Assembly (NCBI GenBank): GCA_024279915.1 | Contig: JAJRRB010000057.1 | Span: 1-64,000, forward strand | Direction of reading: 5' to 3' | Origin: Deltaproteobacteria bacterium | Lineage (GTDB): Bacteria; Desulfobacterota; Desulfuromonadia; Desulfuromonadales; BM103 | DNA length: 64,000 nucleotides | Shown: one piece after another, positions 1 through 64,000 of the stretch | How the letters are laid out: every line of letters starts with the position of its first letter | How positions within the stretch are numbered: position 1 is the stretch's first letter | Translations under genes and position numbers: made by a program | The notes under the pieces: generated by a model | What the model saw: only the letters and a program-made list of their open reading frames with translations | Told to the model about the DNA's origin: nothing | The model's database searches: none

Positions 1-1
1 T

Positions 2-1027
2 AACCGGTTAATTGAACAGGTTGATGGTCTTAAAGGCATCTTGAATGTTGCTCAAGTCGTGGTCTCGTCACTAGATCTGGACGAGGTGTTGCAGAACATC
101 CTGCACAGCGCCATGGCTGTTATGGATATGCCCGCTGGAACCATTGCTCTTTACGATGAGGATTCCTCTCAACTTGAGTTGCGTGCCCACGCAGGTCTCA
201 GTGAGAGATTTGTCGCCCTTGATCGCTGGCGAGTCAAGCCAGGTGGTCTTACCTATGAAATCCTTGATCGTGGGGAACTTTTTATCATCAAAGATACCGA
301 GACCACTGAATTCTTCAATAATCCACTGGCAATCAAAGAAGGTATCCGTTCGCTGATTGCGGCCCCGCTAAAAATTCAGAGAAGAACGATCGGTGTCCTC
401 TATTTAGACGATTTCAAACCACGAGAGTTCTTCGCAGAAAAGCTTGAACTGCTCTCTGTTCTCACTTCCTTTGCGACCATGAGTATCGACCACGCCCGGT
501 TGCACGAAAGGACAGCGCAGCTCGCCTGTACTGACGGCTTGACAGGTCTTTATAACCACCGGCAATTCAAAAAAAACTTTGCCGAGGAGGTCGCGCGCGC
601 CAGTCGCTACAACAAGCCCCTGTCGATCGTCCTTTTTGATGTCGATGATTTTAAAAAATTTAACGATACTTATGGCCACCCTAACGGTGATATTGTTCTT
701 CAGGAAATGGCCACTATGTTGCGGGAATTGTTGCGTGATTGCGATACTATTTACCGCTACGGAGGTGAGGAGTTTGTCGCCTTGCTTCCAGAGACCGCGT
801 TACCGGAAGCGATCAAGGTGGCGGAGCGTATCCGGATTTTCGTCGAGACAGAATCACCTCGTTATTTGACCGGTATTACCAAAACCCATGGCATCACGGT
901 CAGTGTCGGTGTTGCTGCGCTCCCTGATGATGGCTCTGATACTGCAATGTTGTTGAAAGCTGTCGATGATCTGATGTATCGGGCCAAGGGCGATGGTAAA
1001 AACAAGGTGTACCACAATGGCTTGTAA
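2..1027 (+). CDS. GAF-GGDEF diguanylate cyclase (5' truncated by window edge)
   Basis: The reading frame is open from the first bases, so the N-terminus lies outside the window; the visible part is about 341 residues. A GAF sensor domain occupies roughly the first 170 residues and a GGDEF domain the rest. The active-site signature reads YGGEEF, a functional GGDEF variant. An RxxD inhibitory I-site (RDCD) lies five residues before it, as in product-inhibited cyclases. The expected reaction is condensation of two GTP to c-di-GMP in the cytoplasm, with the GAF domain sensing a small ligand or redox state. A TTG at 41 could be an internal start, but the frame continues upstream without a stop. 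The signal sensed is unknown. Confidence 0.9.
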   Translation, partial: NRLIEQVDGLKGILNVAQVVVSSLDLDEVLQNILHSAMAVMDMPAGTIALYDEDSSQLELRAHAGLSERFVALDRWRVKPGGLTYEILDRGELFIIKDTETTEFFNNPLAIKEGIRSLIAAPLKIQRRTIGVLYLDDFKPREFFAEKLELLSVLTSFATMSIDHARLHERTAQLACTDGLTGLYNHRQFKKNFAEEVARASRYNKPLSIVLFDVDDFKKFNDTYGHPNGDIVLQEMATMLRELLRDCDTIYRYGGEEFVALLPETALPEAIKVAERIRIFVETESPRYLTGITKTHGITVSVGVAALPDDGSDTAMLLKAVDDLMYRAKGDGKNKVYHNGL

Positions 1028-1040
1028 ATTATAGCAAGAG

Positions 1041-1173
1041 GCTCTTGCGAAACTCAATAAAATCCATTTATCGTCATTCTCGCGCATGCGGGAATCCAGA
1101 AGGTTTGCTGGAATATTCAAAAAATGGATCCCCGTTTTCACGAGGATGACGACTTTTGCAAGAAGCTCAATAA
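1041..1173. repeat. REP/MITE-like intergenic inverted repeat
   Basis: Two 26-bp arms at 1072-1097 and 1126-1151 are imperfect inverted complements, with about seven mismatches. They belong to the widespread type that begins CGTCATTC and contains CGGGAATCC. Outside them, related stretches at 1041-1060 and 1152-1173 both end in CTCAATAA. The whole occupies nearly all of the gap between the cyclase and the NtrC-type gene. It codes for nothing visible and could form a cruciform or an RNA hairpin. Confidence 0.7.
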
Positions 1174-1193
1174 TGGTGGACTTATAACGAATT

Positions 1194-2558
1194 ATGGCCT
1201 CTGAACGTATTCTGATAGTTGATGATGAAGATGGTATGCGCCGTCTGCTGGGTCGTGTCCTGACCAGAGAAGGGTATGATGCCTCTACGGTAGGGAGCGG
1301 TGCAGAAGCGTTGCGTCTGGTGGCCAATGAGCGTTTCGACCTGATCGTTACTGATATCAAAATGCCGGAGATGGATGGTCTGCAGCTGCTCGGGGAGCTG
1401 AAAGAGTTTGAACCATCGCTGCCGATTATTGTCATGACCGCCTATGGGACGATTGAGAACGCTGTGCAGGCCTTGCGTCTTGGAGCTTATGATTACATTA
1501 CCAAGCCTTTTGAAACCGATGAAATTAAGCTGACTGTCGCCAAGGCATTGGAACGGGAGCGTCTGTTGGCCGAGAACCGCTATCTGCATGCTGAGTTGGA
1601 GGGGCGTTACGACTTTTCCGGTATCATAGGTGGCTCGCCAGCGATGCAGCAGGTCTATGAGATGGCTTCGTCGGTTGCGGTCAGCAACGCGAATGTATTG
1701 ATTACCGGCGAGTCGGGAACCGGTAAGGAGTTGATGGCTCGTTCAATTCATTACAGCTCGCCACGCAAGGAAAAACCGTTTGTGGTGCTGAATTGTTCTG
1801 CTCTTTCGGAAAGTGTGCTGGAAAGTGAGCTTTTTGGCCATGAAAAAGGTGCTTTCACTGGTGCTATTGACCTGCGCAAGGGCCGCTTTGAAAGAGCCGA
1901 TCAGGGCACGCTCTTTATTGATGAAGTGGCTGAAATGAGTATGGCTGCACAAGTTAAATTGCTGCGAGTGATTCAAGAGCATGAGTTCGAACGGGTCGGT
2001 GGCAACAAGACAATCAGTGTCGATGTGCGCATTGTTGCTGCCACTAACAAAAAACTGGAAGATCAGGTGAAAGATGGCAAATTTCGGGAAGATCTCTACT
2101 ATCGATTGAACGTTGTCAATATCAATATCCCGCCATTACGCTCCAGACGTGAAGATATCGAGTCTCTGACGCGACATTTTCTGGAAAAATATGCGACTGA
2201 AACCGGCAAGAAGATCACCGATCTGGCTCCTCGCGCTCTCAGTTGCCTGTTGGCTCACGATTGGCCAGGAAACATACGCGAGCTACAGAATGCCATTGAG
2301 CGGGCGGTTGTTCTCTCCAAAGGCAGTGAGTTGACCCCGAGGGATTTCCCGCAAGGTTTACAAGGCGACGACCAGATCTGCCTGCAGGTCCCGGAGAAAG
2401 GCGGCAGCCTTACCGAAATCCTCGAGGATCTCGAACGTCAATTGATACTGCAAACATTGCAACGCGAGGACGGTTCGCAGACCCGTGCTGCCGAAACTCT
2501 GGGGATCAAGCGGACTACGCTACGTTACAAAATGGAAAAGTATCGTATGATTGATTAG
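1194..2558 (+). CDS. NtrC-family sigma-54-dependent response regulator
   Basis: The 454-residue protein has the standard three parts: an N-terminal receiver (about 1-120) with the phospho-acceptor Asp near residue 54 in TDIKMPEMDG, an AAA+ sigma-54 activation domain (about 145-375), and a Fis-type helix-turn-helix at the C-terminus. Walker A reads GESGTGKE and the sigma-54 contact loop GAFTGA is intact, so it should activate sigma-54 RNA polymerase when phosphorylated. A histidine kinase gene follows after about 350 bp and is the likely partner. A strong sigma-54 promoter at 5999-6015 is a plausible target, which is inference. I cannot assign a specific NtrC subfamily. Confidence 0.95.
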   Translation: MASERILIVDDEDGMRRLLGRVLTREGYDASTVGSGAEALRLVANERFDLIVTDIKMPEMDGLQLLGELKEFEPSLPIIVMTAYGTIENAVQALRLGAYDYITKPFETDEIKLTVAKALERERLLAENRYLHAELEGRYDFSGIIGGSPAMQQVYEMASSVAVSNANVLITGESGTGKELMARSIHYSSPRKEKPFVVLNCSALSESVLESELFGHEKGAFTGAIDLRKGRFERADQGTLFIDEVAEMSMAAQVKLLRVIQEHEFERVGGNKTISVDVRIVAATNKKLEDQVKDGKFREDLYYRLNVVNINIPPLRSRREDIESLTRHFLEKYATETGKKITDLAPRALSCLLAHDWPGNIRELQNAIERAVVLSKGSELTPRDFPQGLQGDDQICLQVPEKGGSLTEILEDLERQLILQTLQREDGSQTRAAETLGIKRTTLRYKMEKYRMID

Positions 2559-2910
2559 ACTCTCCATTCGATCATCCCCCGTTCACCACAGTTGATTGAT
2601 TTGCTTGAATATAGTAATATCGTTGGTTTAGCTTTTATTTGATCCGCCATATTGGCTTTTGGATGAGGGTCAATAGAGGGCGGTACGCTTATGTGCATGG
2701 TGCTCTTTTTTGTTTATTGGCCATAGCTTTTAAGCGAAGGTTGATTCAGGAGGATGTTGTGGGGAGAGGAGGGGATAATAGCTTTAGGATCTGAAGCCGT
2801 CTGGGTCGCGTTGTGCGGTTGGACGGTTTTTTTATTTAGCGGCGGCCCCCTGTAAGTGTGTCCCTAGTGAGTGCCCTGCGATCCCATAAAGAGAGGATTG
2901 AGAACCAAGT
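2559..2910. other. 352-bp intergenic region
   Basis: No coding frame with sensible composition is seen here. A weak hairpin with a five-base stem (CCGTC/GACGG) is followed by TTTTTTT near 2830 and could be a terminator for the upstream regulator, but the stem is short. I found no sigma-54 promoter, c-di-GMP riboswitch or repeat that I would defend. Confidence 0.4.
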
Positions 2911-4929
2911 ATGATGACTCCCGAGCTTCATAGCCAGACGTTGCAAAGCCAGCGTTTCGAGGCCTTGTACCACTTGACTCAGATGGATACGTCCGACCTG
3001 ACGGCGATCAAAACCTTTGCTCTTGAGGCCGCAGTTCAGGCGACCCAAAGTCGTATCGGCTACATCTACTTTCTGAATGAGGACGAGACGACCCTTACTC
3101 TACACGCCTGGTCGGCTTCGGTGATGCCCGAGTGTCGTGTCGCTGAACCTGCAAGTGATTACCCGATCGCTCACACCGGTTTGTGGGGCGAGGCTGTAAG
3201 GCAACGCAAACCGATCATCACCAATGATTACAAGGCAGAAAGTCCTTTCAAAAAAGGCCTTCCGAACGGGCATGTCGATCTCCAGCGTCACATGAACCTG
3301 CCGATCTTCGACCAGGGCCGAGTTGTCATGGTCGCCGGGGTTGCCAACAAACAAGATCATTACGATGATGAAGACATTCGCCACCTGACTCTGCTGATGG
3401 AGGGCCTCTGGTCGATTCTGGCCAGAGTCAAGGCGAACGAGTCGTTGCGTGCCAATGAGCTGAGCATGCGCAGTTTTTATGAAGACAGCCCGGCGAATTA
3501 CCAATCGTTAGATAAAGAGGGCAGGTTCAGGGATATCAACCCAGCCTGGGTTGCTACCTTCGGCTACAGCCGGGAAGAGACTATAGGTCGCAAGTTCTCA
3601 GATCTTATGACAGAGGTTTCTCAGGACTTGGTCGTCGATCGTTTCACTGGTTTGAAAAAGCATGGCAAACTCAATGACGCTGACTTCGAAATAATTCACA
3701 AGGACGGCCATACATTGCTTGTCACGCTCAATGGTCGGGTCAGTTACGATACTCAGGGCAAATTCCAGCACACCAACTGTATCCTCACTGATGTAACCGA
3801 GGCACGCAGGGACGAAGCGTTGTTGCGGCAAAGTGAAGAAGCCAACCGGTTGCTCTCGATGCAGTTCCAGTCGCTGCTCGATAGCATCACTGATCGCATT
3901 GTGATGCTTGATCGCAATTTACGCATCGTTTGGACCAATCAGAAAGAGACTCCGTTACGGGAACCCTTCAAAGTCAACCCCATAGGCCATCTCTGTTACG
4001 AAATTCTGCTAGGACAGCCAGAGCCTTGCTCAGATTGCCCTGTGAACAGGGCTCTTGAGTCAGGTCAGATTGAAGAGCTCGAGCGCCTTAATTCCGATGG
4101 CCGAACCTGGTCCATGAGGGCGTTCCCGATTTTCGATGAGCGAGGCGAGGTCGTTAATGTTGTCGAAATCGGCCAGGATATTTCCGACAGTATCAAACTG
4201 AGAGAAGAGATCGGCAGAACGGCGCAACTCGCCTCCATCGGTGAATTGTCAGCCGGAGTCGCTCACGAAATCAATAACCCGATCAATGGGGTGATCAACT
4301 ATGCCCAGCTCATAAAGAACAGTGTCGCACCGGAAACCAGGGAACATGATCTGTCCGAAAGGATCATCAAGGAAGGTGACCGGGTTGCAAGGATCGTCAA
4401 ACAGTTGCTCTTTATTGCGCGTGATGATCGGAGCGATAATTTGCCTGTGAATCTGTGCGATGTTCTGGCCGACACTCTGATGCTGGTCGGCAGCCAGTTC
4501 AGCAATGAGGGGGTCGATCTCGAGGTTAAGCTGGATGAGAACCTGCCGTTGATCAATGGGCATGCGCAGCAGTTGCAGCAGTTGTTCCTCAATCTTCTCA
4601 GCAATGCGCGCTATGCGTTGAATCAGCGCTTTCCGCAAGACAACCCTAATAAACGGCTCGAAATTGAAATTCGTCTTACAGAGAGTGAGCACGGCCCAGA
4701 ACTGTTCGTGCGCTTTTATGACCGGGGCGGCGGCATCCCCGCCGAGTTACTGCAAAAGGTTCTGCAGCCGTTTGTTACCAGTAAACCGTCGAATGAAGGG
4801 ACTGGGCTTGGTTTGAGCATCAGTAACGATATTGTGAAAAAGCATGGCGGCTCTCTGCATATCAACAGCAATGAAGGAGTTGATACGGAGCTCCTGATTC
4901 GCTTTCCGGTTGTAGAGGAGCAGGTTTAG
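2911..4929 (+). CDS. GAF-PAS-PAS sensor histidine kinase
   Basis: The 672-residue protein has no evident membrane segment, so it is probably a cytoplasmic sensor. Domains in order: GAF (about 20-165), PAS (about 175-300), a second PAS containing three clustered cysteines (CSDCP and a preceding C, about 340-380), HisKA and HATPase. The phospho-accepting His is near residue 452 in the H-box VAHEINNP. The N box is NLLSNARYAL, and the G boxes DRGGGIP and GTGLGLS are intact. This HisKA layout is typical of NtrB-like partners of NtrC regulators, fitting the gene just upstream. The cysteines in the second PAS could bind a metal or sense redox, which is speculative. Two adjacent ATG codons could serve as start. 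Confidence 0.93.
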   Translation: MMTPELHSQTLQSQRFEALYHLTQMDTSDLTAIKTFALEAAVQATQSRIGYIYFLNEDETTLTLHAWSASVMPECRVAEPASDYPIAHTGLWGEAVRQRKPIITNDYKAESPFKKGLPNGHVDLQRHMNLPIFDQGRVVMVAGVANKQDHYDDEDIRHLTLLMEGLWSILARVKANESLRANELSMRSFYEDSPANYQSLDKEGRFRDINPAWVATFGYSREETIGRKFSDLMTEVSQDLVVDRFTGLKKHGKLNDADFEIIHKDGHTLLVTLNGRVSYDTQGKFQHTNCILTDVTEARRDEALLRQSEEANRLLSMQFQSLLDSITDRIVMLDRNLRIVWTNQKETPLREPFKVNPIGHLCYEILLGQPEPCSDCPVNRALESGQIEELERLNSDGRTWSMRAFPIFDERGEVVNVVEIGQDISDSIKLREEIGRTAQLASIGELSAGVAHEINNPINGVINYAQLIKNSVAPETREHDLSERIIKEGDRVARIVKQLLFIARDDRSDNLPVNLCDVLADTLMLVGSQFSNEGVDLEVKLDENLPLINGHAQQLQQLFLNLLSNARYALNQRFPQDNPNKRLEIEIRLTESEHGPELFVRFYDRGGGIPAELLQKVLQPFVTSKPSNEGTGLGLSISNDIVKKHGGSLHINSNEGVDTELLIRFPVVEEQV

Positions 4930-5062
4930 GGGGTTGGGTAACGATGCAAAAGCGGTTGTTTAGAGTTATGCCTTGCTCAAAAAAAGAGTCGGGGAGTCGG
5001 AAACATAATACCAATTCTAATGTCACTGTACTTGTCGCCACATTTCCGGAGAAATAAACAAA

Positions 5063-5851
5063 ATGGTCGTTGGGAACATTAGGAAGATGTCAACTCACCT
5101 GAATGATCAGATAAAGTATGTCCTGAATCTGTCAGAAGATGTGAATATGAACGACCTTATTGGTCAGGAGATTCACCTTGAGTGGCGTGGCGTTATTCAT
5201 TGCATCAAGTGTTCTAAGGTTACGAAAAAATCGTTTGGCCAAGGCTTTTGCTATCCATGTTTTAAAACCGCACCAGAATCGGCTGAGTGTATTATTCGAC
5301 CGGAACTTTGCCGTGCGCACCTCGGCGAAGGCAGAGACCCGGAGTGGGAGGATAAACACCATAATCAGCCTCATATTGTCTATCTGGCGGCTTCCAGCGC
5401 TGTAAAAGTTGGCGTAACACGGTGCGATCAGGTTCCAACCCGCTGGATTGATCAAGGCGCAACTGCTGCAATACGCCTGGCTGAGGCTCCCAATCGTTAT
5501 GAAGCGGGTAGGGTGGAAGTGGCTCTGAAGGAGTTCTTCACCGATAAGACCCATTGGCAAAAAATGTTGCGAAACGAAATTGATGAGAGCATTGATTTGT
5601 TCTCTGAAAAAAAGGCTCTGGAAGATCGTCTGCCGGCTGACATTCTGGACCTTTTCTCCGAAAATGATGAAGTTGTCCATTTGAATTATCCGGTTCTGGA
5701 GTATCCCCAAAAGGTCAAGAGCCAGAATTTCGATAAATCACCAGTTGTTCACGGTAAGCTGGTTGGGATCAAGGGACAGTATCTGCTCTTTGCCGGTGGA
5801 GAAGTGATAAATATGCGAAGACATACCGGATACTATGTGGAGATCAAATAG
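5063..5851 (+). CDS. DUF2797 family protein
   Basis: The 262-residue protein matches the DUF2797 pattern as I recall it. An N-terminal pair of CxxC motifs (CIKC and CYPC) could form a zinc ribbon. A conserved stretch around ELCRAHLGEGRDPEWE is followed by the GIY-YIG-like part HIVYLAASSAVKVGVTR and RWIDQGA. Its function is not established; a nuclease-like fold is suggested by the second motif. A GGAG lies 11 bases before the ATG. The gene stands alone and is followed by a good terminator. A second ATG nine codons in is possible. Confidence 0.8.
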   Translation: MVVGNIRKMSTHLNDQIKYVLNLSEDVNMNDLIGQEIHLEWRGVIHCIKCSKVTKKSFGQGFCYPCFKTAPESAECIIRPELCRAHLGEGRDPEWEDKHHNQPHIVYLAASSAVKVGVTRCDQVPTRWIDQGATAAIRLAEAPNRYEAGRVEVALKEFFTDKTHWQKMLRNEIDESIDLFSEKKALEDRLPADILDLFSENDEVVHLNYPVLEYPQKVKSQNFDKSPVVHGKLVGIKGQYLLFAGGEVINMRRHTGYYVEIK

Positions 5852-5931
5852 TTCGATTTCGCGGCCTTCAAATCAGGTAGGACGCTCTTAAAAAAACCAT
5901 TTTAAACACGCCTCGACAGAAACCTGTCACA

Positions 5932-5960
5932 AGCTGTCTTGAAGAGACAGCTCTTTTTCT
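5932..5960 (+). terminator. Rho-independent terminator after the DUF2797 gene
   Basis: A perfect 8-bp stem (AGCTGTCT / AGACAGCT) with a 5-base loop is followed by CTTTTTCTT. It separates the DUF2797 gene from the sigma-54-driven cluster. Confidence 0.8.
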
Positions 5961-5998
5961 TCATCCCACTGAAATAGCACAGTTTTTAGCTGATTAGG

Positions 5999-6015
5999 CT
6001 GGTACGTTCCTTGCT
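5999..6015 (+). promoter_or_regulatory. Sigma-54 promoter of the redox cluster
   Basis: The sequence CTGGTACGTTCCTTGCT matches the -24/-12 consensus (YTGGCACGNNNNTTGCW) at all but one position, with the invariant GG and GC correctly spaced. Transcription would start near 6026, giving a leader of about 50 bases before the GTG at 6077. The NtrC-type activator encoded at 1194-2558 is a candidate regulator. I did not find a clear upstream activator palindrome. Confidence 0.8.
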
Positions 6016-6076
6016 TTGATAATGACTCGACCTGTGACATCTGTGGCGGGTATTAAGTTATTCATCAAGGAACGCT

Positions 6077-7108
6077 GTGTATCGTCTGTTTATTATAACT
6101 GCCATTTTGCTCATCGGGGTAATCTTGAGCCTCCCTGGTTGTAGCGACATTCCGACGGATCGGACCTACGCGCTCTGGCTGGACCATGCCCCGACAACGA
6201 CAGATTGGGACAGAGCTTTGCCACGCAAAGTGAATGTCCGTGGTGGCCGTCCCCATAAGTTGCGTACTTTTACTGACATTGACGAAGACACGGTCCATAC
6301 CTCTACTGCTTCATGCCATCATGGTTCACGGGTACCGGAGCCGGTTCCGGTAGATATCCGCGCTTTTTATACTGATAAAGACCTCTTCCTGCGTTTGAGT
6401 TGGGAGGATGCAACGCGCGATCAGTCGATGTTTGACTGGCTGTTCGACGGGGAAAAGTGGCAAAATACTGGTCAGCTGGAAGATGGCTTCGGTTTACTGT
6501 GGGATGCAAAAGGGCAGTTCAATACTTTTTCCTGTTCTTATGCCTGTCATATCAGTGACTTTGGTGTTAATAAAGACAGCTTCCATGCCAACAACAAGAT
6601 GCGTATGGCCCAAAAGGACAGTTGGCTGGATCTGTGGAACTGGAAAGCTGCCCGAACCGCAAAACTTGGTTTCGCCGATGATCGTTACCTGGATTCAGAG
6701 GGCATGCACGGCGACATTCCGGGCGATCTTTTCACCGAAAATTCCAAAGCCCATTTGAACAGGCAGGATGGTGTCCGACCTTTCGGTGAGGGTGATAGCC
6801 CGATCTACGATGCTGATCGACTACCCGCCAATGAGGGCTTTCGTCCACCGGGTAGTGTCGCTCCAGGCTACCTGATTAAGCGGCCGGTTGGTGGTCGGGC
6901 TGATGTCCTTGCGGTGTCTCGTTATGAACAGGGCCGCTGGATTGTGACCCTGCGACGCGCTTTACAGACCGGGGATCCTCATGATGTGGTCTTTGTGCCT
7001 GGAGATGAGATGGGGGTTGCCTTTGGTATGGCGTTGATGGATCATTCGCAGTTTGAACATTATGCTTCAAACACCGTCGAGAGATTGGTGTTGCTGAGGC
7101 GGCAATAG
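6077..7108 (+). CDS. Ethylbenzene-dehydrogenase-type heme-binding lipoprotein
   Basis: The 343-residue protein starts at GTG and has a lipoprotein signal with lipobox LPGC near residue 22, so it should be anchored on the periplasmic side. The body resembles the EB_dh heme-binding domain found in DMSO-reductase-family gamma subunits and related cytochromes, with the typical stretch DLWNWKAARTAKLGFADD. Two further possible heme or metal sites are CHHG near residue 79 and CSYACH near 155; the latter is a CxxxCH spacing, not the classic CxxCH. It is the first gene behind the sigma-54 promoter and probably acts as a periplasmic electron carrier for the cluster. The redox partner is unknown. Confidence 0.75.
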   Translation: MYRLFIITAILLIGVILSLPGCSDIPTDRTYALWLDHAPTTTDWDRALPRKVNVRGGRPHKLRTFTDIDEDTVHTSTASCHHGSRVPEPVPVDIRAFYTDKDLFLRLSWEDATRDQSMFDWLFDGEKWQNTGQLEDGFGLLWDAKGQFNTFSCSYACHISDFGVNKDSFHANNKMRMAQKDSWLDLWNWKAARTAKLGFADDRYLDSEGMHGDIPGDLFTENSKAHLNRQDGVRPFGEGDSPIYDADRLPANEGFRPPGSVAPGYLIKRPVGGRADVLAVSRYEQGRWIVTLRRALQTGDPHDVVFVPGDEMGVAFGMALMDHSQFEHYASNTVERLVLLRRQ

Positions 7109-7141
7109 GTTAAAATTAAACGGTATGATAACCCAAAAAAG

Positions 7142-7243
7142 TTTAACGCAGTCGCAAAGAACGCAGAGGGAAAATGCTAAAACTCGTAAAGAATGGCTCA
7201 ACTCTGGCAATTATTCTCTGCGTCTCCGCGCCTTTGCGTTAAA
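7142..7243. repeat. REP-like inverted repeat with TTTAACGCA ends
   Basis: The element begins TTTAACGCA and ends TTGCGTTAAA. Its arms are imperfect inverted complements, each containing a CGCAGAG block and separated by about 40 bases. It resembles dispersed noncoding repeats common in environmental bacterial genomes. A partial relative (TCTTTGCGTTAGAT) lies near 16963-16979. Confidence 0.7.
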
Positions 7244-7317
7244 TAAACAGCTTAAGTTGTTCTTTGCCTTGGTTTGGGTTGTGGGTTTGAAAGTAAAAGG
7301 TTAAAAGGAGAATCTCT

Positions 7318-8067
7318 TTGAATAAACTGCGCTTGATCTTCTTGTTGTTTGTTGTGATGTCCTTGCTTGCCGGGTGCGACAGCGATGAGTCCATATCGGC
7401 GAAGACGTCGTCCGGGAAGGGTCATCTGCAAGGGCAGGTCACCATGCCACTGGAAGATGTTCGGCTCTATGTCTACAAGTCAGGTATGGATCTTTATGGT
7501 CCTGCTTATGCGATTTCGACAGCGACGGGTAACGATGGCAAATTCGACATTGAACTTCCTGATGGCGATTACGTGGTCGTGGCTAGAAAGCGCGCTAAAG
7601 GTGAGGAGACTGGCCCGGTCGTGGCCGGTGACAACCGCAGTGAATTCATAAAGGTCAGCGTGCTGGGTGGCGTCGTTGATATGCATATTTCAGCCCCGGT
7701 GAAGATTGGCGACCAACGCAACTTTACTGGTGATATCGAAGAATCAACCACCGGTCTTGCCGGTCAGATCCTTGATAGCGACGGTCAGCCTGTCGTCGCG
7801 GCCAGAGTGCACGTCTACGATCATGTGCAGATGTCAGAAAGGCCGAAATTTGTTTCTGAGAAAACTGGTCCGGACGGGCGTTATTTGATCTACCTGCCCG
7901 CTGGCGGCACCTACTACCTGGCTGCCCGGGATAACTTTGGTGGTCCTCCCAAGCTTGGTGATCTCTACGGTCGTTACGATAAAGGCACAATCGAGCCCTC
8001 TGCTGTTGTGGTTACAGAAGGACAGGTGCTGAAACCGATTGATATAACAGTGACCAAGGTCTGGTAA
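7318..8067 (+). CDS. Lipoprotein with carboxypeptidase-regulatory-like domains
   Basis: The 249-residue protein begins at TTG, supported by AAGGAG seven bases upstream. A lipobox LAGC near residue 19 marks it as a lipoprotein. The rest is two tandem beta-sandwich repeats of the carboxypeptidase-regulatory-like type, recognisable from G-x-V-T, DGKFDIELPDGDYVVVAR and DGRYLIYLPAGGTYYLAAR. Such domains are structural or binding modules with no catalytic residues. It is the second gene of the redox cluster and ends two bases before the HEAT-repeat gene. A role as scaffold or binding partner in the periplasm is inferred. Confidence 0.8.
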   Translation: MNKLRLIFLLFVVMSLLAGCDSDESISAKTSSGKGHLQGQVTMPLEDVRLYVYKSGMDLYGPAYAISTATGNDGKFDIELPDGDYVVVARKRAKGEETGPVVAGDNRSEFIKVSVLGGVVDMHISAPVKIGDQRNFTGDIEESTTGLAGQILDSDGQPVVAARVHVYDHVQMSERPKFVSEKTGPDGRYLIYLPAGGTYYLAARDNFGGPPKLGDLYGRYDKGTIEPSAVVVTEGQVLKPIDITVTKVW

Positions 8068-8069
8068 AG

Positions 8070-8969
8070 ATGTTGCGATATTTTCTCACAATCTTTTGTG
8101 CTCTCATACTGTTCGCTTGTACTACGGAACCGGTGATTGATCTGGAGCAACTCGAAGCCAATGCTCGTGGTGGCGATCAGCAGGCTACGATTCAGTTGAT
8201 CGACTTATTGTCTGCTCAGGAGCCCGGTGTCTCGGATCGCATTTACGCGATTATCATCGAGATTGGTGAGCGAACCGCTCCTGCTTTGCTGAAGCAAGTC
8301 AACTCAGCTGACAAACAGAAGCGTGAATATGTGATTGCCGCACTCGGGACGCTCAAGGTTGTCGATGCTGTTCCAGCTATCAGCGTTGTTTTAGCTCAGC
8401 ATGCTCTGGAAAGACGCTACGTTGCAGCCTGGGCGCTCGGTGAAATTGGTGGACCTGTAGTCCTTCCGGCTCTGCTTGGTGCTCTCTCTGACGAGAACAG
8501 CGAGGTGCGCCGTTACGCGACGCGCGCATTGATCAAACTGAACAAGATTGCCGTGATGCCATTGATTGGATATTTGGCCGATGCTCGTGGTGAAGGAGCC
8601 GCTGCAGCCATTCGTGCTCTCGGCGATATCGTCGACAAACGAGCCCTGGATGTGCTGCTGGTTCAAGCGCAGGGCGAACAGCGGGCCGAGGCTTTTTTGG
8701 CTATAGGAAAATTGCGTGATGCTCGGGCCGAATCTACTCTGATTGCTGGATTGGAGGACCCTGACTCATTGGTGCGTATGAATGCTGCTATGGCGCTTGG
8801 TCCTCTCGGTGGGCCGGCGGCAGCGACCGCTCTACAAAAAACCCTTGAAGACGACGTTCATGTGGTGCGTGAGTGGTCGGCACGTTCTATGGAGAAAATT
8901 ACCGGAAAACCAATATTATACCGTAACAGTCATGACGAATATGTTCGCCCGTATCAGGTTTATCATTAA
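8070..8969 (+). CDS. HEAT-repeat lipoprotein
   Basis: The 299-residue protein has a short N-terminal signal with lipobox FACT near residue 17. The mature part is a run of HEAT/PBS-lyase-like repeats, for example YVAAWALGEIGG, VRRYATRALIKLNK and VRMNAAMALGPLGG, which build an alpha-solenoid for protein-protein contact. It follows the previous gene by two bases and precedes the polyferredoxin gene by 27, so all are probably co-transcribed. A scaffolding role in the periplasm is inferred; no enzymatic motif is visible. Confidence 0.85.
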   Translation: MLRYFLTIFCALILFACTTEPVIDLEQLEANARGGDQQATIQLIDLLSAQEPGVSDRIYAIIIEIGERTAPALLKQVNSADKQKREYVIAALGTLKVVDAVPAISVVLAQHALERRYVAAWALGEIGGPVVLPALLGALSDENSEVRRYATRALIKLNKIAVMPLIGYLADARGEGAAAAIRALGDIVDKRALDVLLVQAQGEQRAEAFLAIGKLRDARAESTLIAGLEDPDSLVRMNAAMALGPLGGPAAATALQKTLEDDVHVVREWSARSMEKITGKPILYRNSHDEYVRPYQVYH

Positions 8970-8996
8970 AGACAGGAGCACACCCCGAGAGTCTCT

Positions 8997-10511
8997 ATGC
9001 TGAAAAACATTCTCGATATCCCCTTTTTCGGGGCGATCATTCGTTCAACCTGGACTTGGCGGTTGCTGCGTCTGGCAATGCTTGGACTGCTGTTGGTGAT
9101 GATTGCCTACGGTTGGCATCAGCACGCCATTCCCGGTGTGGATGTGCGCGATCCTTTGATGTACAGCAACTTTACGACCTTCAACCTCTGGGTGTTGTGG
9201 ATGATGGGCATGGTTGTTGTCGCCATGTTCCTTGGGCGCTCCTGGTGCACTGTCTGTCCGGTCGGCTGGCTTAATGGCCTGATCAGTCGTTTTGGACTGC
9301 GTCGTGAGATGCCATCATGGCTGAATAACTTCATTCCGGTTACCCTGGTGCTGGTCTTATTGCAACTGCTGGTTTATTTCTTCTCCATTCATCGTTATCC
9401 CGATTATACCGCTCTGTTGCTGGCCTTGATGGTTGTCCTGGCTCTTGTTATGGGCCTGATCTATCGTCGCAGATCCTTTTGCTTATTGTTTTGCCCGGCA
9501 GGAGCCGTCTTCAGTCTCTATGCTCGCCTGGCCCCCTGGCAATTGCGCGTCAAGGAGAAGACTGTTTGTGAGAGTTGTCAGGCTAAACCGTGCGTCTCGA
9601 CAGAACAGGTCTGGAAACAAGCCTCGATCAGTAGTTTGAGACTCAACTGGCGAACCCGAGCGGAAGGTTGTCCGGTTGCCCTGGTGCCGGCAGCAATCAA
9701 CGACAGCGCCGCTTGTACTCTTTGCTTGAACTGTGTTCAGACGTGCTGTAACGATAATGTCTCTCTTGGCTTCCGTAACTGGCCAGGTGATTTGCGGCAA
9801 GGTGGCCTGCGTCCCAGCGAGGCACTTTTCTTCATGGTGCTGCTCGGTATGTTGACCGCTAACTTTGCCAAGGTTTATGTCACTCTGCGTGAAGCGATCT
9901 TCTGGCCGCCGGAGAATCTGGCGCTGTCGCTTGGCTGGGACGCTGCCGGATTCTATCCGCTGGCAATGATCTGGGTCGGTCTGCTCTTCCCGTTGTTGAT
10001 CATGCTGCCTGGATTGCTCATTTATCTGGTTGGACAGGTCAAAATCTCAACACTGGAGGGAGAGCCTGACGATGCGCCAAGGGAGGCCACGGCGACATTC
10101 ACCCTGTCAGGCTTCATGACTCTGCTGGGACAAATGGCCTTGCCATTACTGCCACTGGTTCTTTCGGCTCATCTGACTCTTGCGATTGTGAAATTGAATG
10201 CAAAATTTGGTTATTTGCCATTAGCACTTCAGGACCCTTCTGGTGTGAAAAGTTTCCTGGCGATCAACGTTATGCAGACGATGCCACCTCCAGGCGTACT
10301 CATTGCACTGGATATCCTGAAGTGGGTGATTGTTGTGATTCTGATTGTTGGCTTTGCTCTCTCTGTTGCTGCGGCATGGACTGTTGCTAAAAGCGAAGAT
10401 AATGGTCAGCAGAAAATAGACCGACCATTTTTTGTGGCGGCTCTTGTGACCCTGTTTATTCTCTCTGGTTTTTATGGTTCTACGGTGATGGAATGGCTAT
10501 TCGTACGCTAA
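8997..10511 (+). CDS. NapH/NosR-type polyferredoxin membrane protein
   Basis: The 504-residue protein has several hydrophobic segments plus cysteine motifs of a membrane-bound iron-sulfur protein. It carries CTVCP near residue 83 and CLLFCP near 165, the paired CxxCP-type motifs of NosR/NapH proteins. These are followed by CESCQAKPC and a ferredoxin-like CTLCLNCVQTC. Such proteins pass electrons from the quinone pool to periplasmic acceptors. In this cluster it would feed the heme lipoprotein or whatever the beta-helix and PhnD-like proteins serve; this is inference. It overlaps the next gene by 19 bases. Confidence 0.85.
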   Translation: MLKNILDIPFFGAIIRSTWTWRLLRLAMLGLLLVMIAYGWHQHAIPGVDVRDPLMYSNFTTFNLWVLWMMGMVVVAMFLGRSWCTVCPVGWLNGLISRFGLRREMPSWLNNFIPVTLVLVLLQLLVYFFSIHRYPDYTALLLALMVVLALVMGLIYRRRSFCLLFCPAGAVFSLYARLAPWQLRVKEKTVCESCQAKPCVSTEQVWKQASISSLRLNWRTRAEGCPVALVPAAINDSAACTLCLNCVQTCCNDNVSLGFRNWPGDLRQGGLRPSEALFFMVLLGMLTANFAKVYVTLREAIFWPPENLALSLGWDAAGFYPLAMIWVGLLFPLLIMLPGLLIYLVGQVKISTLEGEPDDAPREATATFTLSGFMTLLGQMALPLLPLVLSAHLTLAIVKLNAKFGYLPLALQDPSGVKSFLAINVMQTMPPPGVLIALDILKWVIVVILIVGFALSVAAAWTVAKSEDNGQQKIDRPFFVAALVTLFILSGFYGSTVMEWLFVR

Positions 10512-10978
10512 ATGGAATTGTTCTGACTCTATTGCTGACTTTGCTGGTCAGTGTGCCAGCACAGGCTTGCTTTGGACCGAAACTATTTGTCGGGGCAGGG
10601 CAGAGCGTGCAAGATGAAGCTCTTTTCGCCCTGGTTACTCTCTATGTGCAGGAAAAGACTGGCGTTGGAAGTATCCGCATAGAGGTCGAATCAGGGCAGG
10701 ACCCACTGGCCTTGTTCGCAGCGGAAAAGGCTGATCTGATTTTTGTAGCGTCAGATTCTCTTGAGAATACGGTTCTGCAAATAGCAGGTATGCCACTGCT
10801 GGTGACAGGCCCGCGTCCGCTTGAGGAGCTACAGTTTACCACCGTGCTGCCAGCCATCCGAAAGCTTAATCGGTTGTTGAAAAAAGAAGATGTTGAGCTG
10901 ATTGTCAGTCAGATTGAAGCTGGTGAGAGTGCCATGGCCTCCGCCCGTAAATTCCTCATGGAACTTCGATGGATATGA
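10493..10978 (+). CDS. Small exported protein, solute-binding-like
   Basis: The 161-residue protein has an N-terminal signal peptide ending in PAQA followed by a cysteine. Cleavage by signal peptidase I after AQA is likelier than lipidation because the lipobox is poor. The mature part loosely resembles one lobe of a periplasmic solute-binding protein, with the VASDSLENTVLQIAG and GPRPLEEL stretches. It is shorter than a complete binding protein. I do not recognise a specific family. Overlaps on both sides (19 bases upstream, 4 downstream) argue for translational coupling within the cluster. Confidence 0.6.
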   Translation: MAIRTLNGIVLTLLLTLLVSVPAQACFGPKLFVGAGQSVQDEALFALVTLYVQEKTGVGSIRIEVESGQDPLALFAAEKADLIFVASDSLENTVLQIAGMPLLVTGPRPLEELQFTTVLPAIRKLNRLLKKEDVELIVSQIEAGESAMASARKFLMELRWI

Positions 10979-11784
10979 AGTTAAGCTGCTGGAAAATAAC
11001 TTGTTTTGTGGTTGCCATTGTTGCGGCTGTGACTTCCTGTCCTTCTGCGTCGTATGCCGTTGATATGGTGCAGGAGTACTCAGGAGCATTTTCTGGCGAC
11101 TTGGTTTGGCAAGAGTCTGTGACTATGACAGCTGATGTGCTGATTCTTAAAGGGGCTACTTTGACAATCCGTGCAGGTACTCAAATCAGTGTTGTGCCCG
11201 CAGAAGGAACCAAGATCGATCCTGAGTATTTGTCACCACTGACCGAGCTTCTTGTCAGAGGAAAACTCGACATTCAAGGGACGCCTGAGAAGCCAGTGCG
11301 TTTTATCATCATAGAGACCAGCGAAACCGAAGAGATTGCCTGGGCTGGTATTACTCTTGATAACGCTGTTGAGAGTTATATCCAGAGGGTTGAACTGGAA
11401 CGTGCCGACACTGCAATCCGTTGCGTCACATCGTCTCCAGAGATAATAGAAGCCAAGATCGCCAACTGTCGCTATGGCATTGTTGCCCAGCAACAGAGCC
11501 ACCCGAAAATTCTCGGTAATATTCTGGTTGACGGGGAGGGCGGCATCTTCTCTTTGAGTGGCTCCAATCCGTATCTGAAGAATAACCAGATCATAAACCA
11601 TGATGAAGAGGCCGTGTTTGTCGACGCCAGCAGCCGTCCCTGGTTGGATCGTAACACGATCAAAGGTAACGCTATCGGTCTTGCCCTTTATCCCCGTGAC
11701 TTGCCCTATGACTTGACTGCGGTCACAGACAACCAGGAAAATGTCCGATGGCTGGGTCGCCAGGGACAGGCAGACGTCAAATGA
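10975..11784 (+). CDS. NosD-like periplasmic beta-helix protein (first copy)
   Basis: The roughly 269-residue protein carries a signal peptide (hydrophobic stretch then ASYAVDM) and is exported. The body has the DLVWQESVTMTADVLILKG and LTIRAGTQI pattern of a right-handed parallel beta-helix, as in NosD/CASH-domain proteins. The start at 10975 gives an ATGA overlap with the preceding stop, as in several other junctions here; an ATG at 10969 is the alternative. In nitrous-oxide reductase clusters NosD acts in metal-centre assembly, but no nosZ is present in this window. Its function here is therefore open. Confidence 0.75.
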   Translation: MKLSCWKITCFVVAIVAAVTSCPSASYAVDMVQEYSGAFSGDLVWQESVTMTADVLILKGATLTIRAGTQISVVPAEGTKIDPEYLSPLTELLVRGKLDIQGTPEKPVRFIIIETSETEEIAWAGITLDNAVESYIQRVELERADTAIRCVTSSPEIIEAKIANCRYGIVAQQQSHPKILGNILVDGEGGIFSLSGSNPYLKNNQIINHDEEAVFVDASSRPWLDRNTIKGNAIGLALYPRDLPYDLTAVTDNQENVRWLGRQGQADVK

Positions 11785-12884
11785 TGCGCTTATGGAGTCT
11801 CTTTTTGTTGCTATTGGTCGCACCGGTATCGGCGATTGCTGATGAGGTACTGGTCTATCAAGGCGAACAAACCATCTTTGAGGATACCGTCTGGAATGGT
11901 GATATCCTGATAGACGGAATCTTGACGGTAGCGGCAGGGGTAACGCTGGAAATCCGACCTGGTAGCCAGATCCGCTTCACTCGTTTTGATAGCAATGGTG
12001 ACGGCATTGGCGAACATGAAATTTTTTCTCAAGGGATCATTCGTGTCATCGGCACCGTTGACGAACCTGTCCTCTTCACTTCGGCCGAAGCAGAACCACG
12101 CCCTGGTGACTGGGGGGCGATCAATATGATGGTGAGCGAAGAGGAAAACCTTCTGGAGAACTGTATCATCGAATATGCTTATCGTGGATTTCATGCTCAT
12201 TACTCACAGGCAAGGTTGCTGAATAGTACTTTCAGAAACAATATGCGCGGCGCGCAATTCCAGGAATCACAGGTAGTTATCGACGGCTGTCGTTTTCTTG
12301 ACAACCGTAACGGTATGCAATTTCGTGACAGTAAAGTCACCTTGAGAGGCTCGACGATCTCGGGAAGTCACTGGGGTCTCCGTTGTGTTTACAGCGACCT
12401 GAAAATGAGCGGTTGTACGATTGAAAACAATCTGGTTAACGGTGCGAACATCCGTGATGGCAAGATCGAAGCACGAGGCAACCGGATCGTTGGCAATCGT
12501 CGCGGACTTTATCTGCAGCGCAGTGAAGCGCAGATTGTTGGCAACGATCTTTCTGCAAATAGCGAGCACGGCATTTTTCTTGAAGAGTCAACAGTTGAGG
12601 TGGTCGATAACCGTCTTGCCAATAACGGTCGCGCTGGTGTGCGCTGGTTAAACAGCAAGGGTCGGTTTGCTCGTAACATGATCGCTGATAACGGTGTCTA
12701 TGGCTTCATTAACGATGGCACCACTGCTGTTGAAGCCCGTAACAACTGGTGGGGATCAGCAAAGTCCACTGATATCGTTGCTGCAATACGTGACGGCAGC
12801 GATCGTTCCGGGCTCGGACTTGTTGATAGCCGGTATCCATTGATGCAGCCTTTACCATTTAACCTTTTGTCGGAGACTCCATGA
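11781..12884 (+). CDS. NosD-like periplasmic beta-helix protein (second copy)
   Basis: The ATG at 11781 overlaps the previous stop as ATGA and begins a clean signal peptide (MMRLWSLFLLLLVAPVSA), so it is preferred to the upstream ATG at 11748. The 367-residue protein is built of many short beta-helix turns, with recurrent patterns such as NxxGxxF, IENNLVNGANIRDG and NRIVGNRRGLYLQRSEA typical of NosD/parallel beta-helix repeats. It is related in layout to the preceding gene, suggesting duplication. The gene also overlaps the PhnD-like gene by four bases. It is a periplasmic binding or assembly factor of unknown substrate. Confidence 0.8.
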   Translation: MMRLWSLFLLLLVAPVSAIADEVLVYQGEQTIFEDTVWNGDILIDGILTVAAGVTLEIRPGSQIRFTRFDSNGDGIGEHEIFSQGIIRVIGTVDEPVLFTSAEAEPRPGDWGAINMMVSEEENLLENCIIEYAYRGFHAHYSQARLLNSTFRNNMRGAQFQESQVVIDGCRFLDNRNGMQFRDSKVTLRGSTISGSHWGLRCVYSDLKMSGCTIENNLVNGANIRDGKIEARGNRIVGNRRGLYLQRSEAQIVGNDLSANSEHGIFLEESTVEVVDNRLANNGRAGVRWLNSKGRFARNMIADNGVYGFINDGTTAVEARNNWWGSAKSTDIVAAIRDGSDRSGLGLVDSRYPLMQPLPFNLLSETP

Positions 12885-13774
12885 AGTATCTGATCCTGAT
12901 TTTCCTCCTCTGCGGAGTTTTATTAAGTGGTTGCGAACAGCCACTCGAAGGCCCTCCGATTCGCATTGGCTATATGAATTGCAACAGCGAAACGGAAACC
13001 ATGCAACGTTTCCGGCCACTGACAGCCTACCTGTCGCAAGAGCTGGGGCGTCCGTTCGAAGCGGTGCCGGTTGATACTCAAGATTTTGAGTCGCGTTTTG
13101 CCGCTGGAGAGTTCACATTCACTCATGGTAACAGCCTGCTCTACATCATTATGCACGAGAATCAGGGCTTGCGACTGCTCGCAACCGAAAAGCGTGGTCA
13201 GTTCGGCTCCCGTACTGCTGGCTCCATCATTGTTCGTAAGGATAGCCCGATCAAGACGATTAAAGATCTACAGGGCAAGCGCATGCTCTTTGGCCCACAA
13301 TTGGCTCCGACCGGTTACCTCGCACAGTATGATCTGATGTTGCAGGCAGGCTTCGACCCAGAAGTTGGTCTTGATTATTACGCGATCCCGCGCGGCGCGT
13401 ATAAACATGAAAAAGTCATCTACGGTGTTTATTTTGGCGAGTACGATGTCGCGGCAGCACCAACTCTGGATCTTGAGCTGATGACACGTGAAGGACGTAT
13501 CTCAGCTGATGATTTTCGGATCCTGGCCCAGAGTGAAATTATACCTTACTGCACATTTGGTGCGGATAAAGATGCTGATGCAGAATTAGTGGAGAAATTC
13601 CGTAAAGCTTTGGTTGAATTGACCCCGGAAACAACGGTCAAAATAGATGGCGAGACAATCAAAGTGCTTGACTCGGCGTGGATTGATGGCTTTGAAACTC
13701 TTCTCGATGAGGATTACGACCCCATCCGGGCCATGGCAAAGCGCGTCAATATGCCGCCTTACCAGGAGTTTTAA
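12881..13774 (+). CDS. PhnD-like solute-binding lipoprotein
   Basis: The 297-residue protein has a lipobox LSGC near residue 18 and then a PhnD-type (phosphate/phosphite/phosphonate ABC) solute-binding fold: IRIGYMNCNSETE, FRPLTAYLSQELG, HGNSLLY, SIIVRKDSPIKTIKDLQGKR and FGPQLAPTGYL. No ABC permease or ATPase gene is nearby. It may therefore deliver a ligand to a non-ABC system or act as a sensor, as other PhnD-like orphans do. The ligand cannot be told from sequence. It overlaps the beta-helix gene by ATGA and is followed by the TPR gene after four bases. Confidence 0.85.
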   Translation: MKYLILIFLLCGVLLSGCEQPLEGPPIRIGYMNCNSETETMQRFRPLTAYLSQELGRPFEAVPVDTQDFESRFAAGEFTFTHGNSLLYIIMHENQGLRLLATEKRGQFGSRTAGSIIVRKDSPIKTIKDLQGKRMLFGPQLAPTGYLAQYDLMLQAGFDPEVGLDYYAIPRGAYKHEKVIYGVYFGEYDVAAAPTLDLELMTREGRISADDFRILAQSEIIPYCTFGADKDADAELVEKFRKALVELTPETTVKIDGETIKVLDSAWIDGFETLLDEDYDPIRAMAKRVNMPPYQEF

Positions 13775-13778
13775 TTTG

Positions 13779-14321
13779 ATGCTGCGTGATCGATTCGATC
13801 AGTTGATGATCGTCGCTCTGGTGGGCGTTCTGATCTTTACTGCCGTACTGATGGCTGGTGCTGGGCCGCGTGAAGATAATCGTGATGCTCAGGCCGCAAA
13901 ACGTCAATTAGAACGTGAAATATTGCATCAAGCTCGTGTGGCTTATATTAAACGGCATTACACTCCCGTTATCACCTTGCGCGATAGCGGCGCCTTGCCT
14001 GATGCCCTCCTTAAATTGGAAGAGTTGAGCCGGACTTTACCCGGTGAAGCCCATAATGATTTGTTAAGTGGCGATATTATGTTGCGCATGGGCCAGTTTG
14101 ACCGAGCCATAAGCAAGCTTGCCTCTGCAGTAAAACACAACGCTGATTATGTTGATTCCGCAAGTCCCTTGAGTCAACGGCCATTGATTGAAGCCGCTGT
14201 TTCAGAAAGTTTACCGCTGATTCGTGATCGACTACGTGTACAGCCGGAAAACCGCACTCTCGCGCAAGTATTGAAAGATGGTTACTATTTGCAGAGCCGT
14301 CTTGCCGGAGGTTGCGAATGA
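13779..14321 (+). CDS. Membrane-anchored TPR-like protein
   Basis: The ATG at 13779, five bases after the previous stop, gives a 180-residue protein. The longer frame upstream lies inside the PhnD-like gene. An N-terminal transmembrane anchor (LMIVALVGVLIFTAVLMAG) is followed by helical, TPR-like sequence (ALLKLEELSRTLPGEAHNDLLSGDIMLRMGQFDRAISKL). It probably faces the periplasm and mediates protein contacts. It overlaps the YedE-like gene by ATGA. The TPR assignment rests on pattern only, and no catalytic motif is present. Confidence 0.65.
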   Translation: MLRDRFDQLMIVALVGVLIFTAVLMAGAGPREDNRDAQAAKRQLEREILHQARVAYIKRHYTPVITLRDSGALPDALLKLEELSRTLPGEAHNDLLSGDIMLRMGQFDRAISKLASAVKHNADYVDSASPLSQRPLIEAAVSESLPLIRDRLRVQPENRTLAQVLKDGYYLQSRLAGGCE

Positions 14322-15388
14322 GCTCAACCTTGCGTGACCGTCATTTCTGGGTCGTTGTGGCAGCGGGTGCCGGGCTTGGTATTCTCGGGGTGCTGCTTGC
14401 TGTTTGGGGAAATCCTCAAAACAGTGGGATTTGCGTTTCCTACTTTATTGAAAACTCATCCGGAGCGCTCGGTTTGCATGATAACGAGCGCATGCAATAT
14501 CTGCGGCCGGAGTTGATTGGTTTCGTGCTTGGTTCAATTTTGTGTGCGTCACTTTTTCGTGAATTCCGTTCGCGTGGGGGCAGTGCACCACTCGCACGGC
14601 TGGTCTCTGGTATCTTTCTGATCGTTGGCAGTGCGGTTTTTATCGGTTGTCCGATTAAGCTTTTTCTCAGGCTGACGGCCGGGGACATCACCTCTGTCGC
14701 TGGTCTTGTTGGCTTGGTAGCTGGTGTCTGGATCGGGTTGCAGGGGTTGGCCAGGGGCATTGACCTGGGTCGAGCTGAAGACGAACGTGGTGCCACCGGC
14801 ATGTTGGTTCCTGCTGGATTTGTCCTGTTGTTGGTCTTTCTGCTTGCTCGTCCGACTTTTATTCTCTTTTCCGATCGCGGCAGCGCAGCTCAACACGCTC
14901 CTTTGCTGATATCGTTGGCCGTTGGCCTAACCCTTGGCGCACTTGCTCAACGCAGCCGTTTCTGTATTACCGGCAGCGTCCGCGATGGCATGTTGATGGG
15001 TAGCCGCAGCCCGCTGTTCTGGGGCTTGTTAGCTTTTCTGGCCGGTGCTTTTGTAACCAATCTGGCGATGGGACGTTTTAACTTCGGCCTCTATGGACAG
15101 CCGGGCGCGCACCTTGAATATCTCTGGAGTTTTCTGGGCATGCTTTTGGTCGGGTGGCTTTCTGTCCTGATCGGTGGTTGTCCTTTCCGTCAGTTGATTA
15201 AAGCCGGGGAGGGTGATGCCGATGCCGGTCTGGCTGTCATCGGTATGTTACTCGGTGGTGGTCTGGTTCAGTCCTGGGGGATTGCAGCTACAGCAGCCGG
15301 AGTCTCTATGTCCGGTAAAATCGCCGTTCTTGCCGGGTTGGCTTTTGTGCTTGTCATGAGTCTGCTCTTTCGTGATCGAACTGCTTAG
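14318..15388 (+). CDS. YedE-like putative selenium transporter
   Basis: The start at 14318 has GGAGG six bases upstream and an ATGA overlap with the preceding gene. The 356-residue polytopic protein belongs to the YeeE/YedE family. It closely follows the YedE-related selenium-metabolism subgroup: GNPQNSGICVSYFIENSSG, LRPELIGFVLGS, the conserved cysteine of VFIGCPIKL, LAQRSRFCITGSVRD and IGGCPFRQLIKAGEGD. YeeE/YedE relatives move thiosulfate-type sulfur across the membrane through cysteines; the selenium subgroup is assigned by genomic association with selenium enzymes. Its position between the redox cluster and the radical SAM module suggests it supplies Se or S to that module, which is inference. 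Confidence 0.85.
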   Translation: MSSTLRDRHFWVVVAAGAGLGILGVLLAVWGNPQNSGICVSYFIENSSGALGLHDNERMQYLRPELIGFVLGSILCASLFREFRSRGGSAPLARLVSGIFLIVGSAVFIGCPIKLFLRLTAGDITSVAGLVGLVAGVWIGLQGLARGIDLGRAEDERGATGMLVPAGFVLLLVFLLARPTFILFSDRGSAAQHAPLLISLAVGLTLGALAQRSRFCITGSVRDGMLMGSRSPLFWGLLAFLAGAFVTNLAMGRFNFGLYGQPGAHLEYLWSFLGMLLVGWLSVLIGGCPFRQLIKAGEGDADAGLAVIGMLLGGGLVQSWGIAATAAGVSMSGKIAVLAGLAFVLVMSLLFRDRTA

Positions 15389-15431
15389 GGATTTAGAAGC
15401 TATTGCTAAACCGTTTAAAACATAAGAAAAA

Positions 15432-15571
15432 TTAGCCGCGATGAAAGTCTATCAAGATCGATGGTTTTAACCTGGCCAATCATTGTTTTTATCGATTTTC
15501 ATAGATTCTGATCGCGGCTGAATAAAGGTTTTGTTTAAGTTTGATCAGCGTTCATCAGATTTGATCAGCGT
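15432..15571. repeat. Inverted and direct repeat element upstream of the PqqD-like gene
   Basis: Arms at 15432-15462 and 15491-15522 are inverted complements that begin with TTAGCCGCGAT and end with ATCGCGGCTGAA. Just downstream the unit TTTGATCAGCG occurs twice (15540 and 15560). This resembles degenerate dispersed repeats of other bacterial genomes. It fills most of the gap between the YedE-like and PqqD-like genes, so the promoter of the peptide-modification genes, if separate, must lie in or just after it. Confidence 0.65.
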
Positions 15572-15634
15572 CCCATTGTTTTTTGCTTTTAAGGGACTTA
15601 CATGTTGTTTTCTGTGTTGAAAAGGATATGAATT

Positions 15635-15949
15635 GTGAATAATCCTCTACGTAGCCCCGATATTGTCTGGCGAGTTGAGAAACGTCGTCAGGCTGAAGTG
15701 CTCAAGGCTCTGGAAGCTGGTGAAGATGTTGACGACAGTGGCACGGTGATCCTGCTGCAATCAGGTATGATGCATCAGCTTAATCTGGTTGGTGGCTTGA
15801 TCTGGCAACAGTGTGATGGGCAACAGACGCTTGCAGCGATTGCTGCAGAGCTGGCCAGAGAGTTTTCAGTGGAGCAGGAGGAAGTTGAGTCAGATGTTGA
15901 CGAGTTTGTTACTGATTTAAAAGAGAGAGGTTGGTTGATCAATGGCTGA
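15635..15949 (+). CDS. PqqD-like peptide chaperone (GeoRSP-type)
   Basis: The 104-residue protein starts at GTG with AAGGA eight bases upstream. It has the PqqD fold pattern, including GTVILLQSGMMHQLNLVGGLIWQQCDG followed by a helical region ending DLKERGWL. PqqD-like domains bind leader peptides and present them to radical SAM enzymes. The gene overlaps the radical SAM gene by eight bases, so the two are translationally coupled. The set PqqD, radical SAM/SPASM and SPASM protein matches the predicted GeoRSP system of Geobacter relatives, from recall of the TIGRFAM descriptions. The YxxP motif of the small peptide downstream is the type of sequence such domains recognise. Confidence 0.85.
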   Translation: MNNPLRSPDIVWRVEKRRQAEVLKALEAGEDVDDSGTVILLQSGMMHQLNLVGGLIWQQCDGQQTLAAIAAELAREFSVEQEEVESDVDEFVTDLKERGWLING

Positions 15950-16943
15950 AGTCACGGAAATGTTTTCTGCACCTTTGACATTTAATTGGACACTTTCGTA
16001 TCGCTGCAACTTTGTTTGTGAGCATTGTTACAGCCGCGATGAAGAGTGCCCGGAACTGGCGATACAGGACATCAAACGGGTGGTCGATATCCTGGTCGAA
16101 CAACAGGTTCCATTTATCAACTTTGGTGGTGGTGAACCGTTGATCCGCAAGGACCTGTATGAGGTCGCTGAATACGCTTCCAAGCGTGGTCTGAATGTTT
16201 CGATGAATACTAACGGCTGGCTGCTTGATGAGGTCGCTGCTCAGAGACTCAAAGACGTCGGCTTTAAAAGTGTCGGCATCAGTATCGATAGTTCGGAAGC
16301 GTCGGTTCATGACGCATTTCGCAATATGCCAGGATCTTATGAGAAGGCCGTGCGTGGGCTTGACGCCCTGCGTAAAGTTGGGTTGAAGAGCACCATGAGT
16401 TCGGTGATCTCGCGCATCAATTACCAGGCCTTTCGTGAATTACTAGATCTGGCTCGCGAACACGGGGTTAATCAAGTTTATCTGCATAACTTTAAATGCA
16501 GCGGTCGTGGTCTTAAAAATCGCGAAGAACTCGATCTGACTCCTGCGGAATGGCAGGCATTCTATCTTGAAGCTCTTGCTGTCAAGCACCAGACCGATGA
16601 TCTGACAATCTCCTTTGACGACCCGGTGATTGCCTCCCTGCCTGAATATCAGGAGAAAACCATGGTCAAGGGGAGTAGCTGCGGTAAGCTTTCACTACAT
16701 TTACGACCGAATGGCGATATCACCCCCTGTGGTTTCATCCCAGTCGTTGTCGGTAACATATTGAAAGAAGATTTTGAAAAGATCTGGTTTGACTCGCCAG
16801 TTCTCAAAGCAATGCGTGCTAAGGAGGCCACTGGCAAATGTGCCGGATGTTCAGCCTTTGACGATTGTCAGGGTGGTTGTACTGCACGCGCCTTTGCGAC
16901 CACCGGTGACTTTAATCAACCAGACCCGCATTGTTGGAAATAG
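15942..16943 (+). CDS. Radical SAM/SPASM peptide-modifying enzyme (GeoRSP-type)
   Basis: The 333-residue protein has the radical SAM cluster motif CX3CX2C at C22, C26 and C29 (CNFVCEHC), the GGGEP motif for SAM binding, and a C-terminal SPASM domain. Visible SPASM residues include CG...CGF near 250-265 and CAGCSAFDDCQGGC followed by a final Cys near 331, enough for auxiliary 4Fe-4S clusters. SPASM enzymes of this size mostly modify ribosomal peptides by making C-C, C-S or similar bonds. The likely substrate is the 18-residue peptide encoded 83 bases downstream. The exact chemistry is not predictable from the sequence. Confidence 0.9.
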   Translation: MAEVTEMFSAPLTFNWTLSYRCNFVCEHCYSRDEECPELAIQDIKRVVDILVEQQVPFINFGGGEPLIRKDLYEVAEYASKRGLNVSMNTNGWLLDEVAAQRLKDVGFKSVGISIDSSEASVHDAFRNMPGSYEKAVRGLDALRKVGLKSTMSSVISRINYQAFRELLDLAREHGVNQVYLHNFKCSGRGLKNREELDLTPAEWQAFYLEALAVKHQTDDLTISFDDPVIASLPEYQEKTMVKGSSCGKLSLHLRPNGDITPCGFIPVVVGNILKEDFEKIWFDSPVLKAMRAKEATGKCAGCSAFDDCQGGCTARAFATTGDFNQPDPHCWK

Positions 16944-17025
16944 AGGGTCGGAGTAACTTTACGTCTTTGCGTTAGATGCTTTTTGTTTTCGTGAGCACCA
17001 ACACTAACTTGAAAGGAGAACAACT

Positions 17026-17082
17026 ATGAAAAAGTACATCAAACCTGCTGTTGTTGGTTCCAGTAACGTTCACCCTTGCTGA
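17026..17082 (+). CDS. Candidate radical SAM-modified precursor peptide
   Basis: A tiny ORF with a strong AAGGAG (seven to eight bases upstream) encodes MKKYIKPAVVGSSNVHPC, placed directly after the radical SAM gene. The N-terminal half has the YxxP motif (Y4-P7) used by PqqD-like/RRE domains to bind leaders. The short tail SSNVHPC would be the core, with a terminal Cys as a likely modification site. The stop is TGA right after this Cys; if read as selenocysteine the product would be Cys-Sec followed by RLAT and then TAG. I do not see a convincing SECIS hairpin, so stop is the default reading. Precursor assignment rests on size, motif, ribosome-binding site and context. Confidence 0.7.
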   Translation: MKKYIKPAVVGSSNVHPC

Positions 17083-17092
17083 AGACTCGCTA

Positions 17093-17262
17093 CCTAGTTT
17101 TCGTCCGGAAACGGCCCTTTTCCGCAATCTCTGCGTCAATCTGCACATTTGATTGTGCGGCGTAAAGAACTACGCCTCCGCTCAAATGCTTGATTTTCTT
17201 GACCTTGCGAAAAATTGCTCGTTTCCAAATCGAAAACTGCACTTGTGCCCATCTGGGTTTCT
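17093..17262 (-). repeat. Structured intergenic element with stacked hairpins
   Basis: Several perfect short stems follow one another: CGGAAA/TTTCCG (17115-17135), GCACA/TGTGC around 17147, and GGCGTA/TACGCC with loop AAGAAC around 17160, the last extended by GCGG/CCGC. Read on the minus strand, a short open frame within it has protein-like composition (GGVVLYAAQSNVQIDAEIA), so a dispersed repeat or small RNA are both possible. It sits between the precursor peptide and the SPASM partner gene. I did not see a second copy in this window. Confidence 0.45.
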
Positions 17263-17284
17263 GGATGGACATTAGCTAACGGCA

Positions 17285-18256
17285 TTGAACTTACGGTGTG
17301 ATTTTGATATGGGTCTAGACCTGTTAGATACCCCGGTTCGCTTGACCTGGGATTTTCCTGATGATGCGACCTGTCAGGCAAGTACTTGTCTGCCTGCTAT
17401 TGCTGACTCTATTGCCGATGGCGGTGTGTTCTTTGTCACATTGCAGGGGAGTCCTTTGTTGCACCCTGCTATCGAAGAGGTGCTGGAACTCCTGGGCGGC
17501 GGTTGTCAACTCCTGATTTCCTGCCGGGGTAGCGCAAAGGAGCTGGAGCGTCTTAAGCAACTGCCACTTGCAGGATGTCAAATACTGCTGGATGTTTCAG
17601 ACTTTATTGACAATAATCATGGCGTTGCTACGGACAGACTTCATGCCGTTGTTGTAGCGCTTCGTCAACTGGCGGTAAAGCCTGTTGTCACTTTAACACC
17701 ATTGCGTAACAACCTCAGTAATATCCCTGAGTTACTGCGTTTCTGCAGTGAACATCAGATCGCCAAATTAAAGTTGCCAAACGCCCATATCGGTGATAGC
17801 TTTCAAGGATATTTGACTGCGGATCTGCCGCGTTGGCAAGACCTCGAAGACTTTCGCAAGATATGGCTGGATTTTATGGAAAATCCTTGCCAACTACCAA
17901 CGCTGGAGATTCATGATCTTTTCCTTTGGGAGATCATGACCCCCGGGCAACAACAGAGTCGTGGTGAATATGGTGGTTGCCAAGCTGGCAACAGTCTCAG
18001 TCATGTTGATATCAAGGGTGTTGTTCATCCTTGTGCAGCATGGCCACAAGCCCTGGGCAAACTGCCTGACCAGTCATTAGAAGATATCTGGTCTGGGAGT
18101 GAACGTATGGTGGTGCGCGAGCAGATTTCTAAGGTTGCAGCGGGCTGCCATGGCTGTCGTGATCTTGATATCTGCTTTGGTGGTTGCCGTGGCCTGGCTT
18201 TTCACCTGAATCGGTCTGGAGAAGAGCGAGATCTCATGTGCTCTGGCCCACGTTGA
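17285..18256 (+). CDS. SPASM-domain partner with degenerate radical SAM domain (GeoRSP-type)
   Basis: The roughly 323-residue protein starts at TTG (ATG at 17309 is an alternative; no clear ribosome-binding site decides). The N-terminal half looks like a radical SAM barrel, but the cluster motif is lost: only TCQASTC stands where CX3CX2C is expected, and GGEP has become QGSP. The C-terminal SPASM domain is intact, with HPCAAWPQALGKL, CHGCRDLDICFGGC and a last Cys near residue 320. This matches the non-catalytic second SPASM protein of the GeoRSP set. It may act as an accessory subunit for substrate binding or electron transfer to the true radical SAM enzyme. Confidence 0.82.
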   Translation: MNLRCDFDMGLDLLDTPVRLTWDFPDDATCQASTCLPAIADSIADGGVFFVTLQGSPLLHPAIEEVLELLGGGCQLLISCRGSAKELERLKQLPLAGCQILLDVSDFIDNNHGVATDRLHAVVVALRQLAVKPVVTLTPLRNNLSNIPELLRFCSEHQIAKLKLPNAHIGDSFQGYLTADLPRWQDLEDFRKIWLDFMENPCQLPTLEIHDLFLWEIMTPGQQQSRGEYGGCQAGNSLSHVDIKGVVHPCAAWPQALGKLPDQSLEDIWSGSERMVVREQISKVAAGCHGCRDLDICFGGCRGLAFHLNRSGEERDLMCSGPR

Positions 18257-18323
18257 CAAAACCTATAGCAGCCTGTTGGACAACCAATGAACTTGCTGCA
18301 AAGATCTGGTCCACTCTGAATTG

Positions 18324-19472
18324 ATGCCTATCTATCTTGACAATGCTGCCACATCTTTTCCGAAGCCGTCACAAGTCATCGAAGCGGTTGAGGGAACATT
18401 GCGGCAAAACGCTGCCAACCCTGGTCGTGGCGGGCACCAACTTTCCCTTCAAGCCGGTCGTCTTGTCATGGAGTGTCGCGAAACTGTGGCTCGCTTCTTC
18501 GGCATCAGCGATGAGACCCGCATTGCTTTCACCGCAAACGCAACCGAGGCTATTAATCTTGGTCTGTTTGGTGTCCTGCAGCCCGGCGACCGGGTTGTCA
18601 CTACATCGATGGAACATAATGCCGTGGTTCGTCCACTACGGGAGTTAAGCGACCGGGGCGTTGAAGTTGTTCGCGTCATGGCCGATTCTATCGGCTTTGT
18701 TAGCCCTGATTCGATACGTCAAGCTTGTCTTTCCGGCACTCGTCTATTGATTATGAACCATTGCTCCAATGTGACCGGAACTCTCCAGGCGATTGACGAG
18801 ATTGGCCCCTGGTGTCGTCAGCAAGGGATCCTATTTATGGTTGATGCCGCGCAGAGCGCCGGTGTCTTTCCGATTCATGCCGAAGATATGGCGATCGATC
18901 TGCTCGCAGTTCCTGGACACAAGTCACTGCTTGGTCCTACCGGAACAGGTTTTCTCTATGTTCGCAAGGGACTGGAGCTACGCCCGCTACTTTATGGCGG
19001 AACGGGTAACTTCTCTCAATCTGCAATCCAGCCGACTGAGATGCCGGAACGGCTGGAAAGCGGGACACTTAACACCATCGGCCTGGCGGGTCTCAAAGCT
19101 GGTGTGGAGTTTATCGAAAGTGTTGGTCTTGACTCGGTTCGTGCCCATGAACAAAAGCTTCTTAGTCAGTTGATAGAAGGTTTAAGTGACGTTGCTGGCC
19201 TGTCACTTAATGGCCCGCTCGATTCTATACGGCATGGTGGTGCGCTTTCATTCAATGTTAGAAATATGGATCCATCAATGCTGGGCTTTCGCTTGGACCA
19301 CGAATATGGTATCTGTTGTCGCGTTGGTTTGCACTGTGCTCCTGAAGCACATGACACTATAGGCACGCTCCCAGAGGGGACCGTTCGTCTCAGCCCCGGT
19401 TACTTTAATAGTGCTGATGATATTGAAAAAACACTGATAGCGATTCGTGCGATCATTGCGTCAGAGCGTTGA
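18324..19472 (+). CDS. Cysteine desulfurase (class V aminotransferase)
   Basis: The 382-residue protein starts MPIYLDNAATSFPKPS. The PLP-binding Lys is near residue 200 in PGHKSLLGPTGTG, and the catalytic Cys near 338 in RVGLHCAPEAH, followed by GTVRLSPGYFN. This is the cysteine desulfurase subgroup often found beside selenium and molybdenum-hydroxylase genes (TIGR01977 type, from recall). It removes sulfur from Cys, or selenium from Sec, as a protein-bound persulfide or selenide. Its place behind the SPASM genes suggests it supplies S or Se to the peptide or to the clusters of the maturases. A TTG three bases upstream is an alternative start. Confidence 0.92.
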   Translation: MPIYLDNAATSFPKPSQVIEAVEGTLRQNAANPGRGGHQLSLQAGRLVMECRETVARFFGISDETRIAFTANATEAINLGLFGVLQPGDRVVTTSMEHNAVVRPLRELSDRGVEVVRVMADSIGFVSPDSIRQACLSGTRLLIMNHCSNVTGTLQAIDEIGPWCRQQGILFMVDAAQSAGVFPIHAEDMAIDLLAVPGHKSLLGPTGTGFLYVRKGLELRPLLYGGTGNFSQSAIQPTEMPERLESGTLNTIGLAGLKAGVEFIESVGLDSVRAHEQKLLSQLIEGLSDVAGLSLNGPLDSIRHGGALSFNVRNMDPSMLGFRLDHEYGICCRVGLHCAPEAHDTIGTLPEGTVRLSPGYFNSADDIEKTLIAIRAIIASER

Positions 19473-19506
19473 ACGTTTATTGACCTGTAGTCGCTAAGGA
19501 GTTGGT

Positions 19507-19794
19507 ATGAAAAAAAAGATCTATTCTCTTGTTGTCTTTGTCTTGGCGGCGTTTCTTCTTGTCTCCTGTTCCTTGCCACCTACCCATCCGGTCACACGCC
19601 AGGAATTGATGAGATCACGTGTCTACAACAAATACATTATTCACGAATCTCCTGAAGAGCTTCTGTATGCTCTGAACACACGCGGGGAGATTATTATAGA
19701 AGGTAATCGTAATATTCCGGGGCGTGATTTTCCGGTTTATATCAAGCTTATGGCGACTACGGAAGGGATCCACCTTAATGAATATGACCGTTAA
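19507..19794 (+). CDS. Small lipoprotein
   Basis: A 95-residue protein starts at ATG with AAGGAG six bases upstream. It has a lipoprotein signal with lipobox VSCS near residue 21. The mature part is short and basic-acidic mixed, with no family that I recognise. It lies between the cysteine desulfurase and the PIN-domain gene, and its stop is 27 bases before the latter. Confidence 0.7.
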   Translation: MKKKIYSLVVFVLAAFLLVSCSLPPTHPVTRQELMRSRVYNKYIIHESPEELLYALNTRGEIIIEGNRNIPGRDFPVYIKLMATTEGIHLNEYDR

Positions 19795-19821
19795 TTTGTT
19801 GCCCGGGGGAGTGGCCCTTTC

Positions 19822-20379
19822 ATGAAAAAAACATTCGTTATCGATACCAACGTGTTGTTGCATGACCCGCAGGCCCTGTTTCGTTTTGAAGACAATGATC
19901 TGGTCATACCGATGACAGTGATCGAAGAGCTTGATCGGTTCAAAAAGGAACTCAGTGAAACCGGGCGTAATGCGCGGCAATTCTCCCGTATCATTGACGG
20001 ATTGCGTGTCAAGGCGAAACTGATCGAAGGCGTGAAGTTGGAAACTGGCGGCAATCTGCGTGTCGATCTTTATACTGAAGAGCATATGAAGGGTTTGCCG
20101 CCTGAATTACGCACGGATCAAGGCGACAATCGGATCCTGGCTGTGGCACTCGATGTCAAGAGCCGCTCCGATACTCCGGTCGTCTTTGTCACCAAAGATA
20201 TCAACCTGCGGATCAAAGCGGATGTCCTTGGTTTGACTGCAGAAGACTACGAGTCGGACAAGGTCTCTCTGGATGAACTTTACTCTGGCACCGCAGAAGT
20301 CCAACTCTCACGTGATGATATTGACCTCTTTTACGACCAGGGCTTTTTGCCTCTCGAAAAGGAGTTCCTCTCCAACTAG
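19822..20379 (+). CDS. PIN domain, first half of a split PhoH-like protein
   Basis: The 185-residue product begins KKTFVIDTNVLLHDP and continues with EELDRFKKE, GDNRILAVAL and FVTKDINLRIKAD, the acidic residues of a PIN ribonuclease domain. In related bacteria this domain is fused to a PhoH ATPase in one protein of about 440 residues. Here a TAG ends the frame just before the linker, and the PhoH half continues in the same frame. The two halves may work as separate co-translated proteins, or the gene may be newly broken. PhoH2-type proteins act as RNA helicase-nucleases. Confidence 0.85.
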   Translation: MKKTFVIDTNVLLHDPQALFRFEDNDLVIPMTVIEELDRFKKELSETGRNARQFSRIIDGLRVKAKLIEGVKLETGGNLRVDLYTEEHMKGLPPELRTDQGDNRILAVALDVKSRSDTPVVFVTKDINLRIKADVLGLTAEDYESDKVSLDELYSGTAEVQLSRDDIDLFYDQGFLPLEKEFLSN

Positions 20380-20388
20380 TGTTTAACC

Positions 20389-21138
20389 TTGATCGATTCG
20401 GCTAATCCCACACATACTGCATTAGCGCGTTATAGTAGGCCCCTTCGCCAGGCCGTAGCATTGCTACGTGCACCGAAAGATGGCTTATGGGGGATCCACC
20501 CGCGCAACCGCGAACAGCAGTTTGCCTTCGACATGCTGCTGAATGAAGACGTTCAACTGGTGACCCTGGTTGGAAAAGCTGGAACCGGCAAGACTTTACT
20601 GGCGATTGCTGCCGGTTTGCATAAATCCGCCGATGAAGGTCAATACAGCCGTTTGCTGGTTTCTCGCCCGATCTTCCCTCTTGGCCGTGACATTGGCTAT
20701 CTGCCTGGCGATATCGACGAGAAATTATCCCCCTGGATGCAACCGATTTTCGACAATGTCGAGCTGCTGCTTGGCTCTGTGGAAGAAGGCAGCAAGCGCA
20801 AGCGTGGTTATAAAGAATTGGTCGATCTTGGTCTCCTGGAAATTGAGCCATTGACTTATATCCGTGGTCGCTCTATTCCCAAGCAATATATGATTGTCGA
20901 TGAAGCGCAGAACCTGACGCCGCATGAAATCAAGACAATTGTTACACGTGCAGGTGAAGGGACGAAGATTGTTCTGACTGGAGATCCCTACCAGATTGAT
21001 AACCCGTATATTGACTCCTCCAGTAACGGTTTGACCTATGTGGCCGACAAGTTCAAAGGCGAAGACATCGCTTGCCATGTTACCCTGGATAAAGGCGAGA
21101 GATCTCCGCTGGCTGAATTGGCAGCAAATCTACTTTAA
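20389..21138 (+). CDS. PhoH-family ATPase, second half of the split protein
   Basis: This frame is the direct continuation of the PIN gene after TAG (20377-20379). The linker reads LIDSANPTHTALARY, then WGIHPRNREQQFAFDMLLN and the Walker A motif GKAGTGKT. Walker B is MIVDEAQNLTP, and the conserved ending VTLDKGERSPLAELAANLL is present, so the ATPase is complete. The nearest possible start is TTG at 20389, without an obvious ribosome-binding site, so efficient independent translation is doubtful. The combined length of about 437 codons equals the usual fused protein. Confidence 0.85.
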   Translation: MIDSANPTHTALARYSRPLRQAVALLRAPKDGLWGIHPRNREQQFAFDMLLNEDVQLVTLVGKAGTGKTLLAIAAGLHKSADEGQYSRLLVSRPIFPLGRDIGYLPGDIDEKLSPWMQPIFDNVELLLGSVEEGSKRKRGYKELVDLGLLEIEPLTYIRGRSIPKQYMIVDEAQNLTPHEIKTIVTRAGEGTKIVLTGDPYQIDNPYIDSSSNGLTYVADKFKGEDIACHVTLDKGERSPLAELAANLL

Positions 21139-21162
21139 AGGCAGTGACATAGCGGCTGGGGA

Positions 21163-21209
21163 CTGGGGACTTGAACATTTATAACCAGCCTCTAGCCTCA
21201 AGTCCCCAG
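21163..21209 (+). promoter_or_regulatory. Hairpin directly before tsaD start
   Basis: A perfect 12-bp inverted repeat (CTGGGGACTTGA and its complement) with a 23-base loop ends five bases before the tsaD ATG. No Shine-Dalgarno sequence is evident in this gap, so the hairpin may affect translation or simply be one of the low-complexity spacers found at several gene junctions in this window. Confidence 0.6.
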
Positions 21210-21214
21210 CAACT

Positions 21215-22231
21215 ATGCTAGTCCTCTGTATCGAATCCTCTTGTGATGAAACTGCTGCGGCTGTCATTCGTGATGGTCGTGAAATACTTTCGAATGTGAT
21301 TGCGTCTCAGGTCGATGTCCATGCCCGTTACGGTGGGGTTGTCCCTGAGTTGGCCTCACGTCAACATGTCGAGGCAATTTCGGTTGTCATCAATTCGGCG
21401 CTGGAAGAAGCTGGCGTGAGTATTGACCAGATCGAAGGCATCGGTGTCACCCGTGGCCCAGGTTTGATCGGTGCTCTGCTGGTGGGGCTTTCCACGGCCA
21501 AGGCGATGGCCTGGATGCTTGATGTCCCTCTGGCGGCTGTGCATCATATGGAAGGTCATATTCTGGCTACATCTCTGGAGAATCCCCCCGATTTTCCTTT
21601 CCTGGCCCTGGCGGTGTCCGGTGGCCACACTCACCTCTATCGTGTTGATGGTATAGGCAAATATCGGACTCTCGGTCAGACTTTGGACGATGCTGCTGGT
21701 GAGGCTTTTGACAAAGTGGCCAAGCTTCTTGGCCTGGGTTATCCGGGAGGGGCAGTGATCGACCGCCTGGCCCAGGCTGGCAACCCGGAAGCGATAGCCT
21801 TCCCGCGTCCAATGTTACATAGGCCAAACTTCGATTTCAGCTTCAGCGGCATCAAGACAGCGGTTCTGCAGTACGTTAATAAATGTCAGGAACCGATTGG
21901 TGAGCAACATACTGCCGATATCGCTGCCAGTTTCCAGGAAGCAGTCGTCGAAGTGTTGACTCGCAAAACCTTGCGTGCAGCTGAATCTGAGGGCTTGGAA
22001 CGCATTGTTGTTGCAGGCGGTGTGGCCTGCAACTCTGGGCTAAGAACCCGGTTTGATGAGCTTTCTGTGAAGCACGGCGTCAAGGTCTTTTTCCCGAGTC
22101 CGATTCTTTGTGGCGATAATGCTGCTATGCTTGGGGTGCCAGCAAATTACTATCTAGAGAAAGGCTGTTATGCAGACAATAGTGTCAATGCTGTGTCGAG
22201 TTGGACGCTCGACAGTATCTGTTTAGACTGA
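21215..22231 (+). CDS. tsaD: tRNA N6-adenosine threonylcarbamoyltransferase
   Basis: The 338-residue protein carries the hallmark IESSCDETAAA, the metal-binding HHMEGH (HxxxH) and the ASKH-fold motifs AVSGGHTHLY and GGVACNSGLR. TsaD transfers the threonylcarbamoyl group to A37 of ANN-decoding tRNAs, with TsaB and TsaE. The Sua5-type enzyme that makes the activated intermediate is encoded at 57285-57899. Length and motifs are normal. It precedes a DUF2062 gene by about 30 bases and may be co-transcribed with it. Confidence 0.97.
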   Translation: MLVLCIESSCDETAAAVIRDGREILSNVIASQVDVHARYGGVVPELASRQHVEAISVVINSALEEAGVSIDQIEGIGVTRGPGLIGALLVGLSTAKAMAWMLDVPLAAVHHMEGHILATSLENPPDFPFLALAVSGGHTHLYRVDGIGKYRTLGQTLDDAAGEAFDKVAKLLGLGYPGGAVIDRLAQAGNPEAIAFPRPMLHRPNFDFSFSGIKTAVLQYVNKCQEPIGEQHTADIAASFQEAVVEVLTRKTLRAAESEGLERIVVAGGVACNSGLRTRFDELSVKHGVKVFFPSPILCGDNAAMLGVPANYYLEKGCYADNSVNAVSSWTLDSICLD

Positions 22232-22262
22232 AATTATTCTGAATGTGGAGTGATTGAGATTG

Positions 22263-22763
22263 ATGTGGCGTGGAGTCGGATTCATTCGACAAGCTAAGCT
22301 GATGTTGGTGCGCTTTGTCCGTATGCGCGGCTTGCCAGAAGAGATTGCCAAAGGCGTGGCTCTTGGCATCTTCATCGGCATGACTCCCACTTTCGGTTTC
22401 CAGATGGCGATTGCCATCTTTTTTGCTTATCTGCTCCGTAAAAATCGTCTTGCCGCAGTATTGGGTGTATGGGTCACAAACCCGGTGACAGCGCCTGTCA
22501 TCTATGCCATTGAATATGAAATCGGTCGCATCCTGCTTGATGTGAAACGGGTTCATTTGCCTGCGGACTTTACCTGGGAGGCTTATGCAAATCTCGGTTG
22601 GGATATCATGTATCCCCTTTGGGTTGGCGGGCTCATTACCGGGGTTGTGCTCGGTACACTCTCTTATTTCATTACCTTAAGAATAGTGCCATTTGTCAAG
22701 AACTGGCGTGTCCCACGCTGGCCACGCCGACATTGGCATAAAAAAAACACGAGGCGCGATTAG
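22263..22763 (+). CDS. DUF2062 membrane protein
   Basis: The roughly 166-residue protein fits DUF2062. It has a hydrophobic pattern of about three membrane segments, the characteristic EEIAKGVALGIFIGMTPTFGFQM and VWVTNPVTAPVIYAIEYEIG, and a basic tail. Function is unknown; relatives are often near glycosyltransferase or tRNA-modification genes. The ATG at 22263 is used here; TTG codons at 22254 and 22260 are alternatives, since the GGAG at 22247-22250 is closer to them. Confidence 0.8.
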   Translation: MWRGVGFIRQAKLMLVRFVRMRGLPEEIAKGVALGIFIGMTPTFGFQMAIAIFFAYLLRKNRLAAVLGVWVTNPVTAPVIYAIEYEIGRILLDVKRVHLPADFTWEAYANLGWDIMYPLWVGGLITGVVLGTLSYFITLRIVPFVKNWRVPRWPRRHWHKKNTRRD

Positions 22764-22833
22764 CGTGGCGCGTGGCGTAAAGATTCAAAGACCTTTTTCG
22801 CCACTCACCACTCGCTACTTGCTACGTTAATTT

Positions 22834-23634
22834 ATGCATCGACCCAGAAAACGTTTCGGTCAGAACTTCCTGCACGATCAGCATGTGTTGGATTGTATTA
22901 TTTCGGCTGCTGATTTTCAGAAAGATGACCGAATTCTGGAAATCGGTCCGGGTCCAGGCGCATTGACATCTCGTCTGCTCGCAACTGGCTTGCCAGTGCT
23001 TGCTGTAGAGATCGACCGCGATCTTGGTGCCGCTTTAGAGGCTCGTGAAGAGAAAAAACTTGATGTTAAGATCGGCGATGTACTCCGACTCGACTGGGCG
23101 GAGCTGCTACAGGCCCCTCCCTATAAACTGATTGCCAATCTGCCTTACAATATTTCCAGCCAGGTTCTGTTCAAAGTTCTCGATCATCGTCATGCTTTTC
23201 GCCGTCTTGTCCTCATGTTCCAAAAGGAAGTCGGCGAACGTCTGATGGCAGAAGAGGGCAGCCGTAACTACGGCATCTTGACTGCTCTCATCCAGCCCTG
23301 GTTTCAAATTGATAGGGTTGTCAAAGTTCCCCCTGGTGCTTTTCATCCGCCGCCTAAGGTTGATTCCGTCGTTCTTTGCCTGGAGCCTCTGACAGAGCCC
23401 CGCCTGGCGTTGCATGATGAGGCCTTATACCGAAAGGTCGTGCGAGGTGCTTTTGCTCAGCGGCGTAAAACCCTGCGCAATAGTTTACTTGGCTCCGGTT
23501 GGTCTGCGGAAGTGATAGATAAGGCTTTTGTCGAAACCGGAATAGATCCTCGTCGACGTGGTGAAACGCTCAAGATCGAAGAATTCGGAGCTCTGGCAAA
23601 TTTGTTGAGCTCTTATGATTTAGGAGAGCAATAA
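22834..23634 (+). CDS. rsmA: 16S rRNA dimethyladenosine transferase
   Basis: The 266-residue KsgA/RsmA protein has the SAM-binding motif ILEIGPGPGALT, the catalytic NLPYNISSQVL and the C-terminal FAQRRKTLRN typical of the family. It dimethylates A1518 and A1519 of 16S rRNA during 30S maturation. The start MHRPRKRFGQNFLHD is the usual one. Its stop shares a base with the start of the PPIase gene (TAATG), so the pair is translationally coupled. Confidence 0.97.
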   Translation: MHRPRKRFGQNFLHDQHVLDCIISAADFQKDDRILEIGPGPGALTSRLLATGLPVLAVEIDRDLGAALEAREEKKLDVKIGDVLRLDWAELLQAPPYKLIANLPYNISSQVLFKVLDHRHAFRRLVLMFQKEVGERLMAEEGSRNYGILTALIQPWFQIDRVVKVPPGAFHPPPKVDSVVLCLEPLTEPRLALHDEALYRKVVRGAFAQRRKTLRNSLLGSGWSAEVIDKAFVETGIDPRRRGETLKIEEFGALANLLSSYDLGEQ

Positions 23635-24515
23635 TGGATGATCAACTGGTTGCGACTGTTAACGGTGCGCCCATCGATATAAAAGCCCTCAGTGCTACGA
23701 TGCAAAGTTTGGCGCAAGAACATTTCCACGCCACTCTGGAAGAAGTACCACAGGAGTCACATGCCGATTTGAGAGCTATGGCATTGGAGAGACTTGTAGC
23801 CCGTGAGCTGATTTTTCAGTCTGCATTGTCTGAAGGTTTTGTCGCTGACGAAGCAGCAGTAGAGGCGGAATCTTCCAGAATCCTGCGTATGATGGGTAAT
23901 CCTGCCGATTTCTGGAAACGTCTTGCTGAACGTGGAATGGATGAAACGTCTTTTCTCCGGATGGTTCGCAAGGATGTCACGGCAGACCAGCTGTCCGCAC
24001 GTAAGCTTGAAAAGGTGGAAGAACCGAGCGAAGCAGAGATCAAGCAGTTTTTTCGCGCATATCCGGAAAAATTACGCGATCCTGAACGAGTACGTGCCAG
24101 CCATATTTTACTTCCTCTGGACCCTGATGATCCGGACACTGCCCTGGAGCGTGCTAAAGCCCTAAAATCCAGAGCGGAAAAAGAGGGGTTTGCGGAAATT
24201 GCCAAGCTACATTCTGTTTGTACCAGCGCCCCGGGTGGTGGCGAGCTCGGTTATATCCGCCGTGAGGACGTTGATCCGTCTTTTGCCGATGCAGCCTTCA
24301 GTCAAATTGTCGACGAAATAGGCCCACCCGTAAGGACGCCCTACGGTTATCATCTTATCAAGGTGTCCGAACGCGAAATCCCGTCGCCACCGACAATTGA
24401 CGAGGCGCGCAATAAAATTGTCAGCTTTCTCAAGAAAACCAAAGGTTCGAAGCTTCTCGAAGGGTGGGTCGCCGAACTGCGTAATGGCGCGGAAATTGTG
24501 ATGCTCGTCGATTGA
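23634..24515 (+). CDS. PpiC-type peptidyl-prolyl isomerase
   Basis: The 293-residue protein has an N-terminal SurA/PrsA-like helical region and one parvulin domain: RASHILLPLDPDDPD, GGELGYIRREDVDPSFADAAF and TPYGYHLIKVSERE. It has no signal peptide, so it is predicted cytoplasmic; most relatives are periplasmic chaperones. Translation is coupled to rsmA through TAATG. A substrate cannot be predicted. The start MDDQLVATVNGAPID begins in the usual way for the family's mature part, so a missing signal sequence may be real rather than a wrong start. Confidence 0.88.
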   Translation: MDDQLVATVNGAPIDIKALSATMQSLAQEHFHATLEEVPQESHADLRAMALERLVARELIFQSALSEGFVADEAAVEAESSRILRMMGNPADFWKRLAERGMDETSFLRMVRKDVTADQLSARKLEKVEEPSEAEIKQFFRAYPEKLRDPERVRASHILLPLDPDDPDTALERAKALKSRAEKEGFAEIAKLHSVCTSAPGGGELGYIRREDVDPSFADAAFSQIVDEIGPPVRTPYGYHLIKVSEREIPSPPTIDEARNKIVSFLKKTKGSKLLEGWVAELRNGAEIVMLVD

Positions 24516-24613
24516 TCGTCTTTAGCCCTTGTTTTTCTCTTCAAGAGCTTGAAATGTGCTCGTCATCTCATACACTTAGTGTTTGTATTACAACGAACAC
24601 TTGAGAGGCTGTA

Positions 24614-27600
24614 ATGGAACTTATCATAGAAGAACGCGGTAAGAGTTTCGGTAAGGTGCACTAGGCCCGAATCGCGGAAATTCGTCGCCATATAGAGACT
24701 ATGACCTCTCGTGAAGATGCTGAGTCTCTGTCGGTGCTGGCTGACGCCCTGCTGGTCTACAGCCATTCGCAGGTGCTTCTCAAACGCTCTGGCGAGGAGT
24801 TGCTGGAATGGTTTAAGGTCTTTCTCGATTTTCTTCGATGTCGCGACGAAGAGGTTATAGTCGCTTCCTTTCAGCCGGAAAACTCCGGTTCATCATTCCT
24901 GCTGGTCAACACGCCGGATGTCCCCTTTCTGGTTGATTCGTTGAAAAACATTCTGCATCGACTGCCGCAGCGAGCCATGATCATTTCACATCCGATTCTC
25001 ACTGCTCAACTCAATAATGGCCGTCTGACTCAGTTGTCAGAACAGGTTGATGGTGATGCTCAGGAATCGTTCATGTTGATTCAGTTTGAAGGAGTCCGTG
25101 ATCTTGACACCACAACAATCGAAAAGGATATCAAAAGAGTTTTTCGGATAGCTCAAGAAGTCGGTCGTCAGCGCAAAAGCCTTGGGGGTAAACTCAGAAA
25201 TATTTCGAGTGCAACGAAGAAAACGCACAAAAAGGCTTTTACTGAATGGTTGTTGAACGGCAATTTTATCTGTTTCGGTTACGCTGCTGTCGAAATATCA
25301 GCGCCTAATGGCGGCTCGATAAAAGCTCGCTTGGCTGAAGACCCTGTTGGGTGGCTGCCGCAATCGCTTATTCCCCGTGGTAAAGGTGCTCAGAAGGCCA
25401 GGGGGGGAACTCAGATTTCATTGCCTCTGACCGATGTGGCAAAGAAGCTCTTCAAACGGAAAAAATCTCTGGTCGTTGAAGTTCTGGAAGAGGAAAGCCC
25501 TCTCTATCAACAGGACAACCTGATCTACCTCGGTTTCCGTGATTCCAACAAAAAAGATAAAAAATTGAGCATCTCTTTGTTGGTCTCTTCTCGCAGAATA
25601 GTGTCAATGAGTTGGCCATCAACATCCCGCCATTAAGAGACAAACTCTTGTCTGCGTTAGAACGTCAACATGTTCATTACGAGAGTTACGATTACCGTAA
25701 GGTTGTCGAGATCTTTAATACCTTCCCCAAGGTGGAGATGTTCTTTCTCTCTGATGCGGAGCTTGACCGATTGGTGCAATCATTCGTCAGCCTCCAGCGC
25801 CAACAATCGGTCAAACTCGTTGTAACCCGCAGCCTCAGTTTGCGTGGAATCACGCTTCTGGCCATTATGCCTCGCGATTACTACAGCCGTGATTCGGTAC
25901 GGCGCATAGAGTCTTATCTTGGCAGGTTTCTGACTGCCGAACATGTCTCATCCAGGGTGATCCATTTTTACTCCGACTATGTCAGCTTGCATTTCCGGGT
26001 TGTGTTACGTGATGAACAGGTCAGGATTGATGTAGATGCCTTGCAAAAGGTGCTGACGGATATGTCACGCCCATGGGAAGAGAAACTGCGTCTGTTGCTT
26101 CTGCGTGGGGAGGAGAGTCACCATGGTATGCAGCTGTGGCGTAAGTATGCCAATGCCTTTTCTAAGGAATATAAAGATCTGATTCACCCCCGCTTTGCTG
26201 TCAGAGATGTTCGCGCTATCGAGCAGCTTCTTGCCAGTGGTGAAGATGGGTTCGACCTCTGGGGGCCGTTCCAGGAGCGCCAGGAGTTTTATCGTCTGCA
26301 ATTCTATAGTCTCAAAGAAAGCTATCTCAATGAATTGATGCCGTTCCTTGAAAATCTGGCATTGGCTGTTGTTGATGAAGTTGACTTCTTTGTCGAAGTC
26401 GATGGTCGTACGGTCTATATGAAAAGCTTTGCAATTCGCAATAGTGTCGCCGAGGCAAAACCTCTGGTTAATCAGCGTGACAATCTGTTGGAGATTCTTA
26501 CTGGTTTGCGTAAAGGGACCATTGAAGATGATTACCTTAATCGCCTTATGGTTCTGACCGGGCTCGATTGGCAGGAGATTGATGTTTTTCGAGCGTATCG
26601 CAACTATTACTTCCAGATTGGCAACCCCTTCACCAAGCGTCGTGTTGCGTTCGCGCTCATAAATAACCCACAGGCTGCATTGCTCCTGTACCGATATTTT
26701 GAGGCACGTTTTCAGCCAAATCCAGACTGGCAGGATCCCATGCAGCGTGAGGAAGAAGCGCTGATGCCGATTCGTATGGATTTGTCTCAGGCGCTTGATC
26801 AGATTCGAGACATCAACGAAGACCGCATTTTACGCAGCCTCTTCAATCTTATTGACTCTACGGTACGCACCAACTTTTTTCTGCGTCGTAATGATCCGGA
26901 TTACTTCCTATCTTTCAAAGTCAGTGCCATCGGCATTATCGATATGCCGTTCCCGCGACCTATGTACGATACCTACGTCCACTCGGCAACGATGGAAGGG
27001 ATCCACCTGCGTGGCGGCAAGGTTGCCCGAGGTGGTATCCGCTGGTCTGATCGTCCTGATGATTTCCGTACTGAGGTCCTCGGTTTGATGAAAACACAGA
27101 TGACTAAAAATGCTCTGATTGTTCCGGTCGGTTCAAAGGGCGGATTCGTGGTCAAAACACCTTTTACGACCCGGGAAGAAGGTGCTGAACTCTCGCGACA
27201 GGCGTATATTACCCTGATGCGTGGTCTTCTGGATCTGGTTGATAATCGGGTTGCCGGAAAGGTTGTCGGCCCTGCAGGGCTGGTGGTTTATGATGATCAA
27301 GATCCTTACCTCGTGGTGGCTGCCGATAAGGGCACCGCACATCTCCCCGACACAGCAAACAGTGTCAGTCTCGATTATAATTTCTGGCTGGGCGATGCTT
27401 TTGCCAGCGGGGGCTCGGTTGGTTACGATCATAAAAAGTTGGGCATTACGGCACGCGGTGCATGGGAGTGTGTCAAGCGCCATTTCCGCGAAATGGGCAA
27501 GGATATTCAGAACCAGGATTTCACTGTCGTTGGCATAGGTGACATGAGTGGTGATGTCTTTGGTAATGGCATGCTGCTCTCAAAGCACACTTGTCTGCTG

Positions 27601-29387
27601 GCAGCTTTCAATCATATGCATATCTTTCTCGACCCAGATCCCGATCCGGCTAAATCGTGGCAGGAGCGTAAAAGACTTTTCGATATGCCTCGTTCGACCT
27701 GGGCTGACTATGATGCTGATATGATCTCCACTGGTGGTGGCGTCTGGGAAAGAGCTTCCAAGAATATTCCGCTTTCGTCTGCGATAAAGAAATGGCTTGG
27801 TGTCCGACATTCCACTATGGAAGGTGAGGAGTTGATTCGTCGTCTCTTGATCGCCGAGGTTGAACTCCTTTGGAATGGTGGTATCGGTACCTACATCAAG
27901 TCTTCCAATGAAAAGAACGCTGACGTTGGTGACCGTGCCAATGACAATTTACGTGTCAGCGCACCGCAAGTAAAAGCCAAGGTGATCGGTGAGGGCGGTA
28001 ATCTTGGTTTGACTCAACCAGGTCGCATCGAATATGCCCTCTGTGGTGGCATGATTAATACTGATGCGATTGATAACTCTGCAGGTGTTGATACCTCCGA
28101 TCATGAAGTTAATCTGAAGATATTCTTCCAAACCTTACGTGAAAGCGGTGTTATCAAGACAGAGAGAACCCGCAACCTGCGTTTGCAGGAAGTTGAAGAT
28201 GACGTTTGCGACATGGTGCTGGCCAACAACTATACGCAGAGCCAGTGTCTCTCTCTCGACTTCCTGCGTTGTCAGTACGACAGCGATCCTTTCATCGATC
28301 TCTCCGAGCGTCTGGTCAATACCGGGTTACTCGATCGAAAAGGAGAATTTCTACCCTCACGTAAAGAACTCACAGCCAGAGGTTGTGGCTACCTGCGTCC
28401 GGAGCTATCGATCCTGCTCGGCTACAGTAAAATGCATCTCTATCAGACGCTCCTTGAGAGTGACCTCCCTGATCAGGAGCCAACCCAGAGCTTCCTTAAA
28501 GCTTATTTTCCGGAAAAACGCGAAAACGTTACAACGCACAGATCAAAAACCATCCGTTGAAGCGTGAGATTATTGCAACGATGATCACCAACCGGGTCGT
28601 GGATCAGGCTGGTTGTGCCTTCTTGAGCACTCTGGCTCAACAATCTGGTGCAACGATCATTGAGGGTGTTACCGCCTATCTGGTCTTTGATGAAGTCTTG
28701 AATGGTGCGGCTATCCGTGAACAGGTTGCAGCTGCCGACAACAAAATGTCTTCAACCCGCCAATAGGAGCTGTTGCAGGTCCTGGAGCGAGCACTGGCGG
28801 GATTGTGTCGTCAGGTTTTTGAACAAGCTTTACCAATGCGGTTGGATAACTACTGTGTTAAAGACTACCGCCAACGCTTAACGACCTTCCGAACACATTT
28901 TAAGGAGCTTCTTCCTAAAGCCGAATGGCAGCTTTGCAAAGACGCTGCTGCCGTCCTTGAAAAAGAGGGTTTCTCGGACGAAATGGCCCTTGAAATGGCC
29001 GGATTCCGTTACTTGCCCGGTTTCTTGCCTGCTGTCTATATTGTTGAAGCGACCGGAGCCGATCTGCTGGAAGTCACGACAGCCGTTGGCGAGATGCGTC
29101 TGCGTCTCAAACTTTCTCAGGTCATGGAGAGCCTGAACGAGTATATGCCGCACGATCGATGGGATCGGGCTGCTTTGGTCAGTTTGCGTAGTGCTTTTAT
29201 CAAGCAGGCGATCAAGCTCACCAAGAGCGTTGTCGCCGAGGGAAAAGGAACATCGGCTTTCCTCTCAGCCAGAAGACAGCGACTTGATCATTATCTTGGC
29301 CTGATTGAAACTTTGCGCTCCGCTCCGCCAGCTTCGACCAGCCTTTACGTGGTTCTCTTGCGAGCCCTGGAGGCTGTTGAGGATTAG
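24614..29387 (+). pseudogene. NAD-specific glutamate dehydrogenase (large form), interrupted
   Basis: Four collinear pieces (24614-24664, 24665-25636, 25612-28560, 28557-29387) together make one large NAD-glutamate dehydrogenase of about 1590 residues, the usual size. Conserved parts include GGIRWSDRPDDFRTEVLGL, SKGGFVVK, GIGDMSGDVFGNGMLLS and AAFNHMHIFLDPDPD. The gene has two in-frame TAG codons (24662 and 28764) and two single-base deletions, near AAAAAA at 25559-25564 and AAAAACGCG at about 28515. The length of 4774 becomes divisible by three when two bases are added. It would deaminate glutamate to 2-oxoglutarate. It is either a recent pseudogene or carries sequence errors; the rest is uncorrupted. 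Confidence 0.9.
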
Positions 29388-29491
29388 CGGCTTATCGCCT
29401 GGATTTAGGATCGGGTGATGTATGAACCGCGTCTTTCAAGGCTTGTTTTGAGCTTTGATAGATCTTGCTGGACTCTAATAATTGCTTATGT

Positions 29492-29685
29492 TATAGAATA
29501 AAACGCTTTTTGAAACCCGTTGTTTTTGGGCCCGGAACTTGTGCCGGAGCCATTAGGAAAACCGGGTAGACCAACATACCGCCTGGATCCGTGAGACTGG
29601 GACGGCAGTAGTAGCAAAGGAACACGACTGGTGCTTGGCGCCGGTCATGCGACTGCCTTCCGTACCATTTCGGAGGGCTTTTTTT
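29492..29685 (+). promoter_or_regulatory. Structured leader with terminator upstream of panB (riboswitch-like)
   Basis: An extended -10 (TGTTATAGA, hexamer 29492-29497) is followed by a highly structured leader. An outer stem GGCAGT (29604-29609) with ACTGCC (29652-29657) encloses a 9-bp hairpin at 29626-29646. A terminator follows: GCCTTCCG (29655-29662), CGGAGGGC (29671-29678) and seven T. The outer stem and the terminator share the bases GCC at 29655-29657, so they cannot both form, which is the logic of an attenuating riboswitch. A candidate RNA called the pan motif is known upstream of panB; I cannot confirm that this is it. Confidence 0.7.
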
Positions 29686-29762
29686 GTTCCCAAATGCTGT
29701 AGTCCTGTAGGATCGTACTGTAGCCATGAGGACTGGTAAGCTGCTGAGAGAGGTTGATTCCA

Positions 29763-30575
29763 TTGAGCAAAACAGTAAAGAAGCGTAAGACAATTCTGGA
29801 CCTTCAGACGATGAAGGCTAAGGGTGAAAAGATCGCGGTTCTGACCGCCTATGATTACCCCTTTGCCCGCATTATGGACCAGGCTGGAATCGATGTGGTT
29901 CTGGTCGGTGATTCAGTCGGCTCTGTCGTTGCTGGTTACGACAACACACTACCGGTTACTATGGAGGAAATGCTCTACCATACCCGTGCCGTTGCTCGCA
30001 GCGTTACGCAAGCCCTGGTCGTTGCCGACATGCCCTTTTTGTCCTATCAGGTTGATCTTGTCGAGGCTCGCCGCAATGCAGGCCTTTTGATTAAGGAAGG
30101 TGGTGCTCAGGCGGTCAAGCTGGAAGGGGGTGTGCATGTTGCCGAAACAATTCGTGCAATTGTCGTCATGGATATACCTGTGGTCGCACACATTGGCCTG
30201 ACACCGCAATCGGTACATCGCATGGGTGGCTACCGTGTGCAGGGCCGTGAAGAAGCTCAGGCGAGTCAACTCCTGGCCGATGCCAGAGCGGTCGCCGATG
30301 CAGGTGCTTGCGCCGTTGTCCTCGAAGGAATACCGGCAACGTTGGCTGCTGAGATTTCCGCTGAGTTGACGATTCCGACAATAGGTATCGGAGCTGGGGT
30401 TAATTGTGACGGTCAGGTCCTTGTGATTCACGACATCCTTGGTCTATGCGAGAAATATTCGCCGAAATTTGTCAAGCGTTACGCTGATGTTTCTGGCACG
30501 ATTCGCCAGGGTATTGATGATTACATCAGTGAAGTGAAGGACGGCAGTTTTCCTGGACCTGAGCATTCATTTTGA
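29763..30575 (+). CDS. panB: 3-methyl-2-oxobutanoate hydroxymethyltransferase
   Basis: The start TTG at 29763 has AGAGAGG nine bases upstream and gives a 270-residue protein. Family motifs are intact: ITVAYDYPFA-type AVLTAYDYPFARIMDQAG, VGDSVGSVVAGYDNTLPVT, ADMPFLSY, VKLEGG, VMDIPVVAHIGLTPQS and TIGIGAGVNCDGQVLV. PanB adds a hydroxymethyl group from methylene-THF to 2-oxoisovalerate to give ketopantoate, the first step of pantothenate synthesis. It is first in a panB-panC-panP operon, preceded by the structured leader with terminator. Confidence 0.97.
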   Translation: MSKTVKKRKTILDLQTMKAKGEKIAVLTAYDYPFARIMDQAGIDVVLVGDSVGSVVAGYDNTLPVTMEEMLYHTRAVARSVTQALVVADMPFLSYQVDLVEARRNAGLLIKEGGAQAVKLEGGVHVAETIRAIVVMDIPVVAHIGLTPQSVHRMGGYRVQGREEAQASQLLADARAVADAGACAVVLEGIPATLAAEISAELTIPTIGIGAGVNCDGQVLVIHDILGLCEKYSPKFVKRYADVSGTIRQGIDDYISEVKDGSFPGPEHSF

Positions 30576-30576
30576 G

Positions 30577-30632
30577 GACGGAGGCTGGGGGCTTGTGGCT
30601 TGAGCCAGCCCCTCGGCCCCAGGCCCCGATTC
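30577..30632 (+). repeat. Low-complexity hairpin spacer between panB and panC
   Basis: A G-rich stretch (GGCTGGGGGCTTGTGGCTTG) is followed by a C-rich complement (AGCCAGCCCCTCGGCCCCAGG), able to fold into a stable stem. It lies just before the panC start and resembles in style, not in sequence, the spacers before tsaD, rsmA, smpB and dut. Confidence 0.55.
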
Positions 30633-30636
30633 TATT

Positions 30637-31485
30637 ATGGAAATAATCTCAAATATCAAAGAGATACAAACTCGTTGCTTAAATGCCCGTGCAGTTGGTC
30701 AAATCATCGCCTTTGTGCCGACCATGGGTTTCTTGCACGAAGGTCATCTTTCCCTGCTACGTGAAGGCCGTAAACGTGGCGATCTTCTGGTCCTGTCGAT
30801 CTTCGTTAATCCGACTCAGTTCGGTCAGGGTGAAGACCTCGATGCTTATCCGCGTGATTTTGAACGAGATGAGAGATTGGCCCGTGAATGCGGTGTTGAT
30901 CTGATTTTCTATCCTGATGCCGAGTCGATCTACCCTCCCGGTTATGCAACCTATGTCAGTGTAGAAGGTCCTTTGACGACGTCTCTTGAGGGAGCCTGTC
31001 GTCCCACCCACTTTCGTGGAGTCACTACAGTTGTTACCAAGCTTCTCACCATTGTTATGCCGCATGTGGCTCTCTTTGGTCGCAAGGATTTTCAGCAGTT
31101 GGCGGTGATCAGACGAATGACAAAAGATCTCAACCTGCCGGGGGAGATTGTCGGTCTGCCGATTGTGCGTGAAGATGATGGTCTGGCAATGAGTTCACGC
31201 AATGTTTATCTCAGTGACGATGGGAGAAACGACTCGCTTGCTCTGGTCGAAACTTTGCGTCAAGCCGCAGAAATGGCGCAAGATGGTGAACTTGCATCTG
31301 AAAAAATCCTCTCATCAGCTCGTCAAAGGTTGAATGCAGGGGGGACTTTGTCAATCGATTATGTGAAACTCTGTAATGCCCATACTCTGGAAGAAGTTGC
31401 TACAATTGATCACAATACGGTTATGCTCCTGGCGGTGAAGGTTGGTAAAACCCGCCTTATTGATAACGGTCCCCTACTAGGCTGA
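30637..31485 (+). CDS. panC: Pantoate-beta-alanine ligase
   Basis: The 282-residue protein has the adenylate-forming ligase motifs of PanC: PTMGFLHEGHLSLL, FVNPTQFGQGEDLDAYPR, FRGVTTVVTKL, FGRKDFQQLAVI and MSSRNVYLS. It condenses pantoate with beta-alanine using ATP to give pantothenate. It is second in the pan operon and four bases before panP, whose product supplies the beta-alanine. Confidence 0.97.
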   Translation: MEIISNIKEIQTRCLNARAVGQIIAFVPTMGFLHEGHLSLLREGRKRGDLLVLSIFVNPTQFGQGEDLDAYPRDFERDERLARECGVDLIFYPDAESIYPPGYATYVSVEGPLTTSLEGACRPTHFRGVTTVVTKLLTIVMPHVALFGRKDFQQLAVIRRMTKDLNLPGEIVGLPIVREDDGLAMSSRNVYLSDDGRNDSLALVETLRQAAEMAQDGELASEKILSSARQRLNAGGTLSIDYVKLCNAHTLEEVATIDHNTVMLLAVKVGKTRLIDNGPLLG

Positions 31486-31488
31486 TCT

Positions 31489-33156
31489 ATGCCAAAGAAC
31501 CAGGAAACAGCACGCGCGACACTGGAAAACCTTTATCGGATTTTCACGATTCCTGAGGCTCCGGATTCGACTCTCGGTGAAGTTGATCAAGCTATCTCCA
31601 GGGATGTTGCCGGCTTTTTACAGGCTCATATTGTCGCACTGGAACGCAATATTGAAGAGATCGAGGCTGATTTCTCCCTCTCGTTCATACCAGAAGAGCC
31701 GACTTTCGTCTCAGAATACGCCGAATTCGTTAAAGAAAAGCTGGTCGCCCAGTCGGTACATACCGCCGCGCCTGGTTTTATTGGTCACATGACTTCGGCT
31801 CTCCCTTACTTCATGCTGCCGCTTTCGCGGATTATGACAGCGTTAAATCAGAATCTGGTCAAGGTTGAGACATCCAAAGCCTTCACGCCTCTGGAGCGTC
31901 AAGCTCTCGCCATGCTTCACCATCTTGTCTACCAGGGTGAAGAGACTTTCTACCAACAATGGATCCACAACAGCCAGCACGCCCTTGGATCATTCTGCTC
32001 GGGCGGCACCATTGCCAACGCTACTGCGCTCTGGGTCGCACGCAATGCACTTTGTGCTCCGTCTGGCAACTTCCGTGGTATTGCTCAGGAAGGCCTGGCC
32101 CGCGCATTACGGCATTTAGATTGTGATGGTCTTGCTGTACTCGTCTCCAGTCGTGGACACTATTCTCTTGGCAAGGTGGCTGACCTGCTTGGCATCGGTC
32201 GAGATAATCTGGTTAAGGTAAATACTGATACGAACAATCGCATCGACATGACTCAACTTAAGGAGACCTGTCGTCGTTTGCAGGACGAAAACATCCGTCC
32301 TCTGGCTCTGGTCGGGATTGCCGGCACCACCGAAACCGGATCTGTCGATCCCTTGAACGAGATGGCTGATCTCGCTCTGGAGCTTGGCTGCCATTTCCAT
32401 GTTGACGCAGCCTGGGGTGGGCCAACGCTCTTCTCTGATCGCCACCGCCATCTTCTTGATGGGATTGCCCGAGCAGACTCGGTCACTATTGATGCGCACA
32501 AACAGCTCTACGTGCCGATGGGGGCAGGGATGGTTCTCTTTAAAGATCCCACTGCGCTCTCTGCCATCGAGCATCATGCCAACTATATTTTACGCCATGG
32601 TTCCAAGGACCTTGGTAGTCATACCCTCGAAGGCTCTCGACCCGGCATGGCCATGTTGGTGCACGCCGGGCTCTCAATCATTGGCCGCAAAGGTTACGAA
32701 CTTCTTATCAATCTTGGCATCGAGCGTGCTAACTCCTTCTCAGAAATGATCCAGCAGCATGCCGATTTCGAACTGACCAATACACCACAGTTGAACATTC
32801 TCACCTATCGCTACTGCCCGAAGCATGTGCAGCAGGCCTTAGCTCATGCGACCCTGGAACAGTCCGGAGGAATCAACCTCTTGATCGATCAGGTCAATCA
32901 ATTGCTACAAAAGGATCAACGTGAAGCAGGCAAGACGTTCGTTTCCAGAACCCGACTGCGGATTCCCATTTACGAACAGGAGCTGACTGTCATGCGTGTG
33001 GTCCTGGCAAATCCGCTGACCACCGACGAGATTCTGATCTCGGTCCTCGATGAACAGTGCACGATTGTCCTGCAACAGGATATCCAGTCTTTGTTGCAAC
33101 AGGTGAATGCTCTCTGTGCACAAATTGCTGCGCCAGCTGTGTCGGCTTGCGCTTGA
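31489..33156 (+). CDS. panP: PLP-dependent aspartate 1-decarboxylase (PanP-type)
   Basis: The 555-residue protein is a group II PLP decarboxylase. PLP-binding features are CSGGTIANATALW, HVDAAWGGPTLFSD and the Schiff-base lysine in DAHKQLYVPMGAGM. It matches the PanP family, which makes beta-alanine from aspartate in bacteria that lack pyruvoyl PanD. Location directly after panC supports this over glutamate or tyrosine decarboxylase. Start ATG lies four bases after panC, so translation is probably coupled. The assignment of substrate rests on context plus similarity. Confidence 0.88.
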   Translation: MPKNQETARATLENLYRIFTIPEAPDSTLGEVDQAISRDVAGFLQAHIVALERNIEEIEADFSLSFIPEEPTFVSEYAEFVKEKLVAQSVHTAAPGFIGHMTSALPYFMLPLSRIMTALNQNLVKVETSKAFTPLERQALAMLHHLVYQGEETFYQQWIHNSQHALGSFCSGGTIANATALWVARNALCAPSGNFRGIAQEGLARALRHLDCDGLAVLVSSRGHYSLGKVADLLGIGRDNLVKVNTDTNNRIDMTQLKETCRRLQDENIRPLALVGIAGTTETGSVDPLNEMADLALELGCHFHVDAAWGGPTLFSDRHRHLLDGIARADSVTIDAHKQLYVPMGAGMVLFKDPTALSAIEHHANYILRHGSKDLGSHTLEGSRPGMAMLVHAGLSIIGRKGYELLINLGIERANSFSEMIQQHADFELTNTPQLNILTYRYCPKHVQQALAHATLEQSGGINLLIDQVNQLLQKDQREAGKTFVSRTRLRIPIYEQELTVMRVVLANPLTTDEILISVLDEQCTIVLQQDIQSLLQQVNALCAQIAAPAVSACA

Positions 33157-33163
33157 TGACGTC

Positions 33164-34426
33164 ATGAATGGTCTGACTCTTTATCGTGCCCGTTTTGTCC
33201 TGCCGATCACCACTCCATTAATTGATGACGGTGCCGTACTGGTTGAATCAGGGCTTATCCAAGCCATTGGTGACTACCATCAACTGGCCGCTGCGCACCC
33301 CAGAGCGACAGTCGTTGATTTTGGTGAATCTACTATGTTGCCACCGATGGTCAACGCCCACACACATCTCGAACTCAGCTCCTTTTCTGACTGGGCCACT
33401 ACTGCCGGTGAGTCTGAAGCTCCGCAGGACTTCGTCGACTGGATCCTCTGGTTGGTTCGGGTGCGACGGAGCGTTACAGAGGATCAACTCCGAGATTCTC
33501 TCATCGATGGGTTACAAGCGTCTTTACTTGCAGGTACTGGTGCAATTGGTGACATCTCTACCTCTCTGGAGTGTGTTTCAGCGTATCAAAAATCGCCCTT
33601 GCGAGGTCGTGTTTTTGCGGAGGTTCTCGGTCACGACCTCACACTGATTGCAGAACGTCTTGCGACAATCGAAAAGACTGTGCAAAACCAACCCGGTGCG
33701 TTCCTGGAATGGGGGCTTTCACCTCACGCACCCTATACTCTTTCTGCGACGGCAGCAGATCGGGTCTTTGCTTTTGCAGGTCGTCAACAATTGCAGTGTA
33801 GTATTCATCTTGCTGAGTCTGCTGATGAAACCCAATTCTTGCAGAGTGGCTCCGGAGCCATCGTCGAGAAGTTGTACGCAGCAGCAAAATGGAATCCAAC
33901 TGTCGATCCTGCCCCCGGTTCCAGTCCAATCCAGGGGTTTTGCCGGCAGGGGAGGTTAAGTTCGGGTGATCTGCTGGTCCACGGTGTTCAAGTAAGTGTT
34001 GCAGATATTGACCTGGTCAAGCATGCAGGATGCTCGGTTGTTCTCTGCCCGCGCTCCAACGCAGCTCTCAATGTCGGTAAGGCGCCAGTGTCCGCTTATC
34101 TTAAGGCCGGTGTCCCGCTTGCTCTTGGTACCGACAGTCTGGCCAGTTCCTCAAGTCTGTCAATCTGGGATGAAGTTGCTTTTGCCCGAGATTGGTTCTC
34201 AGGTGAGGCCGCACCTCATGACTGGCTCAAGATGGCGACTTTGGGTGGAGCCAAAGCTCTTGGTTTGCAAGCGCGAATGGGGCACCTCTCTTCTGGTTGT
34301 GAAGCTTCTTTTCAGGTAGTTACGCTACCGTTCACGCCTCAATCAGGAGAGCTTGAAGAGGCACTTTGTGCTGACGGACATGACGTCAAAACGACACATC
34401 TATATTTAGGTGGATGCCGGACTTGA
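33164..34426 (+). CDS. Amidohydrolase, aminodeoxyfutalosine-deaminase-like
   Basis: The ATG at 33164 gives a 420-residue metal-dependent amidohydrolase with MLPPMVNAHTHLEL (HxH), SPHAPYT, SIHLAESADE and LGTDSLASSSSLSIWDE. These are the zinc-binding His/Asp positions of the TRZ/ATZ/adenosine-deaminase-like branch. Relatives in Geobacter-type bacteria include the aminodeoxyfutalosine deaminase of the futalosine menaquinone pathway, which would suit an anaerobe using menaquinone. Other purine or pyrimidine deaminases cannot be excluded. It follows panP by eight bases and may be co-transcribed with it. Confidence 0.8.
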   Translation: MNGLTLYRARFVLPITTPLIDDGAVLVESGLIQAIGDYHQLAAAHPRATVVDFGESTMLPPMVNAHTHLELSSFSDWATTAGESEAPQDFVDWILWLVRVRRSVTEDQLRDSLIDGLQASLLAGTGAIGDISTSLECVSAYQKSPLRGRVFAEVLGHDLTLIAERLATIEKTVQNQPGAFLEWGLSPHAPYTLSATAADRVFAFAGRQQLQCSIHLAESADETQFLQSGSGAIVEKLYAAAKWNPTVDPAPGSSPIQGFCRQGRLSSGDLLVHGVQVSVADIDLVKHAGCSVVLCPRSNAALNVGKAPVSAYLKAGVPLALGTDSLASSSSLSIWDEVAFARDWFSGEAAPHDWLKMATLGGAKALGLQARMGHLSSGCEASFQVVTLPFTPQSGELEEALCADGHDVKTTHLYLGGCRT

Positions 34427-34495
34427 CGGACCGTAGCGAGCAACGGGCTAACCTGCTAGAATGAAATAACCCTTAATGATCGCGAGCGACTTATT

Positions 34496-34942
34496 ATGAT
34501 TGAAGAAATCGGCACAGTTATCGAACTGAAAAGTAGACTTAACGCAGTGGTGATGTGCCAGAAGAGCATCCTTTGCGAAAACTGCGCGACCGATGGCAAT
34601 TGCGTTTTGGGAGATGATGATAAAACCCGCCTGATTGAGGTACAGAATCCTCTTGGCGCCACTGTCGGCGAACAAGTTCGTATTGCAACGACAACGAAGT
34701 CTTTCCTGCAGTCCTCTTTTCTGCTATATATCGTGCCCCTGATCGCGCTGGTGATCGGGGCCATTGTCGGTAAACTAGTCGGTGAAAATCTGGCGGCCGG
34801 TCTTAAACCAGACTTGCTCTCCGCTGTTTTCGGTGTTTTCTTTATGATTGGCAGCTTCGTTATTTTGCGTGTTGGCACAAGCGTTCTGCTTAAGGAAAAC
34901 TATATGCCGAAAATCGTAGAAATCCTCAGGGAGGATCTCTAA
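34496..34942 (+). CDS. RseC/MucC-like SoxR-reducing-system protein
   Basis: The 148-residue protein begins MIEEIGTVIELKSRLNAVV, has an N-terminal cysteine set (C...CENCATDGNC, four or five Cys) and two transmembrane helices. This is the RseC/MucC fold, whose cysteines can hold an iron-sulfur cluster. In other bacteria it is linked to the Rnf/Rsx electron-transfer complex. No rnf genes lie nearby, so its partner is unknown here. The gene is followed by a hairpin spacer and smpB. Confidence 0.85.
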   Translation: MIEEIGTVIELKSRLNAVVMCQKSILCENCATDGNCVLGDDDKTRLIEVQNPLGATVGEQVRIATTTKSFLQSSFLLYIVPLIALVIGAIVGKLVGENLAAGLKPDLLSAVFGVFFMIGSFVILRVGTSVLLKENYMPKIVEILREDL

Positions 34943-34945
34943 GCT

Positions 34946-34980
34946 TTAGCTGTAAGCTGTAGGGTTTTACTTACAGCTAA
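34946..34980 (+). repeat. Hairpin spacer upstream of smpB
   Basis: A perfect 11-bp inverted repeat (TTAGCTGTAAG with its complement) is embedded in a longer run of AGCTGTAAGCTGTA-like units and their complement (CTTACAGCTAACAACTTATAGCTTAC). Related sequence recurs before trmJ (about 42172-42205) and before dut (about 56447-56503), so it is probably a dispersed low-complexity repeat. Confidence 0.65.
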
Positions 34981-35009
34981 CAACTTATAGCTTACAACTG
35001 GGGTTTATC

Positions 35010-35465
35010 ATGGGCTTAAAAATCATCGCCAACAATAAAAAGGCATATCACGAATATTTCGTTGATGAGGTCTTAGAAGCTGGTCTGGTTCTGCAAGGTA
35101 CCGAGGTCAAATCAATACGTCTCGGACAAGTGAGTATCAAGGAAGCCTATTGTCGCATCCGTAACGGCGAGGTGTTTGTCGATAATATGAATGTCAGTCC
35201 TTACGAGCAGGGAAATCGTGAAAATCACGATCCGTTGCGTGCGCGTAAACTGCTTCTGCATAGTCATGAGATAGAGAAGCTGAGCAAGAAAGTCGCTGAG
35301 AAGGGTTTGACCCTAGTACCGACCAAACTTTATTTTACGGGCGGCAAGGTCAAACTCGAAATAGGCGTTTGCCGTGGCAAGAAACTATATGATAAACGTG
35401 AGTCACTTAAACGTCATCAAGCTGACCGAGAGGCCTCACGCGCCATGAGTGAGCACTCGAGGTAA
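35010..35465 (+). CDS. smpB: SsrA-binding protein
   Basis: The 151-residue protein has the SmpB signature: NKKAYHEYFVDEVLEAGLVLQGTEVKSIRLG, ISPYEQGN-type NVSPYEQGNRENHDPLRARKLLLH and a basic C-terminal tail rich in Arg/Lys. It binds tmRNA and delivers it to stalled ribosomes for trans-translation. The tmRNA gene lies about 120 bases downstream, the classic pairing. Length and start are normal. Confidence 0.97.
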   Translation: MGLKIIANNKKAYHEYFVDEVLEAGLVLQGTEVKSIRLGQVSIKEAYCRIRNGEVFVDNMNVSPYEQGNRENHDPLRARKLLLHSHEIEKLSKKVAEKGLTLVPTKLYFTGGKVKLEIGVCRGKKLYDKRESLKRHQADREASRAMSEHSR

Positions 35466-35586
35466 ACGACGTATCTCGTTGTTAAAGTGAGGGTTTTGTG
35501 AGATACTAACTCTTGTAAACGTAAAAAGGAAAATGTGAAGAGTGGTTATCTTTTAACCTCTCTCATTTCACGTTCACAATCAATAA

Positions 35587-35938
35587 GGGGGTGCAAAGGT
35601 TTCGACGGGGATTGGAAGCGCTGGTTGCATGCCGGAGTGGGCTGGCTCCGATAAAAAGCCCAACACATACAAACGCCGATACTGACGTTCGTTACGCATT
35701 AGCAGCTTAATTGCTGTTACGTCTCTTGATTCATCGCCCATGTGGGGCAAGTGACGTTAATTATAGTGGGATAGTTTCAGGGAGTGTCTGTGGCCCTGTT
35801 GCGAAACTTTAGCAGACTCGCCTGTAATATATCCTGTTCGTGGGAGATCTTGCCGGTTAATCAAAACACGAACTATGCATGTAGACGCTAGATGTGAAAG
35901 ATTTTCGGACGCGGGTTCGATTCCCGCCACCTCCACCA
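35587..35938 (+). ncRNA. ssrA: Transfer-messenger RNA
   Basis: The 5' end GGGGGTGCAAAGGTTTCGAC and the 3' end GGTTCGATTCCCGCC...CCACCA form the tRNA-like domain, with the seven-base acceptor stem pairing GGGGGTG to CACCTCC. The tag reading frame around 35675-35710 ends in ADTDVRYALAA before TAA, the usual Ala-Ala degradation tag. The upstream neighbour smpB encodes its partner. The 3' end and following terminator are duplicated at 37087-37139, a sign of an integrated element. Confidence 0.97.
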
Positions 35939-35975
35939 TATGAAAAGCCCGACTGATTGTCAGTCGGGCTTTTCT
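35923..35975 (+). repeat. Attachment-site-like direct repeat, left copy (tmRNA 3' end plus terminator)
   Basis: This 53-base stretch covers the last 16 bases of tmRNA and a perfect 14-bp terminator stem (AAAAGCCCGACTGA with its complement). It is repeated at 37087-37139 with only two substitutions and the same orientation. Duplication of a tmRNA 3' end is the usual footprint of integrase-driven insertion. Confidence 0.85.
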
Positions 35976-35980
35976 CTTTT
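35945..35980 (+). terminator. tmRNA terminator
   Basis: A 14-bp perfect stem with a TTG loop is followed by CTTTTCTCTTTT. It terminates ssrA and is part of the duplicated att-like segment. Confidence 0.9.
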
Positions 35981-36202
35981 GCTTCCGTCGTCCGTTTGTC
36001 CCTGTTGTAAATGTAGAGCGTTCTTTGCTCATCCAAAAAGATATATTCTCGACGGACTCCCGCGGGATATTTTCCTATTAATAAATTATAGATCTTTAAA
36101 TAGTCTGTAATATTGATATGTTATATTATTGTTCTGCATGAATCTTCAATTAAAATATTAATAAATACTCTCCATGTGTTAAGATGGCCGTGGAGGTTGG
36201 TT

Positions 36203-36784
36203 ATGAGAAGCATGGAAAAATTAAAGAAACATCTGCGCACGGGGCAGGTTTATCGGCGGGCTGATCTTGTTAAATGGTCCAAGAGCATTGATCGACATTT
36301 GGCCCAATTGATGGATGATGGCGTGTTGGTGAAGCTTCGTCAGGGGTTGTACTTGTGTCCACGGTTTTCCCGTTTTGGGCAGGTTGCTTCAGATCCGGCA
36401 AAACTGTGTCGGGCTTTTTTGAAAGATGATGATTTTTTATTAACTACGCCGAATGATTATAACGCCCTTGGTCTCGGGATGACCCAGCTCTACAATTGTT
36501 ACACTGTGTATAATCACAAACGTCACGGGCGGTTCGAGCTGGAAGGTCAGCTCTTTAATTTTCACATGAAGCATCGCTTCCCGAAAAAGTTGACACCAGA
36601 ATTTTTGCTGGTTGATCTGGTTGATAATCTTAATCAGATCGCTGAAGAGCGTGAGAAGGTGCTTGAAAGAGTGAAGTCCAAACTACCTGAACTTGATCCG
36701 CAGCGCCTGCAATCGGTCATCAAGCGGTTTGCCAAGGTTTCGACACAAAAAATTCTTCGAGGGAATCTGTGTAGCTTTTTGTGA
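36203..36784 (+). CDS. AbiEi-like / DUF6088-type antitoxin, orphan
   Basis: The ATG at 36203 has GGAGG six bases upstream; the frame open further upstream has no such support. The 193-residue protein has an N-terminal winged-helix region (GQVYRRADLVKW, DDGVLVKLRQGLYLCPR) like AbiEi-type antitoxin regulators and a C-terminal domain with LTTPNDYNALGLGMTQLY. AbiEi antitoxins normally pair with an AbiEii nucleotidyltransferase toxin. None follows: the next 300 bases contain only a repeat-like sequence. The gene is enclosed by the duplicated tmRNA ends and its surroundings are AT-rich. It is probably cargo left from a mobile island. Confidence 0.72.
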   Translation: MRSMEKLKKHLRTGQVYRRADLVKWSKSIDRHLAQLMDDGVLVKLRQGLYLCPRFSRFGQVASDPAKLCRAFLKDDDFLLTTPNDYNALGLGMTQLYNCYTVYNHKRHGRFELEGQLFNFHMKHRFPKKLTPEFLLVDLVDNLNQIAEEREKVLERVKSKLPELDPQRLQSVIKRFAKVSTQKILRGNLCSFL

Positions 36785-37086
36785 CACTTACTGGGGACAG
36801 GGATTAGTGACAGGGACGAGAAAGTGTCACCGATTCGCATATGAATCCACTCGTGATCTTTATTATTCAGGGATGGTTCCCTTTGGAGAGATTCTTGAAC
36901 GGATACGGGTAAATATTCACCGGCTTTGATTTTTTCAAGCGGAGTTTTGAGAAGAACTGTAGGTGTTGTATCTGCAGCTTCTACTCCTGTTTGTCTTGAA
37001 AACGACAATGGGTAACAGTTTGGGTAAAGATAAAGTCTGCATATAATTAGGCTTGCAAATACAGAGGGTTATACGCTTATTAAATG
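36781..37086 (+). other. Gap after antitoxin gene, with a repeat but no toxin gene
   Basis: The roughly 300 bases between the antitoxin stop and the right att-like copy lack a gene with sensible composition. A 9-bp inverted repeat (GTGACACTT at 36781-36789, AAGTGTCAC at 36822-36830) with GGGACAGG blocks resembles the palindromic repeats of REP/RAYT type. The expected toxin gene appears deleted or was never present. Confidence 0.5.
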
Positions 37087-37139
37087 CCCGCCACCTCCAC
37101 CATATGAAAAGCTCGACTGATCGTCAGTCGGGCTTTTCT
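37087..37139 (+). repeat. Attachment-site-like direct repeat, right copy
   Basis: It copies 35923-35975 (tmRNA 3' end plus terminator stem) with two substitutions. The left flank of this copy has no tmRNA similarity, so only the 3' end was duplicated. The two copies bracket about 1.1 kb with an orphan antitoxin gene; no integrase is visible. Confidence 0.85.
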
Positions 37140-37192
37140 TGTTTTTTGTCCCGGGTAGGTAGAAGAGGGCGGATGCTGTTGGGGTCATTTTG

Positions 37193-38437
37193 CTAAATCT
37201 CCACTTGAAATAAGTGTACGGCCTCGGAACATTCCTGCTTGGACAAACCAAGTTTTCTTGCTCTGTCTTGCCATGTTCCAATCACCTTCCCAACTCTCTC
37301 GACAATGACCTCAGATTGGTTCTGGCTCAATCGATAACAACCGGCAGTTTCAATAACGACACCAATGTCCGGTTGGCGGGTATGGAGATCCAGAGCCAGC
37401 ACATGCTCATCTTTCTTGAAGGAGGGGTTCATGTCGAACGCCGGCGACAGGCACCATCCGGCTGGCCTTCTGATGAAACCGTGGTTTCGCAAATGGTCAT
37501 CTCTGTTTGCCGTCATGACATTGAAGACGACTCGGGTATAGAGCTCCTCCAGGTCTTTTTCAATTCGTTCCACATCTCCGTAAGAGGATATAAAATCCGC
37601 CAATTCAAGGTAACTGGCATCTTCTGTGTCGATGTGATTCAGCATGGTTATGGCCGAGGCATAAAAAACGCGACCATTTTCAATGCGGTCAAACCGCTTG
37701 ACCATGAAGGTATGGTATCCATTGCCAAGTTGAAGGTTTTGTGACTCCGGTACGGTGATATCACAGTCGCGTGCCATGTCATGCAACAACTTCTCCCATA
37801 ATGCGACATCATGGTCGTCGTCGGCAGAAGGGAATTTTGCAATCCAAAGGTGTCCCTGGTCATCAGAGAGATTTGCTTTCGGTCGGGCACCACCAAGTGA
37901 AGAGCCCGGCGCCACAAGAACTTTGAGCCACTCTGTGATTTTGTCGGAATCAATCTGTTTCTTTTTGGTTAGCTCAAAGGCGATTGCTTGCAATTCAGCA
38001 ATTCTGGCAACGGGTGGGGCAGTCAATGCTTCGCTGGCAAGAAAATTACGCTCGTTGGGCAGGGTGAAACGTAGCGCTCCCATGCGCGTACAATCCTGGA
38101 TTCCCAGGAGGAATTCCCAAGGCCCAAGAGTCCGTGGAGTGCGTCTTTCCTCCTTCGCCTCAATGATCTCTCTACGTTTCATGAGGATTTGTCCCCAACG
38201 GTCAGGGCATGAATCCATGAACACACCGAAGTTGGAGCCACCAGGATAAAATTCACCGGAAAACATGTCCAGCTCTGGATCAAGCTGGAAGGCGTGTGTA
38301 TGTTCAAGCCAGGCGGGTTCGTATTCGAAACTTACGCTTCCGCGGTCGCCCTTTGAAAGGGTGCCGATGTGTTGTAGGGGGGCGAAAGCAGGGTCGTCGA
38401 GCCAGACCCATACTCGTTCCCTGTTATCTTTGGCCAT
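37193..38437 (-). CDS. hipA: HipA-family serine/threonine kinase toxin
   Basis: The 414-residue protein has the HipA N-terminal coupling domain, ending near residue 100 with GGSNFGVFMDSCPDRWG, and the HipA kinase core. Visible kinase motifs are the glycine-rich SSLGGARPKA, HTFMVKRFDR, the catalytic NRDDHLRNHGF (Asp) and PAFDMNPS. The start at 38437 has GGAGG five bases upstream. A first ATG at 38449 lies directly beside the hipB stop. HipA kinases phosphorylate glutamyl- or related tRNA synthetases and cause growth arrest; HipB neutralises and represses. All key residues look present, so the toxin should be active. Confidence 0.92.
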   Translation of the reverse strand: MAKDNRERVWVWLDDPAFAPLQHIGTLSKGDRGSVSFEYEPAWLEHTHAFQLDPELDMFSGEFYPGGSNFGVFMDSCPDRWGQILMKRREIIEAKEERRTPRTLGPWEFLLGIQDCTRMGALRFTLPNERNFLASEALTAPPVARIAELQAIAFELTKKKQIDSDKITEWLKVLVAPGSSLGGARPKANLSDDQGHLWIAKFPSADDDHDVALWEKLLHDMARDCDITVPESQNLQLGNGYHTFMVKRFDRIENGRVFYASAITMLNHIDTEDASYLELADFISSYGDVERIEKDLEELYTRVVFNVMTANRDDHLRNHGFIRRPAGWCLSPAFDMNPSFKKDEHVLALDLHTRQPDIGVVIETAGCYRLSQNQSEVIVERVGKVIGTWQDRARKLGLSKQECSEAVHLFQVEI

Positions 38438-38449
38438 ACTGGCCTCCAT

Positions 38450-38767
38450 TTAACTCTTTTTACGTGGGGCTCTTTGCCTTTGTGGCATTGACTCATCTTG
38501 CAGACGTCGGCCAAGAGAGTCTTCTTTCGCAATTAGAGCTAAGTCGTCCAGCAACCCCAGAACCCTCAAAACTTGGACGAAATTCCCGAATGATACTGAG
38601 GGCTCTCCCTGCTCAATCTTGTACAACGTGGGGCGGGAAATGCCCGCTCTTATGCTAACAGTTTCCATTGAAAACCGTCGACGCAAGCGCGCGTCCTTGA
38701 GTCTTTGACCTAAGGCCGACAGCTCTTTTTGTGAGCCAGGGTACATGTATTGCGTCTTTTTTGCCAT
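38450..38767 (-). CDS. hipB: HipB-like Xre-family antitoxin and repressor
   Basis: The 105-residue protein has an Xre helix-turn-helix (LGQRLKDARLRRRFSMETVSIRAGISRPTLYKIEQG) and a basic tail. It is followed directly by hipA, only a dozen bases before the preferred hipA start, so it is translated with it. The ATG at 38767 is preferred to the TTG at 38788 because a good promoter ends only a few bases before it. It should repress the pair and neutralise HipA. Confidence 0.9.
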   Translation of the reverse strand: MAKKTQYMYPGSQKELSALGQRLKDARLRRRFSMETVSIRAGISRPTLYKIEQGEPSVSFGNFVQVLRVLGLLDDLALIAKEDSLGRRLQDESMPQRQRAPRKKS

Positions 38768-38778
38768 AATGTCAAATA

Positions 38779-38807
38779 TAGTTATCAAAAAGGCGACATA
38801 TTGTCAA
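38779..38807 (-). promoter_or_regulatory. Promoter of hipBA, nearly leaderless
   Basis: On the minus strand TTGACA (38807-38802) and TAACTA (38784-38779) are 17 bases apart. Transcription would begin near 38772, about five bases before the hipB ATG, giving an almost leaderless message with no ribosome-binding site. TTGACA recurs within GACAATATGTC-like half sites, a likely HipB operator region. Confidence 0.55.
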
Positions 38808-39020
38808 GTATACTTACTCTTATACTGCCCGTATGCAATCAACTTTTTTAACCGACCCATCTCATCTCTAGCGTCAGCTGATTTACTCGCCTTTTCCCCT
38901 TTTATTATCAAAGTCAGAGAGAATCTTGCTTCTCTACCAAGCGGTAATGCAAAATGGCTGTATGATAGTTATAATACTTTAGCTCCTCTTATTTGAGAGC
39001 CATAACCAAAGGATATAGCA

Positions 39021-40079
39021 ATGTTTAAAGCCAAAGCCTATTCAGCCTCCAGCGCCACCTCACCGCTGACCCTTGACAGCATCCAGCGTCGCGAGCCTAG
39101 TGAACGTGACGTGCAGATCGAGATACTGTTCTGCGGCATTTGCCACTCAGATCTTCATACGGTACGTAACGAGTGGAGTAGTGTTATGCCCACGACCTAT
39201 CCCTGCGTGCCGGGTCACGAAATTGTCGGCCGTGTCATAAAGGTCGGCAGAGATGTCAAGAGCTTCAACCCTGAAGATATAGTCGGGGTCGGTTGCTTGG
39301 TTGATTCAGACCAATCTTGTCCTGCGTGCCAGGCCAACGTCGAACAGTTCTGTCCTGACTCAACTTTCACTTACAACTCAGCGGATAAACACCTCGGTGG
39401 TGTGACCTACGGTGGTTATTCAGAGAGTATTGTTGTTGATGAGAAGTTTGTGCTTAAGATTCCCGGCAATCTCGATCTGGCCGGTGTCGCGCCACTATTG
39501 TGTGCGGGGATTACGACCTATTCACCTATCCGTCGTTGGGGCGACATCAAAGGGAAGAAGGTCGGCGTGGTCGGTCTTGGTGGCCTCGGACACATGGGGG
39601 TCAAGTTCGCCAGAGCGTTTGGAGCCCATGTGGTTGTCTTTACAACCTCACCGGGCAAAAAGGACGATGCTGTGCGTCTCGGTGCCGATGAGGTCATCAT
39701 CTCTACCGATGCAGAACAAATGAAGAAACACGTCGGCAGCTTTGACTTTATTCTTGACACCGTATCGGCCGATCACGATATCAACGCTTACTTGGGCATG
39801 CTGCGCATGGACGGCACCATCACCCTGGTTGGCGCACCTGAGAAGCCGTTGGCCGTCTCTGCTTTCGCCTTGATCTTCGGCCGTAAAAACCTCAACGGTT
39901 CACTGATTGGCGGGCTTAAGGAAACCCAGGAGATGCTCGATTTCTGCGGCGAACATGAGATCACCTCCGATGTTGAGGTCATTCCCATTCAAAAGGTTAA
40001 CGAAGCCTATGAGCGTTTGGTCAAATCAGATGTGAAGTACCGCTTCTCCATCGATATGGCTTCGCTCAAATCAGAGTAA
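39021..40079 (+). CDS. Zinc-dependent alcohol dehydrogenase (cinnamyl/YahK-like)
   Basis: The 352-residue MDR protein has the catalytic-zinc motif CGICHSDLHTVRNEW and GHEIVGRV, the structural-zinc cysteine cluster (CLVDSDQSCPACQANVEQFC) and the Rossmann motif GLGGLGHMGVKFARAFG. The layout matches the cinnamyl alcohol dehydrogenase/YahK branch, which uses NADPH to reduce aldehydes. AAGGA lies eight bases before the ATG. It stands alone, 250 bases from hipB in the opposite direction, and is followed by a hairpin and T-run. Confidence 0.92.
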   Translation: MFKAKAYSASSATSPLTLDSIQRREPSERDVQIEILFCGICHSDLHTVRNEWSSVMPTTYPCVPGHEIVGRVIKVGRDVKSFNPEDIVGVGCLVDSDQSCPACQANVEQFCPDSTFTYNSADKHLGGVTYGGYSESIVVDEKFVLKIPGNLDLAGVAPLLCAGITTYSPIRRWGDIKGKKVGVVGLGGLGHMGVKFARAFGAHVVVFTTSPGKKDDAVRLGADEVIISTDAEQMKKHVGSFDFILDTVSADHDINAYLGMLRMDGTITLVGAPEKPLAVSAFALIFGRKNLNGSLIGGLKETQEMLDFCGEHEITSDVEVIPIQKVNEAYERLVKSDVKYRFSIDMASLKSE

Positions 40080-40086
40080 ATAAATG

Positions 40087-40139
40087 GTCGGGGGTGCATT
40101 AACATGTGCCCTCGACTATATCTTCGGGGGATTTTTTTA
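40087..40139 (+). terminator. Probable terminator after the alcohol dehydrogenase
   Basis: A 12-bp stem (40087-40098 with 40105-40116, including wobble pairs) and loop TTAACA is followed 16 bases later by ATTTTTTTA. The gap between stem and T-run makes this a less certain terminator; an alternative stem may form closer to the T-run. Confidence 0.5.
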
Positions 40140-40262
40140 TAAGTCACGATTTGCAGTAACGGCTCAAAGCTGCAAGGCGCGTTTACTGTAAATCTTCTCG
40201 CATATGGTTCTCGGTGTGCGTCAAGATAGTTGCTGCTATAGGTGACCCGAATGGCGTACAAG

Positions 40263-40853
40263 CTAATAACCGTAATTGCGATACCAATACTGCGTGTACG
40301 GATAAGGTTTATACCCTGAATCATAGGGGTGGCTGTGTGGATCATCGTCTTGGCCGACGTAGTACGGGTAGGATGGGTCTGAATTGCTGTGAATGCCATA
40401 ACGGAACGGGATGTCCCACAGGTGGATTTCGGTCATGTCTAAAATCGGATAGTTGAATTCATGTTCTCCTGATAGCCTGGATTCCAGGCCGAGTACAACT
40501 CCCGCCAGAGTGACCAGCGTCCCCGGTTCGTAAATTGCCGGATCGAGTATTTCGGATGTTCTCACCAGGAAAAGGCGACCAGCGTCATCAAGATAAATAG
40601 GCTCACCCCAACGGTTCAACTGCCATTCTATAACTTCCAGGACACTGCCTTCTTCACTACTTTCTATTGAAATGACAACTCCTCCAATGAGAAGATGCTG
40701 GTCAAGAAATGCTGCGGGGTTCTCACTGACCATAGCGAAAGTTGTTTGTGGATCAATTTGATCGCGGACTTCTTTGGTGATCGGGTGAGCACAGGCGACA
40801 AGGAGAAGGGCTAACAAAATTGTGGTTAATTGTAATGTTTGTGCAAATCTCAT
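40263..40853 (-). CDS. slp: Slp-family outer-membrane lipoprotein
   Basis: The 196-residue protein has a signal with lipobox VACA near residue 21, then the Slp pattern: VSENPAAFLDQHLLIGGVVISIES, EGSVLEVIEWQLNRWGEP and GTLVTLAGVVLGLESRL. Slp proteins are outer-membrane lipoproteins induced by starvation or stationary phase in other bacteria. An unusual C-terminal tail rich in Tyr, His and Pro (YPYYVGQDDD, YPYTQYWYRNYGY) extends beyond the core. Its function is unknown. The gene stands alone, convergent with the alcohol dehydrogenase. Confidence 0.82.
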   Translation of the reverse strand: MRFAQTLQLTTILLALLLVACAHPITKEVRDQIDPQTTFAMVSENPAAFLDQHLLIGGVVISIESSEEGSVLEVIEWQLNRWGEPIYLDDAGRLFLVRTSEILDPAIYEPGTLVTLAGVVLGLESRLSGEHEFNYPILDMTEIHLWDIPFRYGIHSNSDPSYPYYVGQDDDPHSHPYDSGYKPYPYTQYWYRNYGY

Positions 40854-41007
40854 CTGATATCCTCTGCTTGATAACCGCTTAGCTGATTATATCAGAAAGA
40901 GATGCTGAATTAAATGTATGTAAGGGGCTGACATTTGTTGACCTGGAAAATATGAATTTGCTAGAGTGCCGCAGCAGAAAGATTATGCTTTGCATCAGGA
41001 GTCTGAT

Positions 41008-41427
41008 TTGACCCGCATTGAATTTATAAAACTGGATCGTCCGGAACGTGCCCGGGTTCTCTGTGAACTGGCTGAAGAGTTTTATCTTGCTGGGCAACGA
41101 GTTCTGGTGATGGTGCAGGACGACAATCAGGGCGTGACTCTTGACCGCTTCATGTGGAGCTGGAAGAAGGGCGCTTTTGTGCCACATGTTTATCAAAATG
41201 GTTCCATCGAATGTCACGACGAGTCGGTGGTCATCGTTGCCAGCGAAGAGAATCCGAACGGCTCCGAGGTCTTGTTGATGGGAGCGCCTTGCAGCCTGGA
41301 GCTTATCCGGCATTTTCGACATGTGATTGACTTCGCCGAAACATTCGACGAGACACGTCTGGAAGTATCGCGTGAACGATTTAAGGAATATCGGGACAAT
41401 GGATGTGCACCAGTCATGCGTAAATAA
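41008..41427 (+). CDS. holC: DNA polymerase III chi subunit
   Basis: The start TTG at 41008 has AGGAG six bases upstream and gives the family-like N-terminus MTRIEFIKL; a GTG at 40966 would add 14 unsupported residues. The 139-residue protein has the HolC pattern, with RARVLCELAEEFYLAGQRVLVMVQDDNQ, WSWKKGAFVPHVY and a final FAETFDETRLEVSRERFKEYRDNG. Chi links the clamp loader to SSB during replication. It overlaps the next gene (rsmE) by 29 bases. Confidence 0.88.
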   Translation: MTRIEFIKLDRPERARVLCELAEEFYLAGQRVLVMVQDDNQGVTLDRFMWSWKKGAFVPHVYQNGSIECHDESVVIVASEENPNGSEVLLMGAPCSLELIRHFRHVIDFAETFDETRLEVSRERFKEYRDNGCAPVMRK

Positions 41428-42172
41428 CGGTGGTCCGGCTAGCCTGGTCAGACTAGGTCATGTGCCGCAGCTTGATGATGAAATCCAACTGTCGACTGAG
41501 GCTCTTGCGGCGCTTTCCCACTGGCATGCCAGGCTCGGTGAGGTGCTGACAGTGGTCGATCCCGAGGCGACGTCTTACCTCGCACGGATAACCTGTCTTG
41601 ATCCTGAACAGGCCACCTGTGTGCCATTTCAACGCCTGACGAAAACTGTAGAGAGCCAGCTGCGCATCGAAGTTTACCAATCGCTGCCCAACAAAGAGCA
41701 TTTTGAAGTTGTGCTGCAGACGTTGACGGAACTTGGCGTGTCTCGTATTGTGCCATTGGAATCTCAGCATTCTTCGACTCTTGAAGAACGTGACAATCTG
41801 CAGAAAAGCTCCCATCGTTGGTCGGAAGTGATTAATGGGGCGTCTCGTCAATGCCGACGTGCCATGCTGCCAGAACTCCTGTCGGTACACACTTTCACAG
41901 AAGCACTTGCTTGTGCCAGTACTGCAGAATTGAAGCTAATGCTTTATGAGAGTGACGTGTCCTGGTCTTTCACAGAGGGGATTGGTTCATTTAAGCCGCA
42001 AAGTATTGCTCTGTTGATTGGTCCGGAAGGTGGTTTCTCTCAAGACGAAGTTGAACAGGCTCAGACGGTAGGCTTTCTTCCTGTCAGTCTCGGACCACGT
42101 ATTTTGCGTACCGAAACGGCGGCTATTGTTGCTACGGCATTGGCGCAGGGTTACCTTGGTGATTTGGGATGA
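41399..42172 (+). CDS. rsmE: 16S rRNA (uracil1498-N3)-methyltransferase
   Basis: The roughly 257-residue protein has the SPOUT/RsmE pattern: a PUA-like N-terminal half and a knotted C-terminal half with QHSSTLEERD, WSEVINGASRQCRRAMLPEL, LLIGPEGGFSQDEVEQA and SLGPRILRTETAAIVATAL. It methylates U1498 of 16S rRNA. The ATG at 41399 is favoured, since the upstream frame lies inside holC, with AAGGA 11 bases before. It is translationally linked to holC through the overlap. Confidence 0.9.
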   Translation: MDVHQSCVNNGGPASLVRLGHVPQLDDEIQLSTEALAALSHWHARLGEVLTVVDPEATSYLARITCLDPEQATCVPFQRLTKTVESQLRIEVYQSLPNKEHFEVVLQTLTELGVSRIVPLESQHSSTLEERDNLQKSSHRWSEVINGASRQCRRAMLPELLSVHTFTEALACASTAELKLMLYESDVSWSFTEGIGSFKPQSIALLIGPEGGFSQDEVEQAQTVGFLPVSLGPRILRTETAAIVATALAQGYLGDLG

Positions 42173-42207
42173 AGCAGCAGCTTACAACTTACAGTTAGGG
42201 TTTAAAT

Positions 42208-42966
42208 ATGAATCTCAATAATCTCAGTGTTGTCCTTGTCGAATCCCGTGGCGAACGGAATATCGGTTCTGTAGCCCGTGCCATGGCTAATTTCGGTGTA
42301 ACTGATCTGCGCCTTGTGGCTCCTAAAGTTGATCACCTTGATGATGAAGCCCGCAAGATGGCGGTCAAGGCGAGTGTTCTGCTGGAGCAGGCGACTCTTT
42401 ATCCTGATCTGAAGTCGGCTCTTAACGATTGCCATTACGCTTATGCGACGACTCGGCGCTTTGGTAAATACCGGGTTGATTTTCATCATCCTGATAGCGC
42501 AGCAGAAGAGTTGCTGCCTCTGCTTGACGGCGGACGTGTTGCCATGGTCTTTGGTCGCGAAGATAAAGGCTTGAAAACTGAGGAGTTGGATCTCTGTCAG
42601 CGTCTGATCACGATCCCGACTGGTGGCAGTATCGCCTCTATGAATCTGGCCCAGTCTGTGGTCATCTGTCTCTATGAAGTGGCTAAACAGCATGGTGAGG
42701 CAAGTGGTAAAGGGCAGGGGAACAGAAAGCTGGCGACCGTTGAGCAGCTGGAAGTTCTCTTTGATCATATGCGTGACACTTTACTCAAGATCAAATACCT
42801 GAACCCGCAGAATCCTGAACATATCATGCGCTCCTATCGGCAGATGTTTGGACGCGCAGCCTTGGATGAGCGCGAAGTCCGCATCCTGCGTGGTCTTATG
42901 AGTGAGATAGATCTTGTTGAAGAAGAGCGGCTTGAACTGCTTGGTAAATCTAATGACAACGATTAA
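42208..42966 (+). CDS. trmJ: TrmJ-type tRNA 2'-O-methyltransferase
   Basis: The 252-residue SPOUT-class protein has motifs VESRGERNIGSVARAMANFG, MVFGREDKGLKTEEL and PTGGSIASMNLAQSVVICLYE, with the C-terminal helical part ending in RQMFGRAALDEREV. These fit TrmJ, which methylates position 32 of tRNAs, though other SpoU-like methyltransferases share the motifs. It follows a low-complexity spacer and precedes a small hypothetical gene by ten bases. Confidence 0.88.
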   Translation: MNLNNLSVVLVESRGERNIGSVARAMANFGVTDLRLVAPKVDHLDDEARKMAVKASVLLEQATLYPDLKSALNDCHYAYATTRRFGKYRVDFHHPDSAAEELLPLLDGGRVAMVFGREDKGLKTEELDLCQRLITIPTGGSIASMNLAQSVVICLYEVAKQHGEASGKGQGNRKLATVEQLEVLFDHMRDTLLKIKYLNPQNPEHIMRSYRQMFGRAALDEREVRILRGLMSEIDLVEEERLELLGKSNDND

Positions 42967-42976
42967 AGAAGAGCAC

Positions 42977-43351
42977 ATGTTAATTAAAGAGGAATTTCTG
43001 GCTAACGGCCTGCAGATCAAGTTTAGCGATGAGAGTAATCGCTATTTCGGCGATTATCACAGGGTCTGTGTGGTGGCCACAATCATTTGCAATTTGCACG
43101 ATTTGCCGCAGGCAACCGCTGATGATGAAGCCTTTCGTAGTCAGACTATCGAGACCCTTGGTGAGCAGCTGTCCATTGTAAAACGTTTCGAACGGATGGG
43201 GGTCGCATCAACGGATGTTGATGAGGTCCGTAATGCTTTGGTTGACGACTTTCTGCAGCATACTTCTGCTTATATTTCACGTCCTGGCTATCTGAAATCC
43301 CTCGTCAGCGCTGAATTGAAAAAGGGCACTACGCATCGTTATTATGGTTGA
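42977..43351 (+). CDS. Hypothetical protein
   Basis: The 124-residue protein starts at ATG 42977, ten bases after trmJ, with AGAAGAG just upstream; an in-frame ATG at 42953 is the alternative. It has no signal, membrane segment or catalytic motif and is mixed alpha/beta by composition (RYFGDYHRVCVVATIICNLHDLPQATADD). I do not recognise the family. It overlaps the start of rlmD by eight bases, so it is part of this operon. Confidence 0.75.
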   Translation: MLIKEEFLANGLQIKFSDESNRYFGDYHRVCVVATIICNLHDLPQATADDEAFRSQTIETLGEQLSIVKRFERMGVASTDVDEVRNALVDDFLQHTSAYISRPGYLKSLVSAELKKGTTHRYYG

Positions 43352-44639
43352 AATCATCAAAGACCTCGACATCTCCTCTCTTGTTCATGGCGGGCGTGGG
43401 CTTGGTCGTCACGACGGCAAGGCTGTTTTTGTGCCTATGACGATGCCCGGCGATCGCGTCTCCTGTCGGGTGATCAAATCTAAACGAAGATATGTTGAGG
43501 CTGAGCTGCATGAGGTTCTTGTGCCTTCACCACTGCGACGTGAGCCTCCATGTCCATTTTTTGGTTCTTGTGGCGGTTACCAGTGGCAACATATTCCCTA
43601 TGCAGAGCAGACTCGTTGGAAAGAGAAAACTTTTTCTGACCTGATGACCCGCAACCAAGTCGTTGCTAATGACCGTATCAAACCTATAATTCCTGCCCCG
43701 GATGAATGGAACTACCGAAACCGGGTTCAACTTAAGTGCCATTTTACTGCTGGGGAGCTTGTTGTCGGTTTTTACCAGCACGGTTCACACTGTGTGGTCG
43801 ATGTCGATAAATGCCTGCTGGTTGCGCCACCGATACAGAAGGCTCTGGACCTTTTACGCAACGAACTGCCGGAAATGCCTTGTCAGGATTGTCTTTCACA
43901 GGTTGATCTGGCTTGTGGTGATGACGACAAAGTCAGAATCATTCTGCATACTCGTCCAAAAGGTCGTCGGCAACTAAGGACATGGTTACAGGAATTTTCT
44001 GGTCGTCATCAAATTAACGCCTGCATACAGTCTGGCGGCAAGGGCTCCCTCGAGGTTGTCAACGGTGAGAGTGATTTGACCATCAAGGTTGATCAACCAG
44101 AAATTGCTCTTCGTTATGGTCCCGGTGGTTTTGTGCAAGTCAATTCAGCCCAAAATCGCAATATGATTTCAGCTATGCTGGAGCTGCTTGCATTGGACGG
44201 CACGGAAAATGTGCTTGATCTCTTTTGCGGTATGGGCAACTTCAGCTTGCCTGTTGCCCGCAGGGCCGGTCGGGTCGTCGGTGTTGAGGATCATGCCCCA
44301 TCCATTGCCAGCGCCCGCATCAATGCCGCAGCCAACAAAATCAATAATGTTGAATTCTATGCTGCCGATGCAGCCACTATCATGGCCCGTTATCAGTCTG
44401 CTACTGATCTGGATCTGGTCATTCTTGATCCACCGCGTTCCGGAAATTACCAGACAAGCAATGAATTACTGAAGGTGCTGCCAGAACGGATACTTTATGT
44501 CTCTTGCGACCCAGCAACTCTGGCTCGCGATTTGACGCCTCTGGTCAATGATGGCTATGAAGTCCTTTCCAGCCAGCCTTTTGATTTCTTCCCACAAACC
44601 TGGCATATTGAAAGCATGACTTTGTTGGGAAGGGCGTAG
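43344..44639 (+). CDS. rlmD: 23S rRNA (uracil1939-C5)-methyltransferase family protein
   Basis: The 431-residue protein is of the RumA/TrmA type: an N-terminal TRAM domain (SSLVHGGRGLGRHDGKAVFVPMTMPGD), cluster cysteines in PCPFFGSCGGYQWQHI, SAM motif LDLFCGMGNFSLP, LDPPRSG and the catalytic cysteine in YVSCDPATLARDL. It adds a methyl group to C5 of uracil in 23S rRNA or tRNA. The cysteine pattern favours RlmD (RumA) with a 4Fe-4S cluster. The gene is coupled to the small hypothetical upstream. Confidence 0.88.
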   Translation: MVEIIKDLDISSLVHGGRGLGRHDGKAVFVPMTMPGDRVSCRVIKSKRRYVEAELHEVLVPSPLRREPPCPFFGSCGGYQWQHIPYAEQTRWKEKTFSDLMTRNQVVANDRIKPIIPAPDEWNYRNRVQLKCHFTAGELVVGFYQHGSHCVVDVDKCLLVAPPIQKALDLLRNELPEMPCQDCLSQVDLACGDDDKVRIILHTRPKGRRQLRTWLQEFSGRHQINACIQSGGKGSLEVVNGESDLTIKVDQPEIALRYGPGGFVQVNSAQNRNMISAMLELLALDGTENVLDLFCGMGNFSLPVARRAGRVVGVEDHAPSIASARINAAANKINNVEFYAADAATIMARYQSATDLDLVILDPPRSGNYQTSNELLKVLPERILYVSCDPATLARDLTPLVNDGYEVLSSQPFDFFPQTWHIESMTLLGRA

Positions 44640-44763
44640 GACTCCAGGGCGGGAGGCTGCAAAGCTAGCCTCTGGAGCTTTATAGTTTTACAACATTGTT
44701 CATGATTTTCCTTGCATTGACCTGCGAACTTTGATACTAAATCTGTAATTAACTTTTCATACG

Positions 44764-44792
44764 AAAAGTGAGCCTGACGGCTCGCTTTTTTT
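44764..44792 (+). terminator. Terminator/attenuator upstream of rimP
   Basis: An 11-bp stem (AAAAGTGAGCC, loop TGAC, GGCTCGCTTTT, one wobble) runs into seven T. It lies only about 18 bases before the rimP ATG, so it could end transcription from rlmD or attenuate the rimP-nusA-infB operon. NusA itself influences termination, making autoregulation plausible. Confidence 0.7.
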
Positions 44793-44810
44793 GTTTTGGA
44801 ATACAACAGA

Positions 44811-45296
44811 ATGCAACAAGAAAACCTGACAAAAATTGAGACGCTGGTGATGCCGATCCTTGATGACCTTGGCTTTGAAATGGTCGATCTGCAAATGCAG
44901 CAAGATGGCCGCCAATTGGCTTTGCGTATTTTTATCGATAAGCCTGGTGGCATCACTCTCGATAATTGTGTTGCCGTGAGCCGGGAAGTCAGCGCGATTC
45001 TTGAAATAGAAGATCCGATAAAATCAGCTTATCGCCTTGAAGTTTCATCACCAGGGCTCGATCGACCTTTGAAAAAACCGGCTGATTTTGAACGTTTTGC
45101 CGGGCAAAAAATCAAGCTGAAAACGCTGCATCTGATTGATCCTGATCAGCGTGGTCATACCCGTAAAACTTTTTTCGGTACTTTGCTCGGTTTTGAGAAT
45201 GATCACGTTCGCCTTGAGCAAGACGATAAAAAAGGTGGTCTGGCATTAATCCCGCTGGCCGAAATAGAAAAAGCAAACCTGGAAGAAGAGTTTTAA
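44811..45296 (+). CDS. rimP: Ribosome maturation factor RimP
   Basis: The 161-residue protein starts at ATG 44811 (a TTG at 44796 is less likely). Motifs LDDLGFEMVDLQMQQDG, LRIFIDKPGGITLDNCVAVSREVSAILE, YRLEVSSPGLDRPLKK and FGTLLGFENDHV are characteristic. RimP helps mature the 30S subunit. It heads the conserved operon with nusA, ylxR, infB and rbfA. Confidence 0.97.
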   Translation: MQQENLTKIETLVMPILDDLGFEMVDLQMQQDGRQLALRIFIDKPGGITLDNCVAVSREVSAILEIEDPIKSAYRLEVSSPGLDRPLKKPADFERFAGQKIKLKTLHLIDPDQRGHTRKTFFGTLLGFENDHVRLEQDDKKGGLALIPLAEIEKANLEEEF

Positions 45297-45369
45297 TTTA
45301 ACGTTTTACCAAATACAGACTTCAACAGCAGCCATTACCGCAAAGGTGGAGGGTATGCAGGGGGAAGGT

Positions 45370-46635
45370 ATGAATATCAACCTTAATCACATTATCGACC
45401 AAGTGGTCAAAGACAAGGGCATCGAACGTGATGTATTGGTCGAAGCTTTGGAAGCTGCGGTACTCTCTGCGGCAAACAAAAAGTATCGCAATACCCGCGA
45501 CCTCGAAGCTCACTTCAACCATGAACTCGGTGAAGTGGAGGTTTTCGAGTTTGTCACTGTTGTTGATGAGGTGGAGAACTCCTACCAGGAAATCGACATT
45601 AATGAAGCGAAAGAAATTGATCCTGATGTCGAGAATGGTGATTCCCTGGGCATGAAGATGGATGCGAGCAGTTTCAGTCGTATTGCTGCCCAGACGGCCA
45701 AACAGGTGATCATTCAAAAAGTTCGCGAAGCTGAACGTGAGGGTATCTATAATGAATTCAAAGATCGTCTTGGTGAACTCGTCAACGGTATTGTCCGTCG
45801 CTATGAGCGTGGCGATCTGATCATCGACCTTGGCCGTACCGAAGCACTGCTTCCGCATCGTGAGCAGGTCCCTCGTGAAAACTATCGTCAGGGTGACCGG
45901 GTACGTGCATACATCTCTGATGTGCGCATGGCCACTAAAGGACCGCAGATCATTCTTTCAAGGACGCATCCTAGTTTACTGATTGAACTGTTCCGCATGG
46001 AAGTCCCTGAAGTTTCTGAAGGCATTGTAGAAATTATGGCCGTCGCCCGCGAGCCAGGTAGCCGAGCCAAAATCGCTGTGTCCTCCAATGATCCTGATGT
46101 CGATCCAATTGGTGCCTGTGTTGGTATGCGCGGCGCTCGTGTGCAGAATGTGGTCTCAGAATTGCGTGGTGAGAAGATAGATATTATCAATTGGACGCCT
46201 GATATCGCTCGTTTTGCTTGCGCTGCACTTTCACCAGCCGAAGTCACCAGAGTCTATGTCGATAATGATGAGGAATCTTTGGAGATGATCGTTCCTGATG
46301 ATCAACTGTCTCTGGCGATTGGTAAAAAAGGACAAAATGTCCGTCTGGCTGCTAAGTTGACTGGATGGAAGATCGATATTATGAGTGAGACGCGTGCTGC
46401 AGAAGCTGATCTCGAAGAGTTACTTAGCGGTGGCGGTGGCGATGAGGAGTCTGAAGAGACTGCTGTCGCTGAACTTTACAGTGCTATGACTGCCAAAGAT
46501 GCGATTACTGCAATTAAGTCATCTGAATCGACTGAAGAGATCACAAGTATGGCCGAAGGTGAAAAACGTGTGACTGTATTACGTGCCTTAGAAGCCAGAA
46601 CGGCTGAATTAACCGACGCGGAGAGTGCGGAGTAG
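45370..46635 (+). CDS. nusA: Transcription termination/antitermination factor NusA
   Basis: The ATG at 45370, preceded by GGGGGAAGG, gives a 421-residue protein; the upstream ATG at 45346 is less supported. It contains the NusA N-terminal domain, an S1 domain (ELVNGIVRRYERGDLIIDLG) and two KH domains (DPIGACVGMRGARVQNV, LSLAIGKKGQNVRLAAKLTGW), with an acidic C-terminal tail. NusA binds RNA polymerase and modulates pausing and termination. Length is normal for bacteria without the long acidic repeats of Enterobacteria. Confidence 0.97.
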   Translation: MNINLNHIIDQVVKDKGIERDVLVEALEAAVLSAANKKYRNTRDLEAHFNHELGEVEVFEFVTVVDEVENSYQEIDINEAKEIDPDVENGDSLGMKMDASSFSRIAAQTAKQVIIQKVREAEREGIYNEFKDRLGELVNGIVRRYERGDLIIDLGRTEALLPHREQVPRENYRQGDRVRAYISDVRMATKGPQIILSRTHPSLLIELFRMEVPEVSEGIVEIMAVAREPGSRAKIAVSSNDPDVDPIGACVGMRGARVQNVVSELRGEKIDIINWTPDIARFACAALSPAEVTRVYVDNDEESLEMIVPDDQLSLAIGKKGQNVRLAAKLTGWKIDIMSETRAAEADLEELLSGGGGDEESEETAVAELYSAMTAKDAITAIKSSESTEEITSMAEGEKRVTVLRALEARTAELTDAESAE

Positions 46636-46637
46636 AG

Positions 46638-47234
46638 GTGACGAAGGTTTGTAGCCAACCTCAACGCACCTGCCTGGGCTGTCGTCAGGTCAAGGACCAG
46701 GACCAGCTGGTTCGATTTGTCCGCTCACCGGATGGTGAGATTCTGACCGACCTCAAGGGGCGGTTACCGGGCCGCGGAGCTTATCTCTGCAACAGTCGCA
46801 GCTGCATCGAAACAGCTGTAAGCAGGAAGCAGTTTGATAGAACATTTCGGCAACCTTGCCAGCCGATTACGGTTGATCAACTTGCTGATGGTATAGCAAA
46901 AGAGTTACTTGCGCATATGGCCAGCCTGCTTGGTATGGCGCGCAAATCAGCACAATTCGTTTCTGGCGGTAATGCCGTACAAGACGCCCTGACGCGAAGG
47001 AAGCCTCTGGCTGTTGTTGTCCTGGCCAGAGACATCTCACCACAGATTGGTGAAAAGGTCAGGCGTAAGGCGGAAGTGCAAAAAGTAGTTACGACGAAAT
47101 TGTTCGACAAAATAGAGCTTGGTCGCATTCTCGGGCGTGCGCAAAGAAGTGTTGTTGGTTTGCCCGATGGAAAGTTGGCGGAGGCATTTTTAAGTGATTT
47201 GCTCCGATATCAGGATATCTCAGGGGAAAGTTGA
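46638..47234 (+). CDS. YlxR-L7Ae fusion RNA-binding protein
   Basis: The 198-residue protein starts at GTG two bases after nusA. It combines a YlxR/DUF448 domain ([26 protein letters not shown]) with an L7Ae/YlxQ-like ribosomal domain ([38 protein letters not shown]). In many Firmicutes these are two separate genes in the same place between nusA and infB; here they are fused. Function is RNA binding, precise role unknown. It shares one base with infB. Confidence 0.9.
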
Positions 47235-49870
47235 TGGCTAAAATTCGTGTTTATGAATTAGCGACCAAATTGGGCTTGGACAACAAGGTAATCGTTGACA
47301 AACTCAATCAGGCCGGTATTGAGGTCAAGAACCATATGAGTGCACTTGAAGAAGAGGTTGCTCTCAAGTTTGAGACTGGCCTGACCAGTCAGGCTGACGA
47401 GAATGTTGAAGTCAAAGTCAGTGAGGAGCGTATCAGCTCAGGGCTGATCCGCCGGCGCCGTAAGACAGTTGTTAAAAAGCCGGAGCCTGAAGAAGTTGCT
47501 CCTGAGGCAACAGAACCTGCCGCTGTCGAAGAGGTTCCTGAGGTTGCAGAAACAGCCGAAAAGATAAGTGCTACTTCTGCTGAAGAGCCCGCTGTCGATG
47601 CGCCGGTTGATGAGGCCCCTGCCGGGAAAGTTAAAGAACCTCAGGCAGAGGTTGAAGTTGTAGCATCCGAAGCTCCTGCTGCAAAGGCTACTCCTGCGAA
47701 GAAGAAAGTAAAGAAGGAAACGAGCAACACCGCCAAGATACTTGGTCGGGTTGAACTGCCGCCTCCTGCCGCGCGGCCTCGTCGTCAGGCGGTTACTCCT
47801 GAGAGAGGTAAAAGACCAGCGCCCGGGGCCCGCACCCGTCCAGATCGGCCAAGTCGTCCTTCTACGCCTCGTGGACCTGCTCCAACACCCATGATGGCAC
47901 CGGATGTTCTTGCAGAAAAGGAGGGTCGTTCCAACAAGAAGAAAAAGAAGGGTGGGCGCGATACTGCTGGTCGTCCTGAGTCTGGTGGCCCGCGGCGCAA
48001 GAGCAAGAGAGAGGTTTATGAGCCGGATCGCAATGAGCGCTTCCGTAAAGGCCGTAAAGCCAATCGTCCTGCCAAGAAGACCGAGATTACCCAGTCGAAG
48101 GCGATCAAACGGAAAATCAAAATTACTGACGTTATCACGATTGGCGAATTGGCCAAGCGGATGGGGGTCAAGGCTAACGACCTGATTAAAGAGTTGATGG
48201 GTCAGGGACAGATGGTCACTATTAACCATCCCCTTGATTACGAGTCAGCAGCTATTCTGGCCTCAGAATTCGGTTATGAAGTTGAAAACGTTGCTTTCGA
48301 CGAGGATACCCTCCTTGCTCACTCAGGCCTCGATATAGAAACTGAAGAAGACGAAAACCAGGTACCACGCCCGCCGGTTGTTACTATCATGGGGCACGTT
48401 GACCATGGTAAGACCAGTTTGCTTGACGTGATCCGTGAAGCGAATGTCACAGAAGGTGAGGCTGGTGGTATCACTCAGCATATCGGTGCCTATGATGTCG
48501 ATCTTGACGGCAGCAAAATGACTCTCCTCGATACTCCTGGTCATGAAGCCTTTACGGCGATGCGAGCCCGTGGTGCTGAAGTGACTGATATCGTGGTATT
48601 GGTTGTTGCAGCTGACGATGGTGCCATGCCGCAAACCAAAGAGGCGATCAACCACTCCAAGGCTGCCGGTGTGCCGATCATTGTCGCTGTTAATAAAATT
48701 GACAAGCCCGGGGCTAACCCGGAGAAGGTTATGCAGGAACTTTCCGAGTTGGACCTTCTGCCGGAAGAGTGGGGTGGAGAGACTATCTTCGTCAATGTCT
48801 CTGCCAAGGAAAAGACCAATATCGATAAGTTGCTGGAGATGATCCTGCTGCAAGCTGAAATTCTTGAGCTTAAAGCTGACCCGACTAAGCGTGCCCAGGG
48901 AACCGTCGTTGAGGCTCGCCTCGATAAAGGTCGTGGTCCTGTTGCTACGGTTCTGGTCCAAAAAGGTACTCTGAAAGTTGGTGATCCAATCGTTGCCGGA
49001 CTCCATTATGGTCGAGTCAGATCGATGGCCAATGATCGTGGTCAAGTGATTAACGAAGCTGGTCCGTCTTTCCCTGTTGAAGTCACTGGCTTGACCGGTG
49101 TGCCCGAAGCCGGTGAATCCTTCCATGCAGTTGAAGACGAGAAAATTGCTAAGGACGTCGCTCAGCATCGTCATCATAAGATCCGTGAAGCAGAGTTGGC
49201 CAGAAGCAGCAAAGTCTCTCTGGAGGAACTCTACGCCCGCATTCAGGAAGGTGATGTCAAGGAGCTCAAGGTCATTGTTAAGGCCGATGTTCAGGGTTCT
49301 GCCGAAGCCGTTTCAGGAACCTTGACGAAGCTTTCGACTGCTGCCTGCCGTTTGATTGTGATTCACTCCGGTGTTGGCGGGGTAACTGAAACATACATCA
49401 GTTTGGCTTCTGCTTCTGATGCCCTTGTCCTCGGCTTTAACGTCCGACCAGCTCCCAAGGCCGCTCGCCTTGCTGAACTTGAGAATGTCGATATCCGCCT
49501 TTACAGTGTTATCTACGATGCGGTTAATGAAATTAAGGATGCTATGGAAGGCTTGCTCGCGCCGACTCTTAAGGAAGAGGATCTCGGCCGTGCCGAAGTC
49601 CGCGAGGCGTTCAATGTCACCAAAGTTGGTACCATCGCCGGTTGTTATGTTGTCTCAGGCAAGATTCTGCGTAATGCTCATGCTCGTTTGCTGCGCGACG
49701 ATGTGGTTGTTTGGACAGGCAAGCTTACTTCTTTGCGACGCTTCAAGGATGATGTTAAAGAAGTCAGCAACAATTACGAATGTGGTATCGGTCTGGAGAA
49801 TTACAACGATATCAAGCCTGGTGATATTATCGAGGCTTATGAGATCAAGGAATTCAAGACAAAGCTTTAA
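47234..49870 (+). CDS. infB: Translation initiation factor IF-2
   Basis: The 878-residue protein has an N-terminal IF2N domain, a long charged, Ala/Pro/Lys-rich linker (about 60-280), a second IF2N repeat ([21 protein letters not shown]), then the GTPase domain with [18 protein letters not shown] and NKIDKP, and IF2 domains 2-4. IF-2 places initiator tRNA on the 30S subunit. The start ATG overlaps the previous stop by one base. The linker composition differs from its neighbours but is normal for this gene. Confidence 0.98.
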
Positions 49871-49944
49871 CCTGGTTCAGTGAGATTGTTGGGCAATGTG
49901 AAAGCCCCGAACCATGGGAAGCCCCTGGACAATGGGAAACTGAT

Positions 49945-50232
49945 ATGGTGATCGGTGTACTGCAGTTGGACCTGCGCCTGCATGGAACGCAGAATCTTAA
50001 GCAGAAGCGTAGCGTGATCCAGAAGCTTCTGTCTCGTTGCCGCAATCGATTCCCGTCCAGTTGTTCTGAAGTTGGTCATCAGGACCTCTGGCAAAGGTCA
50101 CTGCTTGGTTTTGCCGTTGTCAGTTCCGCAGAGCATGTGGTTGCACCAATTCTTACCCGTATTGAGGAAGAAATCCTGGCGTCTGGTGAGGTTGACTTGA
50201 TCAACGCCGATCTTGAATTTATCCACTACTGA
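49945..50232 (+). CDS. DUF503 protein
   Basis: The 95-residue protein is a DUF503 member: MVIGVLQLDLRLHGTQNLKQKRSVIQKL, RNRFPSSCSEVGHQDLWQRSLLGFAVVSS. The family is small, globular and of unknown function, and is very often placed between infB and rbfA, as here. No start ambiguity. Confidence 0.9.
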   Translation: MVIGVLQLDLRLHGTQNLKQKRSVIQKLLSRCRNRFPSSCSEVGHQDLWQRSLLGFAVVSSAEHVVAPILTRIEEEILASGEVDLINADLEFIHY

Positions 50233-50247
50233 ATAGAGATATTAAAC

Positions 50248-50643
50248 GTGTCATCACAACGTGCACAAAGGGTGGCAGAGACCATCCACAAAGAAATATC
50301 CAGCCTCCTGATCAAGGGTCTTAAAGATCCGCGCATTGGTTTTGTCACAATTACGTCAGTCGATGTGACTTCTGACCTGCGTCAGGCACAGATCTATTAC
50401 ACCCTGATGGACAATCAGTTCGGCATGGAAAGTCCAGATGGAACGAGTCGTGAGGATGCTCGTAAGAAGACGCAAGCTGGTCTCGACAGTTGTTCCTCCT
50501 ACATCCGCCAGCAACTTGGCCGCCAGTTGCGTCTGCGCTTTATTCCCGAAATTCATTTCGAGTATGATGCTTCCTTTGATTACGGACAAAACATCGAAAA
50601 ACTCCTCAGCGAAGTCAAAACCGATACACAACAAGATGATTGA
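50248..50643 (+). CDS. rbfA: Ribosome-binding factor A
   Basis: The 131-residue protein starts at GTG, 15 bases after the DUF503 stop. It has the RbfA pattern: RAQRVAETIHKEISSLLIKGLKDPRIGFVTITSVDVTSDLRQAQIYYT and RLRFIPEIHFEYDASFDYG. It is a late 30S assembly factor that binds helix 1 of 16S rRNA. It overlaps the nrnA start by eight bases. Confidence 0.97.
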   Translation: MSSQRAQRVAETIHKEISSLLIKGLKDPRIGFVTITSVDVTSDLRQAQIYYTLMDNQFGMESPDGTSREDARKKTQAGLDSCSSYIRQQLGRQLRLRFIPEIHFEYDASFDYGQNIEKLLSEVKTDTQQDD

Positions 50644-51595
50644 ATCAATTCTGCAACTAATCGGTCGTAGCCAGACATTTTTGATTGCTTCTCACGAAGG
50701 ACCTGATGGGGATGCGATCGGTTCAACCCTGGCTTTGACGAATATGTTGCGGACTATGGGTAAGGATGTGGTTGCCTATAATCATGACTCTGCTCCTTTG
50801 GATTATGCTTTTCTGCCCGGTTTCGATACGATTGTTTCCACGCTGGATGAGTCAGCAACTTTTGATGTTGGCTTTGTCCTCGATGCAGGTGAATTGAGCC
50901 GTGCAGGAAGCTGGATTCGTGAGCGTTGCCAAACTCTTGTCAATATAGACCACCATCCTTATTCCGAAGACTTCGGCGACATCTATTATGTCGATACTGA
51001 GGCCTGTGCTACTGGCGTTCTGATTTACCGCTTGTTGCATGCCGCGGAACAAAACATTTCGCTTGATATTGCCACCTGTATCTACACGGCCATACTCTCT
51101 GATACCGGTTCTTTTCGCTATTCCAATGCCAACCCTGAAGCTTTTCAAGTTTCGGGCGAAATGGTTGGTATCGGTGTTGATCCCTGGTCGATTGCTTCGG
51201 GTCTTTACGAAAGTCAGGAGTTTGAGCGTTTGCGCCTGCTGGCTCTCTCTCTGCCCACGCTGCGCACTTCAGATTGCGGTCTCTATGCTTCTATAGCTGT
51301 GACCCTGGATATGTATAAGAGCGCTGGGTCAAGTGAGGAACATACGGATCGTTTTATCAATTATCCCAGATCGATTCGTGGTGTCGAGGTGGCAATCTTT
51401 TTCCGCCAACTTGCCGAAGACAGTTTCAAGGTCGGATTCCGCTCCAAGGGGAATATAGATGTTGGTGCTTTGGCCCGGGCGATGCATGGTGGTGGCCACC
51501 ATAATGCTGCGGGTGCAACAGTTGAAGGGTCTCTCGAGAGTGTCCAGGAATGGGTTTATGCTCGTGTTGCCGAGTTGATTGCAGAGCTACGATGA
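50636..51595 (+). CDS. nrnA: Bifunctional oligoribonuclease/PAP phosphatase NrnA
   Basis: The 319-residue DHH/DHHA1 protein starts at ATG 50636. Metal-binding motifs are SHEGPDGDAIGS, NIDHHPYSEDFGD, and the DHHA1 end GGGHHNAAGATVEG. NrnA degrades short RNAs (nanoRNA) and dephosphorylates PAP in bacteria without Orn. The longer frame upstream lies inside rbfA. It overlaps truB by ATGA. Confidence 0.93.
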   Translation: MIESILQLIGRSQTFLIASHEGPDGDAIGSTLALTNMLRTMGKDVVAYNHDSAPLDYAFLPGFDTIVSTLDESATFDVGFVLDAGELSRAGSWIRERCQTLVNIDHHPYSEDFGDIYYVDTEACATGVLIYRLLHAAEQNISLDIATCIYTAILSDTGSFRYSNANPEAFQVSGEMVGIGVDPWSIASGLYESQEFERLRLLALSLPTLRTSDCGLYASIAVTLDMYKSAGSSEEHTDRFINYPRSIRGVEVAIFFRQLAEDSFKVGFRSKGNIDVGALARAMHGGGHHNAAGATVEGSLESVQEWVYARVAELIAELR

Positions 51596-52512
51596 ACGGT
51601 GTACTGATTATCGACAAACCCCAAGGAAAGACCTCTTTCGACATTGTCCGCCAAGTGCGTCGTATGTGTAAGGTCCGTCGTGTCGGCCATGCTGGCACAC
51701 TTGACCCGCTTGCAACCGGAGTCTTGCCGGTTGCTGTCGGCTGGGCAACACGTCTGGTTGAGTACATGATGGCAGGCGAGAAGAGTTATCGGGCGACCAT
51801 GAGGTGGGGGGCGTCTACTGATACTCAGGATTCGGAAGGTCAGATCCTTGAAGAAAAAGATTGGCAGCATGTTGATCGAGCCGCTCTGGATGACGTTGTT
51901 GTCAACTTTGTTGGCGAGATTGATCAGCTACCACCGATGTACTCCGCGCTTAAAAAAGATGGCAAACCGCTCTACCAGTTGGCACGTCAAGGGATCGAGG
52001 TTGAGCGTAAGCACCGTTCGATACGCATAGACAGTTTGGTGATCGACGATTTTGCTCCACCGCTGGTCACCTTTACTGTCCGCTGCACTAAAGGAACCTA
52101 CATAAGAACTCTCTGTCATGATATTGGACAGATGCTGAATTGCGGTGCTCACATGACTGCATTGCGTCGGTTGGCATGCGGTAATTTTGACACGTCTGTC
52201 AGTCATACTCTGGAAGAACTGCAGGAGCTGGTGGAACAGGGCAAAAAATTGCCGTTTTTGACTCCTGCAGAAGTTTTGACTGACTGGCCAGCATTAACTG
52301 TTTCCGGAGCTGTTCTGGGCCGCTTGCAAGATGGCGTAGCACCGGCTATGGCAGACTTAGATGTCTCTGGACTCGTTGCTGGTGACCAGGTTTGTTTTCT
52401 GGCAGAAGGTTCTCTGGTCGCCGTAGCTCACTTTGCTCCAGGCGGTCTTGGTAAAAGGCCCGGAGATTTCGAAATTATAAAGGTTTTTCCACTGGTCGTA
52501 GATTGTGCATAA
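51592..52512 (+). CDS. truB: tRNA pseudouridine(55) synthase
   Basis: The ATG at 51592 overlaps the nrnA stop and gives a 306-residue protein, with NGVLIIDKPQGKTSFDIV and the catalytic aspartate in VGHAGTLDPLATGVLP. Further TruB motifs are KSYRATMRWG, PPMYSALKKDGKPLYQLARQG and CTKGTYIRTLCHDIG, followed by a PUA-like tail. It isomerises U55 of tRNA. Confidence 0.97.
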   Translation: MNGVLIIDKPQGKTSFDIVRQVRRMCKVRRVGHAGTLDPLATGVLPVAVGWATRLVEYMMAGEKSYRATMRWGASTDTQDSEGQILEEKDWQHVDRAALDDVVVNFVGEIDQLPPMYSALKKDGKPLYQLARQGIEVERKHRSIRIDSLVIDDFAPPLVTFTVRCTKGTYIRTLCHDIGQMLNCGAHMTALRRLACGNFDTSVSHTLEELQELVEQGKKLPFLTPAEVLTDWPALTVSGAVLGRLQDGVAPAMADLDVSGLVAGDQVCFLAEGSLVAVAHFAPGGLGKRPGDFEIIKVFPLVVDCA

Positions 52513-52614
52513 AGGCTTTACTCTGCCTAAGTTTTGTGGTAGATAATGCTTCTTTATGGTAGCTAACTACCGAAAATAACAATAACTCATAGACAAGATC
52601 AAGGAGGTGGCTCC

Positions 52615-52881
52615 GTGCAGGCCACAGAACGCAAGCAAGAAATTATTGAGAAATTCAAAACCCACGAGAGTGACACGGGTTCCCCAGAAGTCCAGATTGC
52701 CCTTCTTTCAGAGCGCATTACCTATCTGACGGAGCATTTCCGTACTCACAAAAAAGACCACCACTCACGTCGTGGCCTTCTCAAAATCGTCGGCCAACGT
52801 CGCCGTCTGCTTGATTATCTAAAGAGCAAGAGCGTCGAACGTTACAGTACGATAATTAAGGAGTTGGGTATTCGTCGTTAA
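52615..52881 (+). CDS. rpsO: 30S ribosomal protein S15
   Basis: The 88-residue protein starts at GTG with a strong AAGGAGG eight to nine bases upstream. It has the S15 pattern [22 protein letters not shown] and [33 protein letters not shown]15 binds 16S rRNA helix 22. The pairing rpsO-pnp is conserved across bacteria, often with S15 autoregulation through its leader. Confidence 0.98.
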
Positions 52882-52886
52882 AACCA

Positions 52887-53055
52887 GGCAGCAAGATCCT
52901 ATTTGTTTAGGGTTTGCTGCCTTTAGTTCGTAAGTGTCATGGCCGGGAGGTTGTCCGGAGAGAGATCCTGAGCATAGCGTTCAGTAGCTCTCTCAGGCCA
53001 TCCTCCTCTGCCATTTTAAGAAGCAGTACTTTACAGGTGACCGGACGGCCGGTCA
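52887..53055 (+). promoter_or_regulatory. rpsO-pnp intergenic hairpins
   Basis: Three hairpins fill the gap. The first (52887-52921) has GGCAGCAA/TTGCTGCC arms with a partly paired upper part. The second (52939-53014) is a long imperfect stem with ATGGC/GCCAT, GGGAGG/CCTCC, GAGAGAG/CTCTCTC and CTGA/TCAG pairs. The third (53038-53055) is a perfect 7-bp stem TGACCGG/CCGGTCA. In E. coli an RNase III-cut hairpin in the same place lets PNPase repress itself; the second stem here would suit that. Confidence 0.7.
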
Positions 53056-53069
53056 GAAGAGAGGAAAAA

Positions 53070-55169
53070 ATGGCTTATCAAAAAGTAGAAATCGAATTCA
53101 ACGGCCAGCCGTTGACTATGGAAACGGGCAAGATGGCTCGTCAAGCTCACGGCGCTGTCGTCATCACTTATGGCGAGACCAAGGTCTTATGTACCGTCGT
53201 TTCGGCATCAAAAATGCGTGCAGGGCAGGACTTCTTCCCCCTGACCGTTAACTACCAGGAAAAATTCTATGCCGGCGGTAAGATCCCCGGTTCTTTTTTC
53301 CGTCGTGAGCGTGGTACCACGGAGCGCGAAACGTTAATCTGTCGCTTGATTGACCGCCCGATGCGTCCGCTCTTCCCTAAAGGTTACATGTTTGAAACTC
53401 AGATCATGCCTTCTGTTATTTCGGCGGACATGATTAACGATCCGGATACCATTGCTATGGTCGCGGCTTCAACAGCTGTTGCCATTTCTGATATCCCTTT
53501 CGAAGGTCCTATCGCAGCCGTTCGTGTTGGCCGTGTCGAAGGCAAGTTGATTGTCAACCCGACTCTCGAGCAGCAGGAACTGAGCGATGTTAATATCATT
53601 GTGTCTGGTTCGAAAGATGCCGTGATGATGGTTGAAGGCGAATCTGACTTCTTTACTGAAGCCGAAATGCTTGATGCAATTTTCTTTGGTCATGAGTCGT
53701 TGCAACCTCTGATTGATGCACAAATCGAACTGGCCAAGCTGGTCGGTCTCGAAAAGCGTGAGTTCATTGTTGCCGAAACCGATGCTGTACTGGAAGCCAA
53801 GATCACCGAGCTGGCAGAAGCCAATGTGAAAGTCGCTGCCAAGATTCAGACCAAGAAAGAGCGTTATGCTGCCTTGGGCGACAATCGCGCCGCAGTCAAG
53901 GAAGCTCTTGCTGAAGAGTTTGAAGGTCGCGAAGATGAAATCAGCGCTATCCTCGGCTCGATCGAGAAGCGTGTTATCCGTCAGATGGTCGCCAAAGACC
54001 GCATTCGTATCGACGGTCGCGACATGAACACTGTCCGTCCGATCAGCTGTGAGATTGGTGTTCTGCCACGTTCTCACGGTAGCGCCCTCTTTACCCGTGG
54101 TGAGACTCAGGCTCTGGTTGCTGCAACTCTTGGTACCAAGACTGACGAGCAGCGTATGGACAATGTTCAAGGTATGGAGTTCAAGAAGTTTATGCTGCAT
54201 TACAACTTCCCTCCATTCTGTGTTGGTGAAACCAGCATGCGTCTCTTCCCCGGCCGTCGTGAGATCGGTCACGGCATGCTCGCAGAGCGCAGTGCAGCAC
54301 AAATTCTGCCTCAGCACGAAGACTTCCCGTACACGATTCGTATTGTCTCTGACGTTCTTGAGTCCAATGGTCCTTCTTCCATGGCTTCTGTCTGTGGTGC
54401 CTCTCTGGCGCTGATGGACGCTGGTGTGCCGGTTAAGGAAGCGATCTCCGGAATTGCCATGGGTCTGATTAAGGAAGGCGACGATATTGCTATCCTCTCC
54501 GATATCCTCGGCGACGAGGATCATCTCGGCGACATGGACTTCAAAGTCACTGGCTCTGCCGAAGGCATCACCGCTCTGCAGATGGACATCAAGATCTCTG
54601 GCGTCACCAAAGAGATTATGACGCAGGCACTGGCGCAGGCCAAAGAAGGTCGTATCCATATCCTCGGCGAAATGGCCAAGGCAATTGATGCCCCTCGTGA
54701 AGACCTGTCAAAATACGCACCGCGTATTACCAGTATCAAGGTTAAGACTGACCAGGTTCGTACTGTCATCGGTGCTGGCGGCAAGAACGTCCGCGGCGTC
54801 ATCGAGGCAACCGGTTGTGCTATCGACATTCAGGACGACGGCACCATCCATATCGCTTCTTCTGATGGCGTTGCCGCTAAACTGGCGATCAAGATGATCC
54901 GTGATCTGATTCAGGAAGCGGAAGTTGGCAAGCTGTACGACGGTACTGTTCGCAAAATCATGGAATTCGGCGCGTTTGTCGAAATCTTCCCAGGCACTGA
55001 CGGCCTTGTCCATATCTCTGAGCTGGACAAAGAGCGCGTCCGTGCTGTCACCGACGTTTTAAGCGAAGGTGACAAGGTTCTGGTCAAATGCATCGGCATT
55101 GACAGGCAGGGCAAAATCAAACTGTCCCGCAAAGAAGCTCTCGGCGCATCACTGCCAGAGGGCGAGTAA
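53070..55169 (+). CDS. pnp: Polyribonucleotide nucleotidyltransferase
   Basis: The start [20 protein letters not shown] at 53070, with AGAGAGG about six bases upstream, gives 699 residues. Two RNase PH domains are present (FRREGR-type [23 protein letters not shown], and [16 protein letters not shown]), then KH ([17 protein letters not shown]) and S1 ([30 protein letters not shown]). PNPase degrades RNA phosphorolytically. A longer open frame from 52914 is not translated, as it crosses the leader hairpins. Confidence 0.98.
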
Positions 55170-55181
55170 CACTTACCTTTC

Positions 55182-56444
55182 ATGATTCAACGTACGACGC
55201 TAGATAATGGCATCCGGGTCCTTTCTGAGAAAGTGCCCGGGTGCCATTCTATTTCACTCGGTGTGTGGGTGAATAATGGCTCACGCCATGAGACCGTTGA
55301 ACTCAACGGCATCTCCCATTTTGTTGAGCATATGCTTTTTAAAGGCACTGCTCGTCGCAGCGCTCAGGACATCGCTCGCGAAGTCGATTCCGTTGGTGGA
55401 CTTCTCAATGGCTCCACCAGCCGTGAATATAGCTGTTACTTTGTCAAAATCCTTTCTGAAAAGCTGTCTATGGCCGTCGATCTGCTTGGCGACCTGATCT
55501 GCAATTCCAAGTTCAATCTAGATGACATTGAAAAAGAACGTCGGGTCATCCTTCAAGAAATAGCGATGATTGATGACAGTCCGGAAGAGTCGATTCACGA
55601 CCAGTTCACCAACGGTTTCTGGAGTGGGCATCCTCTTGGCATGCCGGTGATTGGTACACGCTCGACGGTCGGTGATATCGATCGACAGCAGATGCTCGAC
55701 TTTATGAGTGAACGATATGTGGGCAAAAACCTCTGTGTCGTCGCTGCAGGCAACCTTGACCATGAGGAGCTCGTCACACTCGTCAAACATGCTCTTGGCG
55801 CTGTCCCTGAGTTTGGTGTGAACCATGAAGATGTTGCACCAACTGTTAAGCGCAAAGTCGAGATCGTCCATCGTGATCTGGAACAGACTCACATCTGCCT
55901 GGGCGTAGCGGGTTTGCCACAGAATCATAAAGATCGCTATGGCACCTATCTGCTCAACACTATTCTAGGTGGCAATATGAGCTCACGACTGTTCCAGAAG
56001 GTTCGTGAGGAGCTTGGTCTGGCTTATTCTGTTTACAGTTATCATCACAACCATTCCGATAGTGGTGCATTTATCGTCTATGCCGGTACATCCAATGAAA
56101 GTGCTCCTCTGGTTACACAAACAATCCTCGGGGAATTGACTCGTCTGCGACAGGAGTCGGTCAGTTTCGATGAGTTGCAAAGCGCCAAAGATTATCTTAA
56201 AGGTGGAATGCTGCTCTCTATGGAAAGTATGGACAACCGCATGACTCGCTTGGCCAAGAACGAAATCTTTCTGAGAAATGTCGGTATCAGCCTAGAGGAA
56301 AGCCGGGCTATGATCGATGCTGTGACGGTTGAACTGGTTCAGTATATGGCTGAAAGCTTGTTTGTTAACGAAACACTCAACCTCCAGATTACCGGACGGG
56401 TAAGCCGCTCAGATTTTCCTGATGTTGATATGCAAATATTATAA
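55182..56444 (+). CDS. M16-family zinc metallopeptidase (pitrilysin-like)
   Basis: The 420-residue protein has the inverted zinc motif HFVEHMLFKGT (HxxEH), with the third ligand Glu in the region EKERRVILQEIAMIDDSPEE. It also has the conserved R/Y pair of the second half (SSRLFQKVREELGLAYSVYSYH). The family removes leader peptides or degrades short peptides; in bacteria next to pnp and dut it is a frequent neighbour. No signal peptide is seen, so it may be cytoplasmic. It could also process small peptides such as the one at 17026, which is speculation. Confidence 0.92.
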   Translation: MIQRTTLDNGIRVLSEKVPGCHSISLGVWVNNGSRHETVELNGISHFVEHMLFKGTARRSAQDIAREVDSVGGLLNGSTSREYSCYFVKILSEKLSMAVDLLGDLICNSKFNLDDIEKERRVILQEIAMIDDSPEESIHDQFTNGFWSGHPLGMPVIGTRSTVGDIDRQQMLDFMSERYVGKNLCVVAAGNLDHEELVTLVKHALGAVPEFGVNHEDVAPTVKRKVEIVHRDLEQTHICLGVAGLPQNHKDRYGTYLLNTILGGNMSSRLFQKVREELGLAYSVYSYHHNHSDSGAFIVYAGTSNESAPLVTQTILGELTRLRQESVSFDELQSAKDYLKGGMLLSMESMDNRMTRLAKNEIFLRNVGISLEESRAMIDAVTVELVQYMAESLFVNETLNLQITGRVSRSDFPDVDMQIL

Positions 56445-56518
56445 ACCAGCTGTAAGGCTGTAGGGTTAAAACCTTAAAGTCTTAAAACTTATTATATTAC
56501 AGAGTGTTTGAGGGCATT

Positions 56519-56968
56519 ATGATTCAAGTGAAAGTTAAAAAACTTCATCCGAAGGCGATTGTCCCCGTTTACATGACTGAACATGCAGCAGGAATGGATC
56601 TTTGTACCGTGATCGATTCACCTGTCACCCTTGCACCTGGCGAGCGAATTCTGCTACCGACCGGTTTGGCTATGGAAATCCCTCCCGGTTTCGAAGGGCA
56701 GGTACGTCCCCGTTCCGGTCTGGCGCTGAAAAAAGGCATTGCTCTAGTGAACTCACCGGGAACAATTGATGCCGATTACCGTGGCGAGATAGGGATTATC
56801 ATTATCAATCATGGCGTCGAGTCTGTTGAGTTTCTTCCGGGTGACCGTATCGCTCAGTTGATTATTGCTCCGGTAGCTCAAGCGAACCTTGTCGAGGTTG
56901 ATGAATTGAACGATTCAACACGTAGCTCCGGTGGCTTCGGTCATACAGGGATCAAGAACAAGTTATGA
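56519..56968 (+). CDS. dut: dUTP diphosphatase
   Basis: The 149-residue trimeric dUTPase has all five motifs: [45 protein letters not shown] and [13 protein letters not shown] 56519 is preferred over the GTG at 56504, since GAGGG lies just upstream of it. It hydrolyses dUTP to dUMP, keeping uracil out of DNA. It overlaps the DUF493 gene by four bases. Confidence 0.97.
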
Positions 56969-57243
56969 CGAGTACAGATTCGCCGCAGGAAATAATGGAG
57001 TTCCCCTGCCATTTTGAATTCAAGGCATTTGGCCCGGGTGGTGACGACAGCTGCTTTGACGACAAGGTTCTTACTGCTGTCTCAACTGTAGTTCAGGCTT
57101 CTCGCCAGGCAATGAAGACTCGCATCAGTTCCGGAGGCAAATATCAGTGTGTCAGCGTCCTGGTTACTTTGCAGAACCGTTCCCAACTCGAAGCCGTTTA
57201 TGCGGCATTACGTGATATTGAAGGCTTGAAGTATCTATTATAG
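56965..57243 (+). CDS. DUF493 (YbeD-like) protein
   Basis: The 92-residue protein fits the DUF493 family: [18 protein letters not shown] near the start and [28 protein letters not shown], with a ferredoxin-like small fold. A regulatory role similar to YbeD is suggested by fold only. The ATG overlaps dut by ATGA. No ligand or target can be predicted. Confidence 0.85.
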
Positions 57244-57284
57244 AATAGCTATATGGTTTATATAAAACAGAAGGGGAGAGGGAC

Positions 57285-57899
57285 ATGTTGCTGAAGATCA
57301 ACCAGGAGAATCCTCCAGCTCGTCTTGTTAGCCAGGTTGTCGACACTCTGAAACAGGGTGGGGTGATAGCATACCCGACTGATACAACTTACGGTATCGG
57401 TTGCAACATATTCAATAACCGAGGCATCAAGAGTATCTATCAGATCAAGCAGCGTGATGCCCGTAAGCCCTTTTCTTTTATCTGCTCAGACCTCTCCGAT
57501 GCTGCCAATTACGCTCAGGTAAGCAACTTTGCCTTTAAGATCATGAAGCGTCACCTCCCCGGACCATACACTTTTGTCCTTGATGCGACACGTGTCGTTC
57601 CAAACACTCTGACCACTCGCCAGAAGACGGTTGGTATTCGAATCCCAAAAGATGAAATTGCCATGGCGATCGTGCGCGAGCTTGGTCATCCTTTGGTCAC
57701 GACCAGCGCCAACCTGACTGGTGAGACTCCTTTACACGATCCAGTGGAAATTGAAGATGCTATGGGGCGCATGCTCGACGTGGTTATTGACGGCGGTATT
57801 CGCTATGGCGACCCCTCCACCGTCATCAGTCTTATAGATGATCATATAGAAGTATTGCGGGAAGGATGCGGCGACACCTCCTGGATCGATCAAATATGA
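57285..57899 (+). CDS. L-threonylcarbamoyladenylate synthase (Sua5/YrdC-type)
   Basis: The 204-residue protein has the YrdC fold with VIAYPTDTTYGIGCN, IYQIKQRDARKPFSFIC, LPGPYTFVL and HPLVTTSANLTGE. It forms threonylcarbamoyl-AMP from threonine, bicarbonate and ATP, the donor used by TsaD (21215-22231). SD GGGAGAGGGA lies upstream of the ATG. Both YciO and YrdC names are possible; the KxR/SxN pattern supports an active synthase. Confidence 0.88.
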   Translation: MLLKINQENPPARLVSQVVDTLKQGGVIAYPTDTTYGIGCNIFNNRGIKSIYQIKQRDARKPFSFICSDLSDAANYAQVSNFAFKIMKRHLPGPYTFVLDATRVVPNTLTTRQKTVGIRIPKDEIAMAIVRELGHPLVTTSANLTGETPLHDPVEIEDAMGRMLDVVIDGGIRYGDPSTVISLIDDHIEVLREGCGDTSWIDQI

Positions 57900-58348
57900 T
57901 GCTACTGCAAAAACTCCAGCCTGTTATATTAACGCGTGTCTCTGCATTCCTGCTGATCGGAATGCTGGTCGTGAGCAGCTTCATGGCAACGCCTGTTTTA
58001 GCTGATGATGTGCAGTTTGGTGGAGTTGGTTTGCAGGTTGTGCCGACGATCAATGGCAATCTGGTTGTGTTGAATGTGCTTGAAGATGCTCCTGCCGCGA
58101 AAATGGGCCTGTTGCCGGGTGACTTGATTTTTCAGGTGAATGATTTCCCGTTACAGGGCAGCGATTTTGGTAAAGTTGTTTCAGAACATCTTTGGGGACC
58201 AGTCGGCAGTTCTGTTGAACTCTTTTATCGTCGACCCGGTGTTGCTGGAGTGAACAGAGTGGTCGTAAAGCGCTCAGCGATTGATCCGCGCCTGACAGTA
58301 ACACCAGCGGTGCAAAGCGGTGCATCAAGTGGCGCAGGGAGCAACTAG
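57896..58348 (+). CDS. Exported PDZ-domain protein
   Basis: The ATG at 57896 overlaps the Sua5 stop (ATGA) and gives a 150-residue protein with a signal peptide (SAFLLIGMLVVSSFMATPVLA). The mature part is a single PDZ domain (GVGLQVVPTINGNLVVLNVLEDAPAAKMGLLPGDLIFQVNDFPL). There is no protease domain. It is probably a periplasmic adaptor that binds C-termini of partners. Confidence 0.85.
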   Translation: MMLLQKLQPVILTRVSAFLLIGMLVVSSFMATPVLADDVQFGGVGLQVVPTINGNLVVLNVLEDAPAAKMGLLPGDLIFQVNDFPLQGSDFGKVVSEHLWGPVGSSVELFYRRPGVAGVNRVVVKRSAIDPRLTVTPAVQSGASSGAGSN

Positions 58349-58351
58349 AGA

Positions 58352-58741
58352 ATGCAGAAAGAGATCACAGTTGTTCGCTATGGCTATAAGGTCACCAATT
58401 CTGAATGGTCTCCTGATATCAATATAGAAGGGCTTGACGCATTTATTAATAGCTTACATGACGACCTTAATAGTCTCGGCATAACAGTCTCTTATCTTGA
58501 GGATACTAAGAATGTACTTGAGGTCGGAGGCTATGGGGACTTACTCAATATAATACGTCTGCGTTCCCCGAAAGATAACATCAGCAACCTCTGCCTTGGT
58601 CATGTCATCGGCCAGAGCGCCAACTGTGATTTACTGGAGGATATCCGTCGCGGTGTCTCTCGGGTCGCATTTGCTCCAGAGATGATCGAGCCTGAAGGAA
58701 GCAATAAAGCGGTCTGTCACAATTGCGGCTGTGGATGTTAG
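58352..58741 (+). CDS. Hypothetical protein with cysteine-rich C-terminus
   Basis: The 129-residue protein starts at ATG three bases after the PDZ gene. It has no signal or membrane segment. The C-terminal end VCHNCGCGC contains four cysteines in ten residues, a possible metal site or a soft-metal ligand. The body has no family that I recognise. It is convergent with a cytochrome gene on the other strand. Confidence 0.75.
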   Translation: MQKEITVVRYGYKVTNSEWSPDINIEGLDAFINSLHDDLNSLGITVSYLEDTKNVLEVGGYGDLLNIIRLRSPKDNISNLCLGHVIGQSANCDLLEDIRRGVSRVAFAPEMIEPEGSNKAVCHNCGCGC

Positions 58742-58748
58742 GCTTCTT

Positions 58749-59057
58749 CTATTTCTGAAACTTTCTCACATATGCCACCAGGGCATTCATTTCCTGGGAT
58801 TCCAATGATATAGGCTGACCGCCGAGAGCGTCGCGCAGGCAGGCGTTGATGATATCTTTGAGCTCAGTATCATTGAAGTCACCAATCATGTTCAGGCCTT
58901 TACCGTGTGGATGACATGTGACACAGCTACGATCCTTGGTGCCCAGTTCGACAGATTCGAACAAAATCTTGCCAAGCCCCAAAGAGGGGGTCTCAAGAGC
59001 AAATACTGGGAATGCCGTCATGAGTAAAATGCCAAGTAAAAGGTTCAATTTATTCAT
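58749..59057 (-). CDS. Small monoheme c-type cytochrome
   Basis: The 102-residue protein has an N-terminal signal peptide (LLLGILLMTAFPVFA) and one CVTCH heme-binding motif near residue 45. A possible sixth ligand Met is M57 in LNMIGDF, with a C-terminal helix NALVAYVRKF typical of class I cytochromes. It is exported and would carry electrons in the periplasm. It lies alone on the minus strand. Confidence 0.9.
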   Translation of the reverse strand: MNKLNLLLGILLMTAFPVFALETPSLGLGKILFESVELGTKDRSCVTCHPHGKGLNMIGDFNDTELKDIINACLRDALGGQPISLESQEMNALVAYVRKFQK

Positions 59058-59199
59058 AGCTATCTCCAGGAAACTGTATAAAATGACTAAGTTGTGGAAC
59101 TAACAATAGATTACCGTTGAATTCGCTCAATGACAAGTCCCTTGTCAAAGGCTTAAATTCATTTGTTGTTAACACCGTCTTCGCTTCGGGAGTTAATGA

Positions 59200-59499
59200 A
59201 TGAAAATCAAACTCGGCATCAGTCTCGTCCTGGCCTTTCTCGTGTTTATCTTCATTTCGCAGAATACTGAAACCGTCAAGGTCGAATTCCTGGCCTGGTC
59301 AATCGAAATGTCCCTTGTGCTGCTTGCCTTTATTCTGCTGGGGTCCGGTATTATAATCGGTTGGCTGTTGAATAGTTATTTGCGTTTTGTACGCAACCGC
59401 AGACAAATAATGACGCAGAAGAATATGCAGGTGAAGGGGGAAGCCTCACAGGGAAAAGTCGCAGTTGCCGCACATGGAGACAAGCAAGCTCATGAGTAA
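59200..59499 (+). CDS. LapA-domain membrane protein
   Basis: The 99-residue protein has two transmembrane helices and the LapA/DUF1049 pattern FIFISQNTETVKVEFLAWSIEMSLVLLAFILLGSGIIIGWLL. Relatives help assemble or anchor LPS-related envelope proteins. The start ATG is immediately after GAATGA. It overlaps the next small membrane gene by eight bases. Confidence 0.82.
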   Translation: MKIKLGISLVLAFLVFIFISQNTETVKVEFLAWSIEMSLVLLAFILLGSGIIIGWLLNSYLRFVRNRRQIMTQKNMQVKGEASQGKVAVAAHGDKQAHE

Positions 59500-59935
59500 C
59501 AAAACCAACCCAGTACAACTGATTGTTCAAGAAGCTATCGACAAAGGAACGGCGCTCGAAGCAAAAGAGGTCCGCGCATTACGTGCGCAAAGTAAAAAGG
59601 CGGTCACTCTGTTCAAAAGCACCTTCTGGGTCGGTATTGTCATCTTCAATCTGGCTCTCTGGGCGCCTTTACCACTAATTAACAAGAGCGTTCTTTACGT
59701 GGTTGCGTTTGTCGCTTTAGTGATTGCTCTGGTTGTGCCTATTTTAGGTCTTAGGAAACACCAAGTGAGTCTGGAGCTGCTTAAGGTGAACAATGAATCA
59801 CCAAAGAAGAAGACTGCCAGTGAGAGGGGCAGGGCATATATCGATCAAGTGAAGAAGCAGGAGCGTCCGTTTGTGAACGCAGAATTTGAGCTTTTGCAGG
59901 GGAGCAAGTGGGCAGGAAATGTAAAAGAGGATTGA
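59492..59935 (+). CDS. Hypothetical two-TM membrane protein
   Basis: The ATG at 59492 gives a 147-residue protein with two close hydrophobic helices (FWVGIVIFNLALWAPLPL, VLYVVAFVALVIALVVPIL) between basic stretches. It overlaps the LapA-like gene by eight bases, so the two are translated together. I do not recognise a family, and no active-site motif is seen. Confidence 0.7.
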   Translation: MSNKTNPVQLIVQEAIDKGTALEAKEVRALRAQSKKAVTLFKSTFWVGIVIFNLALWAPLPLINKSVLYVVAFVALVIALVVPILGLRKHQVSLELLKVNNESPKKKTASERGRAYIDQVKKQERPFVNAEFELLQGSKWAGNVKED

Positions 59936-59972
59936 CTCTACGCTGTTCTGCATGAACCAGTAGTGCTAACAC

Positions 59973-60005
59973 AAAAGCCCGGCTCTCTCAGCCGGGCTTT
60001 TGTGT
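59973..60005. terminator. Bidirectional terminator
   Basis: A perfect 12-bp stem (AAAAGCCCGGCT / AGCCGGGCTTTT) with a 5-base loop and A/T runs on both sides serves the converging membrane-protein and rdgC genes. Confidence 0.9.
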
Positions 60006-60022
60006 ATTGCCTGTGGAGCGTT

Positions 60023-61186
60023 TTAGACGGTCAGATAAGTCCTTATCGCCTGTTCCTTATTCGCCCAGCTCTCATCGAGCCGCTGCTGCAGAAAAGTTGC
60101 CAGGAGGCTGTCAAAGAGTTGCAGCCCCATTTCGAGTAGATACATTCTTTCAAAGAAGACAGCTTCACGTTCCATAGCAGGATCAGTGATGTCATCCTTC
60201 TCCAGAGTGACCGAAGGCGCCTTAAACGAGGCAAAATGGAAGGTGCCACCTTTCAGGGTCATCTTCCACAATTGCTCTTGCTTCTCCAGGTAAAGTACTG
60301 ACTCGTGTATATCCTTACCGCCTTGCAGAGCGGTGCGCACTTCACTGAAGTGATCCTGCGGCCCGGTCACGGTGACTTTCTGCACGCCGGTTTCACTGCT
60401 GGCTGACAGTAGTAGACGATCGTTGAGATACGCAACGAAGCCATCGCCTGCAACTGCAGGCCCCGGTTGATTGACGCTGTATTCGGAGGAGGCATTCATG
60501 GTCTCGTGCATCAGCCAGAGCAGGAAATCGGTGCCAAGCCACTGGTTGGCTTCGATCTGTTCCAGTATGGCCTCGCTGCTACTGCCGTTGGCTTTGGCCA
60601 GTGCAGGCTGGAGGCTGTCGTCGATAACCTGGCCAGCGCGGGCTATGGGATGCACTGGGACCAGACGCAGACCGTCAAAGCTCTTTTTGAACTGATCGAC
60701 AAAAAGGTCTACGGCACTGGTTCCAAGGCTGCTGAAGGTGATCAGATTGCTGCGGGTGTCCCAGACTGCGTCGTAAATTGCTGGTGTCGGCAAGGTCTTG
60801 GCGAAGAGACTACCACGTACGGCATCGCGCAGATCTTCGCGTTGCTGTTTCGGCACGCGTTTGAACTGTGGATTGGCAGCCAGCCACTCTTCTTCGGCCT
60901 TCAATATATATGGCTTGAGCAGGGCGGTCGGTAGCTTGCGTTGGTCGCGACGCAGAGAAAAGGCGAAGTAGTGGTCGTGCTGGAAGGTGTGCAGGCCATC
61001 AAAACCGCTTTCCTGATAATCATCCAACTGAACCCAGCCACTCGATAGCTCTTCGCTGGTTTGTTCGATAGAACGGAAACCGTCACGGTTGAGACGTTCG
61101 CCGATCCAGTCTGCTAAATCTGTGGCTGGTAGTGTGCCGAGGATCTGAAACTGACAGATGCTGACGGTATTATTAAGAAGGACCAT
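60023..61186 (-). CDS. rdgC: Recombination-associated protein RdgC
   Basis: The 387-residue protein matches RdgC by pattern: RDGFRSIEQTSEELSSGWVQLDDY, HYFAFSLRRDQRKLPTALLKPYI, RVPKQQREDLRDAVRGSL and LLTFSSLG-type NLITFSSLGTSAVDLFV. RdgC binds DNA as a ring dimer and moderates RecA-dependent recombination. It is somewhat longer than the E. coli protein (about 300). The start MVLLNNTVSICQF has a plausible upstream GAGTAA but no strong ribosome-binding site. Confidence 0.85.
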   Translation of the reverse strand: MVLLNNTVSICQFQILGTLPATDLADWIGERLNRDGFRSIEQTSEELSSGWVQLDDYQESGFDGLHTFQHDHYFAFSLRRDQRKLPTALLKPYILKAEEEWLAANPQFKRVPKQQREDLRDAVRGSLFAKTLPTPAIYDAVWDTRSNLITFSSLGTSAVDLFVDQFKKSFDGLRLVPVHPIARAGQVIDDSLQPALAKANGSSSEAILEQIEANQWLGTDFLLWLMHETMNASSEYSVNQPGPAVAGDGFVAYLNDRLLLSASSETGVQKVTVTGPQDHFSEVRTALQGGKDIHESVLYLEKQEQLWKMTLKGGTFHFASFKAPSVTLEKDDITDPAMEREAVFFERMYLLEMGLQLFDSLLATFLQQRLDESWANKEQAIRTYLTV

Positions 61187-61282
61187 AGTTTACTCCTGAT
61201 TGATGAATTTAAGGGCCTTAGGTGTTACACGCTTTGCGAGCAGAGAGCAAGGGGAATTTCCACGAGTTCTGAGCCTGACAGC

Positions 61283-63136
61283 TTATCCCGTCACGCTGAC
61301 AATCTCACTGAAAGTCGTCTGTCCTTCCATCAACTTTTGAATGGCCAATTCCCGCAGAGTTACCATACCATCAGCTTTGGCTATTGCGTAAACAGCCTCC
61401 ATGTCAGTGCGGTCGGTAATTTTTGCTTTCAATTGGTCAGTAAGTTCCAGAACCTCGAAGATCCCAGTTCGTCCCTTGTAGCCGGTCCCCCGGCAGGCGT
61501 CGCAGCCTTTGCCTTCCCAAACCTTGTATTCTTTTTTCTCCAGGCCCAGGTAAACCATTTCATCGTCGGTCAGTAACTTTTCCTGTTTACATTCCTGGCA
61601 GATGCTTCTGAGCAGGCGTTGGGCGATGATGCCATTGATAGTCGATTTCAGCAGGAAGGCGGGTACGCCGATATCAAGCAGGCGGGTTATTGCTGATGGT
61701 GCATCGTTGGTATGCAGGGTCGAGAGGACCAGGTGACCAGTCAGTGCGGCTTGCACGGCGTTGTCGGCTGTTTCCTGGTCGCGGATCTCACCGATCATTA
61801 AAACGTCAGGATCCTGACGCAGGATGTTGCGCAGAACGGTGGCAAAGGTGACACCGATAGCGGTTTGAACGCCGACCTGGTTGAAGTCTTCCATGACCAT
61901 TTCGATCGGATCTTCAACAGTGACAATATTAATCTCCGGGGATGAAATGGTCTTTAAAGATGAATAGAGGGTCGTCGTCTTGCCACTACCTGTGGGGCCG
62001 GTAACCAGGACGATACCGTTTGGTTTCCTGATAAATGTACTGTAGAGCTTATATTCACGTTCATAGAAGCCAATGCGGTCAAGCTTCTGCATGAGGATTT
62101 CTGGGTCAAAAATACGAATAACCACTTTTTCACCGAAGGCGACCGGTAGAGTTGAAACACGTAACTCGATATCTTTGGCCAGATGCTGGGTCTTGATACG
62201 ACCATCCTGGGGACGACGTTTCTCAGCAACATCAAGACGCGCCAGCAATTTCAATCGAGAGACAATTGCCGGGTGGAGGTTCATCGGTACGGTGTGGATG
62301 TTGTGCAATACACCGTCGACCCGGAAGCGGATCGTCGATTTCTCACGCTTTGGTTCAATATGGATATCGCTGGCACGTTGATCGAAAGCATATTTCAAAA
62401 GGAATTCGACGGCGGAGATAATGTGCTGGTCGCTGCTTTCTATCTCATCCCGACCGCGCATCTTGAAGAGTTGCTCAAGATTTGACAACTCTGAACCGAG
62501 ACCCATATCAACCTGAGCCGCGCGCACTGAAGCCTGAAAGCCAAAGAATTCTTCCAGTATTTTCAGGATGTCACTGCGTGAGGCAAGGATTCGTTTGATC
62601 TGAATACCCAGAGCATGTTGCAGATCCTCGATCGGTCGGACATTGAAAGGGTCAGCAACGGCGATGGTCACGATGCCTTTTTTCTCATCAATCGGCACCA
62701 CCAGGTTCTTTAGAGCAAAGGCTCTGGGAATCTGGTCAGTGACGACATCGAGTTCCAATTTGAGTGGATCAATCTTGATATATTCAAATCCGGCGGTCTG
62801 AGCGATTAGCTCAGTGATAGCGTCTTCGGTGAGTTTCTTCTGGGTATTGGGGATCTCCAGGCTGAAAGAAGTAATGACCTGTGCGGGGGAGGCCAGTTCT
62901 GCCAGGTAGATATCTTTTTTAGTTTTGCCTGGAGGAAGGTGACTGTTAAGGCGTGCTGCTTGAGACTCTCCGCGTTCGAGTACCATCTCATACTGTTCGT
63001 CGCTGAGCTTGCTGCGCTGGTGAAGAAGTTTGGCGACATCCTTGAACGTCAGCATACGCTTGTGAACTTTTCTATCTGTGGATCGCCGACGAAGTGTTGG
63101 TTGATCGTCTTGTTTTTTTTTGTCTGAGTTCGACAT
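61283..63136 (-). CDS. GspE/PilB-family secretion or pilus ATPase
   Basis: The roughly 617-residue protein starts at the second ATG (63136), which has GAGG six bases upstream; the first ATG is at 63148. It has an N-terminal GspE/MshEN-like domain (about 55-190) and the ATPase core with Walker A GPTGSGKTTTLYSS, Asp box VTVEDPIE and Walker B GEIRDQETAD. The C-terminal zinc knuckle CQECKQE / CDACRGTGYKG is also present. It energises type IV pilus or type II secretion assembly. No other pil or gsp gene is nearby, so the system it serves is open. Confidence 0.93.
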   Translation of the reverse strand: MSNSDKKKQDDQPTLRRRSTDRKVHKRMLTFKDVAKLLHQRSKLSDEQYEMVLERGESQAARLNSHLPPGKTKKDIYLAELASPAQVITSFSLEIPNTQKKLTEDAITELIAQTAGFEYIKIDPLKLELDVVTDQIPRAFALKNLVVPIDEKKGIVTIAVADPFNVRPIEDLQHALGIQIKRILASRSDILKILEEFFGFQASVRAAQVDMGLGSELSNLEQLFKMRGRDEIESSDQHIISAVEFLLKYAFDQRASDIHIEPKREKSTIRFRVDGVLHNIHTVPMNLHPAIVSRLKLLARLDVAEKRRPQDGRIKTQHLAKDIELRVSTLPVAFGEKVVIRIFDPEILMQKLDRIGFYEREYKLYSTFIRKPNGIVLVTGPTGSGKTTTLYSSLKTISSPEINIVTVEDPIEMVMEDFNQVGVQTAIGVTFATVLRNILRQDPDVLMIGEIRDQETADNAVQAALTGHLVLSTLHTNDAPSAITRLLDIGVPAFLLKSTINGIIAQRLLRSICQECKQEKLLTDDEMVYLGLEKKEYKVWEGKGCDACRGTGYKGRTGIFEVLELTDQLKAKITDRTDMEAVYAIAKADGMVTLRELAIQKLMEGQTTFSEIVSVTG

Positions 63137-63148
63137 GCTGTACCTCAT

Positions 63149-63475
63149 GCATAAAAAATGGATGGCAATTCTGTTCTATACCCGATTACAACTTCTGCGA
63201 GAAGATAGCCCTTACTTTACCGCAGAAAAGTTCTTTTGCGCATAGACTTTACACCTCTTACTTGTCAGGAAACAACTGAAATTGCTCAAGGTTTATCTGT
63301 GCTCATAGCTAACGTTTATTACATAACGCTTTACTGATTTGACTTGCAGGTCTCTCTTATTAACGTTATGTATCTTGGAGCCTTCCTGCGTTGCCGAACA
63401 GGTCATGTGGGTGTATCCTTGATATCTCTTTTATAAACTAAAGTCCATGTGGCGGTTTTCTGGTAAGGAGCTTTT
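63149..63475. other. 327-bp divergent intergenic region
   Basis: This gap between the pilus ATPase and the isochorismatase gene shows no coding frame. A 9-bp inverted repeat (TACATAACG at 63320-63328, CGTTATGTA at 63364-63372) could be a regulator site. TTGACT at about 63340 may be a -35 element. I cannot place a confident promoter. Confidence 0.4.
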
Positions 63476-64000
63476 ATGTCAAACGAGCTTGGTAAGTTCA
63501 AATTGAATGCGGACAACGCTGTTCTGGTGGTGATTGATGTTCAGGAACGCCTGGTTCCTGCGATGCCACAAGATGTTTACCTGCGTTTACGTGATACTGT
63601 TGAAATGCTGGTTTTTGGAGCGGGATTGCTCGGCGTTCCGGTGGTGACAACGGAGCAGTATCCAAAGGTATCGGTCACACCGTTCCGGAGCTGTCAGAGG
63701 CTTGTAAAAATACCATCATTGAAAAAGTCAGCTTTGGCTGTTGCGGTGAACCAAACTTTCTGGATGCCCTGAAAGATTTAGGACGAAGTCAGGTGATTTT
63801 GTCCGGCATGGAAGCGCACGTTTGTGTCTACCAGACTGTGATTGGTCTGCTTGATGATGGTTATCATGTCCATCTGGTTCGTGATGCGATCTGCTCTCGC
63901 AAAAAAACGGATTTTCTGGTTGGCCTCGCCAATTCGGCACAAGCTGGTGCCGTGGTAACGACTGCTGAAACCGTACTGTTTCAGATGCTGCAGAAATCGA
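63476..64000 (+). pseudogene. Isochorismatase-family hydrolase, frameshifted and cut by window end
   Basis: The frame starts at ATG 63476 (AAGGAGC upstream) with VVIDVQERLVPAM, then VTTEQYPK. At about 63664-63668 (AAAGG) one base seems missing, after which the family sequence continues in another frame: GHTVPELSEAC, VSFGCCGEPNFLDAL and SGMEAHVCVYQTVIGLLDDG with the catalytic Cys. The frame is still open at the window end. If the missing base is an error, the protein is a normal cysteine hydrolase of this superfamily acting on an amide or ester; substrate unknown. Confidence 0.8.

Follow-up and report, generated by a model that had tools for sequence, protein, structure and literature searches.

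Known systems and gene order

In mycofactocin biosynthesis, MftB delivers MftA to MftC, and MftC oxidatively decarboxylates the C-terminal Tyr (PMC8728441). The locus described here, part of a 64,000-nucleotide stretch of DNA analyzed as a whole (the window), similarly combines a PqqD-like chaperone with a radical SAM/SPASM enzyme predicted to act on a peptide C-terminus. In contrast to mycofactocin, its peptide ends in HPC, not VY, and the precursor is multi-copy, standing beside cytochrome genes; the radical SAM protein falls below the TIGR03962 cut-off (200.1 bits vs 265), and MftD, MftE and MftF were not recognized among the window proteins scanned. A similar pattern emerges for PQQ biosynthesis (PqqA/D/E), where the PqqD-PqqE type pair is shared and solved PqqE is matched over residues 7–331, but the locus enzyme stays below the PqqE cut-off (TIGR02109; 124.3 bits vs 381.35) and its other neighbors are different. 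The Glu/Tyr pair of the PQQ precursor is missing from the HPC-peptide core. The SbtM thio(seleno)oxazole peptide system (TIGR04082) has in common a radical SAM peptide maturase and, through its family name, an association with selenium, but only the SPASM partner of the locus matches it, weakly (34.5 against a cut-off of 350), and the Cys of the locus peptide is terminal. GeoRSP (TIGR04302, TIGR04303, TIGR04304) has the three maturase-side gene kinds in the same order, and the radical SAM protein of the locus exceeds its curated cut-off; the PqqD-like and SPASM proteins do not, although these are their best-matching families. In the literature searched, we found no link of GeoRSP to cytochromes and no description of the present system.

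Sequence and HMM matches bear out the gene order read in the first-pass annotation. On the forward strand, a PqqD-like peptide chaperone (15635..15949; best match TIGR04302, 84.7 bits, cut-off 100; PF05402 above cut-off) is followed by the radical SAM/SPASM maturase (15942..16943; TIGR04303, 443.6 bits, cut-off 400), the tiny ORF, a SPASM partner (17309..18256; best match TIGR04304, 114.3 bits, cut-off 300) and a cysteine desulfurase family protein (18324..19472; TIGR01977, 461.6 bits, cut-off 377). The radical SAM motif CNFVCEHC is intact in the maturase, and CxxxCxxC is absent from the SPASM partner. Upstream on the same strand are two NosD-like right-handed beta-helix proteins (10969..11784 and 11748..12884), a PhnD-like periplasmic binding protein (12881..13774; PF12974), a protein without Pfam or NCBIfam match (13779..14321, start as read by us) and a YedE-type putative selenium transporter conserved beside the radical SAM gene (14312..15388; TIGR04112, 408.8 bits, cut-off 200). 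The unmatched protein is a conserved neighbor with a conserved end, ...SRLAGGCE, and appears membrane-anchored by eye. The NosD-like, PhnD-like, YedE, PqqD-like, radical SAM, SPASM and desulfurase genes form a conserved cassette around the precursor. The NosD-like/PhnD-like/YedE part of this cassette, and the presence of the precursor in multiple copies across the genome, are new relative to the first-pass annotation.

We propose, with a probability of about 0.68, that the locus makes a RiPP similar to PQQ or mycofactocin and that its product is used by giant cytochromes and by other large proteins, most of them exported. The gene, its conservation, its linkage and its co-occurrence with enzyme and cytochromes are directly observed; the modification, delivery and role of the product are inferred.

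The precursor gene

The 18-codon ORF (17026..17082, +) is a real gene. It encodes MKKYIKPAVVGSSNVHPC (18 aa), stops at TGA and has a ribosome-binding site, read from the sequence as AAAGGAG at 17012..17018 (+), 7 nt 5' of the ATG. The first-pass annotation had proposed that relatives be checked for a short ORF between the radical SAM and SPASM genes that keeps YxxP and ends in HPC, and this check was passed: a near-identical ORF lies directly 3' of the enzyme gene in 37 of 41 radical SAM loci of the same type. The 41 include the window itself, and six locus pairs each appear to come from a single genome present in two collections. In L009, L014, L018 and L019 the enzyme gene is followed at once by the next gene, and the peptide is found at other sites in the same genomes. 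Among related bacteria the precursor is 18–20 residues long, with YxxP and the terminal HPC conserved and a single conserved Cys, and its core is strongly conserved over 12 family labels. Silent changes account for 154 of 201 codon changes from the consensus (77%), against a mean of 18% and a maximum of 26% in 1000 random placements; because of this excess, we conclude that the precursor evolves as a protein under purifying selection. Third codon positions hold 175 of the 245 non-majority bases in the alignment. No NCBIfam precursor model matched three 20-residue variants of the peptide, and Rfam at gathering threshold found only tmRNA in the window.

The stop codon following the Cys, emphasized in the first-pass annotation, turned out to be uninformative. 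Among 36 core precursor genes it is TGA in 26, TAA in 8 and TAG in 2; thus, the Cys is the true C-terminus and there is no selenocysteine site. Since the in-frame TGA is not conserved, a selenopeptide read through it is ruled out.

A terminator-like perfect stem of at least 7 follows 68 of 99 peptide copies, compared with 3 of 99 after one shuffle, as might be expected if the element were a regulatory short ORF or 3' RNA element rather than an enzyme substrate. We find this scarcely credible, because the copies lie at 3' ends and not in leaders, conservation is of the protein rather than the DNA, and the peptide tracks the maturase.

Peptide and enzyme occur together

Among 58 relatives, 31 are peptide-positive and 30 of these also have the enzyme. 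The other 27 gave no peptide match better than E 0.047; the match at that value, in G017 (L135), was rejected, with no peptide by motif and no cassette gene at the locus. In a phylum sample of 345 genomes, 24 contained both peptide and enzyme at the cut-offs applied, 4 contained one without the other (peptide only 2, enzyme only 2), and 317 had neither. One enzyme-only genome, G209, does carry a divergent peptide; in G301, which is 96% complete, the peptide is present and the matching enzyme was not found. Fisher values for this co-occurrence take no account of phylogeny. The genome sets sample one phylum; locus L045 is labeled Nitrospirae, L046 Deltaproteobacteria and L047 only 'bacterium'.

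This distribution supports the radical SAM-modified short peptide predicted in the first-pass annotation. Modification probably occurs, and we regard it as a strong inference; the substrate relation is likewise inferred. No product, modification or interaction of the peptide has been observed, which counts against our proposal. If it is correct, the ORF encodes a ribosomal peptide precursor that is modified after translation. Its YxKP leader would be bound by the PqqD-like protein and handed to the radical SAM/SPASM enzyme, whose target would be the C-terminal (V)HPC. Assistance would come from the SPASM partner and the desulfurase, the latter as a source of sulfur or selenium. As to chemistry, our guess is a reaction of PqqE/MftC type at the C-terminal Cys, either oxidative decarboxylation or a cross-link.

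Besides PqqE, the maturase's sequence relatives of solved structure include SuiB (9–316) and SkfB (11–302). Foldseek with the maturase model returned BlsE first and SuiB second, with PqqE and SkfB within the first 15; the models are moderate (mean pLDDT 73.8 for the enzyme and 68.5 for the SPASM partner) and were used for fold only. The likeness to SuiB and SkfB, by sequence and by model, would also suit a secreted signal or antimicrobial RiPP of sactipeptide or streptide kind. We give this very little credence, given the breadth of core conservation and the several copies tied to genes for large proteins; furthermore, no immunity gene or ABC exporter was recognized among the window proteins scanned. 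That no peptidase or exporter of any kind was recognized among them counts against our own proposal. The product we favor would be a conserved component, cofactor-like or ligand-like, rather than an antibiotic.

Selenium or sulfur

YedE adjoins the enzyme in 26 of the 27 loci with an over-cut-off enzyme, and the 27th, in G008, stops at a contig edge; no relative of YedE with a solved structure was found at E up to 0.01. Together with the adjacent desulfurase gene and the one conserved Cys, this would fit a peptide loaded with selenium or sulfur, in which the C-terminal Cys carries or becomes a chalcogen group by way of the desulfurase and the imported element, to serve as carrier or ligand. 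We consider this improbable. The desulfurase scores under the cut-off for the selenocysteine lyase SclA (346.6 vs 525), loci L045–L047 have no detected separate SPASM partner or desulfurase in the available stretch, and the TAA and TAG stops exclude TGA as Sec. The selD profile was uninformative as a selenium test: 54 of 58 relatives are over its cut-off, so that it is nearly universal and does not track the cassette.

Further copies and the cytochrome end domain

The 31 peptide-positive relatives hold 82 peptide copies: 26 adjoin the radical SAM gene and 56 are at other sites. Among these 56, 29 lie directly 3' of a multiheme c-type cytochrome gene (22 with the end domain described below, A2, and 7 other), 15 behind an FG-GAP protein and 6 behind an HD protein, leaving 6 unresolved. 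The motif scan missed 3 of the 56 counted places (G045:C3:826, G056:C2:1463 and G050:C1:997905) and picked up one site below the cut (L128). In two genomes, G340 and G120, a cytochrome with its peptide adjoins YedE inside the cassette locus, in line with our proposal. Several observations tell against it. Of the 71 A2 places only 22 have a peptide gene 3' of them, and of the 26 FG-GAP places only 15. The partner proteins have different folds, and the HD protein appears to be cytosolic; FG-GAP relatives also occur in two enzyme-lacking genomes (G022 and G054).

These copies and their neighbors point to a cofactor-like role. A diffusible redox cofactor of the PQQ or mycofactocin kind, one small molecule excised from the HPC end that several unrelated proteins share, would account for the resemblance of enzyme and chaperone to those systems, the conserved C-terminus and the unrelated partner folds; adjacency to cytochromes would then reflect shared regulation only. 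We think this unlikely, because several copies per genome are placed directly behind particular genes, no dehydrogenase family was found among ten partner proteins scanned, and a mycofactocin-type peptidase, oxidase and glycosyltransferase are absent among the window proteins scanned (the rest of the genome lay outside the scan). Under our proposal of a product serving large, mostly exported proteins, the further precursor genes would be the last cistron behind client genes because the product is made for those proteins, and the main clients would be giant multiheme c-type cytochromes ending in A2. Delivery, export and function are inferred here.

A2 reads CSKCHNPHASRLPxLMITNCLD...NCHR...GWNxVTPW. 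Pfam and NCBIfam recognize only its CxxCH part, in 15 of 15 members, and no solved-structure relative was found at E up to 1. In the phylum sample, 22 of the 345 genomes have A2; every one of them belongs to the 28 with enzyme or peptide, and none is among the other 317. Among the 58 relatives it occurs in 27: 26 with the enzyme, plus G010 with peptide only. Because the profile was derived from 15 partner proteins in 11 enzyme-or-peptide genomes, its presence in those genomes is a given (4 of 22 and 11 of 27); the independent part of the co-occurrence evidence is the absence of A2 from other genomes. As a control, cytochrome domain TIGR01904 is also found in 11 of the 317 genomes without enzyme or peptide; among TIGR01904-positive genomes, A2 is present in 22 of 25 with enzyme or peptide vs 0 of 11 without. 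No A2 was found in 6 of the 28 enzyme-or-peptide genomes; thus, the cytochrome cannot be the sole client.

Extracellular electron transfer has been studied in terms of hemes and protein nanowires. These data suggest an undescribed peptide-derived part of the electron-transfer machinery in related bacteria. If so, a radical-SAM-made peptide would be an unknown added component alongside one giant cytochrome family, whose use in extracellular transfer is not shown, and GeoRSP-type maturases would gain a substrate and a likely client. A tentative and more specific possibility, which we hold to be doubtful, is that the peptide is matured into a prosthetic ligand or tether dedicated to giant extracellular multiheme cytochromes. 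Once modified, HPC peptides would dock on the C-terminal CSKCHNPH...NCLD...NCHR domain or become covalently attached to it, where they might contribute His/Cys ligands or form a non-heme redox site, and a NosD/PhnD/YedE-type cassette would deliver them in the periplasm. Extracellular electron transfer would then have, to our knowledge, its first component derived from a RiPP.

Results

The radical SAM cassette and its short gene

On the forward strand of the window, two NosD-like beta-helix genes are followed by a gene for a PhnD-like binding protein, a gene whose product has no Pfam or NCBIfam match, a YedE-type transporter gene, a PqqD-like gene (15635-15949), the gene for a radical SAM/SPASM enzyme (15942-16943), an 18-codon ORF (17026-17082), a gene for a SPASM protein lacking the radical SAM cysteine motif (17309-18256) and a cysteine desulfurase gene (18324-19472). 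The enzyme scored 443.6 against TIGR04303 (GeoRSP; cut-off 400). The PqqD-like and SPASM proteins also had GeoRSP models as their best matches, with scores of 84.7 and 114.3 that fall below the respective cut-offs of 100 and 300. Because the enzyme alone passes its threshold, we classify it, from sequence similarity, as a GeoRSP member and describe the gene set only as GeoRSP-like. A tmRNA gene at 35587-35938 of the window is ordinary.

The 18-codon ORF, proposed as a peptide precursor in the first-pass annotation, is a gene. The peptide is encoded directly 3' of the enzyme at 37 of 41 radical SAM loci (one being the window itself, and six pairs appearing to be one genome in two collections), where it reads MKKYxKPxVVGSSNVHPC or closely resembles this, or else has 20 residues with SSVHPC at the end. 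At the other four (L009, L014, L018 and L019), the SPASM gene immediately follows the enzyme with no peptide between, and the genomes concerned (G025, G016, G045 and G056) have peptide copies elsewhere. M1, Y4, K6, P7, H16, P17 and C18 were invariant among 22 aligned variants, one of which (L045) does not start with ATG and was entered as M; distant copies retain YxxP and HPC, and sometimes lose the lysine (YVAP). Among 26 distinct 18-codon DNA versions, non-majority bases numbered 37, 33 and 175 at codon positions 1, 2 and 3, and 154 of 201 codon changes (77%) were silent, versus 18% (maximum 26%) under random placement. Stop codons of 36 core genes were mixed (26 TGA, 8 TAA, 2 TAG); therefore, the terminal cysteine is the end of the protein.

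Peptide genes outside the cassette

A peptide profile (A1) run against 58 related genomes gave 82 matches at an E value of 0.001 or better. These fall in 31 genomes, each with between one and five; the best E value in the other 27 was 0.047. The enzyme is also present in 30 of the 31 (above the cut-off in 27, as fragments in three); in G010 (82% complete) we found the peptide and no enzyme. Twenty-six copies lie within 600 bases behind an enzyme gene and 56 lie elsewhere. We inspected 58 regions among the relatives, mostly around copies and some around the enzyme, and 36 from a 345-genome sample of the phylum. Shine-Dalgarno-like stretches precede 93 of 99 peptide genes (core copies included), and 68 of the 99 have a perfect stem of at least 7 in the 90 bases downstream, versus 3 after one shuffle, a pattern expected for a last cistron. 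Just behind two copies are ORFs that we judge to be REP-type transposase-like (L081, 7335-7802; L117, about 286-1276), a possible route of spreading.

Most non-core copies follow a recognisable partner gene; ten partner proteins were scanned with Pfam and NCBIfam and the remainder classified by motif. Of the 56 copies, 22 lie no more than 400 bases behind the gene for a cytochrome that has a particular C-terminal end domain (profile A2), and 15 lie behind a nearby FG-GAP protein. Judged from upstream ORFs, five follow cytochromes with a terminal F5/8 type C domain, two follow other multiheme cytochromes and six follow an HD protein; the partners of six could not be resolved (the G010 copy, which sits at a contig edge, and those at G035:C42, G037:C136, G041:C169, G041:C295 and G033:C1:801650). 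The upstream cytochrome ORFs reach 2668 residues and 34 CxxCH motifs, and 14-114 bases separate the partner's stop from the peptide start where upstream ORFs were read, except at L113 (219). All HD-protein copies (L082, L095, L105, L106, L109 and L114) are in the window's genus, and in at least L082 and L095 they adjoin a gene that we judge to encode a BI-1-like membrane protein.

In the phylum sample, enzyme scores peak in G082, G120 and G340 (615-622 bits); 8 of the 13 peptide copies in these three genomes lie directly behind a CxKCHxPH cytochrome, and at L145 and L150 cytochrome and peptide adjoin YedE inside the cassette locus. In other families of the sample, the product of the preceding gene is often a giant Ig-like protein that ends in a lipoyl-like region (our judgement, unscanned); in G078, G255, G278 and G298 an A2 cytochrome abuts the gene for such a protein. 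The preceding gene in G116 and G152 is propeller-like by eye, and several copies have no clear partner. Among the relatives, peptide genes accompany only 22 of the 71 A2 places and 15 of the 26 FG-GAP places; therefore, a single copy may act for more than one client, or the genes may not need to be adjacent.

The A2 domain and its distribution

The A2 consensus from fifteen aligned partner ends is HxFSCSKCHNPHASRLPxLMITNCLDTxHNTWD...SAQNCHR...GWNxVTPW. Pfam and NCBIfam recognised the CxxCH part alone. In 20 partners the cysteines of TNC and NCHR are 24-60 residues apart, and we speculate that this could be a long-spaced heme motif. Export of these cytochromes is inferred from c-type motifs and, by eye, signal-like starts.

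A2 was found in 27 of the 58 relatives, namely 26 of the 30 with the enzyme plus G010, and was absent from the remaining 27. In the phylum sample it occurred in 22 of 345 genomes, all within the 28 with enzyme or peptide, and in none of the 317 that have neither. Proteins from 11 genomes went into the profile, which makes a positive result automatic for 11 of the 27 relatives and 4 of the 22 phylum genomes; the remaining 16 and 18 genomes are free of this circularity. TIGR01904, another cytochrome domain, was present in 25 of the 28 versus 11 of the 317, and among these positive genomes A2 was found in 22 of the 25 and in none of the 11, which argues that the link is not merely cytochrome richness. 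The 28 genomes span 12 family labels and the 22 span 11. Contrasts within a genus (G042 with; G022 and G054 without) and within family f22 (G082 and G209 with; G155, G257 and G300 without) agree. In these phylum searches, only the top-ranking candidates of each genome were scored (at most 26 for A1, 6 for TIGR04303, 15 for A2 and 16 for TIGR01904). Of the 26 enzymes accepted at E 1e-90, 6 fall short of the family cut-off (380-399 bits). Fisher values reached about 1e-32, uncorrected for phylogeny.

The association has exceptions. A2 is missing from 6 of the 28 phylum genomes with enzyme or peptide and from 4 of the 30 enzyme-bearing relatives. FG-GAP relatives were found in 23 of these 30 genomes, and also in two that lack the enzyme (G022 and G054). 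G301 has a peptide (L155, 7631, minus strand) that precedes rather than follows an FG-GAP-like gene, and it has no TIGR04303-type enzyme (best E 1.8e-21); G255 (81% complete), like G010, also lacks one. In G232, where both enzyme and A2 are present, no peptide was detected, either at E 1e-5 or by motif in the enzyme's contig. G209 was enzyme-only at E 1e-5, yet its cassette (L153) holds a divergent peptide.

Likely role of the peptide

PqqD-like proteins bind the leaders of such peptides. The next-best NCBIfam models for the enzyme were AhbD, MftC and NirJ. The best-scoring solved protein was BlsE, which covers part of the chain; PqqE (7-331), SuiB (9-316) and SkfB (11-302) match most of it; predicted models of the enzyme and its SPASM partner resemble SuiB, SkfB, PqqE and anSME, with BlsE the enzyme's first match. 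By inference, the reaction would take place at the HPC end of the peptide. MftC, with MftB, catalyzes oxidative decarboxylation of a C-terminal tyrosine (PMC8728441). Because the HPC end is conserved, copies lie behind genes for large proteins and A2 is restricted to these genomes, we think that the product more probably serves as a cofactor or ligand than as an antibiotic. Searches of open-access papers, PMC9312934 and PMC4289311 among them, gave no description of this system, no paper joining multiheme cytochromes with radical SAM RiPPs or extracellular electron transfer with radical SAM precursor peptides, and none on a Geobacter radical SAM, SPASM and peptide set; subscription papers were outside our scope, so this absence is weak.

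Conservation of the cassette

Comparison of 17 loci showed synteny of the NosD-like, PhnD-like, SRLAGGCE-tailed, YedE, PqqD-like, enzyme, SPASM and desulfurase genes in 13 (L038, L039, L041, L042, L044, L129-L134, L136 and L137). L045-L047 retain the NosD-like, YedE, PqqD-like and enzyme genes, with the PhnD-like gene in two of the three (L046 and L047) and no separate SPASM or desulfurase match within the stretch examined; L135 is not an enzyme locus. The G120 and G082 cassettes have additional genes with OpuAC, ResB, NicO or FmdE domains. OpuAC-like, ResB-like and NicO/DsbD-like genes in a class member's cassette (L150, 2169-4559) hint at periplasmic delivery or cytochrome maturation.

YedE was above its cut-off in 31 of the 58 relatives. 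Of the 27 relatives whose enzyme passes the cut-off, 26 have YedE beside it, and in the one exception (G008) a contig end falls at that point. selD, over cut-off in 54 of 58, had no discriminating value. In cassette-free genomes (G047:C96 and G024:C1), selD is adjoined by another type of YedE with higher scores of about 480 bits, which suggests that the YedE of the cassette forms a subgroup of its own. The neighbour of YedE in the window (13779-14321) has an almost invariant SRLAGGCE tail, also present in the distant L009, L018, L019, L141, L145, L150 and L153, and this Cys-Glu end may be functional.
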